Assembly (NCBI GenBank): GCA_030248295.1
Contig: JASANH010000902.1
Span: 182,283-246,282 of the forward strand
DNA from: Mesodorylaimus sp. YZB2_4
Lineage: Eukaryota; Nematoda; Enoplea; Dorylaimida; Dorylaimidae
DNA length: 64,000 nt
Reading direction: 5' to 3'
A program made the position numbers and the translations under genes. Below the pieces are notes generated by a model that was not told the origin of the DNA, did not search any database, and saw only the letters and a program-made list of their open reading frames with translations. Positions 1 to 64,000 of this stretch are shown here, piece by piece (the stretch's first letter is position 1; every line of letters begins with the position of its first letter).

Positions 1-558
1 AGCGCAAAAAGGCTGGGTGGCCATACATTGGAGAAGATACCGCGGAGATAGTTGGCTTCTCTCCCAGTCGTAGGAGACAGAGACATCCACCCGATGTGTT
101 TCTGCCCTATCGAGCAACTGATGCAACGCTGCATGCGGCAACCAAATACACCGCGTTCCCTGCAGGCCAATCACACCTTCTACACAAGATGGCCCACTGA
201 TCATGCCAACAATGGGGACGCAAACCTTCAAATTACCTGCCACCAGACTGATGTTCCTTCCTTCTAACTTTTTCATCGCTTTTTCCAGCAGTACCTTTCC
301 AACACCGCAGCCACGCTGATCCTTCCTGACAAAAAGCAGTCCGATATATCCGTCATGCGGGCCGTGCTCCACAGCCGCCACGAATCCGACTGGCTCATCA
401 GCATCATTTTCGGCCACCCAAAACCAGTCGGGGGGCAAAAAGCTGTCGTAGATCAGAAAATCGCTGGGAGATAATTCCCATTCGAATTCTTCCACTGACA
501 ATTCAACGAGTAGCTTGTAATCGGAATAGGCCCCTGGTCGAAGATTTATCGAGGACAT
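1..558 (-). CDS. GNAT-like N-acetyltransferase, 3' part beyond window edge
   Basis: An uninterrupted 186-codon frame runs from an ATG at 558 off the left edge. The N-terminal half looks like the GNAT acyl-CoA-dependent acetyltransferase fold: strand-like segments around FWVAENDADEPVGFVAAVEH, then a beta strand IGLLFVRKDQ followed by RGCGVGK, which matches the pyrophosphate-binding Q/RxxGxG/A loop and leads into helix VLLEKAMKKLE. The acetyl acceptor cannot be deduced. After residue 110 the sequence looks less like GNAT. A 40-bp GT...AG stretch starting at the codons for VAG could be a small intron, so the continuous frame and the true C-terminal half are uncertain. It is 5'-complete as far as seen, with no TATA box recognised. 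Confidence 0.6.
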   Translation of the reverse strand, partial: MSSINLRPGAYSDYKLLVELSVEEFEWELSPSDFLIYDSFLPPDWFWVAENDADEPVGFVAAVEHGPHDGYIGLLFVRKDQRGCGVGKVLLEKAMKKLEGRNISLVAGNLKVCVPIVGMISGPSCVEGVIGLQGTRCIWLPHAALHQLLDRAETHRVDVSVSYDWERSQLSPRYLLQCMATQPFCA

Positions 559-1814
559 TGGTGCCAGGTAGAAGACTTTCCGCAAGAATCACGCGATGGA
601 AGCAGGACTCCCGCCGGCAGCAGACTTTTGACTTAGCGCACTAGCGCGTTTATAAATGTTGACCTATAAATCGAAAAGCGCTGATAATGAGTGAAGAGAA
701 TGAAGATGAAGAGCGCTTTTTATTTATTCAAGGAACACCTCTGTCAGTTTTGATAAGAATCAGCGGAAAGATAATTTTTTGGCTAGTGCAACTGTTCGCT
801 GCTTGCCTGCCGACGAAGGCGAGCAAACCCAACAGCAACAGCAATAAAACATTCTCACGCAACAAGTTTTGTGGACGATAATGCTTTCTTTCCACGCCAA
901 ATATGCAAATAACAGTAATCATTGGACTGCCCGGAAACTGTAGGCCGCAATCGAGGATATGCAATGAGTTTTCAACTCCAGCAACTGAAAACCAAGCACA
1001 AACCGCCAACAACTAGTCCGCCTCAAGCGAAACCTAAAAAGTCTAGTCCCACCTTGAAACTCAACTTTTTCAGAGGAGTATCTCAAATGTCTTTCATGCA
1101 ACTTCCTCAAAGATCAGAATTCAGGTTGCCAGGGAATGTACGAATAATGAAAACATCCTTGAATAAATTTTGTTGCTGGTCCATCATTTACCTACATGCA
1201 GCGCAAAAAATTCGCACATTTTTGTTTTTTCATTCCAATTAAAACTGCGACACCAATGCCAGAAATTTCGATCACAAATCAACAATCGTCTTGGCTGTGG
1301 CTGATTCAACTGGTTTTATCAATCATAATTTCGAAAACATATTAAAAGCTTTCTTCTGGGTATGCGAAAAACCAAAGGAGCAGGGGTGAAGCATTCAGAA
1401 ACGGCCATATTTCTCAAACTCACCGAAAATTGCGCACAAAGCAAGAGGAGGCTTGCTGCATCCGAAGCTTCCGATTCTTTTTAGGCTGTCGTACAAGTCA
1501 GGCACACATCGCTGGCTCCTCCCCGCCCCCCCCACCCCCCCCCCTCCCCCCCCCCAACCAATCCCGAACCCAAGCCACTTAAACACAAAAAAACCAAAAA
1601 CCTCCGTCTCCAATGCCTTTCTCAGACCAGAACTTCTTTAGAGGAGTGTTGCCCAATTCTAGCTCGGAGATATATTTCTCGTTGCCATCGAAAAATATGC
1701 TTTTGCAGGAAGTTGTGCGAGTGGGGTGCGTGCAATGGCGACCCACACTCGCTGTGCCCCCCTTTACTCTCTGAAATACAGAAATCGTCACGCACAGTAT
1801 TCATTTGAGCCGCT

Positions 1815-1993
1815 GTAACTATTCCTGGGGGTCGGGAGATGGATACTCTCCCCTGGCTGGGGACGGCAATCATCTGCTCGATGTCTCAGCAGCAGGTATA
1901 ATCGCGAGATTCGCCTTCCTCGAGTCGGAGTTTTTGTCCCACATACTCTGATCTCTCTTATCTCCCGCCGCCTGGGTGTGCTGGTTACATTTA
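1815..1993 (+). repeat. Dispersed repeat family A, copy 1
   Basis: The segment matches a minus-strand copy in the last FCHO intron (about 29815-30085). Both share a CGCGAGAYTCGCCTTCCTC block and an end CCGCCGCCTGGGTG. A partial plus-strand copy lies at 28970-29065, sharing GATACTYTCYCCTGGCTG. Size (about 180-270 bp) and dispersal suggest a SINE, but no clear pol III boxes were seen. Confidence 0.55.
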
Positions 1994-2559
1994 TGACCAG
2001 CATGACTCTCTCAGTTCACCAATGATACACACAAACTGACTCAAATCCACTTCTGATTCCATCCCACAACGGGTGTGCCCTTTCGAACATGTGAACCTTC
2101 CTTATCTCAGAAAAAAACATGAAAACTTTGACCCATATGACCAAAGATCAGGAATGTACGAGTACAGCTCGCAACCCTCAGCCTGGCTGACCACGGCGAG
2201 AAGGAGAGAATGATCGATACTCCCTGGCGAAGAGACGCTAACCACTCTGGCCAGTGCTTCAGCCGTCGGCATTGCAGAGATGCTTCCAGTAAGCTGTTTC
2301 TAGCCTGTTAACACTTTCAGTGACTGTGATCTCATTGGAAGATGCATGTCTTGCCGGTGCTTGCCATCAACTCAACCCCCCCCCCCCATCCGCTCTCCTC
2401 AGCGTTCTGGTCCATGGAACCTTAGTAATAACAGAGAGAGATCACTGAAACCGCAGGACAGCACCCGCAATCGCTAAGCTGTGTTTGTGCAGGTCACTGA
2501 GATCTTAGGTGCGCAGCTTTTTTTGAGCAAGCAAATAAATTTTGTTTCTTATCATTTTA

Positions 2560-2900
2560 TTCGAGGTGGCGTTAGTTCACGTGGTTGGTCAGAACACACG
2601 GGCTCCACGCAGCCCCAGCTCCCCATCAGGTCAGTGGTTATAAGCGCCCGTGAGGTGACTAGCTCTCACGGCAGATTCCCTCTGTGCCTCAACTAGGAGC
2701 ACCTACGCACGAGGGCATCCTGTGCCAGCAACAGAGTCCCAGAATGATACTGGGCGAGAAAGGACAGCCCTCGCAGGCTGAAGTTCCTGCTTCTCCACTC
2801 GTTCGATACCCAGCGAGTTGCCCAGAGCCAGGGTTGCAAGGTCATCGCGCGCAGGTCATTAAACTGCAGTCCTTACGTACATTCAGTCGCAAAAGAGCTG
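2560..2900 (+). repeat. Dispersed repeat family B, copy 1
   Basis: Similar to 56455-56720. Both carry GTGAGGTGACYAGCTYTCAC, a CACGAGGGCAYCCTGTGCCA-type block, ATGATACTGGGCGAGAA and GCCCAGAGCCAGG in the same order. No coding sense is recognised, so the open frames across both copies (for example 56453-57016 on the minus strand) are judged to be repeat-borne. Confidence 0.55.
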
Positions 2901-4692
2901 TCATCCAGTCAGGGTTGATGGGGACAAACCAATCGAGCCCGCGGGTCCAAGCTTACTGAAATGAGTTGGGCATTCAAGTAGCTCAACTCGCTGATTGTAT
3001 GAATTTGAGCCATCGACGCATTTTGTCTTCAACAAATTTCAAATGCGGCTGCAACTGTCGTTTGGGAGTACTGGTTGCCATCGCGTCCAGTCACGTGTGT
3101 CAGCGACGGGAAAGTGGCAAAGAAAAAGCAAAAAGCCACCCCGCCATAACCCGTCTGGCACTGATTTCGAAATGACGTCTCGCCGGAGTAACGCTGATAA
3201 TCTCAAAACCTAGTCAAGTCGTGGGCTAAAATCAAGGAGGCAGGTCTTACTGACCACAACCACGATTCGCTGAACTTCCAGAAATAGGACAAGCATGTTC
3301 GCGTATGCTCCCTTTTTTTACATCTCTGAGATTCTGACTTGAAAAATAGAAGTCCGGCTTGTAGACCGTCTTAAAAAAAAGATTTGAGAATGTTGTTTTC
3401 GTGTCACTACAGACTTTTTATAATTGAATTTTCCGCTAGTCCAGTCCAGCTGAGAGTACAGGGCAAACACTGCAGTGGTGTCTTTCCCCAATTGAAAAAA
3501 TCTTGAGTGAAAAATACGCTCGCTTCTGAGTGATCATAACGAGGCTTTCTATGACTACTGTATTCTCAGATAATTAGAAGGGTCAGTCTGCTTGATGCTT
3601 TTTCTTCAGATTAGTTTTAGATTAGCGGGGTCCCACTGGGTGGAGCATTTTAGAGTTTTTTTACGTGTCATCTTTCAAATGGCATGTTGCATTGTGAATT
3701 ATATCCGCAGTACAGCATGTGTGTCGAAGTACCTCGGCTTTTTTTGTTGGGCGTCTAAAAAGTATTGCATAGATTCTTTCCCTATTTTAGTTTTCCGTTG
3801 TCTTTTTACTCACCATTCAGTTCAGCTGGCCTGACTCTCCAGTGAAGTGTGTACTGGTTTAGTGCATCTCAAATTTATTTCGTTTAAAGTCTGTAGTAAA
3901 AGTGAAAGGCTCCAGAAGGGTTTTTCCAAAAATGGTGCGAATGGTGATTGTGAGTGAAATGCCAGCACCCACGGGGTTGGCAAGCGGAAGGCTCAAGCCT
4001 GCAGAAGCACCCAGCTAGTTGAGCGCAGTTTGTTGGTGTGCCACGCGCAAGAGCTGTTTAGGCTGTGAATTTTAGAGAAAAATACCTGCATGCTGTGTGT
4101 TGTCCTTGTTTCAGCAAGCAGTCTTTGGATAATGGTCCATTGCTGGGTGCCCGGCCAACAATGCACCATTTTGTCTGACCGTTCCATTTCAGGTATTCAT
4201 CTGCTCAGGTCCCAGTCCCTTTTTTCCAGATTGCAAGTCATGACCATGCTGCAAAGCGAACGAGTCGCTGGACCGACTCAGGAGAGGCTGACTAGGCCGC
4301 TGAACTTGACAGTGATCCACGCCGATTACATCAGCAGGCGCTGGGGGTATGCAAGGCGACAAAGGGCACAAATTCAAGTAGGCAGCAAAAACCGTGCATA
4401 TCTAGCTGCTCTGTTTAATACCCCGAAACTGCCACCCACTAGTCTGCATGATTTGTTCTTGCTGTGACTGCGCACTGCCGAGCACAAGTTGACTCGCACT
4501 TACTTCGTGGGCGTAAACTCAAAAAGACTCAGGGCGGGTCGAGTTGTAAGACTAAGCAAACGTTGTTTCACGAGTGGCCCCTATGAATGGCTCAAACACA
4601 CAAATATGATAAGGTGGTGACGCGCATAAGCAGGCGGCAGCTTTTCATCCAACTCTATGCGGCCGAGGAGCAGTGAAAGTGGGAGCAGCCAA

Positions 4693-7378
4693 ATGTATCC
4701 GTCCACATTGACTCTATGTGCGTATCTAACCGCTGCCTATAGCTATGGTAAGCAATATTATCCACGGCTGGGTTTCTTGCACCGGTGTCCTCCATGTCAG
4801 AAGTTTCAGTGAACAGGCTCTGCATCCGAATCATGTCAGTGGGGAGTGCGGAATGTGCCCCCTGTCTATCCATACCATTTCAGTTATTGATCCGTCCTAC
4901 CAAAAGAAGATCAATCTAGGTCAGCAAGAGGGCCACTTCGAAGGCGATATTCTTGGCCGAGCGTCTGCCCAACAGAGCAGGACTTATTTGAGCAGGGTTC
5001 AAAGCGCAGTAAGTCACACTCGATCTTCTGCTGTGTCTTCAGAACTAAGACGTGGATGGTTTAGGCCAAAAGTGGAACTGTATCGCAATGGTTGTGGGAT
5101 GATGGAGTCATCTATTATGAACTGGACGGAAGTGACAGCGAATGGAGTAAGTGCTTTTGTCAACCGCGGTCGTGGGTCAGGGGGCCCCTGCCTCTCACAC
5201 TTACAGGGGAGGGTTCGACTCCCACCTGGGTAAACAGTGACTGTCAGATATGTGCTTCTTAGCCCTCGAGTGCTAAAGTATGACATAGAATGGCATGACG
5301 TCGATGTGGATCACGGGATTATTAGCCCACATACATTGACAAAGTTGTAAGGGACTGCCAAAACTGCCACTGACATCAATCACACCGACTTGCGCCAAGT
5401 TTGGATCAAAAATGACTGCAAAACTGATACTGACTAAGCTTCTGCAAGTTTTTGAAATCTCTGAGACCCTACAAAATACTAGCGTCATTCGTTTCGTGCC
5501 ATGAGCTCACCTAGTATGTCCTAGTCTATGTTTTGTTTAGTATTTTGCCCTCATGTATTTCAGGTCAACGCCAATTGCGAATGCTCGAGAACGCAATACA
5601 TGAAATCCAAAATAACACTTGCATTGTTTTCGAAAAACGAAAAGATCAGCCAAATTATTTGAAGATATCGCAAGAAAAGTCGTACGTAGCACTTTCATAA
5701 AGTTTTATTTTGATGAACCTGTGCTTCTAAAATGTGATTTCAGGTTTAGCACACCGAAAACCCCTTTTTTAAGTCCAGGTTTCATGTAGAATTTAGGTTT
5801 AACAAAAAGAATGGGTTTTTGTTTTTACAGAAAAAGTATTTTGTTCAGATAAGTTTGATTTCAAGCCATCAGCACGCTTTGAACATCAACTTTTGACCCA
5901 GCATGAGTTTATTGTTTGCAAATCTTATGCAACACTCGATTAATTCTTGTGAAATACGATCCCATCTCCGCCTTTTTAGGTCATGCACTTCGTACGTTGG
6001 ACGGATGGGCGGTGCCCAGTACGTTTACCTGTACGACTCGCCGACAGGCACTTGCTGGTTCCACGAGACTGTCGTGCACGAACTGCTGCACGCTGTCGGC
6101 CTGTATCACGAACAAATGAGACCCGATCGCGATCAACATATTTATATCTTCCGAGACAATATTGACCCAGGTTCGTGATTTTTTGGGCAACTGTCCGTAA
6201 ATCCAGAAAACATTGCGTATTGTTTAGAGAAACGCAATAACTTCAGGCAATGCCGGAACGGCAGCGAGTGCCTCGACTACGGGGTACCCTACAATTACTT
6301 CAGCGTTATGCACTACGATATAACAGCTTTCAGTAGCGACCATAAAGTGACCATGCTGCCCAAAGATAGCGTTTTCGCAAATGCATTAGGTCACGTCAAA
6401 ACTGGACATCCGCTGGATTATGAAACGGTCAGAAGAATGTACGAATGCCCCAGTAAGACTTGACTATGCATTTTTGGAAGACATTTGCACATGTTTTTTT
6501 TCCAGAAAGTAATGTGACTTGCCATCGATGCGAGACATCCTCGACGAGTTCCAATTGCGAGGGCAACGCTTGCACAGGCGAAGTGTGCTATACATCGATC
6601 TGGCCAGGTCAGAGTTCAAATTCGTGCCACTGAAATACATAATGGCTATGCTATATGTATGTGCCCCCCCCGAGGTATCGATTAGTCCCGTCGGAAGCGA
6701 ATGATAACAACTGAACAATGCCGACAATCGGTCATATATGGCTGATTGCTAGGGAAATTAGGCTTTCAGCAATTCAGCTATAATTTTGAATTTGCCGCCT
6801 AAGATGTTCGAACTCGCGGTGTCTGCTAGAATGCGGCGAAAAACAGTGTACTGCACAATCATCTCGAACAGATCCAAATTTTTACGAACACATTTAAACT
6901 GATTGCATCGAGAAGCGGATTAGCGAGTTTTTCTTTTCGGTCAAGGCACGGTTCATGCAGTACACATTCTTTGCCGCATTCTAGCAGACACCGCGGTTTC
7001 TAACCTGACGATCGGCGGCAAATTCAAAACAATCGTAAAATACCCTGGGTTAGACATATATGGCTGATGGCTGATTTAATGCATCTTCGCACTGAGAACG
7101 AGGGTGGCAACTTTCGCCTGCGAGACAGTGATTTATGACACGTATATTCGCCACTTTCAGACCGCATAGTCAAAGGATGTGGTGACGCCATGTACACTTT
7201 GGTTGGGTGTCGCAACGGTGCTCAAGTCGGCGGGTGCAACACCATATGCGGGTGTAAGAGCAACTTTTGTAATGAGCATCCGGCTTCAACTAGTTTGGCC
7301 AAGTGTAATGGATCCAAGTCTAGCATCGATTTACGAGTATTCGCACTCTTGCTGATTCGTTTTGTAATGAGCCTATAA
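4693..7378 (+). CDS. Secreted astacin metalloprotease with C-terminal three-finger-like domain and probable GPI anchor
   Basis: Eight exons: 4693-4747, 4884-5008, 5065-5146, 5564-5681, 5980-6170, 6228-6452, 6506-6607, 7161-7378. They sum to 1116 nt (371 aa plus stop) and every junction is phase-consistent. Exon 1 encodes a signal peptide (MYPSTLTLCAYLTAAYSY), followed by a short propeptide with EGHFEGDI. The M12A catalytic domain begins near WLWDDGVIYYEL. It has the full zinc site HELLHAVGLYHEQMRPDRD and the Met-turn SVMHY, so it should be an active endopeptidase. Exons 7-8 add a separate Cys-rich module, starting VTCHRCETSSTSSNCEG with later CGCKSNFCN, that resembles Ly6/uPAR or TFP domains. 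The extreme C-terminus (CNGSKSS then a hydrophobic tail VFALLLIRFVMSL) looks like a GPI-attachment signal. Intron 3 holds a SINE and intron 7 a MITE. The protease call is firm; the three-finger and GPI calls are inference. Confidence 0.88.
5165..5286 (+). repeat. tRNA-derived SINE (family S) in astacin intron 3
   Basis: Contains CTGCCTCTCAC, a B-box-like GGGTTCGACTCCC and the 3' body TCAGATATGTGCTTCTTAGC followed by CTCGAGTG, ending in AAAGTATGACA. It matches the fuller copy at 26675-26846. Confidence 0.7.
6784..7031. mobile_element. MITE in astacin intron 7
   Basis: The arms are inverted over about 70 bp: TTTTGAATTTGCCGCC at the left, through GGTGTCTGCTAGAATGCGGC, returns as GCCGCATTCTAGCAGACACC and ends GGCGGCAAATTCAAAA. 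The element is about 250 bp with no coding capacity. No clear target-site duplication was found. Confidence 0.75.
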
Positions 7379-7582
7379 AAGTGCTGCATCCTAGACGCTT
7401 GCCGTCTCGACCATTCGCGCACACGCGTTAAATCATTAAAATCAAGTGTTTATTTAGCAACGCGCAAAATCGACAGCTGTTTTGCAACGCGAGGCACGAA
7501 ACGCGTGACAGAATGCGGGAAATGATTATTTGCGCAAGAAATCATCTGGTCCGAACATGATCTCCCCCAAAAAAACCAGGGA

Positions 7583-7589
7583 TATAAAA
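7583..7589 (+). promoter_or_regulatory. TATA box of the Cys-rich precursor gene
   Basis: GATATAAAACAG lies about 95 bp before the ATG at 7683. It is a canonical TATAAAA in an otherwise GC-mixed intergenic stretch of about 300 bp and suggests a focused promoter with a 5' leader of about 65-70 nt. Confidence 0.5.
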
Positions 7590-7682
7590 CAGAGGTCCTG
7601 GCAAACCGATGTCACTCGCTTTTTGCATTGACCAGTCGCAAACTGTTTTTTCTTCGAACAGTCGTCGCCAAAACCTAAAAAA

Positions 7683-8486
7683 ATGAAGACTGATTTGATT
7701 CTGTCCATTGTGGTCATCGTGAGTGAAGCTTGCTTGGTCCAAGGTCGACCCGCAGAGCACAATGGAGTTCAACCCGAGGAAAGTAAAATGCAATCAAGCC
7801 AAGCTGTGGCTGTCCAAGGCGAGGATCTCTCGGCTGTCAAGCGGCGCGGATGTGGATACGGTGGGCACATGGGCGATGGTATGCGTGGCGGGTGGGGATT
7901 CGTGCAACGTGAACTTGCTTCCAAACAAAGAAATGAGCGCTGCGGTGGATGGGGTCATCGAGTTCGCGAATTGCAATCACCAGACGCCCCTGGAAACGTC
8001 GGAAAGCGCATGCATCGCACGAAACGCGGATGCTGCGACTGCTGCAAATGTTGCGACTGCTGCAAGTGCTGCGACTGCTGCAAGTGCTGCGACTGCTGCA
8101 AGTGCTGCGACTGCTGCAAATGTTGCGACTGCTGCAAGTGCTGCGACTGCTGCAAGTGTTGCGACTGCTGCAAGTGCTGCGACTGCTGCAAGTGTTGCGA
8201 CTGCTGCAAGTGTTGCGACTGCTGCAAGTGCTGCGACTGCTGCAAGTGTTGCGACTGCTGCAAGTGCTGCGACTGCTGCAAGTGCTGCGACTGCTGCGGC
8301 AAACGCCTGCTGGCTCGACGCGCCGCCAAGTTTGCGAAAGGACTAATGTTCATTCAACGAGATGAGCAAGTCAATCGCCAACGACGATGTTTCCAAAGCC
8401 GGGAAGTCGGCAGAAGAATGTACATGGGCGGTATGGGCGGCAGCATGGGACATGGTTATATGGCTCATGGGTGCAGGCGTGTGTAA
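7683..8486 (+). CDS. Secreted precursor with 15 tandem Cys-rich hexapeptide units (CCDCCK)
   Basis: Single exon, 267 aa. The start gives a signal peptide (MKTDLILSIVVIVSEACLVQG), which singles out this frame from the others that are also open through the tandem repeat. Residues about 117-205 are fourteen CCDCCK units plus a last CCDCC (8031-8297, 18-bp period), giving sixty cysteines. The block is bracketed by processing-type sites: HRTKRG before it and CCGKR after it. Gly-Lys-Arg after the last cysteine is the classic signal for cleavage and C-terminal amidation; GNVGKR is a second such site upstream. The tail is Gly/Met/His-rich (MGGMGGSMGHG). Function is unknown. Metal binding or a disulfide-rich secreted material are both possible. 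No homologous family is recognised. The repeat units differ by only a few silent TGC/TGT or AAG/AAA changes, so the array is recent or homogenised. Confidence 0.8.
   Translation: MKTDLILSIVVIVSEACLVQGRPAEHNGVQPEESKMQSSQAVAVQGEDLSAVKRRGCGYGGHMGDGMRGGWGFVQRELASKQRNERCGGWGHRVRELQSPDAPGNVGKRMHRTKRGCCDCCKCCDCCKCCDCCKCCDCCKCCDCCKCCDCCKCCDCCKCCDCCKCCDCCKCCDCCKCCDCCKCCDCCKCCDCCKCCDCCKCCDCCGKRLLARRAAKFAKGLMFIQRDEQVNRQRRCFQSREVGRRMYMGGMGGSMGHGYMAHGCRRV
8031..8297 (+). repeat. 18-bp coding tandem repeat, 14 full units plus 15 bp
   Basis: Period TGCTGCGACTGCTGCAAG, with variation almost only at third positions (TGC/TGT for Cys, AAG/AAA for Lys). Every change seen is silent in the frame of the 7683 CDS. 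Confidence 0.95.
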
Positions 8487-8743
8487 ATGGTCTGTTATGT
8501 TGAAAGGAACTGTGGATATTCAATTTGTTGTATAAATGTAAAGAAAACTAATCCTGATGCAACTAAAGCCTTTCATTTGGGGTAAACGTCACAGAACTGT
8601 AGGGACAGTACACAGAAAACAACCCGAAAAGCTACACTCATGGTCAGCGCAGAATCACATTGCTGGAAAAAACGAAAAAACAACAATATTCCTGTGTGTT
8701 TTGGAAAATCCCGCAAAAATCATCCCACAAGTCACTCGAAAAC

Positions 8744-10310
8744 TTTTGAGAAGGGGTTTCTGAGAGACTCGACCCACGGCTGGCCTGCCGACTTTTTTGA
8801 CCCCCCTTTTTTATATGCTCTATCCAAAGTACTCACAAAACTGATTGTCTTGGCGGAAGTAAAATTTTTCTAAAATGCTTTTATGCGGAAATGAAGCATT
8901 TTGAAGGTCAGAAAGGGTCACTTTGGTCAAAAAGTCACAACTTGCTTAGTTTTATGGCTAAAACAATTTTTAAAATGCAGAAAAGACCGCTACATTTGAA
9001 GGAATCTAAAACTTTTTTTAAAATTAACCTAGCTATAATCGGTCATGAGATATTCGAGAAGAAACGTCTGTGATCAGCCGTGATCAGCCACATGATCGAT
9101 TATGGTTGAATTTTAAAAGCCAAGTCTCCCTGTTTTTCCTCTGAAATAAAAGCCCGCGGTCAGAACATCAAAAAACAAGCCCTATTTTCGCACTACAGAC
9201 CACAGTTATTGTGCACATGGCTGATAACTGCGCCCCATTTCAGCAATTTTAGCTAATCATGATCGACTCAGTTATAGCTGATCATGCTCGATCATTTCAG
9301 CATTAGTCACGCTGATCAGTCATGGCCTATCTTATAGCCCTTGGAAAGAGCTTTCAAATGGTTCTTTCTCGCGTCAAAATACTTTGACTTTTACCCGAGA
9401 TATTGAATAAAACTCAAATTCAGAAGGAGTGCCCGCAGTACGCACCTTTTGAATTTCCCGCCCGCATTCTGCTTGTGACATAAGAGCGGGGTTGGCTGCT
9501 TACTTTTGAAATCGCCAGAAAACGTATGTTACATAGTGAAAAAGTTACATATTTTCTCGCGATTCCTAGAGTAAGCAGCCGCAACCACTCTAATGTCATA
9601 AGCGGCGCACAGGCGGGAAATTCAAAAAGTGCGTCTATTAGGCACTTCTTGCCGATTTGATTTTTCTCCAATTTCTCGGGTCGTATGAACGAATTTTGAC
9701 GCGGAAAAAAAGCCTTTGAAAGCTCTTCTCAAGAGCTACGAGATAGGCTATAACTGATCAGCGTGACTAATCAACAGCTGAAATGATCGAGCATGATCAG
9801 CTATAACTGCCGAAATGGGGCGCAGTTATTAGACATGTGCGCAATAACTGTGGTCTGTAGTGCAAAAATTGGGGTTGCCTTATGATGTTCTGACCATGGG
9901 CTAGTATTTCAGTGAGAAAAACAGGGAGATCTGGCTTCCGTAATTTACCCATAATCGATTATGTGTCTGATCACGGCTCATCACGAATGGTTTTTTCGAA
10001 TACCTCACGAACGATTTAAAAAAGTTTTAGATTCCTTGAAACGTAGCGGTCATTTCTGTTTCTTTAAAAATTGTTAAAGACCAAAAACTAAGCAAGTTAT
10101 GAGTTTATGACACAAAAAGACCACTTTTGACCTTCAGAGTGCTTTATTTCCATATATGGGCATTTAAGAAAAAGTTTACTTCCGCCAAGACAATCAGTTT
10201 TGTAAGTACTTCCGATTGAGCATACAGTATAAAATAGGGGGAAGGGGTCAGAAATTTCGACTGGCCTAAATTTCATATGGGTCGAGTCTCTCAGAAACCC
10301 TCTCTTAAAA
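8744..10310. mobile_element. Large fold-back element FB1 (arms about 780 bp, almost no loop)
   Basis: The left end GGTTTCTGAGAGACTCGACC returns inverted at the right end as GGTCGAGTCTCTCAGAAACC, and internal landmarks mirror each other in order. These include CAAAACTGATTGTCTTGGCG with CGCCAAGACAATCAGTTTTG, and the CAGTTATTGTGCACATG block with CATGTGCGCAATAACTG. The centre is near 9530. No protein is encoded. Many internal TGATCA and CGATCAT palindromes sit in the arms. A second copy lies at 19399-20980 and a single arm at 52908-53274. Confidence 0.85.
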
Positions 10311-10934
10311 TTCAAAGCATTCAGCAAATACTGCAGAAGTGAACCATCGCGCATGCAAATGTTATTCCTGCAAGTCGCTCACACTAGCCACGCTATTTTC
10401 CAAGTTTGGATGGCTCGATCAGCGATGTTGCAGCTTCACACCATGTCAGCGATCTATAATCGAAGAAGGCAAAGTGCTACAAAAAATGTTGTTTCATATC
10501 CGCTTTTCTGCGACTGAAGTGTGCAGTTCTGTTAATTAAACTTGACTTTTTTCGTTTGACATGTCACCTAGAATATATGCTTTTCGGAAGAGGGGCGCTC
10601 GGATATTGCACGGATGAGCTTCTCAATCATAGCAATGACGGATCAAATATCAATAGGGTCAACAGGCAGGACGAGCGAAGGTTTGTTCATCCGAATGGCT
10701 CTGAATTTAGGGCAGGGTCGATTCGATCCGGCCATCTCTTTTTGTATTTGCGCTGCAGCACGGTCCATGACACTCACAGAAGCTGTTGCATCAGCCTTTG
10801 TTGCATAGTACTTCGGGCGTCATAAAATAAAAAATGTTAGAATAATACGGTTATTTCTCGTCAGATGATCACAAAAGCGCTCGTAAAAAGCAAAACCCGC
10901 AAGAGCCTCCTACTTTCACTCTAATTTGACTTTT
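10311..10934. other. Intergenic stretch, nothing firm
   Basis: Between FB1 and the helical-repeat gene. A 64-codon plus-strand frame (10614-10808) and a coding-looking minus-strand frame over the same bases were examined. Neither shows a known domain, a signal peptide or convincing splice partners. Confidence 0.4.
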
Positions 10935-12278
10935 TCAAATTAGAATCCTCTCTAGATCTCTGTCAATATAAATTCCCATTTTATCTAAAGCCTCCTTTAA
11001 TTCCGCCTTTAAATCTGGACTCCATTTTCGGCCTTTATCGTGCTTAATCGCTTCTGACTTCCAAGCGCGTACAAAATCGGAATCTATTCTATTGGCATCG
11101 ATATTCATGGATGCCAAGCTGACCATGATCATGGCGTAATCGCTGGCGTAAATGTGTTCCAACTGATTTCTTATCACTTTTAAGCATTTCCTAACAAACT
11201 CGAAGCCAGGCTTGGCTTGAATATACTCCAGATCGATAAGAATTCGAGCCACCGATTGGGGCCAGAAATCGTTGATCACTAATTCAGCTCTGCGCAACCA
11301 ATTCGATATTAGATTCGGTGATATTTCGTGCCCGCGATCAGCCACAATGCGCAAGCCTTCCAGGGTCAGGCTGAGGTTCTGTGCAGTGAAAGTGTTAATC
11401 ATATTGCTGAACTGACGATTCCAAGTGGTTGCGAATTGTTGGGGTGGATCCCACTCTAATCGACCAGCTGACCAAATGAGTTGACTCAACCCCTTGGCGT
11501 CCAGCGAGGACATGTTTCTCGAAGCTGTGTCATACAAATATTGGACCAAGTCGGACGCCTCGTCGTCATTCAAGTTGATCTTCAGCAGCAGAGATCCGTA
11601 GAAAGATCTTGTCAACTGCTGAATATTCATTCTGGTGTAAGTCGATCTGTCCATTAATAAAGTTGTCAAAGGTGCTCGCAATTGATCGATATGCAATTTC
11701 CCGCACACATAAATGGTATTCGCCAATTGCTGACCATTCAGGCGCCTGTTATAAACTAAAGTCTCCGTTTGTCGGCACCACCCTCGCAAAAACTCGTCGT
11801 CCGGATGGACGTGCAGTGCAACGAAAAGTTCCATAATACTGGTCATTTGATCGATCGATAAACTATCGACTTTTCTGGTCATCACGCGACACCATTCTTT
11901 CACAATCTCCTCGGGCAGATCTTTCTTATCCATGTGATAAATGTGCAAAACTGAGATCGGATCGCTGATGTCGGATATTCTTCTCAGCAAAGCGTGTTCC
12001 CAATTATGGAAGAACCCGTGAAAATAACGATCAGGATCAGGAATCTCTTTGGAAATCAAATACATTACTTCGATTAATTGATTGCCGCTGGCACTTCTGA
12101 GATATTTGTTCACTAGTCGGAGCCACAGCCCTTTTCGAAGGTCAGTGAAATCTTGTTGATAGCTGGATCGGTCCCTGGCCATGTGCATCATGCGCAGTAG
12201 ATCGTCCATATTCAGATCAACTGCTCTGGTGGAGGATCGATCCAAAGCATCAATGTAGGAGTTAAAATCGTGCGACAT
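10935..12278 (-). CDS. Intronless helical-repeat protein, OPR/DUF1601-like
   Basis: A 447-aa single-exon frame. From about residue 85 to 420 it is built of repeats of about 37-40 residues with a recurring pattern: a helix L..xL....L, then L.I.P, then F...W. Examples are FLRGWCRQTE, QFATTWNRQFS, LISNWLRRAEL and FVRAWKSE, each ending a unit. This layout is that of octotricopeptide (OPR) and related alpha-solenoids (FASTK-type, DUF1601), which mostly bind RNA in organelles or occur in intracellular bacteria. That role is inferred by architecture only. There is no obvious signal peptide, and a mitochondrial presequence is not evident at the ATG at 12278. Upstream stops bound the frame, with TGA two codons before TTA-GAA-CCG-GAA-GAA-ATG. 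Absence of introns contrasts with the split genes around it. Possible origins are a retrocopy, bacterial transfer, or an ancestrally intronless gene. Confidence 0.75.
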   Translation of the reverse strand: MSHDFNSYIDALDRSSTRAVDLNMDDLLRMMHMARDRSSYQQDFTDLRKGLWLRLVNKYLRSASGNQLIEVMYLISKEIPDPDRYFHGFFHNWEHALLRRISDISDPISVLHIYHMDKKDLPEEIVKEWCRVMTRKVDSLSIDQMTSIMELFVALHVHPDDEFLRGWCRQTETLVYNRRLNGQQLANTIYVCGKLHIDQLRAPLTTLLMDRSTYTRMNIQQLTRSFYGSLLLKINLNDDEASDLVQYLYDTASRNMSSLDAKGLSQLIWSAGRLEWDPPQQFATTWNRQFSNMINTFTAQNLSLTLEGLRIVADRGHEISPNLISNWLRRAELVINDFWPQSVARILIDLEYIQAKPGFEFVRKCLKVIRNQLEHIYASDYAMIMVSLASMNIDANRIDSDFVRAWKSEAIKHDKGRKWSPDLKAELKEALDKMGIYIDRDLERILI

Positions 12279-14802
12279 TTCTTCCGGTTCTAATCACTCC
12301 AGAGACTGTCTGCAAGAACTGTTCGCGATCTTCGAACGGAGTAGACGCCTGTTGGAATATTAACAAAAGAAGTCCAGTGTTGACAGAGTGTAGCCAAGCG
12401 ATGGGGCAACAAAGTTGGGTCGCCTAGAGCCAGGTAACTTTGAGTCACTAAGAGAGTATTGATTGATTGTGCATCAAAGCGGACGAGTAGATAAAAAAGC
12501 GGGAAATTATGGACTGGGTGTCCGTCGTTGCCTCGCGCGGATAAACTTCTTCGAGTAATAAAACCCATGATCAGAAAATATGCTGGGAGTGCGATGATTT
12601 GCACCCGTGCTCTTCATCAACCAATTTTATCTGCGCGTACTTGGAAACAGTGCCTGGAAACTCTTTATGAAGATAGTGTAGATGGAAGGCCCAGAGAGGA
12701 AAGCACGTTTTTATGCTCTCTGACTTTATTAGCAAAATATTTGTCAGTTATAGTTAAAAGGTCTATGAAGGTCAGATTGCACAGTGCGAAATAACTACAC
12801 TCTTCACTGAATTTTCTGATTCAGACGATTCCTTTCCGCCACATGTGCATCTTACAGGCCTTTACATTCTCATGGAAGTCGCTCTGCACCCCTTTTTATA
12901 ATCGACCGATGGGTCCTCCAAATTGTTGGCCGAGTCAATGGGCATACAGACGCACCACAAACACATATCCGGTAGGTGGCGCTGTCATGCAGGCCCGCAA
13001 CGTTGATGTTTCAAGTGTAAGTGCAGTATAAAGAGGGTTCGCCTAAAAGGCGGTGGAGAGCAGAGGGTTCTGGAAGAGATGGCCGATTTGCTAAAGGGCA
13101 ACTATAAATCAGCAGAAACTACGCGGAATATAAGTGCATCCATACCATTCGACATACGATGGTAATCGGCACTGATATGCAACCAAGTAGCTACAATAGC
13201 AGCAATCGAACAGCAGTAACCTTGGAAGCATTTCCTATGACTATATTTCGTTGGGCATAAATGCAGTATATCTCACCCGTTCAATCTTGAAAACTTGATT
13301 TTTTGAAACACTTATTTAGTCTTGAAAAACTCAAAGTCGAAAATTTAGAATAGATACGCTTGAAAAATATTTTTCATTTAAAAATAAAAAAATCAAGAGA
13401 GCAAATCCCTGAAAAACTGAAGTACATACGGCATCTGAATGACATACTGTACGCGCAGTCCTATTCGGTACAACTTGCCAGACTTATCAGGCCGTGTCTG
13501 CGATGTGATTTGAAAGTCACAGTCCCCTGTGTTTTGCTGGGCGGGGATACTGTAACTATAAAGGGCGAGGTACGCGGGGACGCAATTGCTCATGGACATT
13601 TCGACGGTGTTGTAAAAGTGCTGTATCTTTTTTCACTTCTGTGCGTATCAGTTACTGCTGTGCAGGCTAGTTGAACACACAACACTTCAAGTAGCTAGAT
13701 CGTGCTCAGAAACCGGGCGGAAAGAGACGAATTGGACGACCTATTGATGCTACAAGGACAAACGTAACGCTCGAGCGGTCCATAAAGCGTCATGGGCCAA
13801 ACCAATGGAAAGGATTCGTGGGACGGATCTATCTAGTCTCTCGCTCGTTCGCTTTCGGTCTCACTCGCACACCAGATCACCGACGGGGAAAGGGAGAACC
13901 TCGAACACAATGATGTTATAGCTATTAGATGTATCTGTGCCTACTTCAATGGCCTTGCGCCTTCGACAGCGAATACACAGTAGATTAGTTTGTATTTTAT
14001 TCCAGAAAAGACACACTACTACAGGGGTAATACGCTCACAGGTGGATGCCGACGAGTTCGCTCTGACCACGAATGCTGGAGACCAGGGCTACTGCTCTAA
14101 ACGGCCACCCGCACGGTTGCTTCCAACCAGCTGCCTGTGCTCTATGGCTAACGACAGCTGGGAGGCCGTGTCGCAGGAGAAAGGGCTGTTCTCGCTGCTA
14201 TGGAATGCCTGCTGGGGGGGCTCTGCTTGCCTGATCTCCTGCTCTTCCCAGGTTCTCTGCTTGGGGTTACTGCTAAGATTGACTTGGTCTGCTGCGATGC
14301 CATTATATATAGTCTCTTAAAAAACGCCCGCTAGGTGCTGCTGCGTTCGCAGCCGGCTAGGAAGCTAGCTGAGTGAAGCGCTCTCTCGCCGCTTGCGTAA
14401 AGTGCTGGGAAGGCTGCTGGCCTCGCTTTACAACTTGATAGTTTACATACAACAACGGGATTCTGGATGCAACTAGCCATGAGAGACCTGCTGTGATATG
14501 GTTCGCCTGACACCCACAGTATTTTTCCATGGTAACAATGTGTCCCTGCAATGACTTTTCTTGTCCTTACTCCTTGCCTAGAAGTATTGTGCACGGGGAA
14601 AAAGCCCATCGGTCAAAAGGGGATACAAAAGGGCGAGCATCAGTCATGCTCACAAGGCGCAGATACTTTCTTCCTGCGAAAATGAAGAGGAATGAAAACA
14701 TCAGAAATAGTGTCTTCATCATGTGTCTTCATTCGTCACAAAAAAAGAGGCAACTTGGAACAGTCACAGCCAAAGTTGTCAAATGCATCGCCAAGGAATT
14801 GA
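12279..14802. other. Intergenic region, no firm gene
   Basis: Contains TATA-like elements near 12894 and 13027-13033. A 28-codon frame starts at 13081 (MADLLKGNYKSAETTRNI...) and could be a first exon with donor GTAATC at 13160, but no downstream exon was identified. Frames of 104 and 127 codons (13360-13674 and 13937-14320, +) look non-coding. A 104-codon minus frame (12290-12604) lies just upstream of the helical-repeat gene in a different reading frame. Confidence 0.4.
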
Positions 14803-17800
14803 TCATTGTGGCCCTTTACAGTCAAACCGATCGCGGATCCATCGTCCGAATGTGTCGCTCGAGAGCGATGTCAGGTTTATGGAGAAGGGGAGACAGCGCC
14901 TGTTGTCATCGCAAGGAATGTCGCTTTCCAGGCAATCTGCGATAAAGGTCGTGTTAGTCAGCTTTTTTGAATCAGAACCAGAAATTTCTGGTGTCATCCA
15001 CTTACAAAAACAATTCTTTTCGTCCTCACCACCAGGACAATCCAAATTATAATCACAACGTTGATAATAAGGCAGGCATGTGACACTGTCCGAGCATAAA
15101 AACCCATCATTCTCCTCGTCGCCGCATCGACTGCTGCTGGTCACTGGCCGGTTGGAAGGCAGACTGGGCGCTGTGGTGGCAATCTGCTCGATGGCCGAAT
15201 CGTGCGAGCAGTACAGCTCGTCAGACCCGTCCATTTCGCAGTCCCAACCGCCGTCGCATCGGTAAAAATTATATACGCATTTGCCGCTAAAACATTGGAA
15301 TCCTGTGCACGTCCTGTCGGCACCCACCGAAAGTGACGAGGAGGACAGGTCGATTACAGTCGAAGACAGAACTGATCGAATCCACTCCAAATATTTGCTC
15401 GCACGTGTCCAAATACCGGGCACGTTGGCCCTGGCGCATCCGTTGCCCGTACTCGTAATGCCGGCCAAGTACCTGGAACGGTCCGTGGGATTGGCGCACA
15501 GAAGGGGCCCCCCAGAGTCGCCCTGAAACACGAATTAATCGAGTCAACGACGCGTGTTAGCGAGCAAGGCTCACCTGGCAGGCGTCCTTTCTGTCCAGTC
15601 CGTGCCCGAGACACAAATGACCATCGGTTATGTAGGAACGAAAGAATTCGGGGGTGGAATTGCATCGCTCGTTGTTGATCACTGACAAATCTACTTGACG
15701 GAGTTCGTCAGCTGAAAAACAAAACTGCTTATTTCAGGTTTGAAAAGCAATGTGGAGTTACCGCCTTCAAAATCTGGTGTTTTCCGATTATATAGTATGT
15801 GATGTATGAGGATGCTTCCATTCTGTAACTAACCTTGATTGTCCCGGACAGAATTTCCTGCCTCGGACTTGTGGTCCTTTCGTTTCCCGAGAATCCTCAC
15901 AGTAGTTTGCTTTGCTGAATTCTCTGAAGCGACTGGTGAGGGGCTTATCATAGTCGGGTTAAGGACAGGCGCCAAAGTCTTGGAGTGGCTGCTATCGGGA
16001 GATTTTTCTCGAAATATTCAGCGATAAGCTAAGTTGCTGTCAGCGACAGTTTCATAGAGAAAAATGTGTTCTAACAAGCTGATATAACTTCGAGGCTTGA
16101 GTTTTCGTTTTCAGTTTTTATCGAAGATTTTCCGCATATTTTTGCGATACAAATAGAAAAAATTCGTTATAACGTTAAACATAATAAAAACGGAGAAAGT
16201 AAAACAAAAATAACCAGTCGATAAAACACATTTTTCTCGACTTAATTGTCGCTGACATCAGCTCAGGTTGCCACTAAAAATTTTGAGAAAACTTGGCCGA
16301 AAGCGGCGAAGGTACAAAAACGCATTTCGACAGGCGCATGTGCACCCGACTATAATTTGGCCCTGAAATCGCCACATATTCTACTGGACGGAGGGAGTTC
16401 AAAAAGTTCGTAGCCTAAATACGCTCGGCTGATCATGAGCTGCAGCGGTATACTTTGTAGCTTTGCTCTGCCACACACTCCACTGAAACCTCTTGCAAAA
16501 CAGGGAAATGCTTCGTCGACAAAGAAGATAGATGGAATTTAATGAATTCAAATGAATTTAATCAAATTTTGTTCAGACTACGAACTTTTTTGAACTCTCC
16601 TCGTAGAAGTATCTTGATTAATGCGGGAAGTCGTTGGCTAGAAATGCTCTCACCGCCCCGGGGCATCGGCTCGCGAAAAGTCTCCCCTATGGCTGATATA
16701 GCACGGCCATTGGTCTTCCCAGTCTCGCTATCTGACCACTGGCATATTCGATCATGAAAAATTCACGATGGAAATGTTCCACTAGAACCCCGGAACATCC
16801 CAGATGCCTGGCTGCTTGTAAGAGTCCGACCCGGATTATTGCGGGTTTGTATGTGGAAAACGTGAAAGTAAATACAATAACTCACAAAATTGAAGTCCTT
16901 CTTCCATCATATAACCCCAGCCGAACACAGTGCACGTGTCTCCATCCTTAGGCTCATCCGCATCAGAATCATCCCCACGGGGCAGACAAGGCGGTTGTAT
17001 GGCTGCGCTGAATGTGACTGGTCGATCCAATCTGATCAAGGCGATATCATTGGTCTCCACATTGACATCAGTGAAATTGGGGTGCCTGATAGCGGCAACT
17101 ATATTTCTCGTGATTGTATTCGGACTCCAAGATTGTTGTCTGTACATGCCCAGCCGAGCGATCCAACGTCGACGAAGTTCAGAGCTGAAATTCAAATTGT
17201 CTTGACAACATCCCTCAATGTTTGGAATTTGTTGAAATGCAATAAACAAGTCTAAATTTGTTTCAACTGAAATAACCTACGTTCTAAAGCAATGAGCAGC
17301 AGTGATTAGCCACAAATTATTCAGGACCACCGCGTGGCACACCATCTCGCCATCGCGATACAACGCCACAGTCCACGGGTTGCAGTAGGCCCCTGTTTCC
17401 GTGCCACCAACGATGCGCTTCCGTGGAGTTCGGCAGAACGGAAGGTGACCACAGACTAAAATTCAGACACGGTCACTTGGCATCGATTCAGGGCAGATCC
17501 CCGAGTGCACCATATCCGCCCTCCCGGCCTGCACTATTGCATCCCGAGCATAAAAGACAGTAGCCTTACCAAATTCATCGCAAGCAACGTAAAGCGCTTT
17601 TCGATTTGGACAAGATGACCTGCAACAAAGTCGTAGGATAAATTCTGCAGATAAACAGAAACTACTTACTTTTTTTGAAAAACAGGTTGTGAGGTGGGGG
17701 AAATATTGCCGTTACCCGTACTCGTAAAGCAACCATTGACTCTGCTGTCGGTCAGTATTCTTAGATCAGAATAGAGGACTGACCTAAAATGAGGATTCTG

Positions 17801-20800
17801 ACAATGACAGCCGGGGGGAGTCAGTCAGCTCCTCCATCCTCTCCAACGTCGAAGCAAAGGTGTCTGCCCTCCTGCAGAGTCAGAAAGGATTCCAGCGGGT
17901 CACGTCAAATTGGATGTGAAGGAAAGTGCAGCTAGTCAGCTCCTCCATCCTCTCCAAGGGTGTCGGGCCCCTCCTTCAGTCAGAAAGTCTTATCCTCGCA
18001 TCAAAAAAGTTGACTGACGGTGAGTAAGTGGCAGAGTATGGATCAAAAACTTGAGCCCTGACCAGGAATCGAACCCACTCTTCCACACATGACGTACCCA
18101 TAACCAGCCCATTGGCACACGTGGTGTCCCAACTGTCCAATATCCTCGCTGGTGCTCACTGGGTGCCACACTCCATTCTGCCGCCTGAACGCATACCCGA
18201 AATCGTAATAGGCGCGGTAATTGGGAACTAAAGTCGCGTCCAAATTTGGCGCCAGCATCCCTGAGAGGAAACAGCTGATGTGAGTTAGGGAGAAACGCAT
18301 TTTTTGAGGAGTTTTCTGGGCTATATTCTTACAACAGTTGTTTTCGTCTTGTCCATCAGGGCAATCAGGTTTGCCATCGCAAACCTGACTGAGTGCGATG
18401 CAATCGCTGCTGACAAGGCATCGAAACGATGACCGGTAGCCCGATGTGTTGGAACACTGGTAGGCTGAAAATGGGCTGTGTCTGAAGATCACTTGATGCC
18501 AGGCGAGGCGACACTTGCAAAGTTGGTTTCATAACTATTTTTGGTGGGTTGCCTTAATGAGCCCAGGTCGACTTGGCGTGGGGTCCAGATGGACCCTCCC
18601 CCCCCCCCGCCACAGCGCAGTGGCCAACAGCACTGTCACCCGGCAGACCGCTCACCGCAGTCCTTTTCATCTTCTTCGCCGGGGCAATCGGCATACCCGT
18701 CACATAACTTGCGAGCCGCGGTTGAGCGTAACACATCTGCACATGCTGAAATCGAGAAATTCCAACTTGGAATACACTTTTTTGGGTGAAATATCGACAC
18801 TTACAGCAATTGTACTCATCGCTAGCATCCGCGCAATCCTTCACTTTATTGCACCTTTTATTCGCTATGATACACCTGCCATCGCTGCGACACTGAATTT
18901 GGTTTGGATTCGGGCAGGGCGGAAAATTGGATTTCGAGTCCGCTGCAACAGATTACATGTAATCAAAGGAAAATCCTCGAGAAAACTGCTACTTACCAGC
19001 TGATAATTTTGTGGTTGGGAAGAGTGGTGGTGGATTGTTGCTGGTTATGCGCTGCCCATCGATAAAGTCCGTCATGGTCTGGCCCACCAAATAAGACGAT
19101 GTGGAATTTGTGGTGGCAAATGCAGAAAACGAATTCGGAATGGTTGCCAGTGGTTCAGCGTGCGATGAATAAGATGAGTTAGGCCCAACAGGTTGAGCAT
19201 TGATTGTGGAATCTGCAGCAGGTGATAGATTTTATGCAAGTGCAGTAAGGCTGTCTCATGGGGATGTTTGAATGTAAAGGGTTGCGGGCAGGCTGGATTG
19301 CCGCATAAACGGTCTGTCGTGAACAAGTATTGTGAGGTGCTCAGCACCCGCTTTTGAGTTTGGAACGACGCAGGCCAGTCGGGTTCGCTATTAAGACAAG
19401 GTTTTTAAGAGACTCGACCCGGGGCTGGCCAGTCGACTCTTTTGACCACTTTTTTTTAAATGCTCTATCGAAAGTACTCACGAAACTGATTGTCTTAGCC
19501 GCAGTAAATTTTTTTTAAAATGCCTATATATGGAAATGAAACACTTTAAAGGTCAAAAAGGGTCACTTTTAGTCAAAAAATCATAACTTGCATCGTTTTG
19601 GGGCTAGAACACTTTTACAAAAATGACCGCTACATTTCAAGAAATCTGAAACTTTTTTAAAACTAGCCTTGCGACAATCGTTTATTGGGTAATATTCGAA
19701 AAACCTTTTGTGATTAGTCGTTGTCAGGCAAATAATCGGTTATGGGTAAATTACAGAAGCCCGATCTCCCTGGTTTTTTCGCAAAAATAGTAGCCTGGGG
19801 TCACAACATCATGAAACAACCCCAATTTTCGCACTACAGACCACAGTTATTGTGCACATGTCTCATAAGTGCGCCCCATTTCGGCAGTTATAGCTGATCA
19901 TGCTCGATCATTTCAGCATTAGTCACGCTGATCAGTAATAGCCTATCTCGTAGCCCTTGAAAAGAGCTTTGAAATGGTTTTCACCGCGTCAAAATTCGCT
20001 CATATTTACCAGAGATATTAAAGAGAACTCAAATTCGGAAGGAGTGCCTGCAGAACGAACCTTTTAAATTTCCCGCCTGCGCGCCGCTTATGACATAAGA
20101 GCGGGGTTGGCTGCTGACTCTAGAAATCGCGACAAAATATATAACTTCATCACTTTTTCACCATGTGTCAGTCTAATTTTGTACTGAAGTATCTGTCTTT
20201 CGCGTAAAATAAAAATTTTTAAGTTTTCTGGCGATTTCAAAAGTAAGCAGCCAACCCCGCTCTTCTGTCATAAGCGGCACGCGGGCGGGAAATTCAAAAG
20301 TAGCGTCCCGCAAGCACTTATTGCCGAATTGGAGTTTTCTCCAATATCTTGGGTAAAAATGAACGAGCTTTGGCACAGAAGCAGATTTTTAAGCTCTTTT
20401 CAAGGGCTAGAAGATGCTATGACTGATCAGCGTGTCTAATCAACAGCTGAAATGATCGATCATGGTCAACCAAAATTGCCCAATCGAGGCGCAGTTATCA
20501 GCCATGTGCCCAATAACTGTGGTCCGTAGTGCGAAAATTAGGGTGGTTTTATGATGTTGTGACCCCAGGCTACTATTTCAGTGAAAAAACTGCGATATTC
20601 GTCTTTCATGAGTCACCTATAATCGATTATGTGCCTGATCATGACTATTCACGAATGGTTTTTTGAATATCTCATGAACGAGTATAGCTAGGCTAATTTC
20701 AAAAAAAAGTTTTAGATTCCTTTAAATGTAGTGGTCTTTTCTGCATTTTAAAAATTGTTCTAGCCAAAAAACTAAGCAAGTTATGACTTTTTGACCAGAG

Positions 20801-22199
20801 TGACCTTTTCTGACCTTCGAAGCGCTTCATTTCCGCATATAGGCATTTTAGAAAAATTTTACTGCGGCCAAGACAATCAGTTCTGTGAGTACTTTCTATA
20901 GAGCCTATAAAAAAGGGGGCAAAAACGTCGACTAGCCAAGTATATTTCATTTGGGTCGAATCTCTCAGAAACCCTCTCTGCAAGAAGGTTCCGTCTCCAT
21001 GTTTTCGACCCAGCGATTTCGTCCCTAATCCACGAACACTCGCAGACGCCATATCTTCGTCTGTTAGTAAAGCATCAATAAACCAGGACGGGGCCACACT
21101 GGTCACATGCTGGCTTATGTACACTTATGTCATGCCATGCTTCGCCCATAGCCAAGCTCCATACAGCGCACTCGAGGACTAAAGAACACATATTTGACAG
21201 CCATTTTCCACCTAGGCGGGAGTCGAACCGCCCCGCCCCCCCGGGAACCAGCGAAGGTAAGCTGCACCACAATGGTCCAGTTCCACTTCAAAATAACCCA
21301 CTCTGCTTCACTGGAAGGTTTCACTGACTATGTCTTACTTGACTGGCAAAGTTCCTTCAACCTGTCGGCGCTATACACCATTTTCACAGATCTAATACAA
21401 CTTAAAATTCGAATTTCCCGCTGCAAGCCGCTTGTGAAAAATTTACATTTGAAAGTTCCCTTTTTTCAAGCATGTGCGCGCGCCGCTCTTGACAGCTTTT
21501 TAACAGAATAAAAACTACTTCTGGCTTTTTTATTTGAAAACAAAACAAATAAAAGCCATAAATTAGGAAAACTATCAGCAGAAAATTTCTGTCAGTAAAA
21601 GTAGCGCACAAATTTTAAAGCGATGGACTTTTTATCTATGAAAAAGCGTCATAGACAGATTAAAGCGGGAAATTCAAATTTTCCTGTCGGAAACCTGTGA
21701 AATGGTCTATACTTCGACAATACACTGCGGTATCATATCCTGATGCAGATGCTCTGTGGGATCCACCTCTCACTGGTCACCTCTCTCCATCGCTCTACAG
21801 CCTGGACAACAGGGTGCAAGCGACTGGAAGACACGAAACGTAGCATTAACTGCCGCAACCCTTTTCCCGCCTCACTACCCGTCTGCCCTAGCTCGCAGCA
21901 CCCACTCACTTTTTTCAGATGAATTGCCGAACAAGATGCTGCCCAACGTCAACCAAATTAGGACAATAGCCCCGATCAATAAGGCCACCACGAGTGTGCT
22001 GGCAATAGCAACGATGGTCAAGCATTGCCTGTGTCTTCGACGTAATCTGAGGGAATTCGAGGATGAAGTACTCGGAGGGGTCTGCAGTGGAAAAATCCCT
22101 TTAATTTCTCATTTTCCCTAAGCAGGACGCAAATACTTGTCTCGCAGTCGACGGCACGACACGGACGTCGGTGGGCGCCACTCGGTGATTGCTGACCAT
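14803..22199 (-). CDS. Type II transmembrane serine protease with LDLa and SRCR modules on the N-terminal side and extra C-terminal LDLa modules
   Basis: Thirteen exons (minus): 22137-22199, 21910-22081, 18997-19212, 18805-18942, 18656-18745, 18333-18464, 18098-18260, 17670-17783, 17570-17619, 17281-17455, 16886-17184, 15575-15711, 14803-15522. They sum to 2469 nt (822 aa), phases consistent. The short cytosolic N-terminus ends in LRLRRRHRQ, followed by a signal anchor (residues about 41-72). Then come a Ser/Thr/Pro stem, three LDLa modules ([33 protein letters not shown]; the second has fewer Cys than usual) and an SRCR-like module (about 271-380). The protease activates at RKR|IVGG (about 394). 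His is in TAAHC, Asp in NDIALI, Ser in DACQGDSGGP; Asp six residues before Ser predicts trypsin-like specificity. Two LDLa modules follow ([23 protein letters not shown]) with a partial third. Corin-like TTSPs end at the protease, whereas insect Nudel has LDLa after one. The 2.7-kb third intron is swollen by transposons. Confidence 0.85.
16391..16602. mobile_element. Small MITE in serine protease intron
   Basis: Left GGAGTTCAAAAAGTTCGTAG and right CTACGAACTTTTTTGAACTC form inverted ends of about 24 bp around a 160-bp core with no coding capacity. Similarity extends weakly outward on both sides, so the exact ends and any target duplication are uncertain. Confidence 0.65.
17818..17970. repeat. 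Direct duplication in SRCR intron
   Basis: GTCAGCTCCTCCATCCTCTC occurs twice about 120 bp apart with similar following sequence (a CTCCAA... GTC... CAGTCAGAAAG pattern). A local tandem duplication inside the intron at 17784-18097. Confidence 0.6.
19399..20980. mobile_element. Large fold-back element FB2 inside serine protease intron
   Basis: Same organisation as FB1: it begins AAGAGACTCGACCCGGGGCT and ends with the inverted GGGTCGAATCTCTCAGAAAC. Mirrored arms carry ACTGATTGTCTTAGCCGCAG / CGGCCAAGACAATCAG and TTATTGTGCACATG / CATGTGCCCAATAA. The centre near 20180 is not a clean palindrome. It differs from FB1 by many substitutions, so the copies are not recent sisters. Confidence 0.82.
21126..21260 (-). 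repeat. tRNA-derived SINE (family S), minus orientation
   Basis: Reads inverted: the tail end TGTCATGCCATGC, then GCGCACTCGAGGACTAAAGA, ATTTGACAGCCATTTTCCAC, and the B-box complement GGGAGTCGAACCGCC. It lies in the large intron of the serine protease. Confidence 0.65.
21378..21709. mobile_element. MITE family C, copy 1
   Basis: Ends are CCATTTTCACAGATC and GTGAAATGGTC, with an inner inverted pair GAATTTCCCGCTGCAAGCCG / GCGGGAAATTCAAAT. The core carries ACTACTTCTGGC and GCAGAAAATTTCTGTCA. The second copy, 24040-24382, is alignable throughout. Confidence 0.75.
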
Positions 22200-23271
22200 C
22201 TCGATTGTGACCGGCAGTGAGCACAGTCTCGCAATGAGGTCATTCGAAAAACATGGATGTGTACATCTAAAAAGTGGGAATTTGTCCAGGTTCCTCCAAA
22301 CATGGCAATAATTAAAATAAAAACTAAATATAACTTGGAAAAATGTGAGTGAAGGCGTGTGATCACGTTTCCCTCAACAACACATGCGCTTCACACTAGT
22401 CTTCCCACCAGCAGAATACAAAACTAAGTCACTAAGCAACCATCGAACAATAGCGAGATAGAAAAGGCGTCCTTAGTTCGCCATTTTCATCATCAATAGA
22501 CACACACCTGAGCAAAGTACAAGTTTTACTCCCGCATTATTTCACACACACACCATTGAAACCGAAAATAAAGGTCCTACTGTGCACTAGAACGAAAAAT
22601 TAAAAGAAAACCGAGTTTCACCAGTGAATAATAACAAGTTGATAGAAATTGGGATCGATGGTAGAGGACTCTGATTGGCCGCACAATCCTCTTTCATGCT
22701 CCAAATAACCAGAAAACAGGACGACCAAACTGGACTAAACTCGTGTTGAATGGCTGAATTATATTCGATAGTTTGGAAAAACTCAATCTCGTAAAAAATA
22801 AATGTATTTGCAAATCAATTTTTTAAAACTTCAAAAATTTTAAAAAAGTTAAAAAATTTTTAAAAATTCCAAAAATTTTAAAAATTCCAAAAATTTTAAT
22901 TCAAAAAATTTTTTAAAATTCTAAAAATTTTTAAAAATTCTAAAAATTTTTAAAAACAATAAAAATTTTTAAAAATTCCAAAAATTTTGCCAAAATTCAA
23001 AAATTTGAAAACTTAAAAAAATTTGAAAAATTCGGAAGTTTTAAAAAAAACTTTGAAGAAATTGAAATTGAAACCGAAAAATTTTAAAAGTTCTGGCCGC
23101 TGTTATATATTACTATTACTCATGGTGACTATCACCAATAATTTAGAGTGAATACTGTCAAGTTTTTTCGATGAATCAAACGATTACAGTTCCTGTTTCC
23201 CAAAATTCGTTGCGCATTCGGCCAAAGTCCTATGGAATTTTTCTTTCAGCACCCGACAAGAGGAGTGTTTT
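22200..23271. other. Intergenic, AT-rich low-complexity DNA
   Basis: 5' flank of the serine protease. From about 22795 to 23090 it is a run of TTTAAAAATTTTT-type sequence, giving imperfect tandem and self-complementary AT-rich DNA. No gene recognised. Confidence 0.6.
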
Positions 23272-23276
23272 TTATT
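23270..23276 (-). terminator. AATAAA poly(A) signal overlapping the phosphatase stop codon
   Basis: On the minus strand the last codons read CAA-TAA followed by A, so AATAAA begins inside the last sense codon. Whether cleavage occurs shortly after cannot be seen from sequence. Confidence 0.4.
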
Positions 23277-23925
23277 GACTACTTCGACGAAACTCCTTCA
23301 ACATGTCGCCGCTACACTGCCAGACAATATCGGCCACTTCGAAGCCCTTGTACGGCTCGATCATGCGCACAGTCTGTCGGCCGTGCAATTGACGTTCAAT
23401 TTCGATCAGCTGCTTGAAAAAACCCACATTCGGACAAGCTAATCGACGGCGTTGACGAACCATATTGAAAGCGTCTAAAAGTGTCATTTTCTCACATTTC
23501 ATCAAATAAGCTAAAATGAAACTAATCGATCGCGATATTCCTTGCGCGCAAAAGACCAAAGTTCGACCGCCACCATCCGAAGAGTTCGATCGATGTTTTT
23601 CGATCAGTTGGCAAACAGTATCGAAATATGGACGTAAATCAGTTTCCCGCGTGTCCGTAATTTTGATGTGCAAGTATTCCACGCGATCGGGCGGAAATTC
23701 GTATTCGAATCCGTCCATACAACAAATGACTGCTGTATAATTTTCGTGTAAAATAGTCTGTTTATTGACTGGCAGGCACCCACTGACCGACAAGTAAGGG
23801 GTGATCACTGTGATCTGACCGATCATATCAGTCAGAGTTTTCGACAGGGCGCCGCTGTAAGCTTGCAACGTCGACGACGAGTTGCAGCCGGTTTCCGGCG
23901 GAGATTTCGCTTTCGTCGAGGACAT
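23272..23925 (-). CDS. Atypical dual-specificity phosphatase (DUSP14/18-like)
   Basis: Single exon, 217 aa. The protein-phosphatase signature is VFCAQGISRSIS (C-x5-R with the following Ser), preceded by the general-acid region DTRETDLRPYFD. After it comes the DUSP-typical AYLMKCEKMTLLDAFNMVRQ and a RRLACPNVGFFKQLIEIE segment, as in small DUSPs. Cys and Arg of the active site are intact, so phosphatase activity on phospho-Tyr/Ser/Thr is expected. The usual His before the catalytic Cys (HC) is Phe here. There is no kinase-docking or membrane region, so it is probably cytosolic. The stop codon TAA overlaps an AATAAA, which could serve as poly(A) signal and end the gene abruptly. A MITE sits about 115 bp upstream of the ATG. 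Confidence 0.88.
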   Translation of the reverse strand: MSSTKAKSPPETGCNSSSTLQAYSGALSKTLTDMIGQITVITPYLSVSGCLPVNKQTILHENYTAVICCMDGFEYEFPPDRVEYLHIKITDTRETDLRPYFDTVCQLIEKHRSNSSDGGGRTLVFCAQGISRSISFILAYLMKCEKMTLLDAFNMVRQRRRLACPNVGFFKQLIEIERQLHGRQTVRMIEPYKGFEVADIVWQCSGDMLKEFRRSSQ

Positions 23926-24039
23926 GGCGCATGTGGGCGATCAACGCCGACGCAATTGGGTCGAATTGAGGCAAGAATGACCTAAAAAGACCTGCATTGA
24001 CAGCAAAGACCGTGGAATTCAAGACGCCACGACCGACGA

Positions 24040-24382
24040 TCTAGAACACACACATCTTGTAAAACGCAAAATTTGAATTTCCCGCTGCAAGCCGCTTATG
24101 GCAGTTTTACTTTGATGAAAAGTTCCTAACTTTACAGCAGTGCGCGTCCCGCTCTGAAAAGTTGTTTTATACAAAATAACAACAACTTCTGGGCAAAATT
24201 TATGACAAGAAAAGTTATTAAAAAGCCGAAGCAGGAAAATTAGCAGCAGAAAATTTCTGTCACTACAACTAGCGCACAGGTTTTTTTGAAGTGAGGGACT
24301 TTCCATCCATGTAAAAGTGTCATAAGCGGCTTGACGCGGGAAATTCAAATTTTGCGTTTTACGAGATCTGTGAAATGGCCTT
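24040..24382. mobile_element. MITE family C, copy 2
   Basis: Well-preserved inner inverted ends: GTAAAACGCAAAATTTGAAT at 24059 and its mirror ATTCAAATTTTGCGTTTTAC, then GAGATCTGTGAAATGGCC outside. CCGCTGCAAGCCGCTTATG mirrors CATAAGCGGCTTGACGCGG. No coding capacity. Confidence 0.78.
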
Positions 24383-26674
24383 ATCAAATCAAACACATGA
24401 TCAAAGTTTTTTGATCACTGCAGAATTGACCAGAAAAACAAAGATTTGAAAAGACAGAAAAACAGCTGTTTTCCCAAAATGAATGAGAAAGGAACAATTC
24501 TGCCCATTTCAGTTTCCATGTGGCAACTGAAGAAAGAAGTTAAGAATTCTAAATTTAGCTGATAAAGAGCCGAGCTGCAAGCCATTGAAACATCCGCCCG
24601 CCATTAGCTCCCCAGTGCGGCCTCGGCAAAACTAGCTACATAGTTTAAAAATTTTCAAAAAAGTTCGAAACTTTTAAAAATAACTCGACAACAATCCGTT
24701 AGCCAAATACATTTTTCAGTGTGGCCCTGTCTGGACGAACAAAGTTCACTCGCCCGCCGAGTGAACATTTCAAACAAACATTGGGTGCACTCATTTTTCG
24801 TGGAGTCACGGCCGTTTTCACGGTTGCAAGGTCCCTCGCGACCGACATCGAGCAAAAACTATCCGTGTCCGTTTCTAAGTGCTAGCCAGCAGCCAGCATT
24901 GTATTTCCTGAGCAACAGTAACAATCGCCATTCTCGCGCCTGGCCTCGTTGAATATGCACAGCTTGAACCAACATCACCAGCAACAACGAACACTTTTGT
25001 TGACATATTTGCCTCTCGTTGGCGAGACTAGGCCACCGACTAGGAAAATCCATACATCGTGTGTGCACTGGCCGCAGCTAGCCTCGACCAACACTCGCAG
25101 CCCTCCCGTATAAAAATACTGAATAGATATTTGCTAAAAGCCGACAAAAAATGTGTTTTTAGCGTGTTAAAATAAAAGTACAATTGGCCCACAACTACCT
25201 GAAAAGGAGAATGAAGATGTTAAAGTAAAATGCAGACACACCTCTTTTGACAAGCCTTCCTGCTATGCCCATGAGCAACACTAAACGAGCACATTCTTAC
25301 AGAACTGGACACACTCATCAATAATTTCCCACTCCGTCAGTGCAGCCCTCGCCGCGTGTGAGAATAGGCGAGTTGAGTATGCCGCACTTGACTAAACAAG
25401 GCATCCCAAACCACGCGCCACAACAATGACTCGGGCCAAAAATCGAGTCCCATCGCGCACGGATGGCCAAAACACTCGAAGTGATGTCGGGACTCTGGTC
25501 TTGATCAGGTCTTCGCTCGCTGCTCCTCGCCCGGCCTGATGGCTGCCTTGACGACGCCCGCATGCAAGCTTTCGAGTAGCTTAGACTCAAGAAAAGGAGA
25601 GAAAAAATCGTTAGCCCATTAGGCACTGCGAAATTGGGGGGAGGAGCTGGAAAAGTGGAAAAGAATGTAAACTATTTTAGCATTTCTAAGAAAGGAATAA
25701 GCGCATTTGATCTGATGCCATCGAAGGGCGAGTGACTGATGCTCGAATGCCATAGAAAGGCAGCCGCGAATGAGCAACTGGGGTTGACTCAGCCGTCTTG
25801 CACCCGTCTTGGCTGGCACGACCTCGTTGAGTCATTAAGTAAAGGGGAATTGCAAACTGAATAACTGCCGCCCGGGTCCACAGTCACCGTATTAGGTTAG
25901 GCAGGTGGTAGGCAGTGTTTTATAATATTATCTACGATGACAAAAGTGCTGCTCAACAGAGTCTGCTCCAATAAACCTGCTTCTTATCCCTAGAGTGCGC
26001 CTTGGTAGAGTATTGTTTGGATGAGAAATGTTCGGTCACTTATTCGTCCAGAGGCCAGCAGCGATTGTGCACTCACTGGATTGCAATCCTTGCAAGCTTG
26101 GATGGGACCTAACTTGCAGCAGGCGGCCCGAAATTATTAAACTACCCGATGAATCTCGTGTCATGTCATGAATTTCCAAGCCAAAATTCAAAGACGATAT
26201 TGTTTGCAATGACCTGGCGAATAACAATCTAATAAGCAACTATTCTTTCACCATTCTAGTGGCATGAGTCGAGATCAATACTTGCGTTAATGCTTTTTTT
26301 GCTCATAATTCCCCATGCCTGAACGTCGCGGCTGGTATCTGACCTATGATTACATTGAAATGTGGAGAACTGCACCTACAGTATGGCGCCATGAGTCTGA
26401 TCAAAACTAGATCAAGTGGAGCCACACTGCAGCGGAGTGGTTTTCGGGTTATGGATGCGAGAAAAGAATGTTGTGGAGTCGATGGGTAATCCCAGAGTAG
26501 CGACTGAGGTGATCGGCGTGGGTACACTTATCTGCACCCATCATGGCTCTGGTCTGCTCGCCAGTCAGGGCCAGACGCTGAGGGTCAGAGCAAGGTCGAG
26601 TGACTATTTCGGTTTGCTGGCATCGGTTGAGGACGGGTCTGCACTGCCGGGTCTGCACGGTCGGGTCTGCCTGG

Positions 26675-26846
26675 GTCGTGGTCTAGCGGGTTTAGGCGTC
26701 TGCCTCTCACGCTGGGTGCGCACTTACAGGGGAGGGTTCGACTCCCGCCGGTACAAAATCATTGTCAATTATGTGTTCCTTAGCCCTTGAGTGCGCTGTA
26801 TAGTGCTTGGCTAGGGATAAAGTATGACATGACATGACATGACATG
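26675..26846 (+). repeat. Reference copy of tRNA-derived SINE family S
   Basis: Starts GTCGTGGTCTAGCGGGTTTA, which resembles a tRNA A-box region, continues GGCGTCTGCCTCTCACG and has the B box GGTTCGACTCC about 50 bp on. A tRNA-unrelated body follows (ATTATGTGTTCCTTAGCCCT, GAGTGCGCTGTATAGTGCTT). It ends in a pentanucleotide tail (ATGAC)n at 26823-26846. Confidence 0.8.
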
Positions 26847-27183
26847 CACTTGTTCTGTGAGCACTCCAGACTGTTTCAGTTCTATAGGGTCGAAGCGTCC
26901 CTTCTGGTAAACTCCATAGGAAGACCAGTCAAGGATTCTACTTAGAACCCACCCACCCAGTTTTCCAGGCCAAACTTGCGTTTCTCGTTGCAAAAAGTGA
27001 AGCCAAGTCAGTTTATTCGGGACATAGGAGCGGTCTGACAGGTCACAAAGACCTCCTTGATTCAATACGAGTATGACCAGGCCCTATGAAAACAAATTGG
27101 CCAGAGCAACTCAACGCCCTCAAAGTACAAATCGGTCTTGGAAAAGAGAAGATTCGCAAAACGAGCATTACTTGATCACATTT

Positions 27184-28296
27184 TCAAGATCTTTGCTTTC
27201 TTGTCGCTTCATCGCCCGCCTGAACTGAAATTCTGGCCACTCCTCGCACAACAGACGAGTTGAAATTGGTGCCCGCTGCCGTGGTTGATCTAGCGCCAGT
27301 CGGTGCCACGCTCGAATTGAGCTGACGAGAACAGGTTAGTTTGCCAAGAGTAGCTTTGAACCCGTTGCGATACTCCTTGACCATCATGATCAAAGTGGGG
27401 AAATCGAACACACTCCTCAACAATTCGAACAAGCCGATCAGGGGCACGTAACTCATTCTCATCGTGTCGGTCAGAAGGGGCGAATTGATTATCATCAACA
27501 TCAAACTAGCCAGGGCCGAACTGATCAGAAATATAGCCACCACCGCCAACAACATTTTCAACGCATTCATTTGAACGTTCTTTTTAAACGTTTTCATATC
27601 CTGGTTCGATTTCACGGCGCGACGCCATCGAACAATCAGGACCAGACAACTGATGAAATTCAGCACCACGACCACGATGCACACCGTGTTTTGGAACCAT
27701 TTGGCCACAATTCGATACGTTTCCACTGGCGCTGTGCCGAAAGCGCACACGGTGAGCAACAGTTCGCCGCTGCTGCCGGAGTACATGCCGAGCCCCATGG
27801 AGCCGCCGAACGACACGCCCCCCACGATCAGACACACTTTGCACACCTTCTTCCAATTCTTGTACCAAATGGGTACGGCCAGGGCCAGCAGACGATCCGT
27901 GCTCAGGGCCACGATCAGCATGTAGACCACGTACTGCGGGACGATGATGAAGGTCAGCCAAATCATGCAGTGCCTCTGCGGAGCCACATCGTGCCAACGG
28001 CCATCCGTTTCGTAGAGTCGTCGAGTGGCCAGCACCCCCAGACCCACTGCCTTGACCAAATCGCCCACGGCTATGGCGAAGATCATACTCTGCTCCAATT
28101 TACGCAAAGGTCTCCAGCATAAGGTGGTGTAAATTTGCAGTGCGCCGATTATCAACCCGATCATACCCACCACCAACCACAAAATATTCGAGATCTTCTG
28201 AGCCATCAACACTTCGAGGGACAAAGTGTACATTGAGGAATTTTGGAGTGCCGACATTATCGCGGCAGATATTTGTAAAAGTACAGTTTTTCTCAA
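27184..28296 (-). CDS. Intronless seven-transmembrane receptor, nematode Srsx/rhodopsin-like
   Basis: Single exon, up to 370 aa. A second Met 13 codons in (28257) gives the N-terminus MSALQNSSMYTL, with an N-glycosylation sequon, and is the likelier start. Seven hydrophobic segments are visible, beginning ISNILWLVVGMIGLIIGAL, with short polar loops. The third ends ALSTDRLLALAVPIWYKNWK, a DRL variant of the E/DRY motif followed by the AVPxxYKN loop common in nematode chemoreceptor-type receptors. TM6 follows the basic stretch TFKKNVQMNALKM. The Ser/Thr-rich C-tail with RQLNSSVAPTGARSTTAAG could be phosphorylated. The ligand is unknown. A TATAAAAG lies 43 bp upstream of the first ATG. Intronless state may mean retroposition, but many receptors of this type are naturally so. 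Confidence 0.85.
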   Translation of the reverse strand: MRKTVLLQISAAIMSALQNSSMYTLSLEVLMAQKISNILWLVVGMIGLIIGALQIYTTLCWRPLRKLEQSMIFAIAVGDLVKAVGLGVLATRRLYETDGRWHDVAPQRHCMIWLTFIIVPQYVVYMLIVALSTDRLLALAVPIWYKNWKKVCKVCLIVGGVSFGGSMGLGMYSGSSGELLLTVCAFGTAPVETYRIVAKWFQNTVCIVVVVLNFISCLVLIVRWRRAVKSNQDMKTFKKNVQMNALKMLLAVVAIFLISSALASLMLMIINSPLLTDTMRMSYVPLIGLFELLRSVFDFPTLIMMVKEYRNGFKATLGKLTCSRQLNSSVAPTGARSTTAAGTNFNSSVVRGVARISVQAGDEATRKQRS

Positions 28297-29535
28297 AGGA
28301 ACTCTCCCGAATAAACTTTTTCCACTCGCACACTTGATCTTTTATACTTTTCCACACGCGTCTTCTGGAAAGAATCTGATAAAGTTCAAAGGAATGAACC
28401 GAGCCGTGTTAATCCTTCGGTGCTTCCCTTAAATCCTGCGGACCCCAGACGAGTATTGACGTTAATGTAGGATGGATCAGATATGAGCCTCAGCTCTCTG
28501 CCATGTCGAAAAATGTGAGGCATCTGACTGATATAGGAAATTGATGACATGGCATGATGGCCCAAAATCTGGATCACAGCTTCACAATGATTAATCCATG
28601 CTTAGGGAGCCGTGTGCTATGAAATACTACATTATAGCCAGCGATCCGAGACGAACCAGCAGCCACTTGCACTGAAGGCACCAGAGGAATCTGTGAGAAC
28701 ATCTTCTCTTCCCGTGTGTCCTCGACGATGGAGATTATAGTGCACCATGTCAGACGTCTAAGCCTCACATGTCCTATGCCAGTGCACAATCAGTGCTTCT
28801 GGTGTCAGTGACCCGCTGTTGGTTTTAGCTCCAAGGTGAGGCAACCTACTATCCTCTAAACAAAGCACATTAACGAGAAAATCAGTGCACTAACAATCTT
28901 CTGTTGCACTTACGATTAGAAGTTGCACCTTTTCTTGCCAGACTGCCATGCCAGTGCTATCTTGTCTGCATAACCAGTATTCCTGGTGGTCACACAATGG
29001 ATACTTTCTCCTGGCTGGAAGACGGCAACCTCTCTGGTTGACATCAGGTCTTGCACCTAGCGCTGGCCCTAACATGCACATTTTCGTTAAAATATCCCCT
29101 CACTTTCCTTGGCTTTGTGCACATCCTAAAGAAACGGCTATTAGGCTCCCGCAATCAAATGTTTCTTTGCCTGACTGTGTCATGCATGCATTAATTAAGG
29201 AAGCCGCATGCTGGCATGGCAAAGAACAGTTGACAGGCCTGAAAGACAAGCCAGGCGAATGCACTGGAAAAGAACACTTTTCGTGCCTCTAATCCACACA
29301 TCTTTTTTACTTCATAGCAAATATAGTATTCTGAATGAAGTATATTTGCACAACACAACAATGCGCACTCGAACATTACGGAAGTCACCATGACCCAGAT
29401 CAATAATACAAAAATCACCCATGACTATCATTGCGATCAGGTCCAAAAAAGTCCCGCCGCCCAGACCCACTATCGATCAATGCAATCCCTACACCAGCCT
29501 AAACACGTGTGTCAGTTCAACATGCACAATCCTGT
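28297..29535. other. Region between GPCR 5' end and FCHO 3' end
   Basis: The two genes are on the same strand, so this is GPCR promoter plus FCHO 3' flank. It includes repeat family A partial copy at 28970-29065. No additional coding exon could be supported. Confidence 0.5.
28339..28347 (-). promoter_or_regulatory. TATA box of the GPCR gene
   Basis: Minus strand reads AAAAGTATAAAAGATCAAG. The spacing to the first in-frame ATG (28296) leaves only a leader of about 15-20 nt, whereas the second ATG (28257) leaves about 55 nt. This favours the second as initiator. Confidence 0.6.
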
Positions 29536-31838
29536 CTACCGTAATTCGGACTCGCATAAATACTTGCCAGACACAGTCTTCTTCTTCAATAGTGACAATC
29601 GATAAGCTCCGACTCCGTCCTCCCCCGCACCGCACAACTGCAAATCGGCACCAGACAGTGTATGCTCATTGACCTGGAACTGGACCATGGTCGGCGATGG
29701 CGTCGACGGACCATTGGCCAAGGCCAGACGAGCCTTCAACGAGCCAGAACACTCGCCGTGTCTGGACAATTCAGTTAGACGCCACGACAGTCGATTGTTG
29801 GACGACGACCTGGCCGATGGAGGAGCAGTTACTTGCAACGATGCCTCGTAAAGCTAGCACTCTTACTGGCACCCAACCCCAGCTCCCAAGGTGCGGCAGG
29901 TAGCTCCTGTAACCAGCGCACCCAGGCGGCGTGAGATAGCAGAGACCAGTCTCTTGGGCAAGAAACTCCGACTGGAGGAAGGCGAGTCTCGCGACTACAC
30001 CTGCCATAGAAACATCAACTGGAGTGATTGACGTCTCCCAGCCAGTAAAGGTAGCAAACTCCCAGCCACCAGAAGTGCTGGTTACACTCCGCACTGACTA
30101 CACTATCCCCTCCAGCACTGCTAGCACCCATCACTCACCAAGTAGCGTCTGGCTTCGAGTTCACCTGACCCACGCCGCCATTCACTTCGCTATAGAATGT
30201 CAAATTGAGTAGAGGTGCCGAAATTGTGCACTGAGGATTATACTGATAATCGATCCGGATATCCGTATGATCAGGCTCGCATTTCCAAAACGACTGCAAC
30301 ATCAACGGCACCGACTTCATTCCACTACTGTTATTATTATTCGAGCCTCCCGTCGGTGTGGTCGCATCCAACGACTTCAACTCGTATCGTAACAGATCCA
30401 AATTACAAAATGCGATCGACGGATTCGCGTCCAATTGCCGTTTTAATTGCGCGATCAACGCGGGCATGTTACACTCGAACTGGTGACTGGGACCAGTTTG
30501 AAATGTGGAACCCCTAAAATTGAATGAAATCAGCTGATAGAGTCCCGAGTCCTTTAAAAATCCCCCATGTCATGTCCAAAGCCAAAGCCAAACACCATGG
30601 AGGGCTGAGGAACATATATGACAATCACTTTTCAAGGGGACCGGGAGTCGAACCCTCCCCTGCAAGTGCGTAAAAGGCAGCCACCTTGACCCGCTAGGCC
30701 ACGACCATGCTCCCAAATCACCCGCCCACACTTACTGATTCAACACTTGTCTATTAGGCACTAGGGCGGCAATCTTGTCGGCATTTGTCAGCTGGAACGC
30801 GAGCGGCGGACGCTGACCAGTCGAACCAGGCGAGAATAAGGACGCGGCCAGCGCGTTCACGATTCCAGATGGGAATGAGACAGCGACATTGCCGTACACA
30901 CGCGCAACGCACCTGAAATCACCAATTTCTCTTCCGTCTCACTATCCACTAAAAACAGCAGCACTCACCGAGATTCACCAGCTCCCTTGAACAACACGTG
31001 AACAGTCTCCGTCACAGCCATAGCCAACGGCGCCACATCCGACGGCCCGAGCGCAGCTAACGGAGATGGTCCACGACTACTCGTCAGAGTGTTTTGATGT
31101 TGCTCCAACGATCCGCCAGACTCGCTTCGAGACAGCTGACTGGCATCATTGAAATGACTGGTCGACGCTGATCGAGAACTGGTCGACCCCTGAAACAGCA
31201 TAATTCATCCTACTGACCCGTAATTTTAACCAATTCTTACCCTCTTGGCACCAGGCGGAGCATTGGCCAGTGTTATCATATGAGTGGGTGTGGTACTCCT
31301 GGGCCTCGACCTCGCCGCACCAGCACCACCTGGCCACTGTCCACTGACCGAATGTTGCAAGGAGGATGAGGAGGACAAATCAGTCACCTGATCCCTACTC
31401 TCGTCCGCTGGCCACCCATCACCCGTCGGCACAGGGGGCGGGGCGTGTCGAGGCGGCAACATGGGCGCATTGAACGTGTCAGCAAAATGGACACCGCCAG
31501 CGAACGACCGATTATTAAAACGATCATCACCCGTTTTCGCGGGACGAAGTAGTTTCACATCGCTGCGATTGACACCCACATCCGCCCGCCACGGGTCGTT
31601 TATGGTCGAGTTGTGATTGCGATTCGACATCGGGTCGAAAAAGTCCATCGACACGTCCTCGCCACTCCGACGAACCGGAGATGACGACCACCCTTTCAAT
31701 ACCTGAAACACGGCGGCTTATTATCGGTGTCCCTCAGTCCTCGAGTGCGCGTACGGTGCTCGCTTATGGATGAGACATGACACGACATGAAATGTCTCGA
31801 TTGCTGAGGAAGGGGACATCTATGCGTGACACAATACC

Positions 31839-31870
<32 letters not shown>

Positions 31871-34800
31871 AGGCGTGATTTACGCACATCCAGAAAAGAA
31901 AAGATGCTCGCAGACAATAAACTCCCCCCCCCCCCAGCCAGGGGAATGACAGTGTGCACTATCTGCATTGTCCCTGCCTGGGTACTCATCACTATTCGAA
32001 GGACACCTGCAGCCTCTGTCGGCCCACTTCCTTCAGTCAAAGCACGCTGATTAATGCCGTTAGTTGAGTCACTGCATCCAGCATAGCCCCGGGCTCATGA
32101 CCGATAACATACCTCAGAAACCCCGCCAGTTCTTCCAATTCATCTAAAATTTTCAACAAAATTCCACTTACGTTAGCACTGTTCGAAACGCTCATATTCC
32201 CGATGGCGTCCCTCAATTCATCAATGGAAGCATTGCTTTTGTGCAGCATGTCCTGCGACAACGGCTTAATCTCCACTTTAATCTTTTGCGGCTGATCATC
32301 ATCTAAAATGACCAATGATGCGAACAAGAAGATAACGAGTCACCCTAGACCCGACTTACCAGATTCAGACTCAGAACTGGAACCATCCTTGTCCTGTGAA
32401 TGATTGTTATGATCCTCAGGAATTATTGAAAAACCCTCCTTGTCCACCAGCGCACCTGTGTTACCCTAAAGTGCCAAAAATGTGAAAAATGCATATTGGA
32501 AACCCAAAGAAGGACAGCACACGACACCCGAAGATTGCAAATGCTCCTCATGGATAAGCCACTCCCCTCAAAGGATGCCCTACAGAGAGGCGGGACAGGA
32601 CTAGGTGCAATCCTCGTGACTGATCAGGTATATCCATTTGCCCCAGCCCTAACCACATGACAACAAAGACGCCCCACAAAGCGATCCATCACACAATGGA
32701 AGGTCGTCCCACATCCCCACCTCACTGTCAACTCCCAACATCCCGATCGCACATTGCGAGCCAGCAAATCTCGACTCAACTTCCATCGACCACACACCGA
32801 AACCAACAAAAATGCCTTACCTCAGTGGACTCGGCCGATGTCTTGCTCTTCGTATCCTCGCTACTCTGCACCGATCGATTATCGCCCTCTTTATCTTTCT
32901 TCTTCTTATCTTTCTTTTTGCGCAAAAACCCTGAAAAACCAAATACCCTGTTACCATCGCATTCCTTATCTCACCTCAGGCAAACCCAAAACGTACACGA
33001 GCCCGTTAGGAAGGTGGCAATCATCCATGCAATCATTGCAAGCTCGCTTAGGCGCACACTAATCTCAGCACACTGCCCTCTGCAACACTCGAAACTGACA
33101 TCGAACAATGCGCAGCAAAAACAAAGAATGCTCTTTCCGAGAGATTCTAAGCGGCTAGCCCCCCCCGCAATCCGATACATGACAGCGCACAGCCACCATG
33201 AACTTTGTATAAACCCAAAAACAAGGTGTCAATTTGCCGAACGTGTCGACAGCGCCTAGGCATGCCCTTGTTAGGTGCATCTCTAAACATTATGCTTATG
33301 CAGCCGTACCTGACGGTCGGGGCAAGATGTCAACCCCTCAAGTTGATGTTTCAGCCGCAGGTACAGTCCTCCGGTCAGTTTTCTTGTCCGAGTGACCTCC
33401 CCCGCCTAGGTCCTCACGATTGCACCCACACGGGTTGACCAACAGATTGACAATCGTCTTCTGATTCGATCCCCGAACGGCGCGCGCCCCTTCGAACATG
33501 CCCAGCTCCAGCAGTGCAAGTCCGGCTAACCAGAGAAAAGCATGCAAACGACAGCACTTGCGCGCATAAACAAAGACTATGCATCACAGATCAGCAGTTA
33601 TCCCCTTCTGGCACATTCCAACCCCGTCTTCGAGGAACACACTTCATAACTATCTCAAAACTCACAAAAATATGAAACCCCCCTTGACAATGGAAAGCAT
33701 GCAAAGAATGACAGCAAGCACGTACCCATCGACAACGAGCGATCTCTCCTTTTCTGTTGCGCCATTGCATTTGCGTTTGCCTGCGCCTCTTCGGCATTTG
33801 TTGGGAAAGAACCAAAAAGCGTATAAGAAGAAGAAGGGAAAGTGGCCGACGGCGGGCCCGACAGAGCAACAGGAGGAGCAGTAGAGTAGACAGAAGCAGA
33901 TTGCGTGGCAGATAGTGACTGATGACGTATTTTATTTCCAACACTCAAGTCACCTTCCAATTTCCCATCGACGGCCATCGACACCCCGAAAGCACCACTG
34001 GACGCCAAATCGTTGGACGGACTGGGCGTGACCACCATCGACCCGCTGCTACTACCTTTCAGTCCACTGGTCGAATTGGCTTTTCGATTACGACCAGGCA
34101 ACCAAAGCGATAATTTCTTCTGCTGTGTTGCCGTGGTCGGCTGATTCGTGGTCAACGTGCTACTGGCATCGAAGAACATGTCCGTCGCCACTGACGGCGA
34201 GCTCGATCGACCACCAGCACCTGGAATGGGCGACGATTCGGCCGACGACACGGCCGGCGCCGAGCCCGTCGAAGCTGCGTCAGGGCCCATCAACGATGTC
34301 CCCACTTCCAATGGCGTCGCGCCCGAAACTGGGTGTTGCAATATGGACGACAAATCGGGTTCTTCCAAAAAGTAGAACACTGCAAACAAATCACTTTTCA
34401 ATGCGAGACAACCACTTATGCCAGTTTGTGAGTATGGAACTGACAGGAGGCAGGCAACTAACATAGCTGCGAAATATTCCTTGTTATCACAGCCCTCATT
34501 TTGCAAAATCTCGGCGGCCAACAGCCAGCTGTGGCCACAAGTTACAAAAAGGCCAGATGCCTGCTGGACAATGGGAACCTTGTGTCAACTGGACAGGATT
34601 TGGCCACATAAGAGAGCTGGCCCGTTGTCCACATTCTTGAAAATTTTGTGGGAGAACCGCCAGATGATCAGCTCTTGCCAGAAATCAAGTGACTAAACTA
34701 TGCTCGTCGAACGAACTATGTGTATCTAATTATGGGCCAAACGTCCGCGGGACACAAGAGCCAAATCTGCGGCTCATTTCTCCCCATAATGAGAGACACA

Positions 34801-37800
34801 GAACACAGTTTAGTCGCCTGATTTCTGGCCAGAGCTGATCATATGGCGATTTATTGACCAGACTTTCCAAAATGTGGACAACAGTGACATAAAACATTTT
34901 TGCAACCATTCCAATACAGAGTCTTAAGTGTTTCTTTACAAGTCCTCGTGTGCCCATGCCTCTTGCTTTGTACTTTGGTGAAAAAGAAAAGCTCTGATTC
35001 TACGATAGCAAAACATTTCCCCACCCAAATTTGAATTCAAAATTGGCACTCATACACAACTCCTCCCTGGCATTCTTGTTCTAGTTCATGTTATTCCAAC
35101 TATTTCATGAATCTACTCGCTAAGCCGAAACAAAAGCATCAGCTCCATCGATTCCTTACACGGCTTCTCGGTGCCAGTATCCTTCTTGGCAATAAAGTCT
35201 TGCAACAGTAAATCGATATCCAGCGCAGTCATTTGGTCGAGGAAATCCCCGTACACCTGAAAAGGACACAAATGTCACATCATACTTTATCCATAGCCAA
35301 GCAGCACATATTTGACCATCATTTTCCACCCATGCGGGAGTCGAACCCTCCTCTCTAAGCGTGAGAGGCAGACGCCTTAACCGCTAGGCCACGACCTGGG
35401 CCCAGCCCACAATTACAAATCACACAACCAGTTCCAACACTGTCAATCAGATACCCGCATTGAATTGCTGGCTACATTTTCAGCACTCTCATCAATCTGC
35501 ACTGTAGCCCTACATTAGGGAACATAAAGCTAGTCCCAGACATCAACTCGACGAGTTTCCGCCCCGCCAGCACTAGCGATCAAGCGGCTATAATCAAGGC
35601 AACTACGCCAATTACATCTTTTATTACCACGAACGACATATTTTTCAGGCGCGAAGCAGCTCCATTCTTAAAAACTGCCAGTTCCACGAATAAAAAACTT
35701 CATCCTCAGAAACCTTCGAAAGACTACGCCTGTTGCAGGATATAAAGTCCTTTCTAGACCCCTTCCACACTCTTCCACCCCAAATATGTCCAGTGTGCAT
35801 TTGCCAGTCTCCTTATACGCAATACCGCCTCTTCTAACACACTTCTTCCCAAAAAATGCCCTTCTCACATATTTATTAAAAAGGAAACACGTGTTTAAAA
35901 ACTTCTTTCCCCGCCTGCCCCGTTTCGCCATGGGTACTCGGTTAGGCAGTGGACTGCCCGACGGGCCCACCCGCCCCGCTTCAGCTATTTTAGGAAGGAC
36001 CAGTTCTGTGCGACTCGCTCCACTCATGCCCAACAATTTATGCGCGTCCTGCCAAAACGACAAATCCGACACTAAGGTTGCAGAAACTTGAGAAAAAGGA
36101 GATCCTCGGTGAAAATCTTCACACACTCGGGTTTCGCGATTCTTGCACACAAAATGTTTCAAAAATACAAAATTTTAAATGTAACAAATCGCACCAGTCG
36201 CAAAAAAGGAAAAAACGCGTTTTTGACCATTGATCCCGCAAAAAGTAATTTTGCGCAAAATAAAAAACAAAACTCGCACACTTGAGTATTTTGCGAGAAA
36301 AAATTACCTACGCACAACATTTCCAAGGAAACAGAAAAATTCTTTTTATCACCCCTCGAATAGATTTTTCTTGAAACTATTCCGCGAGAAAAGTGCAAGC
36401 CCGTGGAATCTTGTCAATTAGAGGCCTAAACAGAGAAGAAATCCCCGGGAGGCGCTTTTTAACACCCTAAATTGAAATGTCGACGTCAATCAGCAGCTTC
36501 GTCCCCGAGAGACAACCAAATCAATCCTTTCAACCCTGTTTATTATTCGAACAAGCTTATTAGCAGAAAAAATTGCAGCCAGGAAAATTTTCCAGCATTT
36601 TAACTCGTCAATAACTTTTTTGCATTATTGAATAAAATTTCAAGACTTACTTGATTCACCAAAACGTAAGAGCCTTGAATATTTTGCGCATACGCCGACG
36701 CGAATAATTTCATTTGACTTAAATGATTTTCTTCCGATTGTTGAAAACTCTAAAAAAATTAAGTCTAAAAATAATTAAGTTGACAAAATTTCATACCCTG
36801 GCAGCTTTTATCATACGATCTTCGAAATCGTCACGAACTTTTCCATATTTCTCCACATACATTTTATATTCTTCGGCTAAAGAAACAAATAGCTGAAGCT
36901 TTTTTTCGACTAAAAAAACTGCATAAAACATTCTGACCAGCTTTTTTCATACGAGTTTCAGATTTCGATATTTCTTTCGCATTTCCATTTTCTCTTTTCA
37001 ATTTTTCATATTCTGAACATCGTGCAAAATAATTTTCTCGTGATTTTTGTAAGCACGTCGTCGTCGTTTGAATATAATTCACGGCATCGAATGTTTTCGA
37101 CTCCTTGTCTTTTACCTAAAGTAAATATTAGGGAATTTTAGATTTCTAGAAACATGCAAAAAAATTTTTTTCGATCTCGGGCAGACACTTTCTTTTGGAA
37201 ACTTGGTAAAAGTTTTTGTCGAGTCAAAAATTTTTTCTTCTAACAAGTTGAAAAAATTTTTTCTTACGAAGTCAGAAAAATTCGGTTTCTCTCGAAAAAT
37301 TTTCACGTAAAAAAAGTTGGAAGTTGCGGTGAAAACCAAAACCAGGAGAATGAAGATAAGACTGAAAAAATTACCTCTTTGTGAACCTTTTGTTGTTCAT
37401 CTCCGTATTTCTGAACTTCCTTACTCAAATCGTGTAATTTCTGGACCAAATGGGAATGAAGTTGGGAAATTTTATCTAAAGAAGCTCGAATCATTTGCCA
37501 AACTGGTGCAAATGTCCTGAAATAAACACGAACTGATTGCAAGAGAGGCAATTAATTTCTGAAAAATAAGGAAAGATTTTTACCCGACTGTGCCATACGT
37601 TGAAACTTGTTTTGTAATCAGGGTTAGCTTTTTCTGATATTCTTCTTCCGCAGCCGCTCTTTCTCGTAAAAATGCAACCAATTCCTTCACATTTGCTTGG
37701 CCGTGTTTCATGTTCTGATACAAAACAGAAAATCCATTATTCTTGTCCCCCTGAAAAGTAAAATTTGTACATAAAAGGTTTGACAGAAAACAAATTATGG

Positions 37801-37838
37801 CAGCTTACCCAAAAATGATCGGCAAAATCGACTGTCAT
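29536..37838 (-). CDS. FCHO: FCHO family F-BAR / mu-homology endocytic adaptor
   Basis: Sixteen exons (minus): 37809-37838, 37584-37750, 37375-37516, 36938-37115, 36797-36876, 36651-36749, 35160-35256, 33726-34379, 32821-32930, 32360-32465, 32172-32302, 31241-31702, 30969-31189, 30736-30912, 30139-30513, 29536-29809. They sum to 3303 nt (1100 aa), all phases consistent. The F-BAR domain (residues 1-264) opens MTVDFADHFWGDKNNGF, contains NMKHGQANVKEL and GTFAPVWQMIRA, and ends in exon 7 near DTGTEKP. A long Ser-rich linker follows with a Lys cluster (FLRKKKDKKKKDK), an acidic SSSESESDDD patch and IKVEIKPL. The C-terminal muHD includes VAVSFPSGIV, FWKCEPDHTDIRIDYQYN, RLSWRLTELS and final SLLKKKTVSGKYL. 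FCHO proteins bind and bend PIP2 membranes, recruit Eps15/AP-2 and start clathrin-coated pits. The gene appears complete and functional. Introns carry SINEs, a repeat-A copy and a poly-C run. Confidence 0.96.
29815..30085 (-). repeat. Dispersed repeat family A, copy in last FCHO intron
   Basis: The inverse of the 1815-1993 copy: the CGCGAGACTCGCCTTCCTCC block and CGCCGCCTGGGTGCGCTGGT are shared. It creates a spurious 107-codon minus-strand frame next to the true last exon. Confidence 0.6.
30566..30712 (-). repeat. tRNA-derived SINE (family S) in FCHO intron
   Basis: Inverted copy: CATGTCATGTCC tail, GAGGGCTGAGGAACATATAT, GGGAGTCGAACCCTCCCCTG (B-box complement) and CCGCTAGGCCACGACC (A-box side). 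Confidence 0.78.
31722..31792 (+). repeat. 3' half of a family S SINE in FCHO intron
   Basis: Retains only the body end CCTCGAGTGCGCGTACGGTG and the tail GAGACATGACACGACATG; no B box upstream, because the 5' part abuts exon 31241-31702. Confidence 0.6.
31840..31869. repeat. Homopolymer run of 30 C
   Basis: An uninterrupted C tract in the FCHO intron between exons 31241-31702 and 32172-32302, with a second C run (about 13) at 31924. Reported length may be affected by sequencing error. Confidence 0.9.
35276..35402 (-). repeat. tRNA-derived SINE (family S) in FCHO intron
   Basis: Inverted copy with the clearest tRNA part. Read on the minus strand: GTCGTGGCCTAGCGGTTAAG, GCGTCTGCCTCTCACG, GAGGGTTCGACTCCCGC. 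This looks like an intact A box and B box. Confidence 0.8.
35668..36162 (-). other. Unassigned 164-codon open frame within an FCHO intron
   Basis: Lies in the 1.4-kb intron between FCHO exons 36651-36749 and 35160-35256, same strand. The middle (DLSFWQDAHKLLGMSGASRT then VLPKIAEAGRVGPSGSPLPN) reads rather protein-like. The plus strand is also open for 101 codons over the same bases, and the exons on either side splice in phase without it. It could be an alternative exon, a nested gene or chance. Confidence 0.25.
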
Positions 37839-39202
37839 TTTTAAGTTTTGGAAAAAGAGAGAATTGCGAATGCTGTGAAACCTTTTGACGCAGTGTTATT
37901 AATGATAAGAATTGTGATTTTTCAGACTCATTATTTTCAAAAAAAAAATTTTACAGGACGTGAAATGATTTTGCTGAAACTGCTTTTCATTTTCCTTGAT
38001 TTTTGCGCACAGATTGTGAAAAAATGTGTTAATTTGTTGTAAGCAGAGATAATGACAAATGAGCGGGAAATTCAAAATTTAGTGAGAAGTTTGATCGACA
38101 GTCACTGAATCTTGAAAGACCTTGAAGGGCTTGTTTTTGCCGAGTCTTTTAATTTTGAAAAATGTGACAAGACTGATAACGAATCTCGAATGATTTATTT
38201 TATTCCGATGGTATATCGCTTGCGGCAGTAACTGTTTCGACTTTGCACAAAAAAGCGCATGTTGAATCACCATCACCACTCATGGGTGCATAAAATTCAC
38301 AGCTGAAAGAGGGTCAAAAACTGAAGCCAGGCAATGTATGTTTTAGTGTTTCGATGACCTGGGTTTTTCACTGTCTGACCTGACCCTTACCTTTACCGAC
38401 CGCTCAAAAAATTTTGTGACCTGACCTCGACCTTGACCGAGCCAAAACAACTTTCTGACCTGACCGTTGACCTGCGAGGAGTTGTAAATTTTCTGGCTCT
38501 GACTTTGACAGTGATCGGACAAAAAAATTTGCAAACACCACCAACCGGCACCATCACCAAAGCTTCTCTGTGTCTGCAGTTTTACCAAGAAATTTCACTA
38601 CAGCTGACAATTTTCTGGCATTACGTGAAATTTTTACGGGCAGCCCAAGAAACTGAATTTTTATCAAGCTCAAAAAGATATGCAAAGCTTTTTTCACGGC
38701 TTTGGGAAAACTAGAAAAGCTGAGACCCATCGAAAATCAAAGACAAATCTCATTCGTTATATGTCAACTCCTGCTCAAACTGCTTGCTGCATGATCGATT
38801 TCTTTTCGCCGCAATCCGAGAAAAGGCGCCTTACCAGGCTGGAATTGGCTGGTACAGCCAGAATACCTCGCTCGAATGACGCCAAGTTTGGATATGAACG
38901 AATGGGAAGAGATAGGGATGGCTAAGCCATGGGTGGATGGCATTCGCAAGCATACACTAGGCTGGCACACAGTAGTCTATGCAGCTGGGCTGGCAGGGCA
39001 CTTGACGAGTAAGACAACTGCAATAGCACGATAATAGTCGATAACTCATGGAATAAACCAAAAGTTTCATAAGCTTTTTGTTAAGATCTAGACAAAACCA
39101 GTTCGCTAAATCGATTCCAGGTGTCGATCGCATTTTCAAGACAGCAAAGGAAATAATCAGGCGATCTCTCCTTGTATCAGGTCTCAATGGCGACACCATC
39201 GA
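37839..39202. other. FCHO 5' flank and repeat DNA
   Basis: Contains a (GACCTGACC)-rich stretch at about 38350-38525, beginning ACCTGGGTTTTTCACTGTCT. The same motif follows the SINE at 47105-47255 (about 47262-47345). A lone GCGGGAAATTCAAAATTTA at 38063 matches the ends of MITE family C. No gene was recognised; 81-93-codon frames at 38433-38925 have no recognisable content. Confidence 0.45.
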
Positions 39203-40446
39203 CTACGGCCTGTAGCTGTAATACTTGCATTCTGCCCGTGGTGCCATGTAGCCCAAATTCGAGGCATCTGATTGATCCAAGGCGAACAGATCGCAGTCGC
39301 CATTGCAAAACCAGTTGAAACTGCGACACCAGATTCGCTAAGCGCAATGAACAGCACAGTCGTTCATCGAGTTCACTAGTGGCACGCTTTGAATAACCAC
39401 GTCCCGATTCATGCACGAGTTTGGAATATGATCAAATTTTTGCCCAGTGTCTTAAAAAAGAAAAATGCACAAAATATGGTAAAAGCAACAAAAAGTGTTT
39501 CTGAACAGGGATGAGGCACTTGGGCGGCAGAGTCCTGATATTTTTTGATATTCGTCTTTGTCCCAGCAAGCCTTTCACTGTCGAAGGCAGTGTGTCCGGG
39601 TCAAATTTCGCCCAATTTTCATCATAATATCGGTGAATAATCAAAGCAATTTCTTACTAAAAACAGAGCATAAAACGTATTGTTTGCTTTTGCACTGATG
39701 ATCGCCAAACTTTGATGCCGAATCATGTAAAAGCAGACACTGATCATCGCCCGCATACGCGCCATTATCAGCGAGTCGCAGTTGCAAGAAAGTCTTGTTG
39801 ACGCTCAACTTTGCATCAACAGCGTTAACGTCGGTATGGAAACTGGTGAACGGTCCCAGCACATTTCCTCCACGAACGGCTACTGGGTTGTTCCTCATTA
39901 CGATGAAAGCAAATTTGCTCCCAACGATTGGCTAAAATTACATGGAGCAAGATGGAAAAATCAAAAAAAAAATATCATACTCTTAAATAAGCTGTGATCG
40001 CTACGAGTTCATTGGTTGCAAAGATCAGGCTAAGTGATGCAGTTTTGCTTTGACAAACGCCGAACGCACTGTCCCAATCGCTCATTTCGTAACTGTCAGT
40101 CGAGTTGGTTGGAACAAAGAAGCATCGACCGCCATTGACCACTCCTCTGTACGCACTCGAACAGATTTGTTGGAAGGTGATTGGGTCAACGCAGTGCTGG
40201 CCTGCAAAACATTTTTATCATTTGAAAAAATCCTAGTGTTCGATCGTGAGCTTGTCTGCCTTCTGGCGAAGCAGCGTTTGCGAACACTGGTGTACTAAGT
40301 CGAGATATTTGAGACGCTGCTGCGACACATCTTGGAGCCGCCAGAACTGGCGGCTACTTGAAAAACAGAGTTCTAGGCGCTCGCAGTACAGTAAGCTCAC
40401 CTGAAGCACGAGTCACAAGAATCAATACAATGAGATGGCGAATCAT
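39203..40446 (-). pseudogene. C-type lectin-PAN gene 1, single in-frame stop
   Basis: Four exons (minus): 40401-40446, 39981-40201, 39658-39931, 39203-39450, with consistent phases. Exon 1 is a signal peptide (MIRHLIVLILVTRAS). Exons 2-3 form one C-type-lectin-like domain, including CVDPITFQQIC, GGRCFF, WDSAFGVCQ and the terminal half with NKTFLQLRLADNGAYAGDDQC and YVLCSVFSK. Exon 4 is a PAN/apple-type module (IPNSCMNRDVVIQS, then CRSFNWFCNGDCDLFA), ending YYSYRP and a stop. A TAG at 39338-39340 interrupts the PAN module between HCA and RIWCRS; the corresponding position in the intact paralogue is a sense codon. Everything else, including splice sites, is preserved, so it is either a recently lost gene or encodes a protein with a shortened PAN module. 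Confidence 0.78.
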
Positions 40447-41000
40447 GCTATCCTTTCCTGTAAGCCAGAGAGATGAGTAAGAGTAAGGGAGAAGGCATCG
40501 CAGGGCCAGCAATATTGTTTTCTAAGCTAGGCTCCCTTTTTTCTGTGAAGTTCATTAGGAATTCACGAAAGCTTTCGTTTTCGATGTTTTCATAACTGAA
40601 TCTGAACCTTCAGCAGCGCATTTTTCGAAGTATTCTTAAATTTAGAAGTATCTAATTTTTCATGGAAAAGCAAACTAAAACTTTTTAAAGATTCAGCGTA
40701 AGAAAGTCAGGAACTTATGATTCGAGTAATACTGTACAACTCGCAAGTTTTGGAAACGTCTAAAGACTTGTAAGAGCACAAATGGTTGAATAAATTTAGC
40801 TAAAAATTTGTTTCTTCAATTGATCGAGAATAGTGAACAGAACTTTAACTGAAGTTTTCTCCTCCCGACCATGTCTTCTGGCAGTTAGTGACCGCGGCAG
40901 CCGAGCTCATCATCCCCGACTGTCAGGTACGTTTCCATGTGCTTGCTCGATACCGTTGCCACCTTCTATTGTTACACTTTCAAAAAAAACTGTGCGGGGG

Positions 41001-41056
41001 AAGCGGCTCATGGCTATACTATATGTGATCACATATAGTGTAGCCATGAAGCGGCT
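41001..41056. mobile_element. 40-bp palindromic mini-insert with perfect 8-bp target duplication
   Basis: AAGCGGCT at 41001-41008 is repeated exactly at 41049-41056. Between them lies a palindrome whose halves, CATGGCTATACTATATGTGA and TCACATATAGTGTAGCCATG, are complementary with one mismatch. An 8-bp duplication is what hAT-type and some related transposases produce. The insert is either an extremely short element consisting only of two 20-bp terminal repeats, or a fused-end remnant left by deletion. Confidence 0.75.
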
Positions 41057-41984
41057 GGATGGGCTCGAAATTTCCAACGTCGCCCACGGTGGACAAAGAT
41101 GTGGAATACATGTTCAGTCATGGGCAAAAGTTAAGGAACTCCTGTTGGTATCTTGGAAATTTTTTATTTCCTTGACTCGTCAGAGCTAATGTGTTTGCAG
41201 CAATGCTGGCAGTGCATTGTCTGATTTACCCCGGGTTTTAATTTGACATCGCTAATTCCAAAAAAAAGCAGATTTTGCCTAGTAGTCATTTTTAACCAGA
41301 GAAATGGGTGGAAAAAGTGCATTTCCCCGGACGATAATGGTAAGAATTTTCAAGGATAAGAGATTATAGTAAAAGGACATCTCCACGCGTGAAAATGTGT
41401 TTGCATAGACTTTAAGAACAGCAAACTCGACAAACTCAGCGAGACTAATTCATATGTCGATAAGAAACGGACCAGACAATGGCAAAAACTAAGCAGCATG
41501 ATCACTGTCGACCGATCCTATTATCGATTATTATTGCACGCTGTGTGCACATTGCTTGCTCGATTGGGGGAAGCTAGTGCCGTCATGATCAACGGTTTTA
41601 CAGTTCGGAGTTACGTGATCGGTGCCAGATTTCATGGTAGAGTGGCTAATCTGAAGCTCTTGTGGAAAACATTTAGTGATGCGGATCAATCGCCAATGAT
41701 CAGATTGTTTCAGTTTCCGCGGGCTCCCGCTGCATTTTCATCTCGCATACGATTCAGTCTCGGCAATTTTTTCGATGGCAATTCTTAATGCATTTGCAAA
41801 TATACATTTCTACGCATGAAATTTCCTTTTTCGTTCATTTCGTATCGTTGAATAAATTCACAAGTTTTGCCATTCCTGTCCGTAAAAAACCCCAGTGCAG
41901 CTAAATGTCTATCTGTCAGTGTGCTACAAACACGCTGGCTGGGCCCAGTCCAGGAGATAAAAAATTATTTCCAAAATAGTCATT

Positions 41985-42669
41985 TATGACAGACTCGAAA
42001 CTTTCAGACCAGCCAATGCACAGAGTGGATAACCAGGGCTTAGGATGGCTGGTCTACTCGGCCACAAGGAAAAGGAGAGATGGCCCAACATGCTAGGCAC
42101 TGCACACAGTGTGCATGCATTGAGATGTCAGCATCAAAGCCACATAGCTTGTCCTCTGTGTACTGCTGCTGTTAGAACAGGTTTCCTCTAGGATACCAGC
42201 TGTGCTGTTTCACATGGGCAACGCCAAAGCTGCAGCGCCGCGAGTAAACATGGCTTATCATTCGACGCCTCAGCCGCGAGGGGCACTGAACAATATTTCC
42301 TCGCCTTCTTCTAACTTTATCTTTATGCTAATGGCTTATCATATCAGTGATGTGACGCTCTAGGATGAAGACACACGTGACACAAAATGATTTACCTAGG
42401 CTTGAGCATTACCTAATAAGAGCATGTGCACGCAGCCCGAGATTTAGACACTCATAGCCCACCAGTAGACCATGAGCACAGGATCGCATAGTCCTCTGCT
42501 CGTTGCCACAACCAGTCGTCCGGTTGATTTTCATGCAGAAAAAGCAGTTTCTGCTCAGGCATTTTTCCTAAACCGTGGTTGCGTTTAGCAGTGGCCGAGT
42601 AGACCAGCCATCCTGAGCCCTGCTTCCACTGCGTGCATTGGCTGGTCGAAAAGTTTCGAGTCTGTCATA
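41985..42669. mobile_element. Inverted-repeat element with 80-bp arms
   Basis: Left arm 41985-42065 (TATGACAGACTCGAAACTTT ... GGTCTACTCGGCCAC) is mirrored at 42591-42669 (GTGGCCGAGTAGACC ... AAGTTTCGAGTCTGTCATA). The 525-bp interior has no coding capacity. Target duplication not evident. Confidence 0.8.
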
Positions 42670-43021
42670 ACAGACTTGTTTGGATATAATAAGACCGTTT
42701 TTCGTTTTTTTGCACCAAGCTAGTGTGGCCCGAAATACCGCATGTCCCTACATACATTTTATAGACTGAGAGAATTGGGTGACTTGACTACAGTACACCT
42801 TCTTCCAAACCTCTGACAAACAGTAGTAGCGAAGAGTGTCGGGAGGCTATTCGTTGACGTCTTAGACAAAAAAAAAGTATATCATTGAGGTGTTGCAAAT
42901 CGCCAAAATCTGCATCCCATCAATTACCAGGGCCCGTTGCATAAAAGCCAGGACAAGTCAACTCATTTGGGCCAACTTTTTGGATGACTCTGCTTAGGAC
43001 AACTAGTTCTCGCGTGTTGTA

Positions 43022-44111
43022 GCATATAACTGCCTATAACACGGGTATCTTAGGAACCGGCGCGAAAGTCCACGGAGTGCGCAAGTTCACATTGACTCGC
43101 ACGATTCATCGATTCGTCGCGGCGGTTAACGAGCATTTGTACGCCGAACTGGTCGACTTGCCCAGTAAGAGAGAGCAAGCACGTGGACTCGTGGAGAAGT
43201 TTGAAGATAAAGCTGGCATACCAGAAGTATTTGGGTGCATCGATGGGTCCCGCATCGATATCGTGAATATCCCTTGAGATATCGAGGCCCAATTTGTAAA
43301 CCGGCATGGAAACCATTCAATCAACGCCATGTTTGTCTGCGGCCCAGGCTTGAGGTGAGCGAGTGGTTCTGCTGCTTTACCAGGGAGATTTGTTTTAGCG
43401 TATTGGTAACACGAATGACATCATGGCTCGGCGTATGAGGGCCAATGCATTATGCGTCTATTCCATTTCATATCATTTGTTTGTGCCCCAGAGCTTAAGA
43501 ATCGTTTTTTATTCGAGCCAGATAGAGGAATATGACCTCGTGACAACTGGTCAAAGTAGATCAGACAGAGTATCCTTATCAGTCGCTGAACTATTCACGT
43601 TTTTAGGTTTTATTATGTCTCGTCAAGGTGGCCGGGTTCCGTGAGCGATCAAAGAGTATTTCGAAATAGCAACTTGTTTGGGCGACTCGAGAGGGGATGG
43701 CGGCCTACTTGGATTCTACAGAATGGCGTATTATTGGGCGACTCAGGCTATGCCAATACTAATTACTTAATTACGCCCTTGCCTCACGCGGTCACGGCAC
43801 AGCAGGAGCAGTTCAATCGCCATCAAAGGAAAACACGACATTTGATCGAGTGTGCAATTGGAGTCCTGAAGCAACGTTTTCGCTGCCTTCTACTGCCTCA
43901 ACATTTGGCTCCATCATTCGTTGGCGAGGTTATCCGCTGTTGTGCTGTTTTGCACAATCTTCTGATGGGACCCGATGAGGCGGCACTGTTTCTCGAGGAC
44001 GATGACTGGCGTCCTGATGGGAATATGGATAGCAGCGACAACGGAAGCGACGATGATCGGCATCTGGACGGTGGCTTGACTCGGCGGCTCCAACTTATAG
44101 CAAGGTTTTGA
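43022..44111 (+). pseudogene. Harbinger transposase, one nonsense codon
   Basis: Two exons, 43022-43354 and 43607-44111, separated by a GT-AG intron (43355-43606) that restores the frame at GLR|FYYVSSRWPGSVSD. Exon 1 contains LGTGAKVHGVRKF and GCIDGSRIDI (first Asp). Exon 2 contains LLGDSGYANTNYL (second Asp) and RHLIECAIGVLKQRFRCL (Glu), followed by CCAVLHNLL. All three DDE acidic residues are therefore present. The frame is broken by one TGA at 43275-43277, directly before DIEAQFVNRHGNHSIN; a CGA-to-TGA change would explain it. The N-terminus upstream of 43022 is missing or unrecognised because TAG precedes it. The family cuts and pastes DNA with the help of the Myb partner. Confidence 0.85.
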
Positions 44112-45199
44112 TTTGCTGTTAGACATGTTTGGTTTTGATTGAAACTTTTTGTTAAGCTTTATAGTTGTTTAAGCACGCTGCAGAGGGTGTGAGCCTTTAA
44201 GAATGTGACAGAGGGTGTGACAAGGTTAAACTCAAACATGACACCTTTATCACTCATTCATTCACTTGCTGAAGCCATCGAATTTGTAACACCCCGAGCA
44301 TTATTCACCTGAGGTTGACCGTTCCTGCGTGAAGCTTCTATCTCTAATTCCAGCTTACGGTTTTTTAAAATCAAATTTTGCTTCTGCAAATACATGATAT
44401 CACTCTTTAGCTTCGCTTGCTTTTTTCTTCATTATCGATGTTGTCATGGCGATTAGATGGAGCTTTTCGAGTGTCTTGAGCTCCTAGACCACCAACCGGC
44501 GTTGACGCTGGAAAGAACAAAGACGGGGGTGTGAGCATTTCAGAATGTGACAGAGGGTGTGACATCATGTTGGTTCATAGATCAGGACAGCTGTCTTGTA
44601 TGAGAACATCGTTTCCCTGCAATTAATCAGCATGCATTGTGTCGCAAGCTGCGAGGTGGGTGAGGTTGGTTGGACGGGTGGGCCAGGGATCCCAGAGTCA
44701 GGGCTGGCGACATCTATCTAGTGCAGTCCGACATTAAGTATGAAAACTGACTTACCCAACGCCTTGTGGGAGCCAGACTCATTGTTCGTAGATTTCAACA
44801 AATCATGCCCAAGGGATAATTTTGCAGATCGGCGACGAGGATTGGGAGGAGAGGGCGATCAACAAGACATCGGTGAGCGACTGCGAGTGGGGGACTGACG
44901 AGAATCGGGCGATCGACGGGGCATGGGCGACCAATGAATGGTGGGGGAGCGATACGACGTCGACGACCGACTGGGCGCTGACAACTAGACTGGCGATGGG
45001 GAGGACGTTTTTGAGGGTTGGGTCGGCATCCTTGGTGACCATGTTCGAGAAGATGTAGCTCTCCTGTGAAGACAACAGAACAGTAGGCATGGATCATCTA
45101 GCTGATCTCCATGCAACCTCACCTGTTCCTCAATGCTCCTGCATCGTCCCACTGTTCCTCCACTAACAACCCCTCAACAAAGCTGAGTCGGGCCCCGAA

Positions 45200-45821
45200 A
45201 CTTGCAAAACTATTTCTTCCAATTTAGTGTACGCGCATCCTTGGGACTGATCGAGCGTACTGGTCGCGCTCCTTGGTCGTCTCCTTCTTCATATTTCCCC
45301 AAACATGGTCTCGCATATGCTTAAAGCCCTGACCAGGCCCAACTAAGATGTACAAGAAGGTCAACCCATAAGCTGCATAGTCTACCCTTATTTGAGCAGA
45401 GAAGCTCAATTTGCACGGCGTGGCGGCCTATACCTGAGAAGAAAAATGGTAAGGGTGGATTTAAAGCGCCAGCTCAGGTAAACGAACCATTCAATGCATC
45501 CTTTCGCTGTAACCATCTCCATGTAAAATACCGAGACTCACCGGCGTCAAAGCCATACGTGTTCTTGCATTCCTCAATGATCTCCGTTCAGGCTTGTTCT
45601 TTGCTTCTGTACGGAATGCCTTTGGTGACTGAATATTGCCGAAATAAAGCGTTTTCCCGCTCATCGATCAGCCGAGCAAAAATGATCTTCTGCGTGTCCG
45701 ATAATCGATATTGAATAATTTTCTCCATTTTTTCTTCTGCTACGTAGGAAATTTTTGAAGCACGCTTAGGATCCATTCTGAACCATCCTTCTAGGACCAC
45801 ATCGAAAACATCGACTACCAT
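45200..45821 (-). pseudogene. Harbinger Myb/SANT-like partner gene, remnant
   Basis: Minus-strand pieces. 45588-45821 encodes RLSDTQKIIFARLIDEREN and ends YRSKEQA, then TGA where a Trp is expected, continuing in frame TEIIEECKNTYGFDAG: a Myb/SANT-like first half with a single nonsense codon. A second piece near 45224-45409 has FKHMRDHVWGNMKKETTKE, matching the LRxxWxNMKKxAKK end of the same domain type. A further frame at 44803-45090 may be its C-terminal part, unproven. In this superfamily such proteins carry the transposase to the nucleus and to the ends. Confidence 0.65.
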
Positions 45822-46773
45822 CTTCCCGCGTCAGAAACTGGTTCTGGGGAATGCTTCGGTACGACTCAGGGAGTTTGCCTGAGGAGTTGCACTCGTCCTA
45901 GAAGTTGTCTTACGCGAATACACACAAGGTATAGTCATCCTGAATGAATTGAGTTGTCCTGGCTTTTATGCAACGGGCCCCTGTCTTTCAAATTTTTCTC
46001 GAGGAGACCAATGCGAAAATGAGATCGATATTTCGATTTACAACTTCCGTTGAATGAAGTTGCCACTGTAACTTTGAACATTTGCATTGTAACAAATACA
46101 CAACTCGCAACACTTTCTGAGCTTAGGAACAAATGGCACAATCAGCTGACTCACGACCGGACCGGATCGGATAAAAACTTTACGAATCAGATTGGATAAC
46201 TTTTGAATCGGATCATGCAAAAACCGTACTTGAAATCTTTTTCAACATTCAATGACGCATAAATTTTTGTCGAAAGGTTGCTCCCTATGATAAACAGACA
46301 GTATTCATTTGAATGGTGCCATGGCACAAGCAGCCCCTTTTAGCCACACTGCTCATTATAGATCTATTCTACAAGCTGATAATGCTCGGGAGTTCGCTGT
46401 TGGCCTACGATTATCGCAGAAAAGTCGCAGAAATGTCGCATCGGATCGTTCAGATCGGATGATCCTATCCGAATTTTCGGATGCGGATTTTTTAAATCGG
46501 CCGATCCGATCCGATCCTGCCGTGACTGCTGGGCTTGATTACCGAGGCACCTAATTCGCCATGCTTTCGTAGCGATCGCAAACAGCCGCGTGCTCTGGGA
46601 CTTATTTCGTTGCATTTCCCCGCTCTTCAAGAATGGCTTCGTCCAGTTTTCACAACTGCAGACAAAGCGAAACCAGAAAAACAAAAAGCTTAAAACACAA
46701 AAACAAACACAAGACAGAAAGGAAAAGCCCCCCGCCCGCCCCCCCCCCCCCCGGCCCCCAGGCCCCAGACCCC

Positions 46774-47095
46774 TGAAACTGCGACACCAGATTCGCTAAG
46801 CGCAATGAACAGCACAGTCGTTCATCGAGTTCACTAGTGGCACGCTTTGAATAACCACGTCCCGATTCATGCACGAGTTTGGAATATGATCAAATTTTTG
46901 CCCAGTGTCTTAAAAAAGAAAAATGCACAAAATATGGTAAAAGCAACAAAAAGTGTTTCTGCACAGGGATGAGGCACTTGGGCGGCAGAGTCCTGATATT
47001 TTTTTATTTTTGTCTTTGTAGCAGCAAGCCTTTCACTGTCGAAGGCAGTGTGCCTGGGCCAAATTTTGCCCAATTTTCATCATAGTATCGGTGAA
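46774..47095 (-). pseudogene. Duplicate of lectin gene 1 PAN exon
   Basis: Nearly identical to about 39316-39640: acceptor, MHESGRGYSKRAT shadow frame and the following intron are all the same, including the in-frame TAG (46796-46798). It starts abruptly after the C-rich tract, losing the end of the PAN exon. About 320 bp were copied. Confidence 0.85.
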
Positions 47096-47104
47096 TGATA
47101 GTGT

Positions 47105-47255
47105 TCCAATGACCTCTCACGCCAGGTGCGCAGTTACGGGCGAGTGTTCGACTCGCGGGCCAGTAAATCATTTCGTGTAAAATGTGTGGCTGGTCTAGCT
47201 CTTCACTCTCGAGTGCGCATAAGCGTTTGGTGATGTGGTAAAACATGAACATGAA
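47105..47255 (+). repeat. Divergent family S SINE with (CATGAA)n tail
   Basis: Has CCTCTCACGCCAGGTGCGCA, GTGTTCGACTCGCGG, CTCTCGAGTGCGCATAAGCG and ends in ACATGAACATGAACATGAAC. Same layout as the reference copy, but the tail unit is changed. Confidence 0.65.
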
Positions 47256-48407
47256 CATGAACCTGGGTTTTTCACTGTCTTACCTGACCTGACCCTGACT
47301 TTGACCAAGGGTCGGTCAATCAGGGTTTTGACAGAATTCTTACTTGACCTTGAGGTCATTTCTAACACTAGTGGATGATCAAAGTTTTCCGCGTGCTTTT
47401 AGTGTCCCCAGCAGATTGATGTATTTAAAGACTTCTGACTTAAGGCTAAAAACTTTTTCACCACTGTCTAATTTGAGACACTATCTTAGCAAAAAATGAA
47501 TGCTTGATTTTAAAAGTATCAGCTAAACCTACTGGGCTCACCTGGGAAAGTGGAAGACTATTCTAAGATGCTTTTTTATTGAATGAATGTCAGAAGGCAG
47601 AGTCTGAAAGCTCAAGCTTTCAGAAAAACTGACTATCACGCTGTGCGACCCTTCGTTGTTGGCCCAGGTAGATGGTCTGGATGGCTGGTCTAGCCCTTCA
47701 CGATGACTGCTGATGCAACCTGACGCTCAAAAATGGACTGAGAATCATATACTCTCAAGCGATCGAAGGATGTCTCAAGCAAATTCAGCATGCTAACAGG
47801 CGAGCGACAATGCACAAGGAGTAGCCCAGAACAACCTGGGTCATACAGCATGGGCGACACCATGGATGAACGAAACTGCATAGCATCAGTATGATCAACT
47901 CAGTAAGCAAAATACCCCAAATTTGCTTTAAAAAAACAACGACCGAAATGGGGTTTGGGTCAAGTCTGCTGGAATTTGCAATACAAAAAGCCGTTTTTGA
48001 ATTCAAGCTTCGAGCACACAAAATTCGAATACTCTGCAAGGAGCAGGACTAGCTGGTAGCATTGCTGATTAGTACTTTTTAAAGAACGACAGACATCCCA
48101 GAATGACTGCAGCTAAGAAACAACCCCACCAAGTTTAGTGGCGTTCTCAGCTGCAGCCAACGAATCGTTCTGAACGTTTTAGTAAACCAGTTGGAGTAAA
48201 TAAACGCAGATTTTTGACGCCTTATGTTGCTTTCTCGGATGGAACCAGTTTCAAGGAGCTAAACTGCAGCAAATTGAAGTGGTCGACGTGACTGACATAG
48301 GAATCGTTGTAGGTGAAAAAGCAGGGCTGACTAGACCACAGTTTTACCAGTCATGACCAGACTGGACATGAGGGCAGCTTCCTCCCAACAGAATGGCACT
48401 AACTTAC

Positions 48408-49888
48408 TGGAAACTGTGCACAAAGTGTATTCCGCGTTCCCACACGCATAGTCGGCAAAAAAGGTGATGTTTTTATGAAGAAAGAGGCACTCCCCATCGC
48501 CAGCTCCAGTATCGTCGCGCAGGCGCCAATGCAAGAACGTCTTGTCGAAGGATAAGCTCTTTCTGTGGAGTTGATGTCCGTATGAAATTAAGTGAACGAA
48601 CCGAATAACTGGGCGGACGAAGGGGCCTTTGGGCTGTTTCTAAATGCCAAACAAACAAATTGGGTGCCAAGAGGACCCTAAAATGAGCCAAAGATAGGTA
48701 TCAAAAACAAGTAGTCGTGGGTAGTGACACTCTATTATGCTCATATCCTCTATCTCGCAAGACAGGTTTGAAAAAATGACCGAAAGTTAGCACATTAGCG
48801 AAGTGTAAAAAAAAAAAAACGATTAGTTATTATCTGGTGCCGCGTCAATCTTTGCTCAAAGAATATTTGCGAGAAAGATTTTTAAAAGTCAGCATGCCAG
48901 CGTGGGTTGCAGCATCGATCAGGTGCAGTATATGATTGGTGGCCGCGGTGGTGCAGCAATTCGGCATTCGTCTCTCCGTACTGCTTGGAAGCGAGCTGCT
49001 GGACTCATCCCAGGTTCGAACCCGTGAGATGGAGGTCGGTTTGCAAACCATAAACCCTCGCTGACCTCGCACGCCAGGCCTCGGGTGACTCACCTGGTAG
49101 TGTTGAGGCGCTCAGAGTGGAGAGACAGAAGCCAAACAAGGAGACAGTCTTGGCTGTCGAAAACTGACAGGGTTCTTTTTTCTGTCTTTGTGAATTGACT
49201 GACCTCTATTTGCCACCCAAGCCCCATTTGGTTCACAAGCTGTAAGCAAGCAAGGAAAACAGATTCAGAGGTTAAAAAGCTGGCTAGCAAGTCAGTGACA
49301 GCTGAGAAGCCATGGAGGCTGGGGTCCCGCCTGTTACAGCGCGCCCACTTTCGTTGCAGTCGCAAAACAGTCGATTGGGAAACCTGATAGTAGGAGTAAG
49401 GAAGAGGCGGCGCATTCCCTGACAGCCCGAAGTATCAGTGGAAAATTTATCATGTGCATAGCTGGCCACTGACTGTTACCAAGTACTGACGATACAGTGT
49501 ACCCACGAAATTTTCAAAAAGCCCAGAACCGCAAAATTTGTGTGCCGCTAAACTAAAGTGATTAACAGTATTCCAAGTCACAGTTTTGAGTCCTATAAAC
49601 TGAGTTTTGCGTTTTCTGCGACTGTTTTATGGAAGAACGCTTGCTCGTCTTTTCGTGGATTTAATGGCCTTGTCGAGTGTATGAGGTTTGAATAATTTTA
49701 TGTGTGTCTTTCTCCTGTCGAATACATGTACTCGCTTGGGTCCAGAGTAAAAGGATGATGGCAGCATTGACTTTTGTGAACCCTTCTAATCCAGCCTGAC
49801 ATGCGCATGACTTTCATGTGCAAAAAAACCACGTTTTCTTACCTGAAACGCAAGTTACCAGAGATGTTATCAGCAGATGACGGATCAT
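48408..49888 (-). pseudogene. C-type lectin gene 2, decayed
   Basis: The signal-peptide exon survives (49843-49888, MIRHLLITSLVTCVS with a good donor). The second-half lectin exon is at 48408-48677. Compared with the intact paralogue (exon 53968-54238), that exon has TAA at 48588-48590 after LFGSFT and a 1-bp deletion near 48557, which shifts the frame. Downstream of the deletion the other frame resumes TFLHW.. and DGECLFLH, then YTLCTVSSK. The exon is 270 bp instead of 271. No first-half lectin exon was found in the intron, where a tRNA-like element sits instead (48935-49090). Confidence 0.8.
48935..49090 (+). repeat. Second type of tRNA-like repeat
   Basis: GTGGCCGCGGTGGTGCAGCA at the start and GGTTCGAACCC about 85 bp on resemble A and B boxes, but spacing and arms do not make a standard tRNA cloverleaf. 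Differs from family S in sequence. Single copy in the window. Confidence 0.45.
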
Positions 49889-50754
49889 GCTGAGCGGTCG
49901 TTTGAGGGAGAAGCAAAACAGATAAAGCTAGAAAAAACCAAGTTTGATGGCCTCGTAATTGTTTGCAGTCCACGCCGAGTTTCCGCCCTGAAACACCGCT
50001 CCAATTGGCCTCAGTTTTTCAATAGACGTGCATAGCTTTCGACAAAAATCTCCTTTAAGAAAGGTTCAGCGAGAGCGGATTTGTTTAACGGCGACTCACA
50101 TTTCGCAGGTTTATTTAATTGCTAGCTATTTAGGTGTGGGCCTTTTGGTTTTAGAATTTGTGCCCCTTGAGAAGAAACGACTAGATGACCGTGCATACTC
50201 ATAAGTCGGTACTTTGTGGGCAATTGATCTAGAATATTAAACAGAACTTTCAGAAAAGGTTGTTTGACGTCAACACGTGGAGTTGACCAACAAAAGACAA
50301 TGTCGAGGTACTGTAGCTATTTAAATTCATAATTTACTTCGACTCCAATATTAGAATGTGTTTCCTGGTTACGGTGCCTCACAAGCCAGCACCGACCAAA
50401 CACACTTTTTGCACCGAACCGAACCTTTGCTTAAATCTCAGAGAACCCAAACTGAATATAACGGAAATCAATGTTTTCCCACATCTTATATCCTCCATTA
50501 TTTCCAATGTATTTGTGAGGCTTGCTGCTCATAGGAGCGCGTCTCCTGTCGTCGTAATTCTCGAGCTTGCATCTCTTGCTAGCGGCAGAAAATATATTCA
50601 TCAAGACTTGCACAAATGATCGCATTTACTTTTGATTAAATCCACAAAAATACCTGTCTTCTCTTTCAGTCGACTATAAATTTTCTGCTGGTCGCGCTTT
50701 AATATGGATATCGTTTCCAAGACATTATTTGTCACCCCACAAGAAACAGTCTCC

Positions 50755-53700
50755 CTATGGTCTGTAACTGTAATAATTGCATCCTGTTTGGGTCGCAATG
50801 AAACCGTGCTTCGAGCCATCAGCGGCGAATAGGTCGCACTCGCCAGTGAAATGCCAGTTGAAACTGCGACACCACGTTTTCTCGGCGCAACGGCTGGCAC
50901 AATCGATCAGAGTCGCAGGCTGTATGGCTTGAATAGCCATGCTACGATTCATGCACTCGTTAGGAATCTTATCGAAATCTTGCACGCTGTCTTAAAAGAT
51001 ACTGAATGTTAGCTCGCTTACTTTTTTAACCTCTCTAAGAAAAAATGTGTTTTTTTGTGAATCTTTAGTTTTGTTTCCCGCAAAAATTTGGACATCAGAG
51101 GTGGAGACAAAGTTTGTGCCCAAATTTAAGCCCAACGGGGATTCAGTTTGACTGTACGATGAGCTTTAAGAAAATTATTGGCCGCGCTTGTTATTTTCGG
51201 GCAGCAACAGTTCCTGCTGAAGTGGATCGCCGCGTGTCTTCGCTGTGACAGCACCAGTGAAGCATGTTATCAATACAGGCAATCATCCTCCTGTACTCCA
51301 GCCACCTGGGCGGGTCCCTTTTTTCAATGGCAGGTCATCAAAGATTTTGTTGACACCTTGAAACTGCCGGATCAGATAGAAGACCCTAGTCCGAGCTGGA
51401 GTTCGCCTGTAGTACTCGCTACGAAGAAAGACATGGAGGTTCTTCATTGACTCATGAAGGCCGAGCTATGCAGGATGAATATCAATTGCGTAGGTTAGAT
51501 ATGATACTAGACTCATTGCACGGGGCAAAATATTCTCCGCACTGGATTCGCTAAGTGCATTCCATCAAATTAAGTTAGCCCTGGGGGATGTGCTGATGAC
51601 TGCTTTCAGAGTACCATCCAGGCAGAACCAGTGGAAAGTGCTACAATTCGGATTACGAAACTGTCCTGGTACATTCCAACGGCTGATGGGTGTAGTGCTT
51701 CCAGGATTGCAATGGGCAGACTGTCTTGTTTATCTGAATGACATACATGATGTTTGGGAGTTAGTTTAAACAGTATCAACAGCGATTAAATGCAGAGCTC
51801 AAAAGAAACCAGTGGAACCAGAACCAGTGGTAAGACGAGTCGCGAGTTCAGTACCCTCTCAGCGCAATACTCTTGACGGTTTGGCATCCCATGCGAAAAT
51901 GTCTTTAACGAGCTCAAAAATGTCTTCAACGATCTCTTCAAGAGGCTAATGGAAGTAGTGCGAAAGAGTGCGGAACGGGCAGAGTTGGGGGGAGCAAAGT
52001 AAATGAGGGCGCAGCATTTTGGCCCTGGTCCCCTCTGCCCTCCAGACCCCCAAAGCCTAAATTGCCATTGGAAGGGCGTGCTCGGCGTGGGCTAATCCTC
52101 CATTCTTTCTAAGCCCTCTCTCTGAAGAAACAGAATACTAGCCGGCTTATCCTTTTTTTCTCCTTCTTGTTATTCCATGTTTTTTTGCAGGCAGTTTTAG
52201 AATAAGCCTACGGCTAAATTAAGGTCGAAACAGACCGAGAATGTCTATGTTTTACCAAAACTCCATGTTTTACGCAAACTGTTTCAGTCGCTGCGCGCCA
52301 GTCTGAATCTGAATGTATTTTTTAGAGTCACGGCTAACGAAATAACTACTTATGCGCACCGCGCGCGCACACGTTGGGGAAGCAAAGTATAAGAGTGCCA
52401 TGCTGGGTGGAGATTCTTGGACATGGCTAAATTTTATGGCAGGTTCATCATGGATTTTTCGCAAATACCGAAACCAATGTACGATCTGACGAAGGAGAAC
52501 GTAAAGTTTCACTGGACTACTAAATGCCGCAAGGCGTTTGAAAAATTAAAAAGAATGCTGAAATCATACTGTTTTGAGGTATCCCGACTTTTCTAAATCG
52601 TTCTTTATTTTCACTGATGCGAGCTGATACGGTTTAGGTGCTATCTTGGCTCAGCGCGCGGATGATAGACGCGAACATCCTTTGGGGTCCGCCGGTACAA
52701 CGCTGAAGGGTGCAGAACCGAAGTGACCTGCGACAGAACTTGGAGGCTTAGCAGTTCATTGGCTGTGAGACTTTTTAGACCATACATATATGGAGAAGCA
52801 TTCTACCCTGTCACTGACCATTCATCAGCAACGTGCACATTAACTACGGTCGGGTGTGCGAAAAATTCGGCTGACAGCAGGCTTCTACGCCAGGGAAAAA
52901 ATATTGAGATCTGGTTACTATAATTCATCAATAATCGATTACGTGCCTTATCGCGGCTGATCACAGACGGTTCTTTTAATATCCCACAAAATTTTTGATA
53001 AAAAAAGATTCAGACTCCTTTGAATACAGCAAACATTTATGTTCTCCAAAAATTGTTTTTGACCTAAAACTAAGCAAGCTATGATTTTTCGACCAAAAAT
53101 TGACCTTTTTGACCTTTTCGACCTGTGTTTCCATACGTGGGCTTTAAAAATATCTTACAGTACTCTCTCTGGACAATCAGTTTTGTAAGTGCTTCCGACT
53201 GAGCACATAAAAAAGGGCTTTAAAAATTCGATTGTCCAGCCGTCAGTCGAGTCTTACAAACCCTCTTTTTACAACTTTGAGATAAGGTACACGCAATTTG
53301 AAAAATCCATTCAAGACTCACAGAGAAATACGTGGTCACATACACTGATCAGATCTTCCTTTTCAAAAAAGATTCTTCAGATTCTTCCTTTTCTTCCTTT
53401 CCAATCATTTAGACTATATTATCATCAAAAACAGCGATAAAACATTCTTCATGTCATGTCATATTTTCTCTGTAGCCGAGCACCGCTGTCGCGAGAAATA
53501 GAGATAGAGGCGACAAGCTTCGAGTTTGGTGCTTAATCAAGAGACGAGATGAGCAGACCATTTAGGTCAACAAAGAAAAACGCACCTAGCATGAATGATA
53601 CCAAATCGTAGATCACTCAGAGGTGTAAAGTGCTTTATTTTCGGGTATCGTGCAGTAGGCGAGACGTCAATCACACATTTCGCGACAACCTCAAAGCGCA

Positions 53701-55225
53701 CTCGGGGGCTGAGGAACGCATATTTGACAATTATTGTTTTACCTAGGCAGAGTCGAACCTTCAACTGCAAGTGCGAACCAAGGTGAGGGGCAGGCCTTTC
53801 ACGCCCTTTCAGTTTGAAGCAGGGCTATATTATTCGAGAGCCAACCCCTCGTCATAGTAACAATTAGAGTTCCTGCCATATTCGCTGACTTACACTTCTT
53901 TGCAGACTCTTTTGCGCGTCGTCTAGCATCGAGAGGGTGCCCTGATCCCAATAGAATACCAACTTACTGAAAACTGTGCATAAAATGTATTGCTCTCTCC
54001 CGCACCAAAAATCGCCAAAATTCTGTGTGTTGTTATAAAGAAGCAGGCACTCGCCATCGCCAGGATTGCGATCGTCGCGCAGGCGCCCTTGCAAGAACGT
54101 CTTGTCGAAGGTTAAGCTCGTTTCTGTGGCGTTGATGTCCGCATAAAAGTACGTGAACGAGCCGAATAACGGGTTGCCTCGAGTGGTCTGAGGGGTGTTC
54201 TTGAACGCCAACCAAACGTATTGGTTGCCGAGACAAACCTTAAGTGAGCAACGACTCGAAGGTAGCTGTGGGATGTAAAAATTTTACTTCAGCATCTGTC
54301 CCCGCCTTTCATGACAAACTAAAAAAGTGACTAAAATTTAACACTCTGGTAAAGTGTAAACTGTTGAAGAAATCGCCGTAGCTTACAATTGGTGCAGCCT
54401 TATAGTGTCCTATACTCTATCTGTGGGTGATCAAAAAGGTTTAGGGGGTCGAAGAGTCCAGCAGTGTCGGTCAGTTACAGCACATCGATTGTTGAAGCGA
54501 ATCTTCGAAATGGTGGCCGCGGGAAACGATATAAAACAGCTCGTCTTACTGTCATCGCGGGTCATCGCCAATCCCTCATCGCTAGTGTCTTATTTTCAGT
54601 TTCCAGATCCAGATGGTCAAAAATTTTTGTCTTCTATGAAAGGCTCCTTTGAAACACGGGTCACACATTTTGAAGCAGCTGCTTTCCTTGCAGTCGCAAG
54701 AACGTCGGATAAGATGCCTGATTTTAAGCAGTTTCTCTAGAATGCGCCAGCCTCGTGCTTCAGCCCGCGCCCATACTGGTCGGTCGGGGGTTTTGCATGA
54801 TTACCTGTTGCTGAAGGTAGTCCGTGATGGCACTCATTTCGTTGGTTGTTAAAATCTGGCCTAATCTTGCATTGCTGCTCTGGCACTTGCCAAACGCGTT
54901 GTCCCAGCTGCTGTTCACGAGCCCTCCGGCGCTGTCACGGGACAGGAAAAAACAGCGCCCACCGTTGACCACTCCTTTATGCACATTCGAACATGTTTGT
55001 TGGAACGTGCTTGGATCGACGCAATATTGGCCTGAAACCAAAATGTTTTACAGATTTCTGAATTCCCAGGTGGCCAGATGAGACTCCCCAAAGTGATGAA
55101 GTGTGAACCCTTGATGCTATGAGGCCTGAGATGAGCATGGGTGTCGTGGGAAAAAATGAGAAATATTCTCTTTCCTTACTTGAAACGCAAGTTGCCAAAA
55201 ATAGTATCAGCAGACGATGGATCAT
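50755..55225 (-). CDS. Secreted C-type lectin-PAN protein, intact frame
   Basis: Four exons (minus): 55180-55225, 54805-55031, 53968-54238, 50755-50990, total 780 nt (259 aa), phases consistent and matching gene 1 exactly. Exon 1 is a signal peptide (MIHRLLILFLATCVS). The lectin-like domain carries CVDPSTFQQTC, GGRCFF, WDNAFGKCQ, YVWLAFKN, DKTFLQGRLRD, GDGECLLLYNN and EQYILCTVF. The canonical Ca/sugar motifs (EPN/QPD, WND) are not visible, so sugar binding is doubtful. The last exon is a PAN/apple-type module (IPNECMNRSMAIQ, CASRCAEKTWCRSFNW, GECDLF) ending YYSYRP. It lies 3 kb away beyond a retroelement remnant, so assigning it to this gene rests on phase and on the gene 1 parallel; it could instead belong to a separate damaged copy. 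Likely an extracellular recognition or adhesion protein. Confidence 0.7.
51330..52720 (+). pseudogene. Ty3/Gypsy pol remnant (reverse transcriptase and RNase H)
   Basis: Broken plus-strand frames in pol order. SPSWSSPVVLATKKD (RT start) is followed by FSALDSLSAFHQIKLAL, FGLRNCPGTFQRLM and DCLVYLNDI, where the expected YxDD is YLND. Then RFIMDFSQIPKPMYDLTKEN and KAFEKLKRML lead into an RNase H-like stretch, PDFSKSFFIFTDAS-stop-YGLGAILAQR. There are several stops and frameshifts, and unrelated sequence at about 51780-52380. No LTRs were identified. Dead element sitting in the lectin gene intron. Confidence 0.85.
52908..53274. mobile_element. Single arm of the fold-back element
   Basis: Matches the outer half of FB1/FB2 right arms: ATAATCGATTACGTGCC, CTAAGCAAGCTATGA, GACAATCAGTTTTGTAAGTG, CGAGTCTTACAAACCCTC. 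The other arm is absent; it abuts the Gypsy remnant. Confidence 0.75.
53448..53790 (-). repeat. Family S SINE split by an insertion
   Basis: The tail CATGTCATGTCATATT and GAGCACCGCTG sit at 53448-53483. The rest (GCGCACTCGGGGGCTGAGGA, TATTTGACAATTATTG, GCAGAGTCGAACCTTC) continues only at 53694, so about 210 bp of unrelated DNA lie in between. Confidence 0.55.
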
Positions 55226-57674
55226 TTGGAGCTGTCTCGGAAAAAACTAGCGAAAACAAAGTTTCACAGCCTCGTTTGTGCCAAATTCACAGATAGTGGC
55301 CTCGCTCTACGAGACTGGTCTAATTTTGGGCAGGAATACTAATCTTGGCTCGAAAGTATCTTTTTTGCCAAAAAGCTTCTCAAAGTAAGCTACAAAACTG
55401 AGAATAGGAGAGTAATTTTGCGGCGACGACAACGCACATCTTAGCTTTCAGGCTTTTCTCCTGTATAGCTAAGTATTCACAGATGTAGGTAAATCCGCCC
55501 TCGATGTTTTTGCCCTCGACATTTTGTCCAATACGTTCAAAGTACAATTGATGTCCACGTAATTCGTCCCAAAGTAGGTATGCTTCATGGACGAGGAAGA
55601 CTCAATTTGAGACCATTATTAACCGGGCGCTCGAAGAAAGATACAAAAGCAGTCAATAAATTTGCCTCACGAGCCCTAGCTTGGAGACAACTTACAGTTT
55701 AGTTGCCCCTATATAGCCTTGGAAAGTCAAGATTTCCCCAGCAAATTCTTCGCGAGCAACGAGATATAACGCAGGTATCGTTGCCGAAAATGCTTGCACG
55801 TCTTCCGAATGAAGCTGCAAGCAGCATCTGTGCGCTCCAATCAAGGATAGCATTTGCATTTTTCCAGATAAATTTGCATCGGCTGAGCAATATAACATAC
55901 TGTATGCATCGATGACACAAATGCTAGCTAAACGCCATTCAGATCAAGCAGCAGTTAGTAAAGACTGCGAGGCCTAGCCGCCCCCGTCGTTCCGGCTTAC
56001 AGTCTACTCTCCGTGGATCGCATAGCAACTTCTCAATGAGACCATTACACCTTAATCCTAATTTGGGTGGCAGCATTGATTGGCTTAAAGCTCTACTTTC
56101 TCTAAAATTAAGTACATTCATGAATAAGCCTGTGACATTTTCTCGCGTTTGCACATAAAAGACATGTCGATAAAATCTTCGCGCCCACGGAAAAAGTGTC
56201 ACAATACCGTGCTTTAAACTGAGCAATCGCCCCAGCACGAGCAACAAGGACGCTTGACACAGTCTGAACAGGTTTGTTGCAGAACGGTGGGGGCTAATAA
56301 ATGCTATTCGAAATGGTGGAATGGTTACTTCAACCCGGAAATTCTGAAGCATAATTTGCGAATACTGCTTTTTTAAAAGTCGTGTGGGTCAGGCCAGTTT
56401 CCCGCGGGGACTTTCAACCTGTTTCAGCCTATAGCCGCGGCCAGCAGTTATATTATGATAAGCGATGGCCGTGAGGTGACCAGCTTTCACGGCAGCTTCC
56501 CGGTGTGCGAATCCACTTGAAGCACCGCCACACAAGGGCACCCTGTGCCAGCACCAGATGATACTGGGCGAGAAGGGTGGAACCATCCCGACATGTGCTC
56601 CGCAACCAATGTCCTGATTCTCTACTCCCTATGCGTCCGCCGTATGACTGTACTGGGTGAGTCGCCCAGAGCCAGGTGTGCAAGGCCACCGACGGACCTC
56701 CAAATGCCATCTTCAGCCATAACAGAACTGCGGCCTCCCCGTCGGGGTTGCTGGCCGAAGCAAGTGTAAGACCAACATCCTGAAGGGCGGGGAGCTCACT
56801 GGGAATTAGAAGGGTATCTGGAAGAGTTTTATCATTATCAGAGGGATTGCCATGGTCGCACAGCGTTGCGGCGGCCCCCGCGACCAGTTTCTGGGCCAAC
56901 GGCGAGGCCATGATGTAAGATGAGCCAGCTGAGACTGGTCTGTTTGCACAAGGAAAACTGGATAGCGCGGCGCGATGGGTGTGTATCATATATCGATCTT
57001 GCCATGCCCCTATCACCTACAGTAAGCTGTTTTTTCATGCCCTAAAATTACAGCCAGATTGGAACTTATTATCGTACTTTATCTGGGTTACATTTCCGAT
57101 AGCTCGAGCATAGATGGAGGGCAAGCATGTGTGATGTGGCTTGGATTGAGAACGTCTAGGGGTTTGGTTTATTGATTACCACACCACATAAATGATTTAT
57201 TGCTCACCGGTGACTGGCCGTTGATAAGGGTGAAATCTCTTGAACGAGCGCTTAAACGGGACGACCATCGTCGATGAAACTTTACTCACAGCCGCCGCAC
57301 GTGGATACGAAATTGAACAGACTCACTTACACACGAAAATGCGCCTCCTTATATACCTTTCCTAATACACGTGCCTATAGAGTACAAGGTCAGACAAACA
57401 ATGTCATAAAAGAAAAACCAGTATGGTTAGCACAAAATCTGATGCACGCGTGTTAGATCTAGAAACATTTCTGGTTCCTGTCGCTTGGCCGCTGATGAAC
57501 TTTGATTCATCTCAGAAACTGGCGCGGCCTCGATGCGGGTGCAAGAAACAGGAAAAATGTGCAAACACCAGAACTGGCGGCAAATTCCAGTACGAATGCT
57601 TCGTCACACATGCCTCTGCCAAGCATGCAATCACGTATATTTTCTACACAGTACCAAGCCAGCAATGAGGACGA
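55226..57674. other. Lectin remnant, repeat B copy and unassigned frames
   Basis: At about 55440-55920 (minus) fragments such as YFGTNYVDINCTL and LIGAHRCCLQLHSEDVQ resemble C-type lectin halves in broken frames, probably a fifth decayed copy. Repeat family B copy 2 lies at about 56455-56720. A 137-codon minus frame (55939-56352) has no recognised domain. Confidence 0.4.
56455..56720 (+). repeat. Dispersed repeat family B, copy 2
   Basis: Shares ordered blocks with 2560-2900 (CGTGAGGTGACCAGCTTTCA, AAGGGCACCCTGTGCCA, ATGATACTGGGCGAGAA, TCGCCCAGAGCCAGG). Confidence 0.55.
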
Positions 57675-59640
57675 TTGGCGATCTGTATCTGTATCTGTAT
57701 CTGTATATTTCTGCAGCCAAAGACAGCCTGTCCATACTAGGGCGCAGCACACAAAAATAGAAATAAATATAAGTCTAAAGGTCACGGTCAATTAAAACAA
57801 AGATTGGAAACGAACCGCTTAAAAGTGTCATACGGACTATTTGCTTTATTATACGGTAAATCATTCCACAGTTTTATGGCTGACTTTTCGAAAGCCTGCG
57901 AGTATGTTGCAGTTCTCCCAGCAGGGGTTTCAAGATGGTGAGGAGCCGTTGTGCGTTCACTGAACCTACGACCAGACATGTCGGTATGGGCTAGTCGTTG
58001 ATGTGACGGATAGGCAGTCAGCCCATGATAAATCCGGTAGAAATGCATTAGTTTCAGTTGATTTCTACGATTTTCCAAACTAGGCAACTTTAGGGCAGCC
58101 AACGTGGTGTCATAGTCAATATGCCATTGGTTTTGTATGCAGCAAACTGCAAATTTTTGAACTTTTTCCAGGTCGATGATTGCTTTCTTTTGTGTCGGAG
58201 CCCGAACAGAGGATGCATAATCGAGACGAGGGAGAATGCATTGTGTATAGACGGTCTTCAGAACATTGGTAGCCAATTTTCCAAACTTGCGGCGAAATGC
58301 ACCAATCATACGCCTGCAAGATGAGGCGAGCTGACGACAGTGTTCTTGAAATTGCATGTTTGCGGATAGCCGAACACCCAAGTACTTCACAGTGTCAGTA
58401 AAAACAATCTGCTTCCCATCGAGCCTGAGAATCGGTTCAAGTTGCAAGCGTCCAAAGTGGAATAAACAGTCCATAAGTGGAATTCAAGACCGATATCGTT
58501 CACTTTCTTCTTTAGTCAGTCAATCGCAGCCTGGAAATCATTGCAGAGGATATCATTTTTTAACACAGGGCAGAGCAGTGCCAGATCGTCAGCATAGGCC
58601 TAAAGGACAACATCTGGAAATTCTTTCGTGAAATCTTCAAGGATATGATTGATAACTGCCGTAAACAGAATTGGCGCCAGCCGGGAGCCTTGTGGCACTC
58701 CTGAAACTACAGGCCCCATTGGCGAGGCGCAGCCTTCCACTGAAGTGAATTGAGAACGCCCAGTTAAGTATGACGCGATCCAAGCCAACAATTTTCGCGG
58801 TAACTTTTGCTTAATCTCTAGCGTTCGGAGAAGCTGATGGTGAGAAACCTTGTCAAACGCCTTCTTTATGTCGAAAAATATTCCACCAACAGCTCGGTAT
58901 CTGGAAGAATTCAACCAGTTGTGAATACTTTGCGTAGCCCTGATCAGAGCAGTGGTGGCAGAGTATCTTCGTCTGAAACCGTGTTGATTATACGATAGAT
59001 GAAGACGCCGTTGCAGTAATTTTAATACATGGCCCTCCATAACTTTGGATAGTAGCGGCAGAAGGGATATCGGCCGGTAATTCTTCGGGTCAGACTCATT
59101 CCCTGGTTTCGGAATGGCCACTACTTGGGCCGTTTTAAAAGCGGATGGAAAGACTTCTTCTGCTATTGATCGATTTATCAAAATCGTCAGGCCTGGCGCG
59201 ATTGAAGAGGAAATATTGCGAAGAATAGGAGCGGTAAGTCCATCCAGACCAGGGGCGCCCCAAAGCCGTAAGGATGCTAGTTGACGACGGACAAATTTCT
59301 CAGAGACGGAAAAACTTGAGTTTAAATTGTCGTTTGGGTCATGATATGGCAGCTGGAATTGCTTCTCGTTTGGATTTGATTGAAAGTTTTTGGAGAAACA
59401 TTCTTGTAACAATTAAGCCTTGGCTGCAGAGGTTAAGTATGACCCGCCAAAATCGTCGATCAAAGTCGGAACAGATCGATTTTCGGGCTCGAATCGTCGA
59501 AATGTAGCCCAGAACTCACTCGGGGAGTGCGCTTCGTTGAATTGTTGCTCGATGTATTGCTCTTTTGCACATTTTACGTTTTTCTTGACTTGTCGCCGCA
59601 AACAAGAATACCATTGGTGATCCTGTGGATCTTTGCTTTG
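57675..59640 (-). mobile_element. 5'-truncated non-LTR retrotransposon (Jockey/CR1-like), inactive
   Basis: Minus-strand RT in standard order: IPKPGNESDPKNYRPISLLP, HGFRRRYSATTALI, FFDIKKAFDKVSH, SGVPQGSRLAPILF, then DVVL-stop-AYADDLALL, so the catalytic YADD is just past a TAG. Two larger frames remain, 58600-59412 and 57788-58474; the latter has the thumb and C-terminal part, TVKYLGVRLSANMQF and AIKLWNDLPYN. A TAA at 59413 splits off the upstream piece (WATFRRFEPENRSV). The element ends in a hexanucleotide tail, (ATCTGT)n read on the plus strand at about 57680-57704. No endonuclease domain is present. Confidence 0.88.
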
Positions 59641-59688
59641 TCTTCATTTATGAAAGGCGGAAGATTTCTCTCGAATTATACTTTAGTG

Positions 59689-61486
59689 TGATATTTTAGT
59701 GTGCAGTAAAAGACTGGCGAGACTCAGCTGTATTCTCTTCTGTAGGGAAACATCGCTACAGAAATTTTCACTGAGAGGGCCCCCTTTCACCAAGCCAGCA
59801 ACGAGGACAACCAACGATTTCGTCGAGCAAGTACAGTCTCCGGCCCCCCCCCCCCCACCCGCGCGGCCGTCCCTTCTGTCATTGGTCGAGCCAGCTGTAA
59901 GCGCGCAGCGACTAGCGAACGAGGCTTATGTACGCAGCTATGCGAGTTGGGGCGGTTCTGTTTGGGACGTGTAGGGGCTCAGGTTCCAGCGCCCCTCCAC
60001 GGTTTGTCTGTAAAGTGGGGTGCTTGCACATCTAGGCGCGAGATGCCAACAGCGAGCGTGATCGACAACGAAATGCTGGGGTTACTGTACAAAACGGTCA
60101 CATTTTCACTGATCTGAACGTGAGCAATGCAAAATGGTCACATATGTATTGTCAAGACGATGCGATCCTGCCCAAACGGGGCATAATCGGCAGATACAGC
60201 CTCACATGCGTACCTACCGCACAAAGTGCAAAAGCTAGCACACAAGGATTCTAGGCCAAAAAGGGCACTGCAAAAAAAACGCATCCAAGAAAGCACCAGC
60301 AATCAGGGGCGCAAAGAAACAAAGAACGCAGGCACGGCTTATACACAGATGAGCATGATGTTCACCAGCACCAAGGAACCAACTCACGAACCATGTCTCT
60401 CGAACTCAAAGGCAGAAAAAGAAGGGTAATGCTGATGGGAATGAGTCGTCGACATTCGGGTGGTCGTAGCATGCCCGATGTGGCCGAGCGAGATGAAGAC
60501 GACCAGTGGGCTATGGCTCCGACTGCAAAAGTTAGCTCAAGTCCATGTGTTGGCTGCTGCTTGCTGCTGATAGGCGCCAGTCCATCGATTGAAGTTCGAG
60601 CCCATATCCCAATTCCTAAATCCCGTTTCCTCAAGATGTTCACACAGGTTCCATTCTTTCGAAGAGCTAGCTACTCCGCGTGAGTATAAACGAGCGTTGG
60701 CTTCTTGTCTTGCAGTTGAATTCTTGTGGTACACTGAGGTCTTGCCTCGCAATGTACGCAAATACCAGCATCACAGATCCACAATACGATCATTGCCATG
60801 CACCCATCTACCCAAAATCGGCGTGGGCGGTGGTGTTCTGAGGTTTCCCCATTTCCTTGAATGCAAATCGTTCAGACCAGGGGTGAGTACCATTTACCAA
60901 ACCAGTCGCTCTTGGCCTCTGGCTGGCATGGGTAGGACATACAGTACCAGTATTTAAGAAGTCACAATCTGTATTAATCAGCCTACTACGACGGACGGAG
61001 GTGACATTATTCGATAATTTAGTCCACTCAGATGCGAGCCAGGTAACGTTGGTCGTCTATACCTCATCGGTAGAACTTCGATCCAAACAGCCGCTCATTT
61101 AACCTCGGATTTATCAATAAAAAATTTCGAGTTTAGCTGATGAAAAATGTCCACCAGAACACGCCTATCAACCAATTCGACAACCACGTTCTTGCGTCAA
61201 TAATCTTCTAATCATAATTTTTCAGGAAAAACTTTGTCCATCACCACAAAAAAACGCTTAGAAAAACGCAGGGGTTTCGCCTTTCGCATAGGCAAAGTCT
61301 CACCGCGCAACAGCCAACCGTTCTAGAATTGCGCCACGAAGAATAACGCAGCAGTTTCTGTCGATCGGAGGGTGCTTGCCTGGTGAGGTGGGGGGCCCTC
61401 TCAGTGAAAATTTCTGTAGCGATGTTTCCCTACAGAAGAGAACACAGCTGAGTCTCGCCAGTCTTTTACTGCACACTAAAATATCA
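59689..61486. mobile_element. Non-autonomous DNA transposon with 96-bp terminal inverted repeats
   Basis: Arms 59689-59784 and 61391-61486 are mirror images: TGATATTTTAGTGTGCAGTA at one end and TACTGCACACTAAAATATCA at the other, with AAACATCGCTACAGAAATTT / AAATTTCTGTAGCGATGTTT further in. The 1.6-kb interior has frames up to 122 codons (60589-60957, +) with no transposase motif. Flanks show no clear target duplication. Confidence 0.85.
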
Positions 61487-61629
61487 TCCTGCAGCTAATA
61501 GGCACAGAATACCTGAAAGAGTGGAATGTGGATAGGGAAAGAAATCTGTTTGGGTTAGAAGCAGAGAGTGCGCCAGAATGTACATGTGGGAAACTGGATT
61601 GTTTCAGGAAGAGCCGTGAGAAGGTTACT

Positions 61630-61905
61630 GTGTTGAAAGGTGATGTGATGATTTGATGAGAAGAAGTGTTGAAAGGTGATGTAATGATTTGATGAGAAGA
61701 AGTGTTGAAAGGTGATGTGATGATTTGATGAGAAGAAGTGTTAAAAGGTGATGTAATGATTTGATGAGAAGAAGTGTTGAAAGGTGATGTAATGATTTGA
61801 TGAGAAGAAGTGTTGAAAGGTGATGTGATGATTTGATGAGAAGAAGTGTTAAAAGGTGATGTAATGATTTGATGAGAAGAAGTGTTGAAAGGTGATGCTT
61901 TAGAC
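61630..61905. repeat. 36-bp minisatellite, 7 full units plus a partial
   Basis: Unit GTTGAAAGGTGATGTGATGA followed by TTTGATGAGAAGAAGT. Units differ at two positions (GTTGAAAG/GTTAAAAG and GTGATGA/GTAATGA). The minus strand is open through it (61476-61985, repeating SPFNTSSHQIIT), but this is a by-product of the 36-bp period. Confidence 0.9.
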
Positions 61906-64000
61906 CTTATTCTCGGTCGACCGAAAACCACTGAGACGCCCCCTGCTACTGCGAGGTTTGCTAGAGTCGGTTCCACTACTGCCAATGTTAGTAATACCCC
62001 TCATCGATGCACATGCTGGGCAACTCTACTGTAGTTGCTCGCTTCTAAATTCAATTAGCGTGCCTTCTGTAAACCTTGAATGACACTATTTCTAGCGGAC
62101 TTCCTCGAGACCATTTCTCTAATCCTGTTTTGGATTAAAATGCCAAATTTGACGCCTCAGTCCCACCCGTTCCCCAAGCGCACAAATGATGCCGACTCGC
62201 ATCAGACTCTATCCGCTTTTTTTCGAAATGCCCTGGTTTAAACCTTGAAGGTCTCGAAATTCCAAGCCGCTAGAACCGATAAACCGTTTCATAAGTTCAC
62301 AATAATTCAAGAATTTCATCATAATCCATATTTTCATCGAAATTGACTACTTTCCTGCTAATAACTCCAGAATGATTGTTCCAAGCTCGGCTGGCTCGGC
62401 TGGGAAATTTGAATTCAACTTCTCCAAGCCGAGCTGGCCGAGCTCCTAAGCCGCAAACCGATGAATGAACAGTCCAGCTGAGTGAGCCAAGCTGAGCCAA
62501 CCGCAAGCCACAAGCTGTGCCGACCGCGAGCTGAGCTAACTCAGCTGATAGTCGCCATGTGAACGATACCTCAGCTGACAAGCTCGGCTGGCTCGGCAGT
62601 CGAGGTGCAATGTGGACGGCCCTTTAGAGACAATGGCTCCTCAGATTAGGACGCCAGTGTCGCTTTGATGCAGGATAGCACTTTGTTGTATGCATGTCCT
62701 GCGACTCCTGATCAGACTCGTCTGATCTAATTGTGAAACTGGCTTCTGCACACAAGCTAGCATGGTGTTTCTACAGTAGTTGTTGCTGACCTCTCCGAAC
62801 GCTACACTGGCGATCAGAAGTAAATGACGTATGGCAGCAGCTTTACGAATCTATGTATAGGTATCAAAGGGCAGCTGCCCATTCCTGGTAGACTGACTGC
62901 ATTGGTCACCTCAGGGTCATAGGTCAGCTATAATTGCCAAAAATGCCTATAGCTAAAAATTTCGAAAGACACCCCTTATCAAGTTGAGCTTGGTTACTTT
63001 TCCCCCAGATGAATACTACATGAATGCAGTTTCATTCAGGGGTTTAGATTGTCGGGTTTTTAGCTTCAGACTTGACGCTTTGTTAAAATTGAGACGTTCT
63101 TAAGGCCACATATCTGATGGCTCTCCAGATTATTGCTTGAAAAAAGTCTTTTATCTTGCCATAGTGAATAAACTTTTGGATAAAAATTGATGAAATTTCG
63201 TTGAAAGCTATGGTTTCCTGTTATTATTTTCAGGCAATGATTACTTTCCTGTTTTTCTACTCCATTACATTTATCCAAAACCGGGTATGGGTATGGGTAA
63301 GGTAGGTCGGGTACCGGCACAAAGGTCTTAAAGCGGTATAGGTGAGGTACGATTTTCACAGCCGTAGGCCCCTGCCACAGCGTTTCTTAGCGCGAGATCC
63401 ATCATGATTTTTCTTAAGTGCGAGAAAGAAGTCTTGCACTCACTGCTTGATTCAGTTTGCTATGAAATCAGTTTGCTTCGCGCTCACCCCTACGATACTA
63501 GTGTCATACGCTGCTTTATCCAACAGCATGGGCAAACGAGTTAGTATAAAAGTCGGCATAAAAAGTTGAGTAGGCATGACGTTTATGCAACAGGGCCCAT
63601 GGTCTTAAAGGTATCCGTTCATGTGAAAAGCTAGGACTCAAAATTTGTTGAAATTCAAAGCATATTTAGTAAATAGGGTCAGAATACTTTCGAAAAACAT
63701 AATTTCCAGCCTGGTCACTCCATTCGCTGACCGCTGGTATTTATTTTATTTGAAGAAGTACCCTCCCCCTTATCAGTTTGGAATGGATATAATCGAAACG
63801 TGTGCGCGCAAGGCGGCCGCCGGGTGGTCCTGCCCTATTGTCAGCACGGCCGTTGGTATAGCTTATGTTAGGGAGCAGCATTTGAACATGAAATGCTTCT
63901 CGAGTGTCCAATAATTCGCATCTTGCATTTTGACGAACATCATGAAATAACCCTTGGATTTTGGCGGACAGAAGCTGTTGCACCATGCATTGATGATCTG
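61906..64000. other. Right-edge region, no gene recognised
   Basis: At about 62380-62620 many GCTCGGCTGGCTCGGC / GCCGAGCTGGCCGAGC inverted and direct repeats, perhaps a MITE. A 94-codon minus frame spans them (62297-62581). A lone Harbinger-like end is at 63571-63599. The remaining frames (for example 63645-63914, +) are unassigned. Confidence 0.4.

Follow-up and report, generated by a model that had tools for sequence, protein, structure and literature searches.

Polycysteine genes in the nematode Mesodorylaimus: a family of putative secreted precursors and a possible disulfide-linked material

What kind of gene encodes an array in which 60 of 89 residues are cysteine, does such a gene stand by itself, and what might be made of its product? 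These questions are posed by a locus of the dorylaimid nematode Mesodorylaimus sp. YZB2_4, located in a 64,000-nucleotide stretch of DNA that was analyzed as a whole (hereafter, the window). Plus-strand positions 7683–8486 form one uninterrupted reading frame from ATG to stop (267 codons, 267 amino acids) for which no intron is required, and within it Tandem Repeats Finder delineates a repeat at 8031–8297 (period 18, 14.8 copies, score 478) translating over 89 codons into fourteen CCDCCK units followed by a terminal CCDCC. An earlier note on this DNA had described a strict hexapeptide array of fifteen CCDCC(K) units with 60 cysteines, and this description is borne out by the repeat analysis and by the reading frame, with the correction that 7683–8486, where the note had placed it, is the extent of the entire precursor and 8031–8297 that of the array itself. 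Its contention that the units vary only silently also holds without exception, since the cysteines are encoded by 54 TGC and six TGT codons, all 15 aspartates by GAC, and the 14 lysines by 12 AAG and two AAA codons. A charge occupies every third position of the array, negative alternating with positive, and the protein includes eight non-overlapping KR/RR pairs. The parts of the locus are as follows.

7526–7560, plus strand: distal promoter block (TTATTTGC..CATGA), aligning in five relatives (one on contig C53, two each on C109 and C174) at a similar distance from the ATG
7583–7589, plus strand: TATA box, 100 nt 5' of the window gene ATG
7683–8486, plus strand: whole secreted precursor frame, 267 amino acids, with related proteins at 24 loci
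7683–7745, plus strand: leader peptide MKTDLILSIVVIVSEACLVQG, recognized by eye from its hydrophobic core and small residue at −1, with a predicted cut before RPAE
7785–7802, plus strand: KMQSSQ, near the site of the relatives' phase-1 intron; the window gene apparently has no intron here
8022–8030, plus strand: KRG, a dibasic cut signal adjoining the 5' end of the array, present in all 25 aligned arrays
8031–8297, plus strand: cysteine array, (CCDCCK)x14 followed by CCDCC
8298–8306, plus strand: GKR, an amidation-type glycine with dibasic cut, having equivalents behind all 25 arrays
8307–8483, plus strand: C-terminal propeptide with a Gly-Met-His-rich end (..GRRMYMGGMGGSMGHGYMAHGCRRV), aligning with relatives' tails of the CGGMGGDMGGHGMGGGCKRA type

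The window protein matched no Pfam family and no PDB entry at E ≤ 1, and the window had no Rfam match at gathering score. Elsewhere in the window a single minus-strand frame of 385 codons (27184–28341) matches the 7tm_1 and Srsx receptor families, a plus-strand frame (43590–44111) matches the DDE_Tnp_4 transposase, and a 36-bp tandem repeat (61630–61897, 7.4 copies, 96% matches) has one minus-strand frame open as HQIITSPFNTSS units.

Whether the gene stands by itself was answered by its own genome (1067 contigs, 145 Mb). A search with the window protein returned 37 matches and one with a relative 24; once matches at one locus had been combined and inspected for cysteine arrays, 25 loci were left, the window gene among them. 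What the earlier note had taken for a gene without known family accordingly has 24 array-bearing relatives, a finding that places its array beyond chance. Arrays of the relatives are 24–42 residues long, contain 22–41 cysteines (91–100% of the array) and have longest uninterrupted runs of 11–41, the shortest of these on C9; over all 25 loci array length ranges from 24 to 89 residues, and the highest cysteine count is that of the window gene. Eleven of the 24 conform exactly to C5-K-Cn-K-C5, a single lysine interrupts the arrays of C196 and C58, three nearly identical loci on C46 follow the pattern C4-K-Cn-K-C4, and pure runs of 26–41 cysteines appear at five loci on C109, C53 and C174. Aspartate is absent from the arrays of all 24 relatives, so that the hexamer, viewed in the earlier note as the defining feature, gives way to the dense cysteine block as the conserved trait; the note had also named many non-silent changes in relatives as counting against its view, and the CCDCCK unit is not kept there. 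The relatives are 38–61% identical to the window row (alignment A1, arrays included), and in a tree from which the array was excluded the window gene occupies a long branch of unsure placement. The window gene is thus a divergent member of the family, in which a tandemly expanded CCDCCK unit replaces the near-pure cysteine block.

A more distant locus on C2 has a 31-cysteine run after CGGG and before GKK, and its kinship to the family is suggested mainly by that run; the reading frame at C2:1612600–1614100 contains, besides the run, repeated RCCG-type units between basic residues. The family total is therefore at least 26 loci (25 aligned plus C2), as the search scored best candidates only. 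Queries with the C46, C2 and C9 members brought up no further polycysteine locus among the matches read, which were all but C24:761107 (E 0.001, 37%) and a pair of short, stop-containing fragments on C46 (116184 and 123685). Weak matches to the array region on C124 and C171 turned out to be long simple tandem repeats, of CDTVPD and of WIDCPV units, and were dropped. Several loci are individually distinctive. In the three C46 genes, units of the CGGGGGGCHRAARDAEYSRNAR type in tandem, together with WGKR peptides, come ahead of the cysteine block. C109 and C174 each contain two divergent, head-to-head polycysteine genes with arrays about 1.6 kb apart, those of the C109 pair being identical. One of the 24 relatives, C49:426889 (C49:426655–427188), is interrupted by an in-frame TGA in the exon that precedes its array, probably as a pseudogene or through faulty assembly. 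Long repeats in general may contain errors of assembly. As for the genome at large, PF01484, the N-terminal domain of nematode cuticle collagens, is matched 133 times in it and not at all in 14 control genomes, which probably do not test other animals; together with the Srsx receptor frame of the window this indicates a nematode. No match to the SL1 leader was obtained with a pattern allowing up to two mismatches, nor with the Rfam SL1 model, which found none in the controls either, a result that would be compatible with a lineage outside Chromadorea.

The family shares a gene architecture in addition to its arrays. Gene models could be built for 23 of the 25 loci, C247:64789 offering no leader start and the C46:121857 locus no upstream DNA; their leader starts (window gene plus 22 relatives) were chosen by hydrophobicity and by eye, and in many relatives the leader is hydrophobic and ends in ..ARPAE or similar. 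Between the leader exon and the array exon, 21 of the 22 modelled relatives have an in-frame phase-1 GT-AG intron, 50–90 nt long in 17 of these 21 according to a script that mildly prefers lengths near 70 nt; the script found none in C49:426889. In the window gene it found no intron of 33 nt or longer and the frame reads straight through, as it also can through the intron of C247:82946, and a 36-nt GT..AAG stretch noticed by eye, rejected by the script, is a candidate very short intron. A TATA box lies between −115 and −60 of the ATG in 22 of 23 models, versus 13 of 437 control windows lying still farther 5'; the C9 model, outside that count, has its TATA box at −63. Similarity of the remaining upstream DNA is patchier. 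The window upstream region exceeds the maximum of 100 shuffles for only four of 22 relatives, namely C59 (score 37 against 26), C40 (28 against 26), C53 (31 against 30, at the same position) and C9 (26 against 25, at another position); the other 18 show no excess over shuffles, although the alignments of those on C109 and C174 fall at almost the same position. An origin of the window gene as a retrocopy is disfavoured by its retained TATA box and part of the upstream block, which make intron loss in place preferable to a promoterless copy, and on this reading of the DNA the window gene is apparently a family member that has lost its intron in place.

That the arrays are translated as cysteine is supported by their codons and by the surrounding sequence. 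All 942 array codons of the 25 loci are 595 TGC, 281 TGT, 44 AAG, seven AAA or 15 GAC, with nothing else; hence all 876 cysteine codons are TGC or TGT, and GAC is confined to the window gene. Among eight arrays of equal length every variable column (19 of 19) varies at the third codon position, compared with 19 of 29 in the C-terminal flank of the same genes, a result that, if the flank rate applied, would be expected with a probability of roughly 3 in 10,000 by our own arithmetic, in which shared descent is ignored. TGC repeats are, however, CAG-type repeats, and a TGC/TGT exchange is silent also in the +3 leucine frame and in the antisense glutamine frame, so that a bias toward third positions is not by itself enough to decide the frame; the antisense glutamine frame was examined for this reason. 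Over the tested stretch the sense frame is open at all 25 loci, whereas the antisense frame has stops at 22 and is open at three. Across 18 relatives (C118, C9, the three C46 genes and C49:426889 excluded) residue differences number 2443 in the sense against 3035 in the antisense frame out of 16682 codons, the sense count being lower in 132 of 153 pairs, and comparison of the window gene with the same 18 gives 746 against 990 out of 1803. For dN/dS the set comprised the window gene and 19 relatives, with C118, C9 and the three C46 genes excluded. Among the relatives the flanks have a median ratio of 0.11 (158 of 171 pairs past the dS filter), showing purifying selection on them; of the 19 pairs that include the window gene, dS is saturated in 11 and the ratio is 0.11–0.26 in the remaining eight. 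This is a protein-coding family, and every array cysteine is conserved at the codon level.

Even where the aligned members have diverged most, it is the array edges that stay most constant. The earlier note had pointed to TKRG before and GKR after the array; both are present in the window gene, and KRG precedes all 25 arrays, which are followed by GKR in 21 cases, GRKR in three and GRR in one. Its interpretation therefore stands as to the leader, the cut signals flanking the array and the glycine with basic residues behind it, and fails as to the defining hexamer and the gene as a loner. Edges of such constancy fit excision by proprotein convertases and amidation from the glycine, and the conserved cut sites support release of the array as a peptide, insofar as this can be read from the DNA. 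In the genome the P domain of proprotein convertases has seven exon matches and Cu2_monoox_C (PF03712) has 35, both being counts of exon pieces and not of genes; PF03712 is common to dopamine beta-hydroxylase-like enzymes and not specific to amidating enzymes, and its matches thus lend weak support.

Taken together, these properties lead us to a reading to which we assign about an even chance, namely that the genes encode secreted multi-peptide precursors, and that the freed polycysteine peptide is oxidized to a disulfide-linked secreted material. As we infer its cleavage, amidation, cross-linking and tissue, the leader would be removed first, after which convertase-type proteases would cut at the KR/RR sites to free one ultra-cysteine peptide, of some 90 residues with 60 cysteines in the window product and corresponding to the 24–42-residue, 91–100% cysteine arrays in the relatives. 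The C-terminal glycine of the freed peptide could be converted to an amide, and Gly/Met/His-rich peptides would be released alongside. Outside the cell, oxidation of cysteines within and between chains may then generate an insoluble disulfide-linked material, for which cuticle, eggshell, mouth lining and gland secretion are candidate sites. For a freed block that has no unique disulfide pairing, cross-linking into a material would be the simplest use. In the window variant dense cysteine is kept while charges break the homopolymer, and it is therefore density, and not a hydrophobic run, that seems to be kept.

Precedents for such a material resemble the family in part. High-cysteine chorion proteins and keratin-associated proteins are cysteine-dense cross-linked materials encoded by large paralog families, and the present genes have the leader, the cysteine density and the multigene organization (25 aligned loci and one distant) of cross-linked structural proteins of this kind. 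The cysteine share of these proteins reaches at most about 40%, however, we know of no prohormone-type excision among them, and no chorion or keratin-associated model is among the Pfam matches of the family. Avian eggshell membranes are built from disulfide-rich repeat proteins, and the CREMP of these membranes is, like the family, repetitive and cysteine-rich and forms a disulfide-linked extracellular material, but it has C-X4-C-X5-C-X8-C-X6 modules of conserved spacing without a block of adjacent cysteines (PMC3068167). Polycysteine itself has been made in a nematode by experiment, in CAG/CUG-repeat studies where chains of about 37 and about 90 residues aggregated in C. elegans with weak phenotypes; these were GFP fusions, made deliberately to model disease in neurons and muscle, whereas the present family is natural, leader-bearing and conserved (PMC7117740).

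Searches for a named relative were otherwise negative. Among the 25 members the only Pfam matches at E ≤ 1 were DUF3726, CARD and Orthopox_C10L (three members each, best E 0.16), which we take as chance, and a PDB profile search with the family gave nothing at the same threshold. A bacterial collection contained CCCCCCC in 594 stretches but no relative at E ≤ 1e-3, the CCDCCK array not being detectable by that pattern; a viral collection had a search pattern in three stretches, none a relative; and no secreted polycysteine family was among the open-licence papers listed, two hits being judged chance letter strings. Within Pfam, PDB, both collections and these papers no account of this kind of protein was thus found, and relatives may be present among unnamed proteins of eukaryote databases.

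A signalling or a metal-related role would leave identical evidence in the DNA, and both must be weighed against the secreted material. The main rival, unlikely in our estimate, is a secreted metal binder: Cu(I), Zn or Cd would occupy the cysteine block, and the peptide would serve in metal storage, transport or removal, a role to which extreme thiol density and the Met- and His-rich neighbouring peptides would be suited. Metallothioneins are cytosolic proteins, and the secretory path favours disulfides, so that the leader peptide of the precursor counts against this role, as does the outcome of the Pfam search at E ≤ 1, in which no metallothionein model matched any of the 25 members and in which HMMER filters may suppress sequence this biased. 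In favour of it is a nematode precedent, Trichinella Ts-PCHTP, a secretory protein with a signal peptide, cysteine-rich domains and a His tail that binds iron, nickel and zinc, was seen in the cuticle and has been proposed to store or transport metal (PMC2954182). It differs from the family in having two homologous domains with spaced cysteines followed by the His tail and in being reported not to be excreted outside the parasite (PMC2954182), and its CxCCC[HPY] motif occurs in none of the 25 array exons.

Less probable again, and in our view rather doubtful, is an amidated signalling or antimicrobial peptide family akin to the nematode neuropeptide-like (NLP) and caenacin precursors, which combine a signal peptide with KR-bounded, Gly-rich peptides ending in glycine and basic residues. 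The many paralogs, the leader, the several dibasic-bounded and Gly-rich peptides and the glycine with dibasic site behind the array all recall such precursors, although to our knowledge none gives rise to a polycysteine product and no credible model of a known peptide family of this type was found in Pfam for the 25 members. Signalling and antimicrobial peptides usually require a defined shape, and here neither length (24–89 residues) nor disulfide pairing, for which a run of up to 41 cysteines offers no unique solution, is fixed, which makes this role less likely.

A membrane anchor or cysteine-string element, that is, a hydrophobic or lipid-modified segment, would agree with the K/R residues flanking the blocks and with the hydrophobic rating of cysteine on common scales, but we hold it to be very improbable. 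Cut signals frame every aligned array, no J domain of the kind found in cysteine string proteins was detected in the 25 array exons (the window gene being scanned as a whole protein), and this reading was rejected on the window array, with Asp or Lys in each third place, and on C9, where the longest run is only 11 cysteines. Least credible of all, and largely rejected by the frame tests described above, is the view of the array as a microsatellite of CTG/CAG type or as a piece of an antisense polyglutamine gene, since the TATA box, the leader exon and the phase-1 intron likewise point in the sense direction.

Cysteine is among the least repeat-tolerant amino acids in surveyed proteomes (PMC5125637), and with this the present genes stand in contrast, having 24 loci with cysteine runs of 11–41 and no missense change save at a few lysine positions. 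If the blocks are indeed excised and exported, a cell has to cope with a chain that lacks a unique disulfide pairing, and one may ask how oxidation is kept from occurring too early in the secretory path. We suggest tentatively, and at less than even confidence, that some nematodes produce an extracellular polymer of near-pure polycysteine, with up to 41 consecutive cysteines, cut from prohormone-like precursors and joined by disulfides, of which the window gene would be a charged, period-three (CC-D-CC-K) variant. If true, this would be a natural polycysteine material, and its window member a natural experiment separating cysteine density from homopolymer hydrophobicity.
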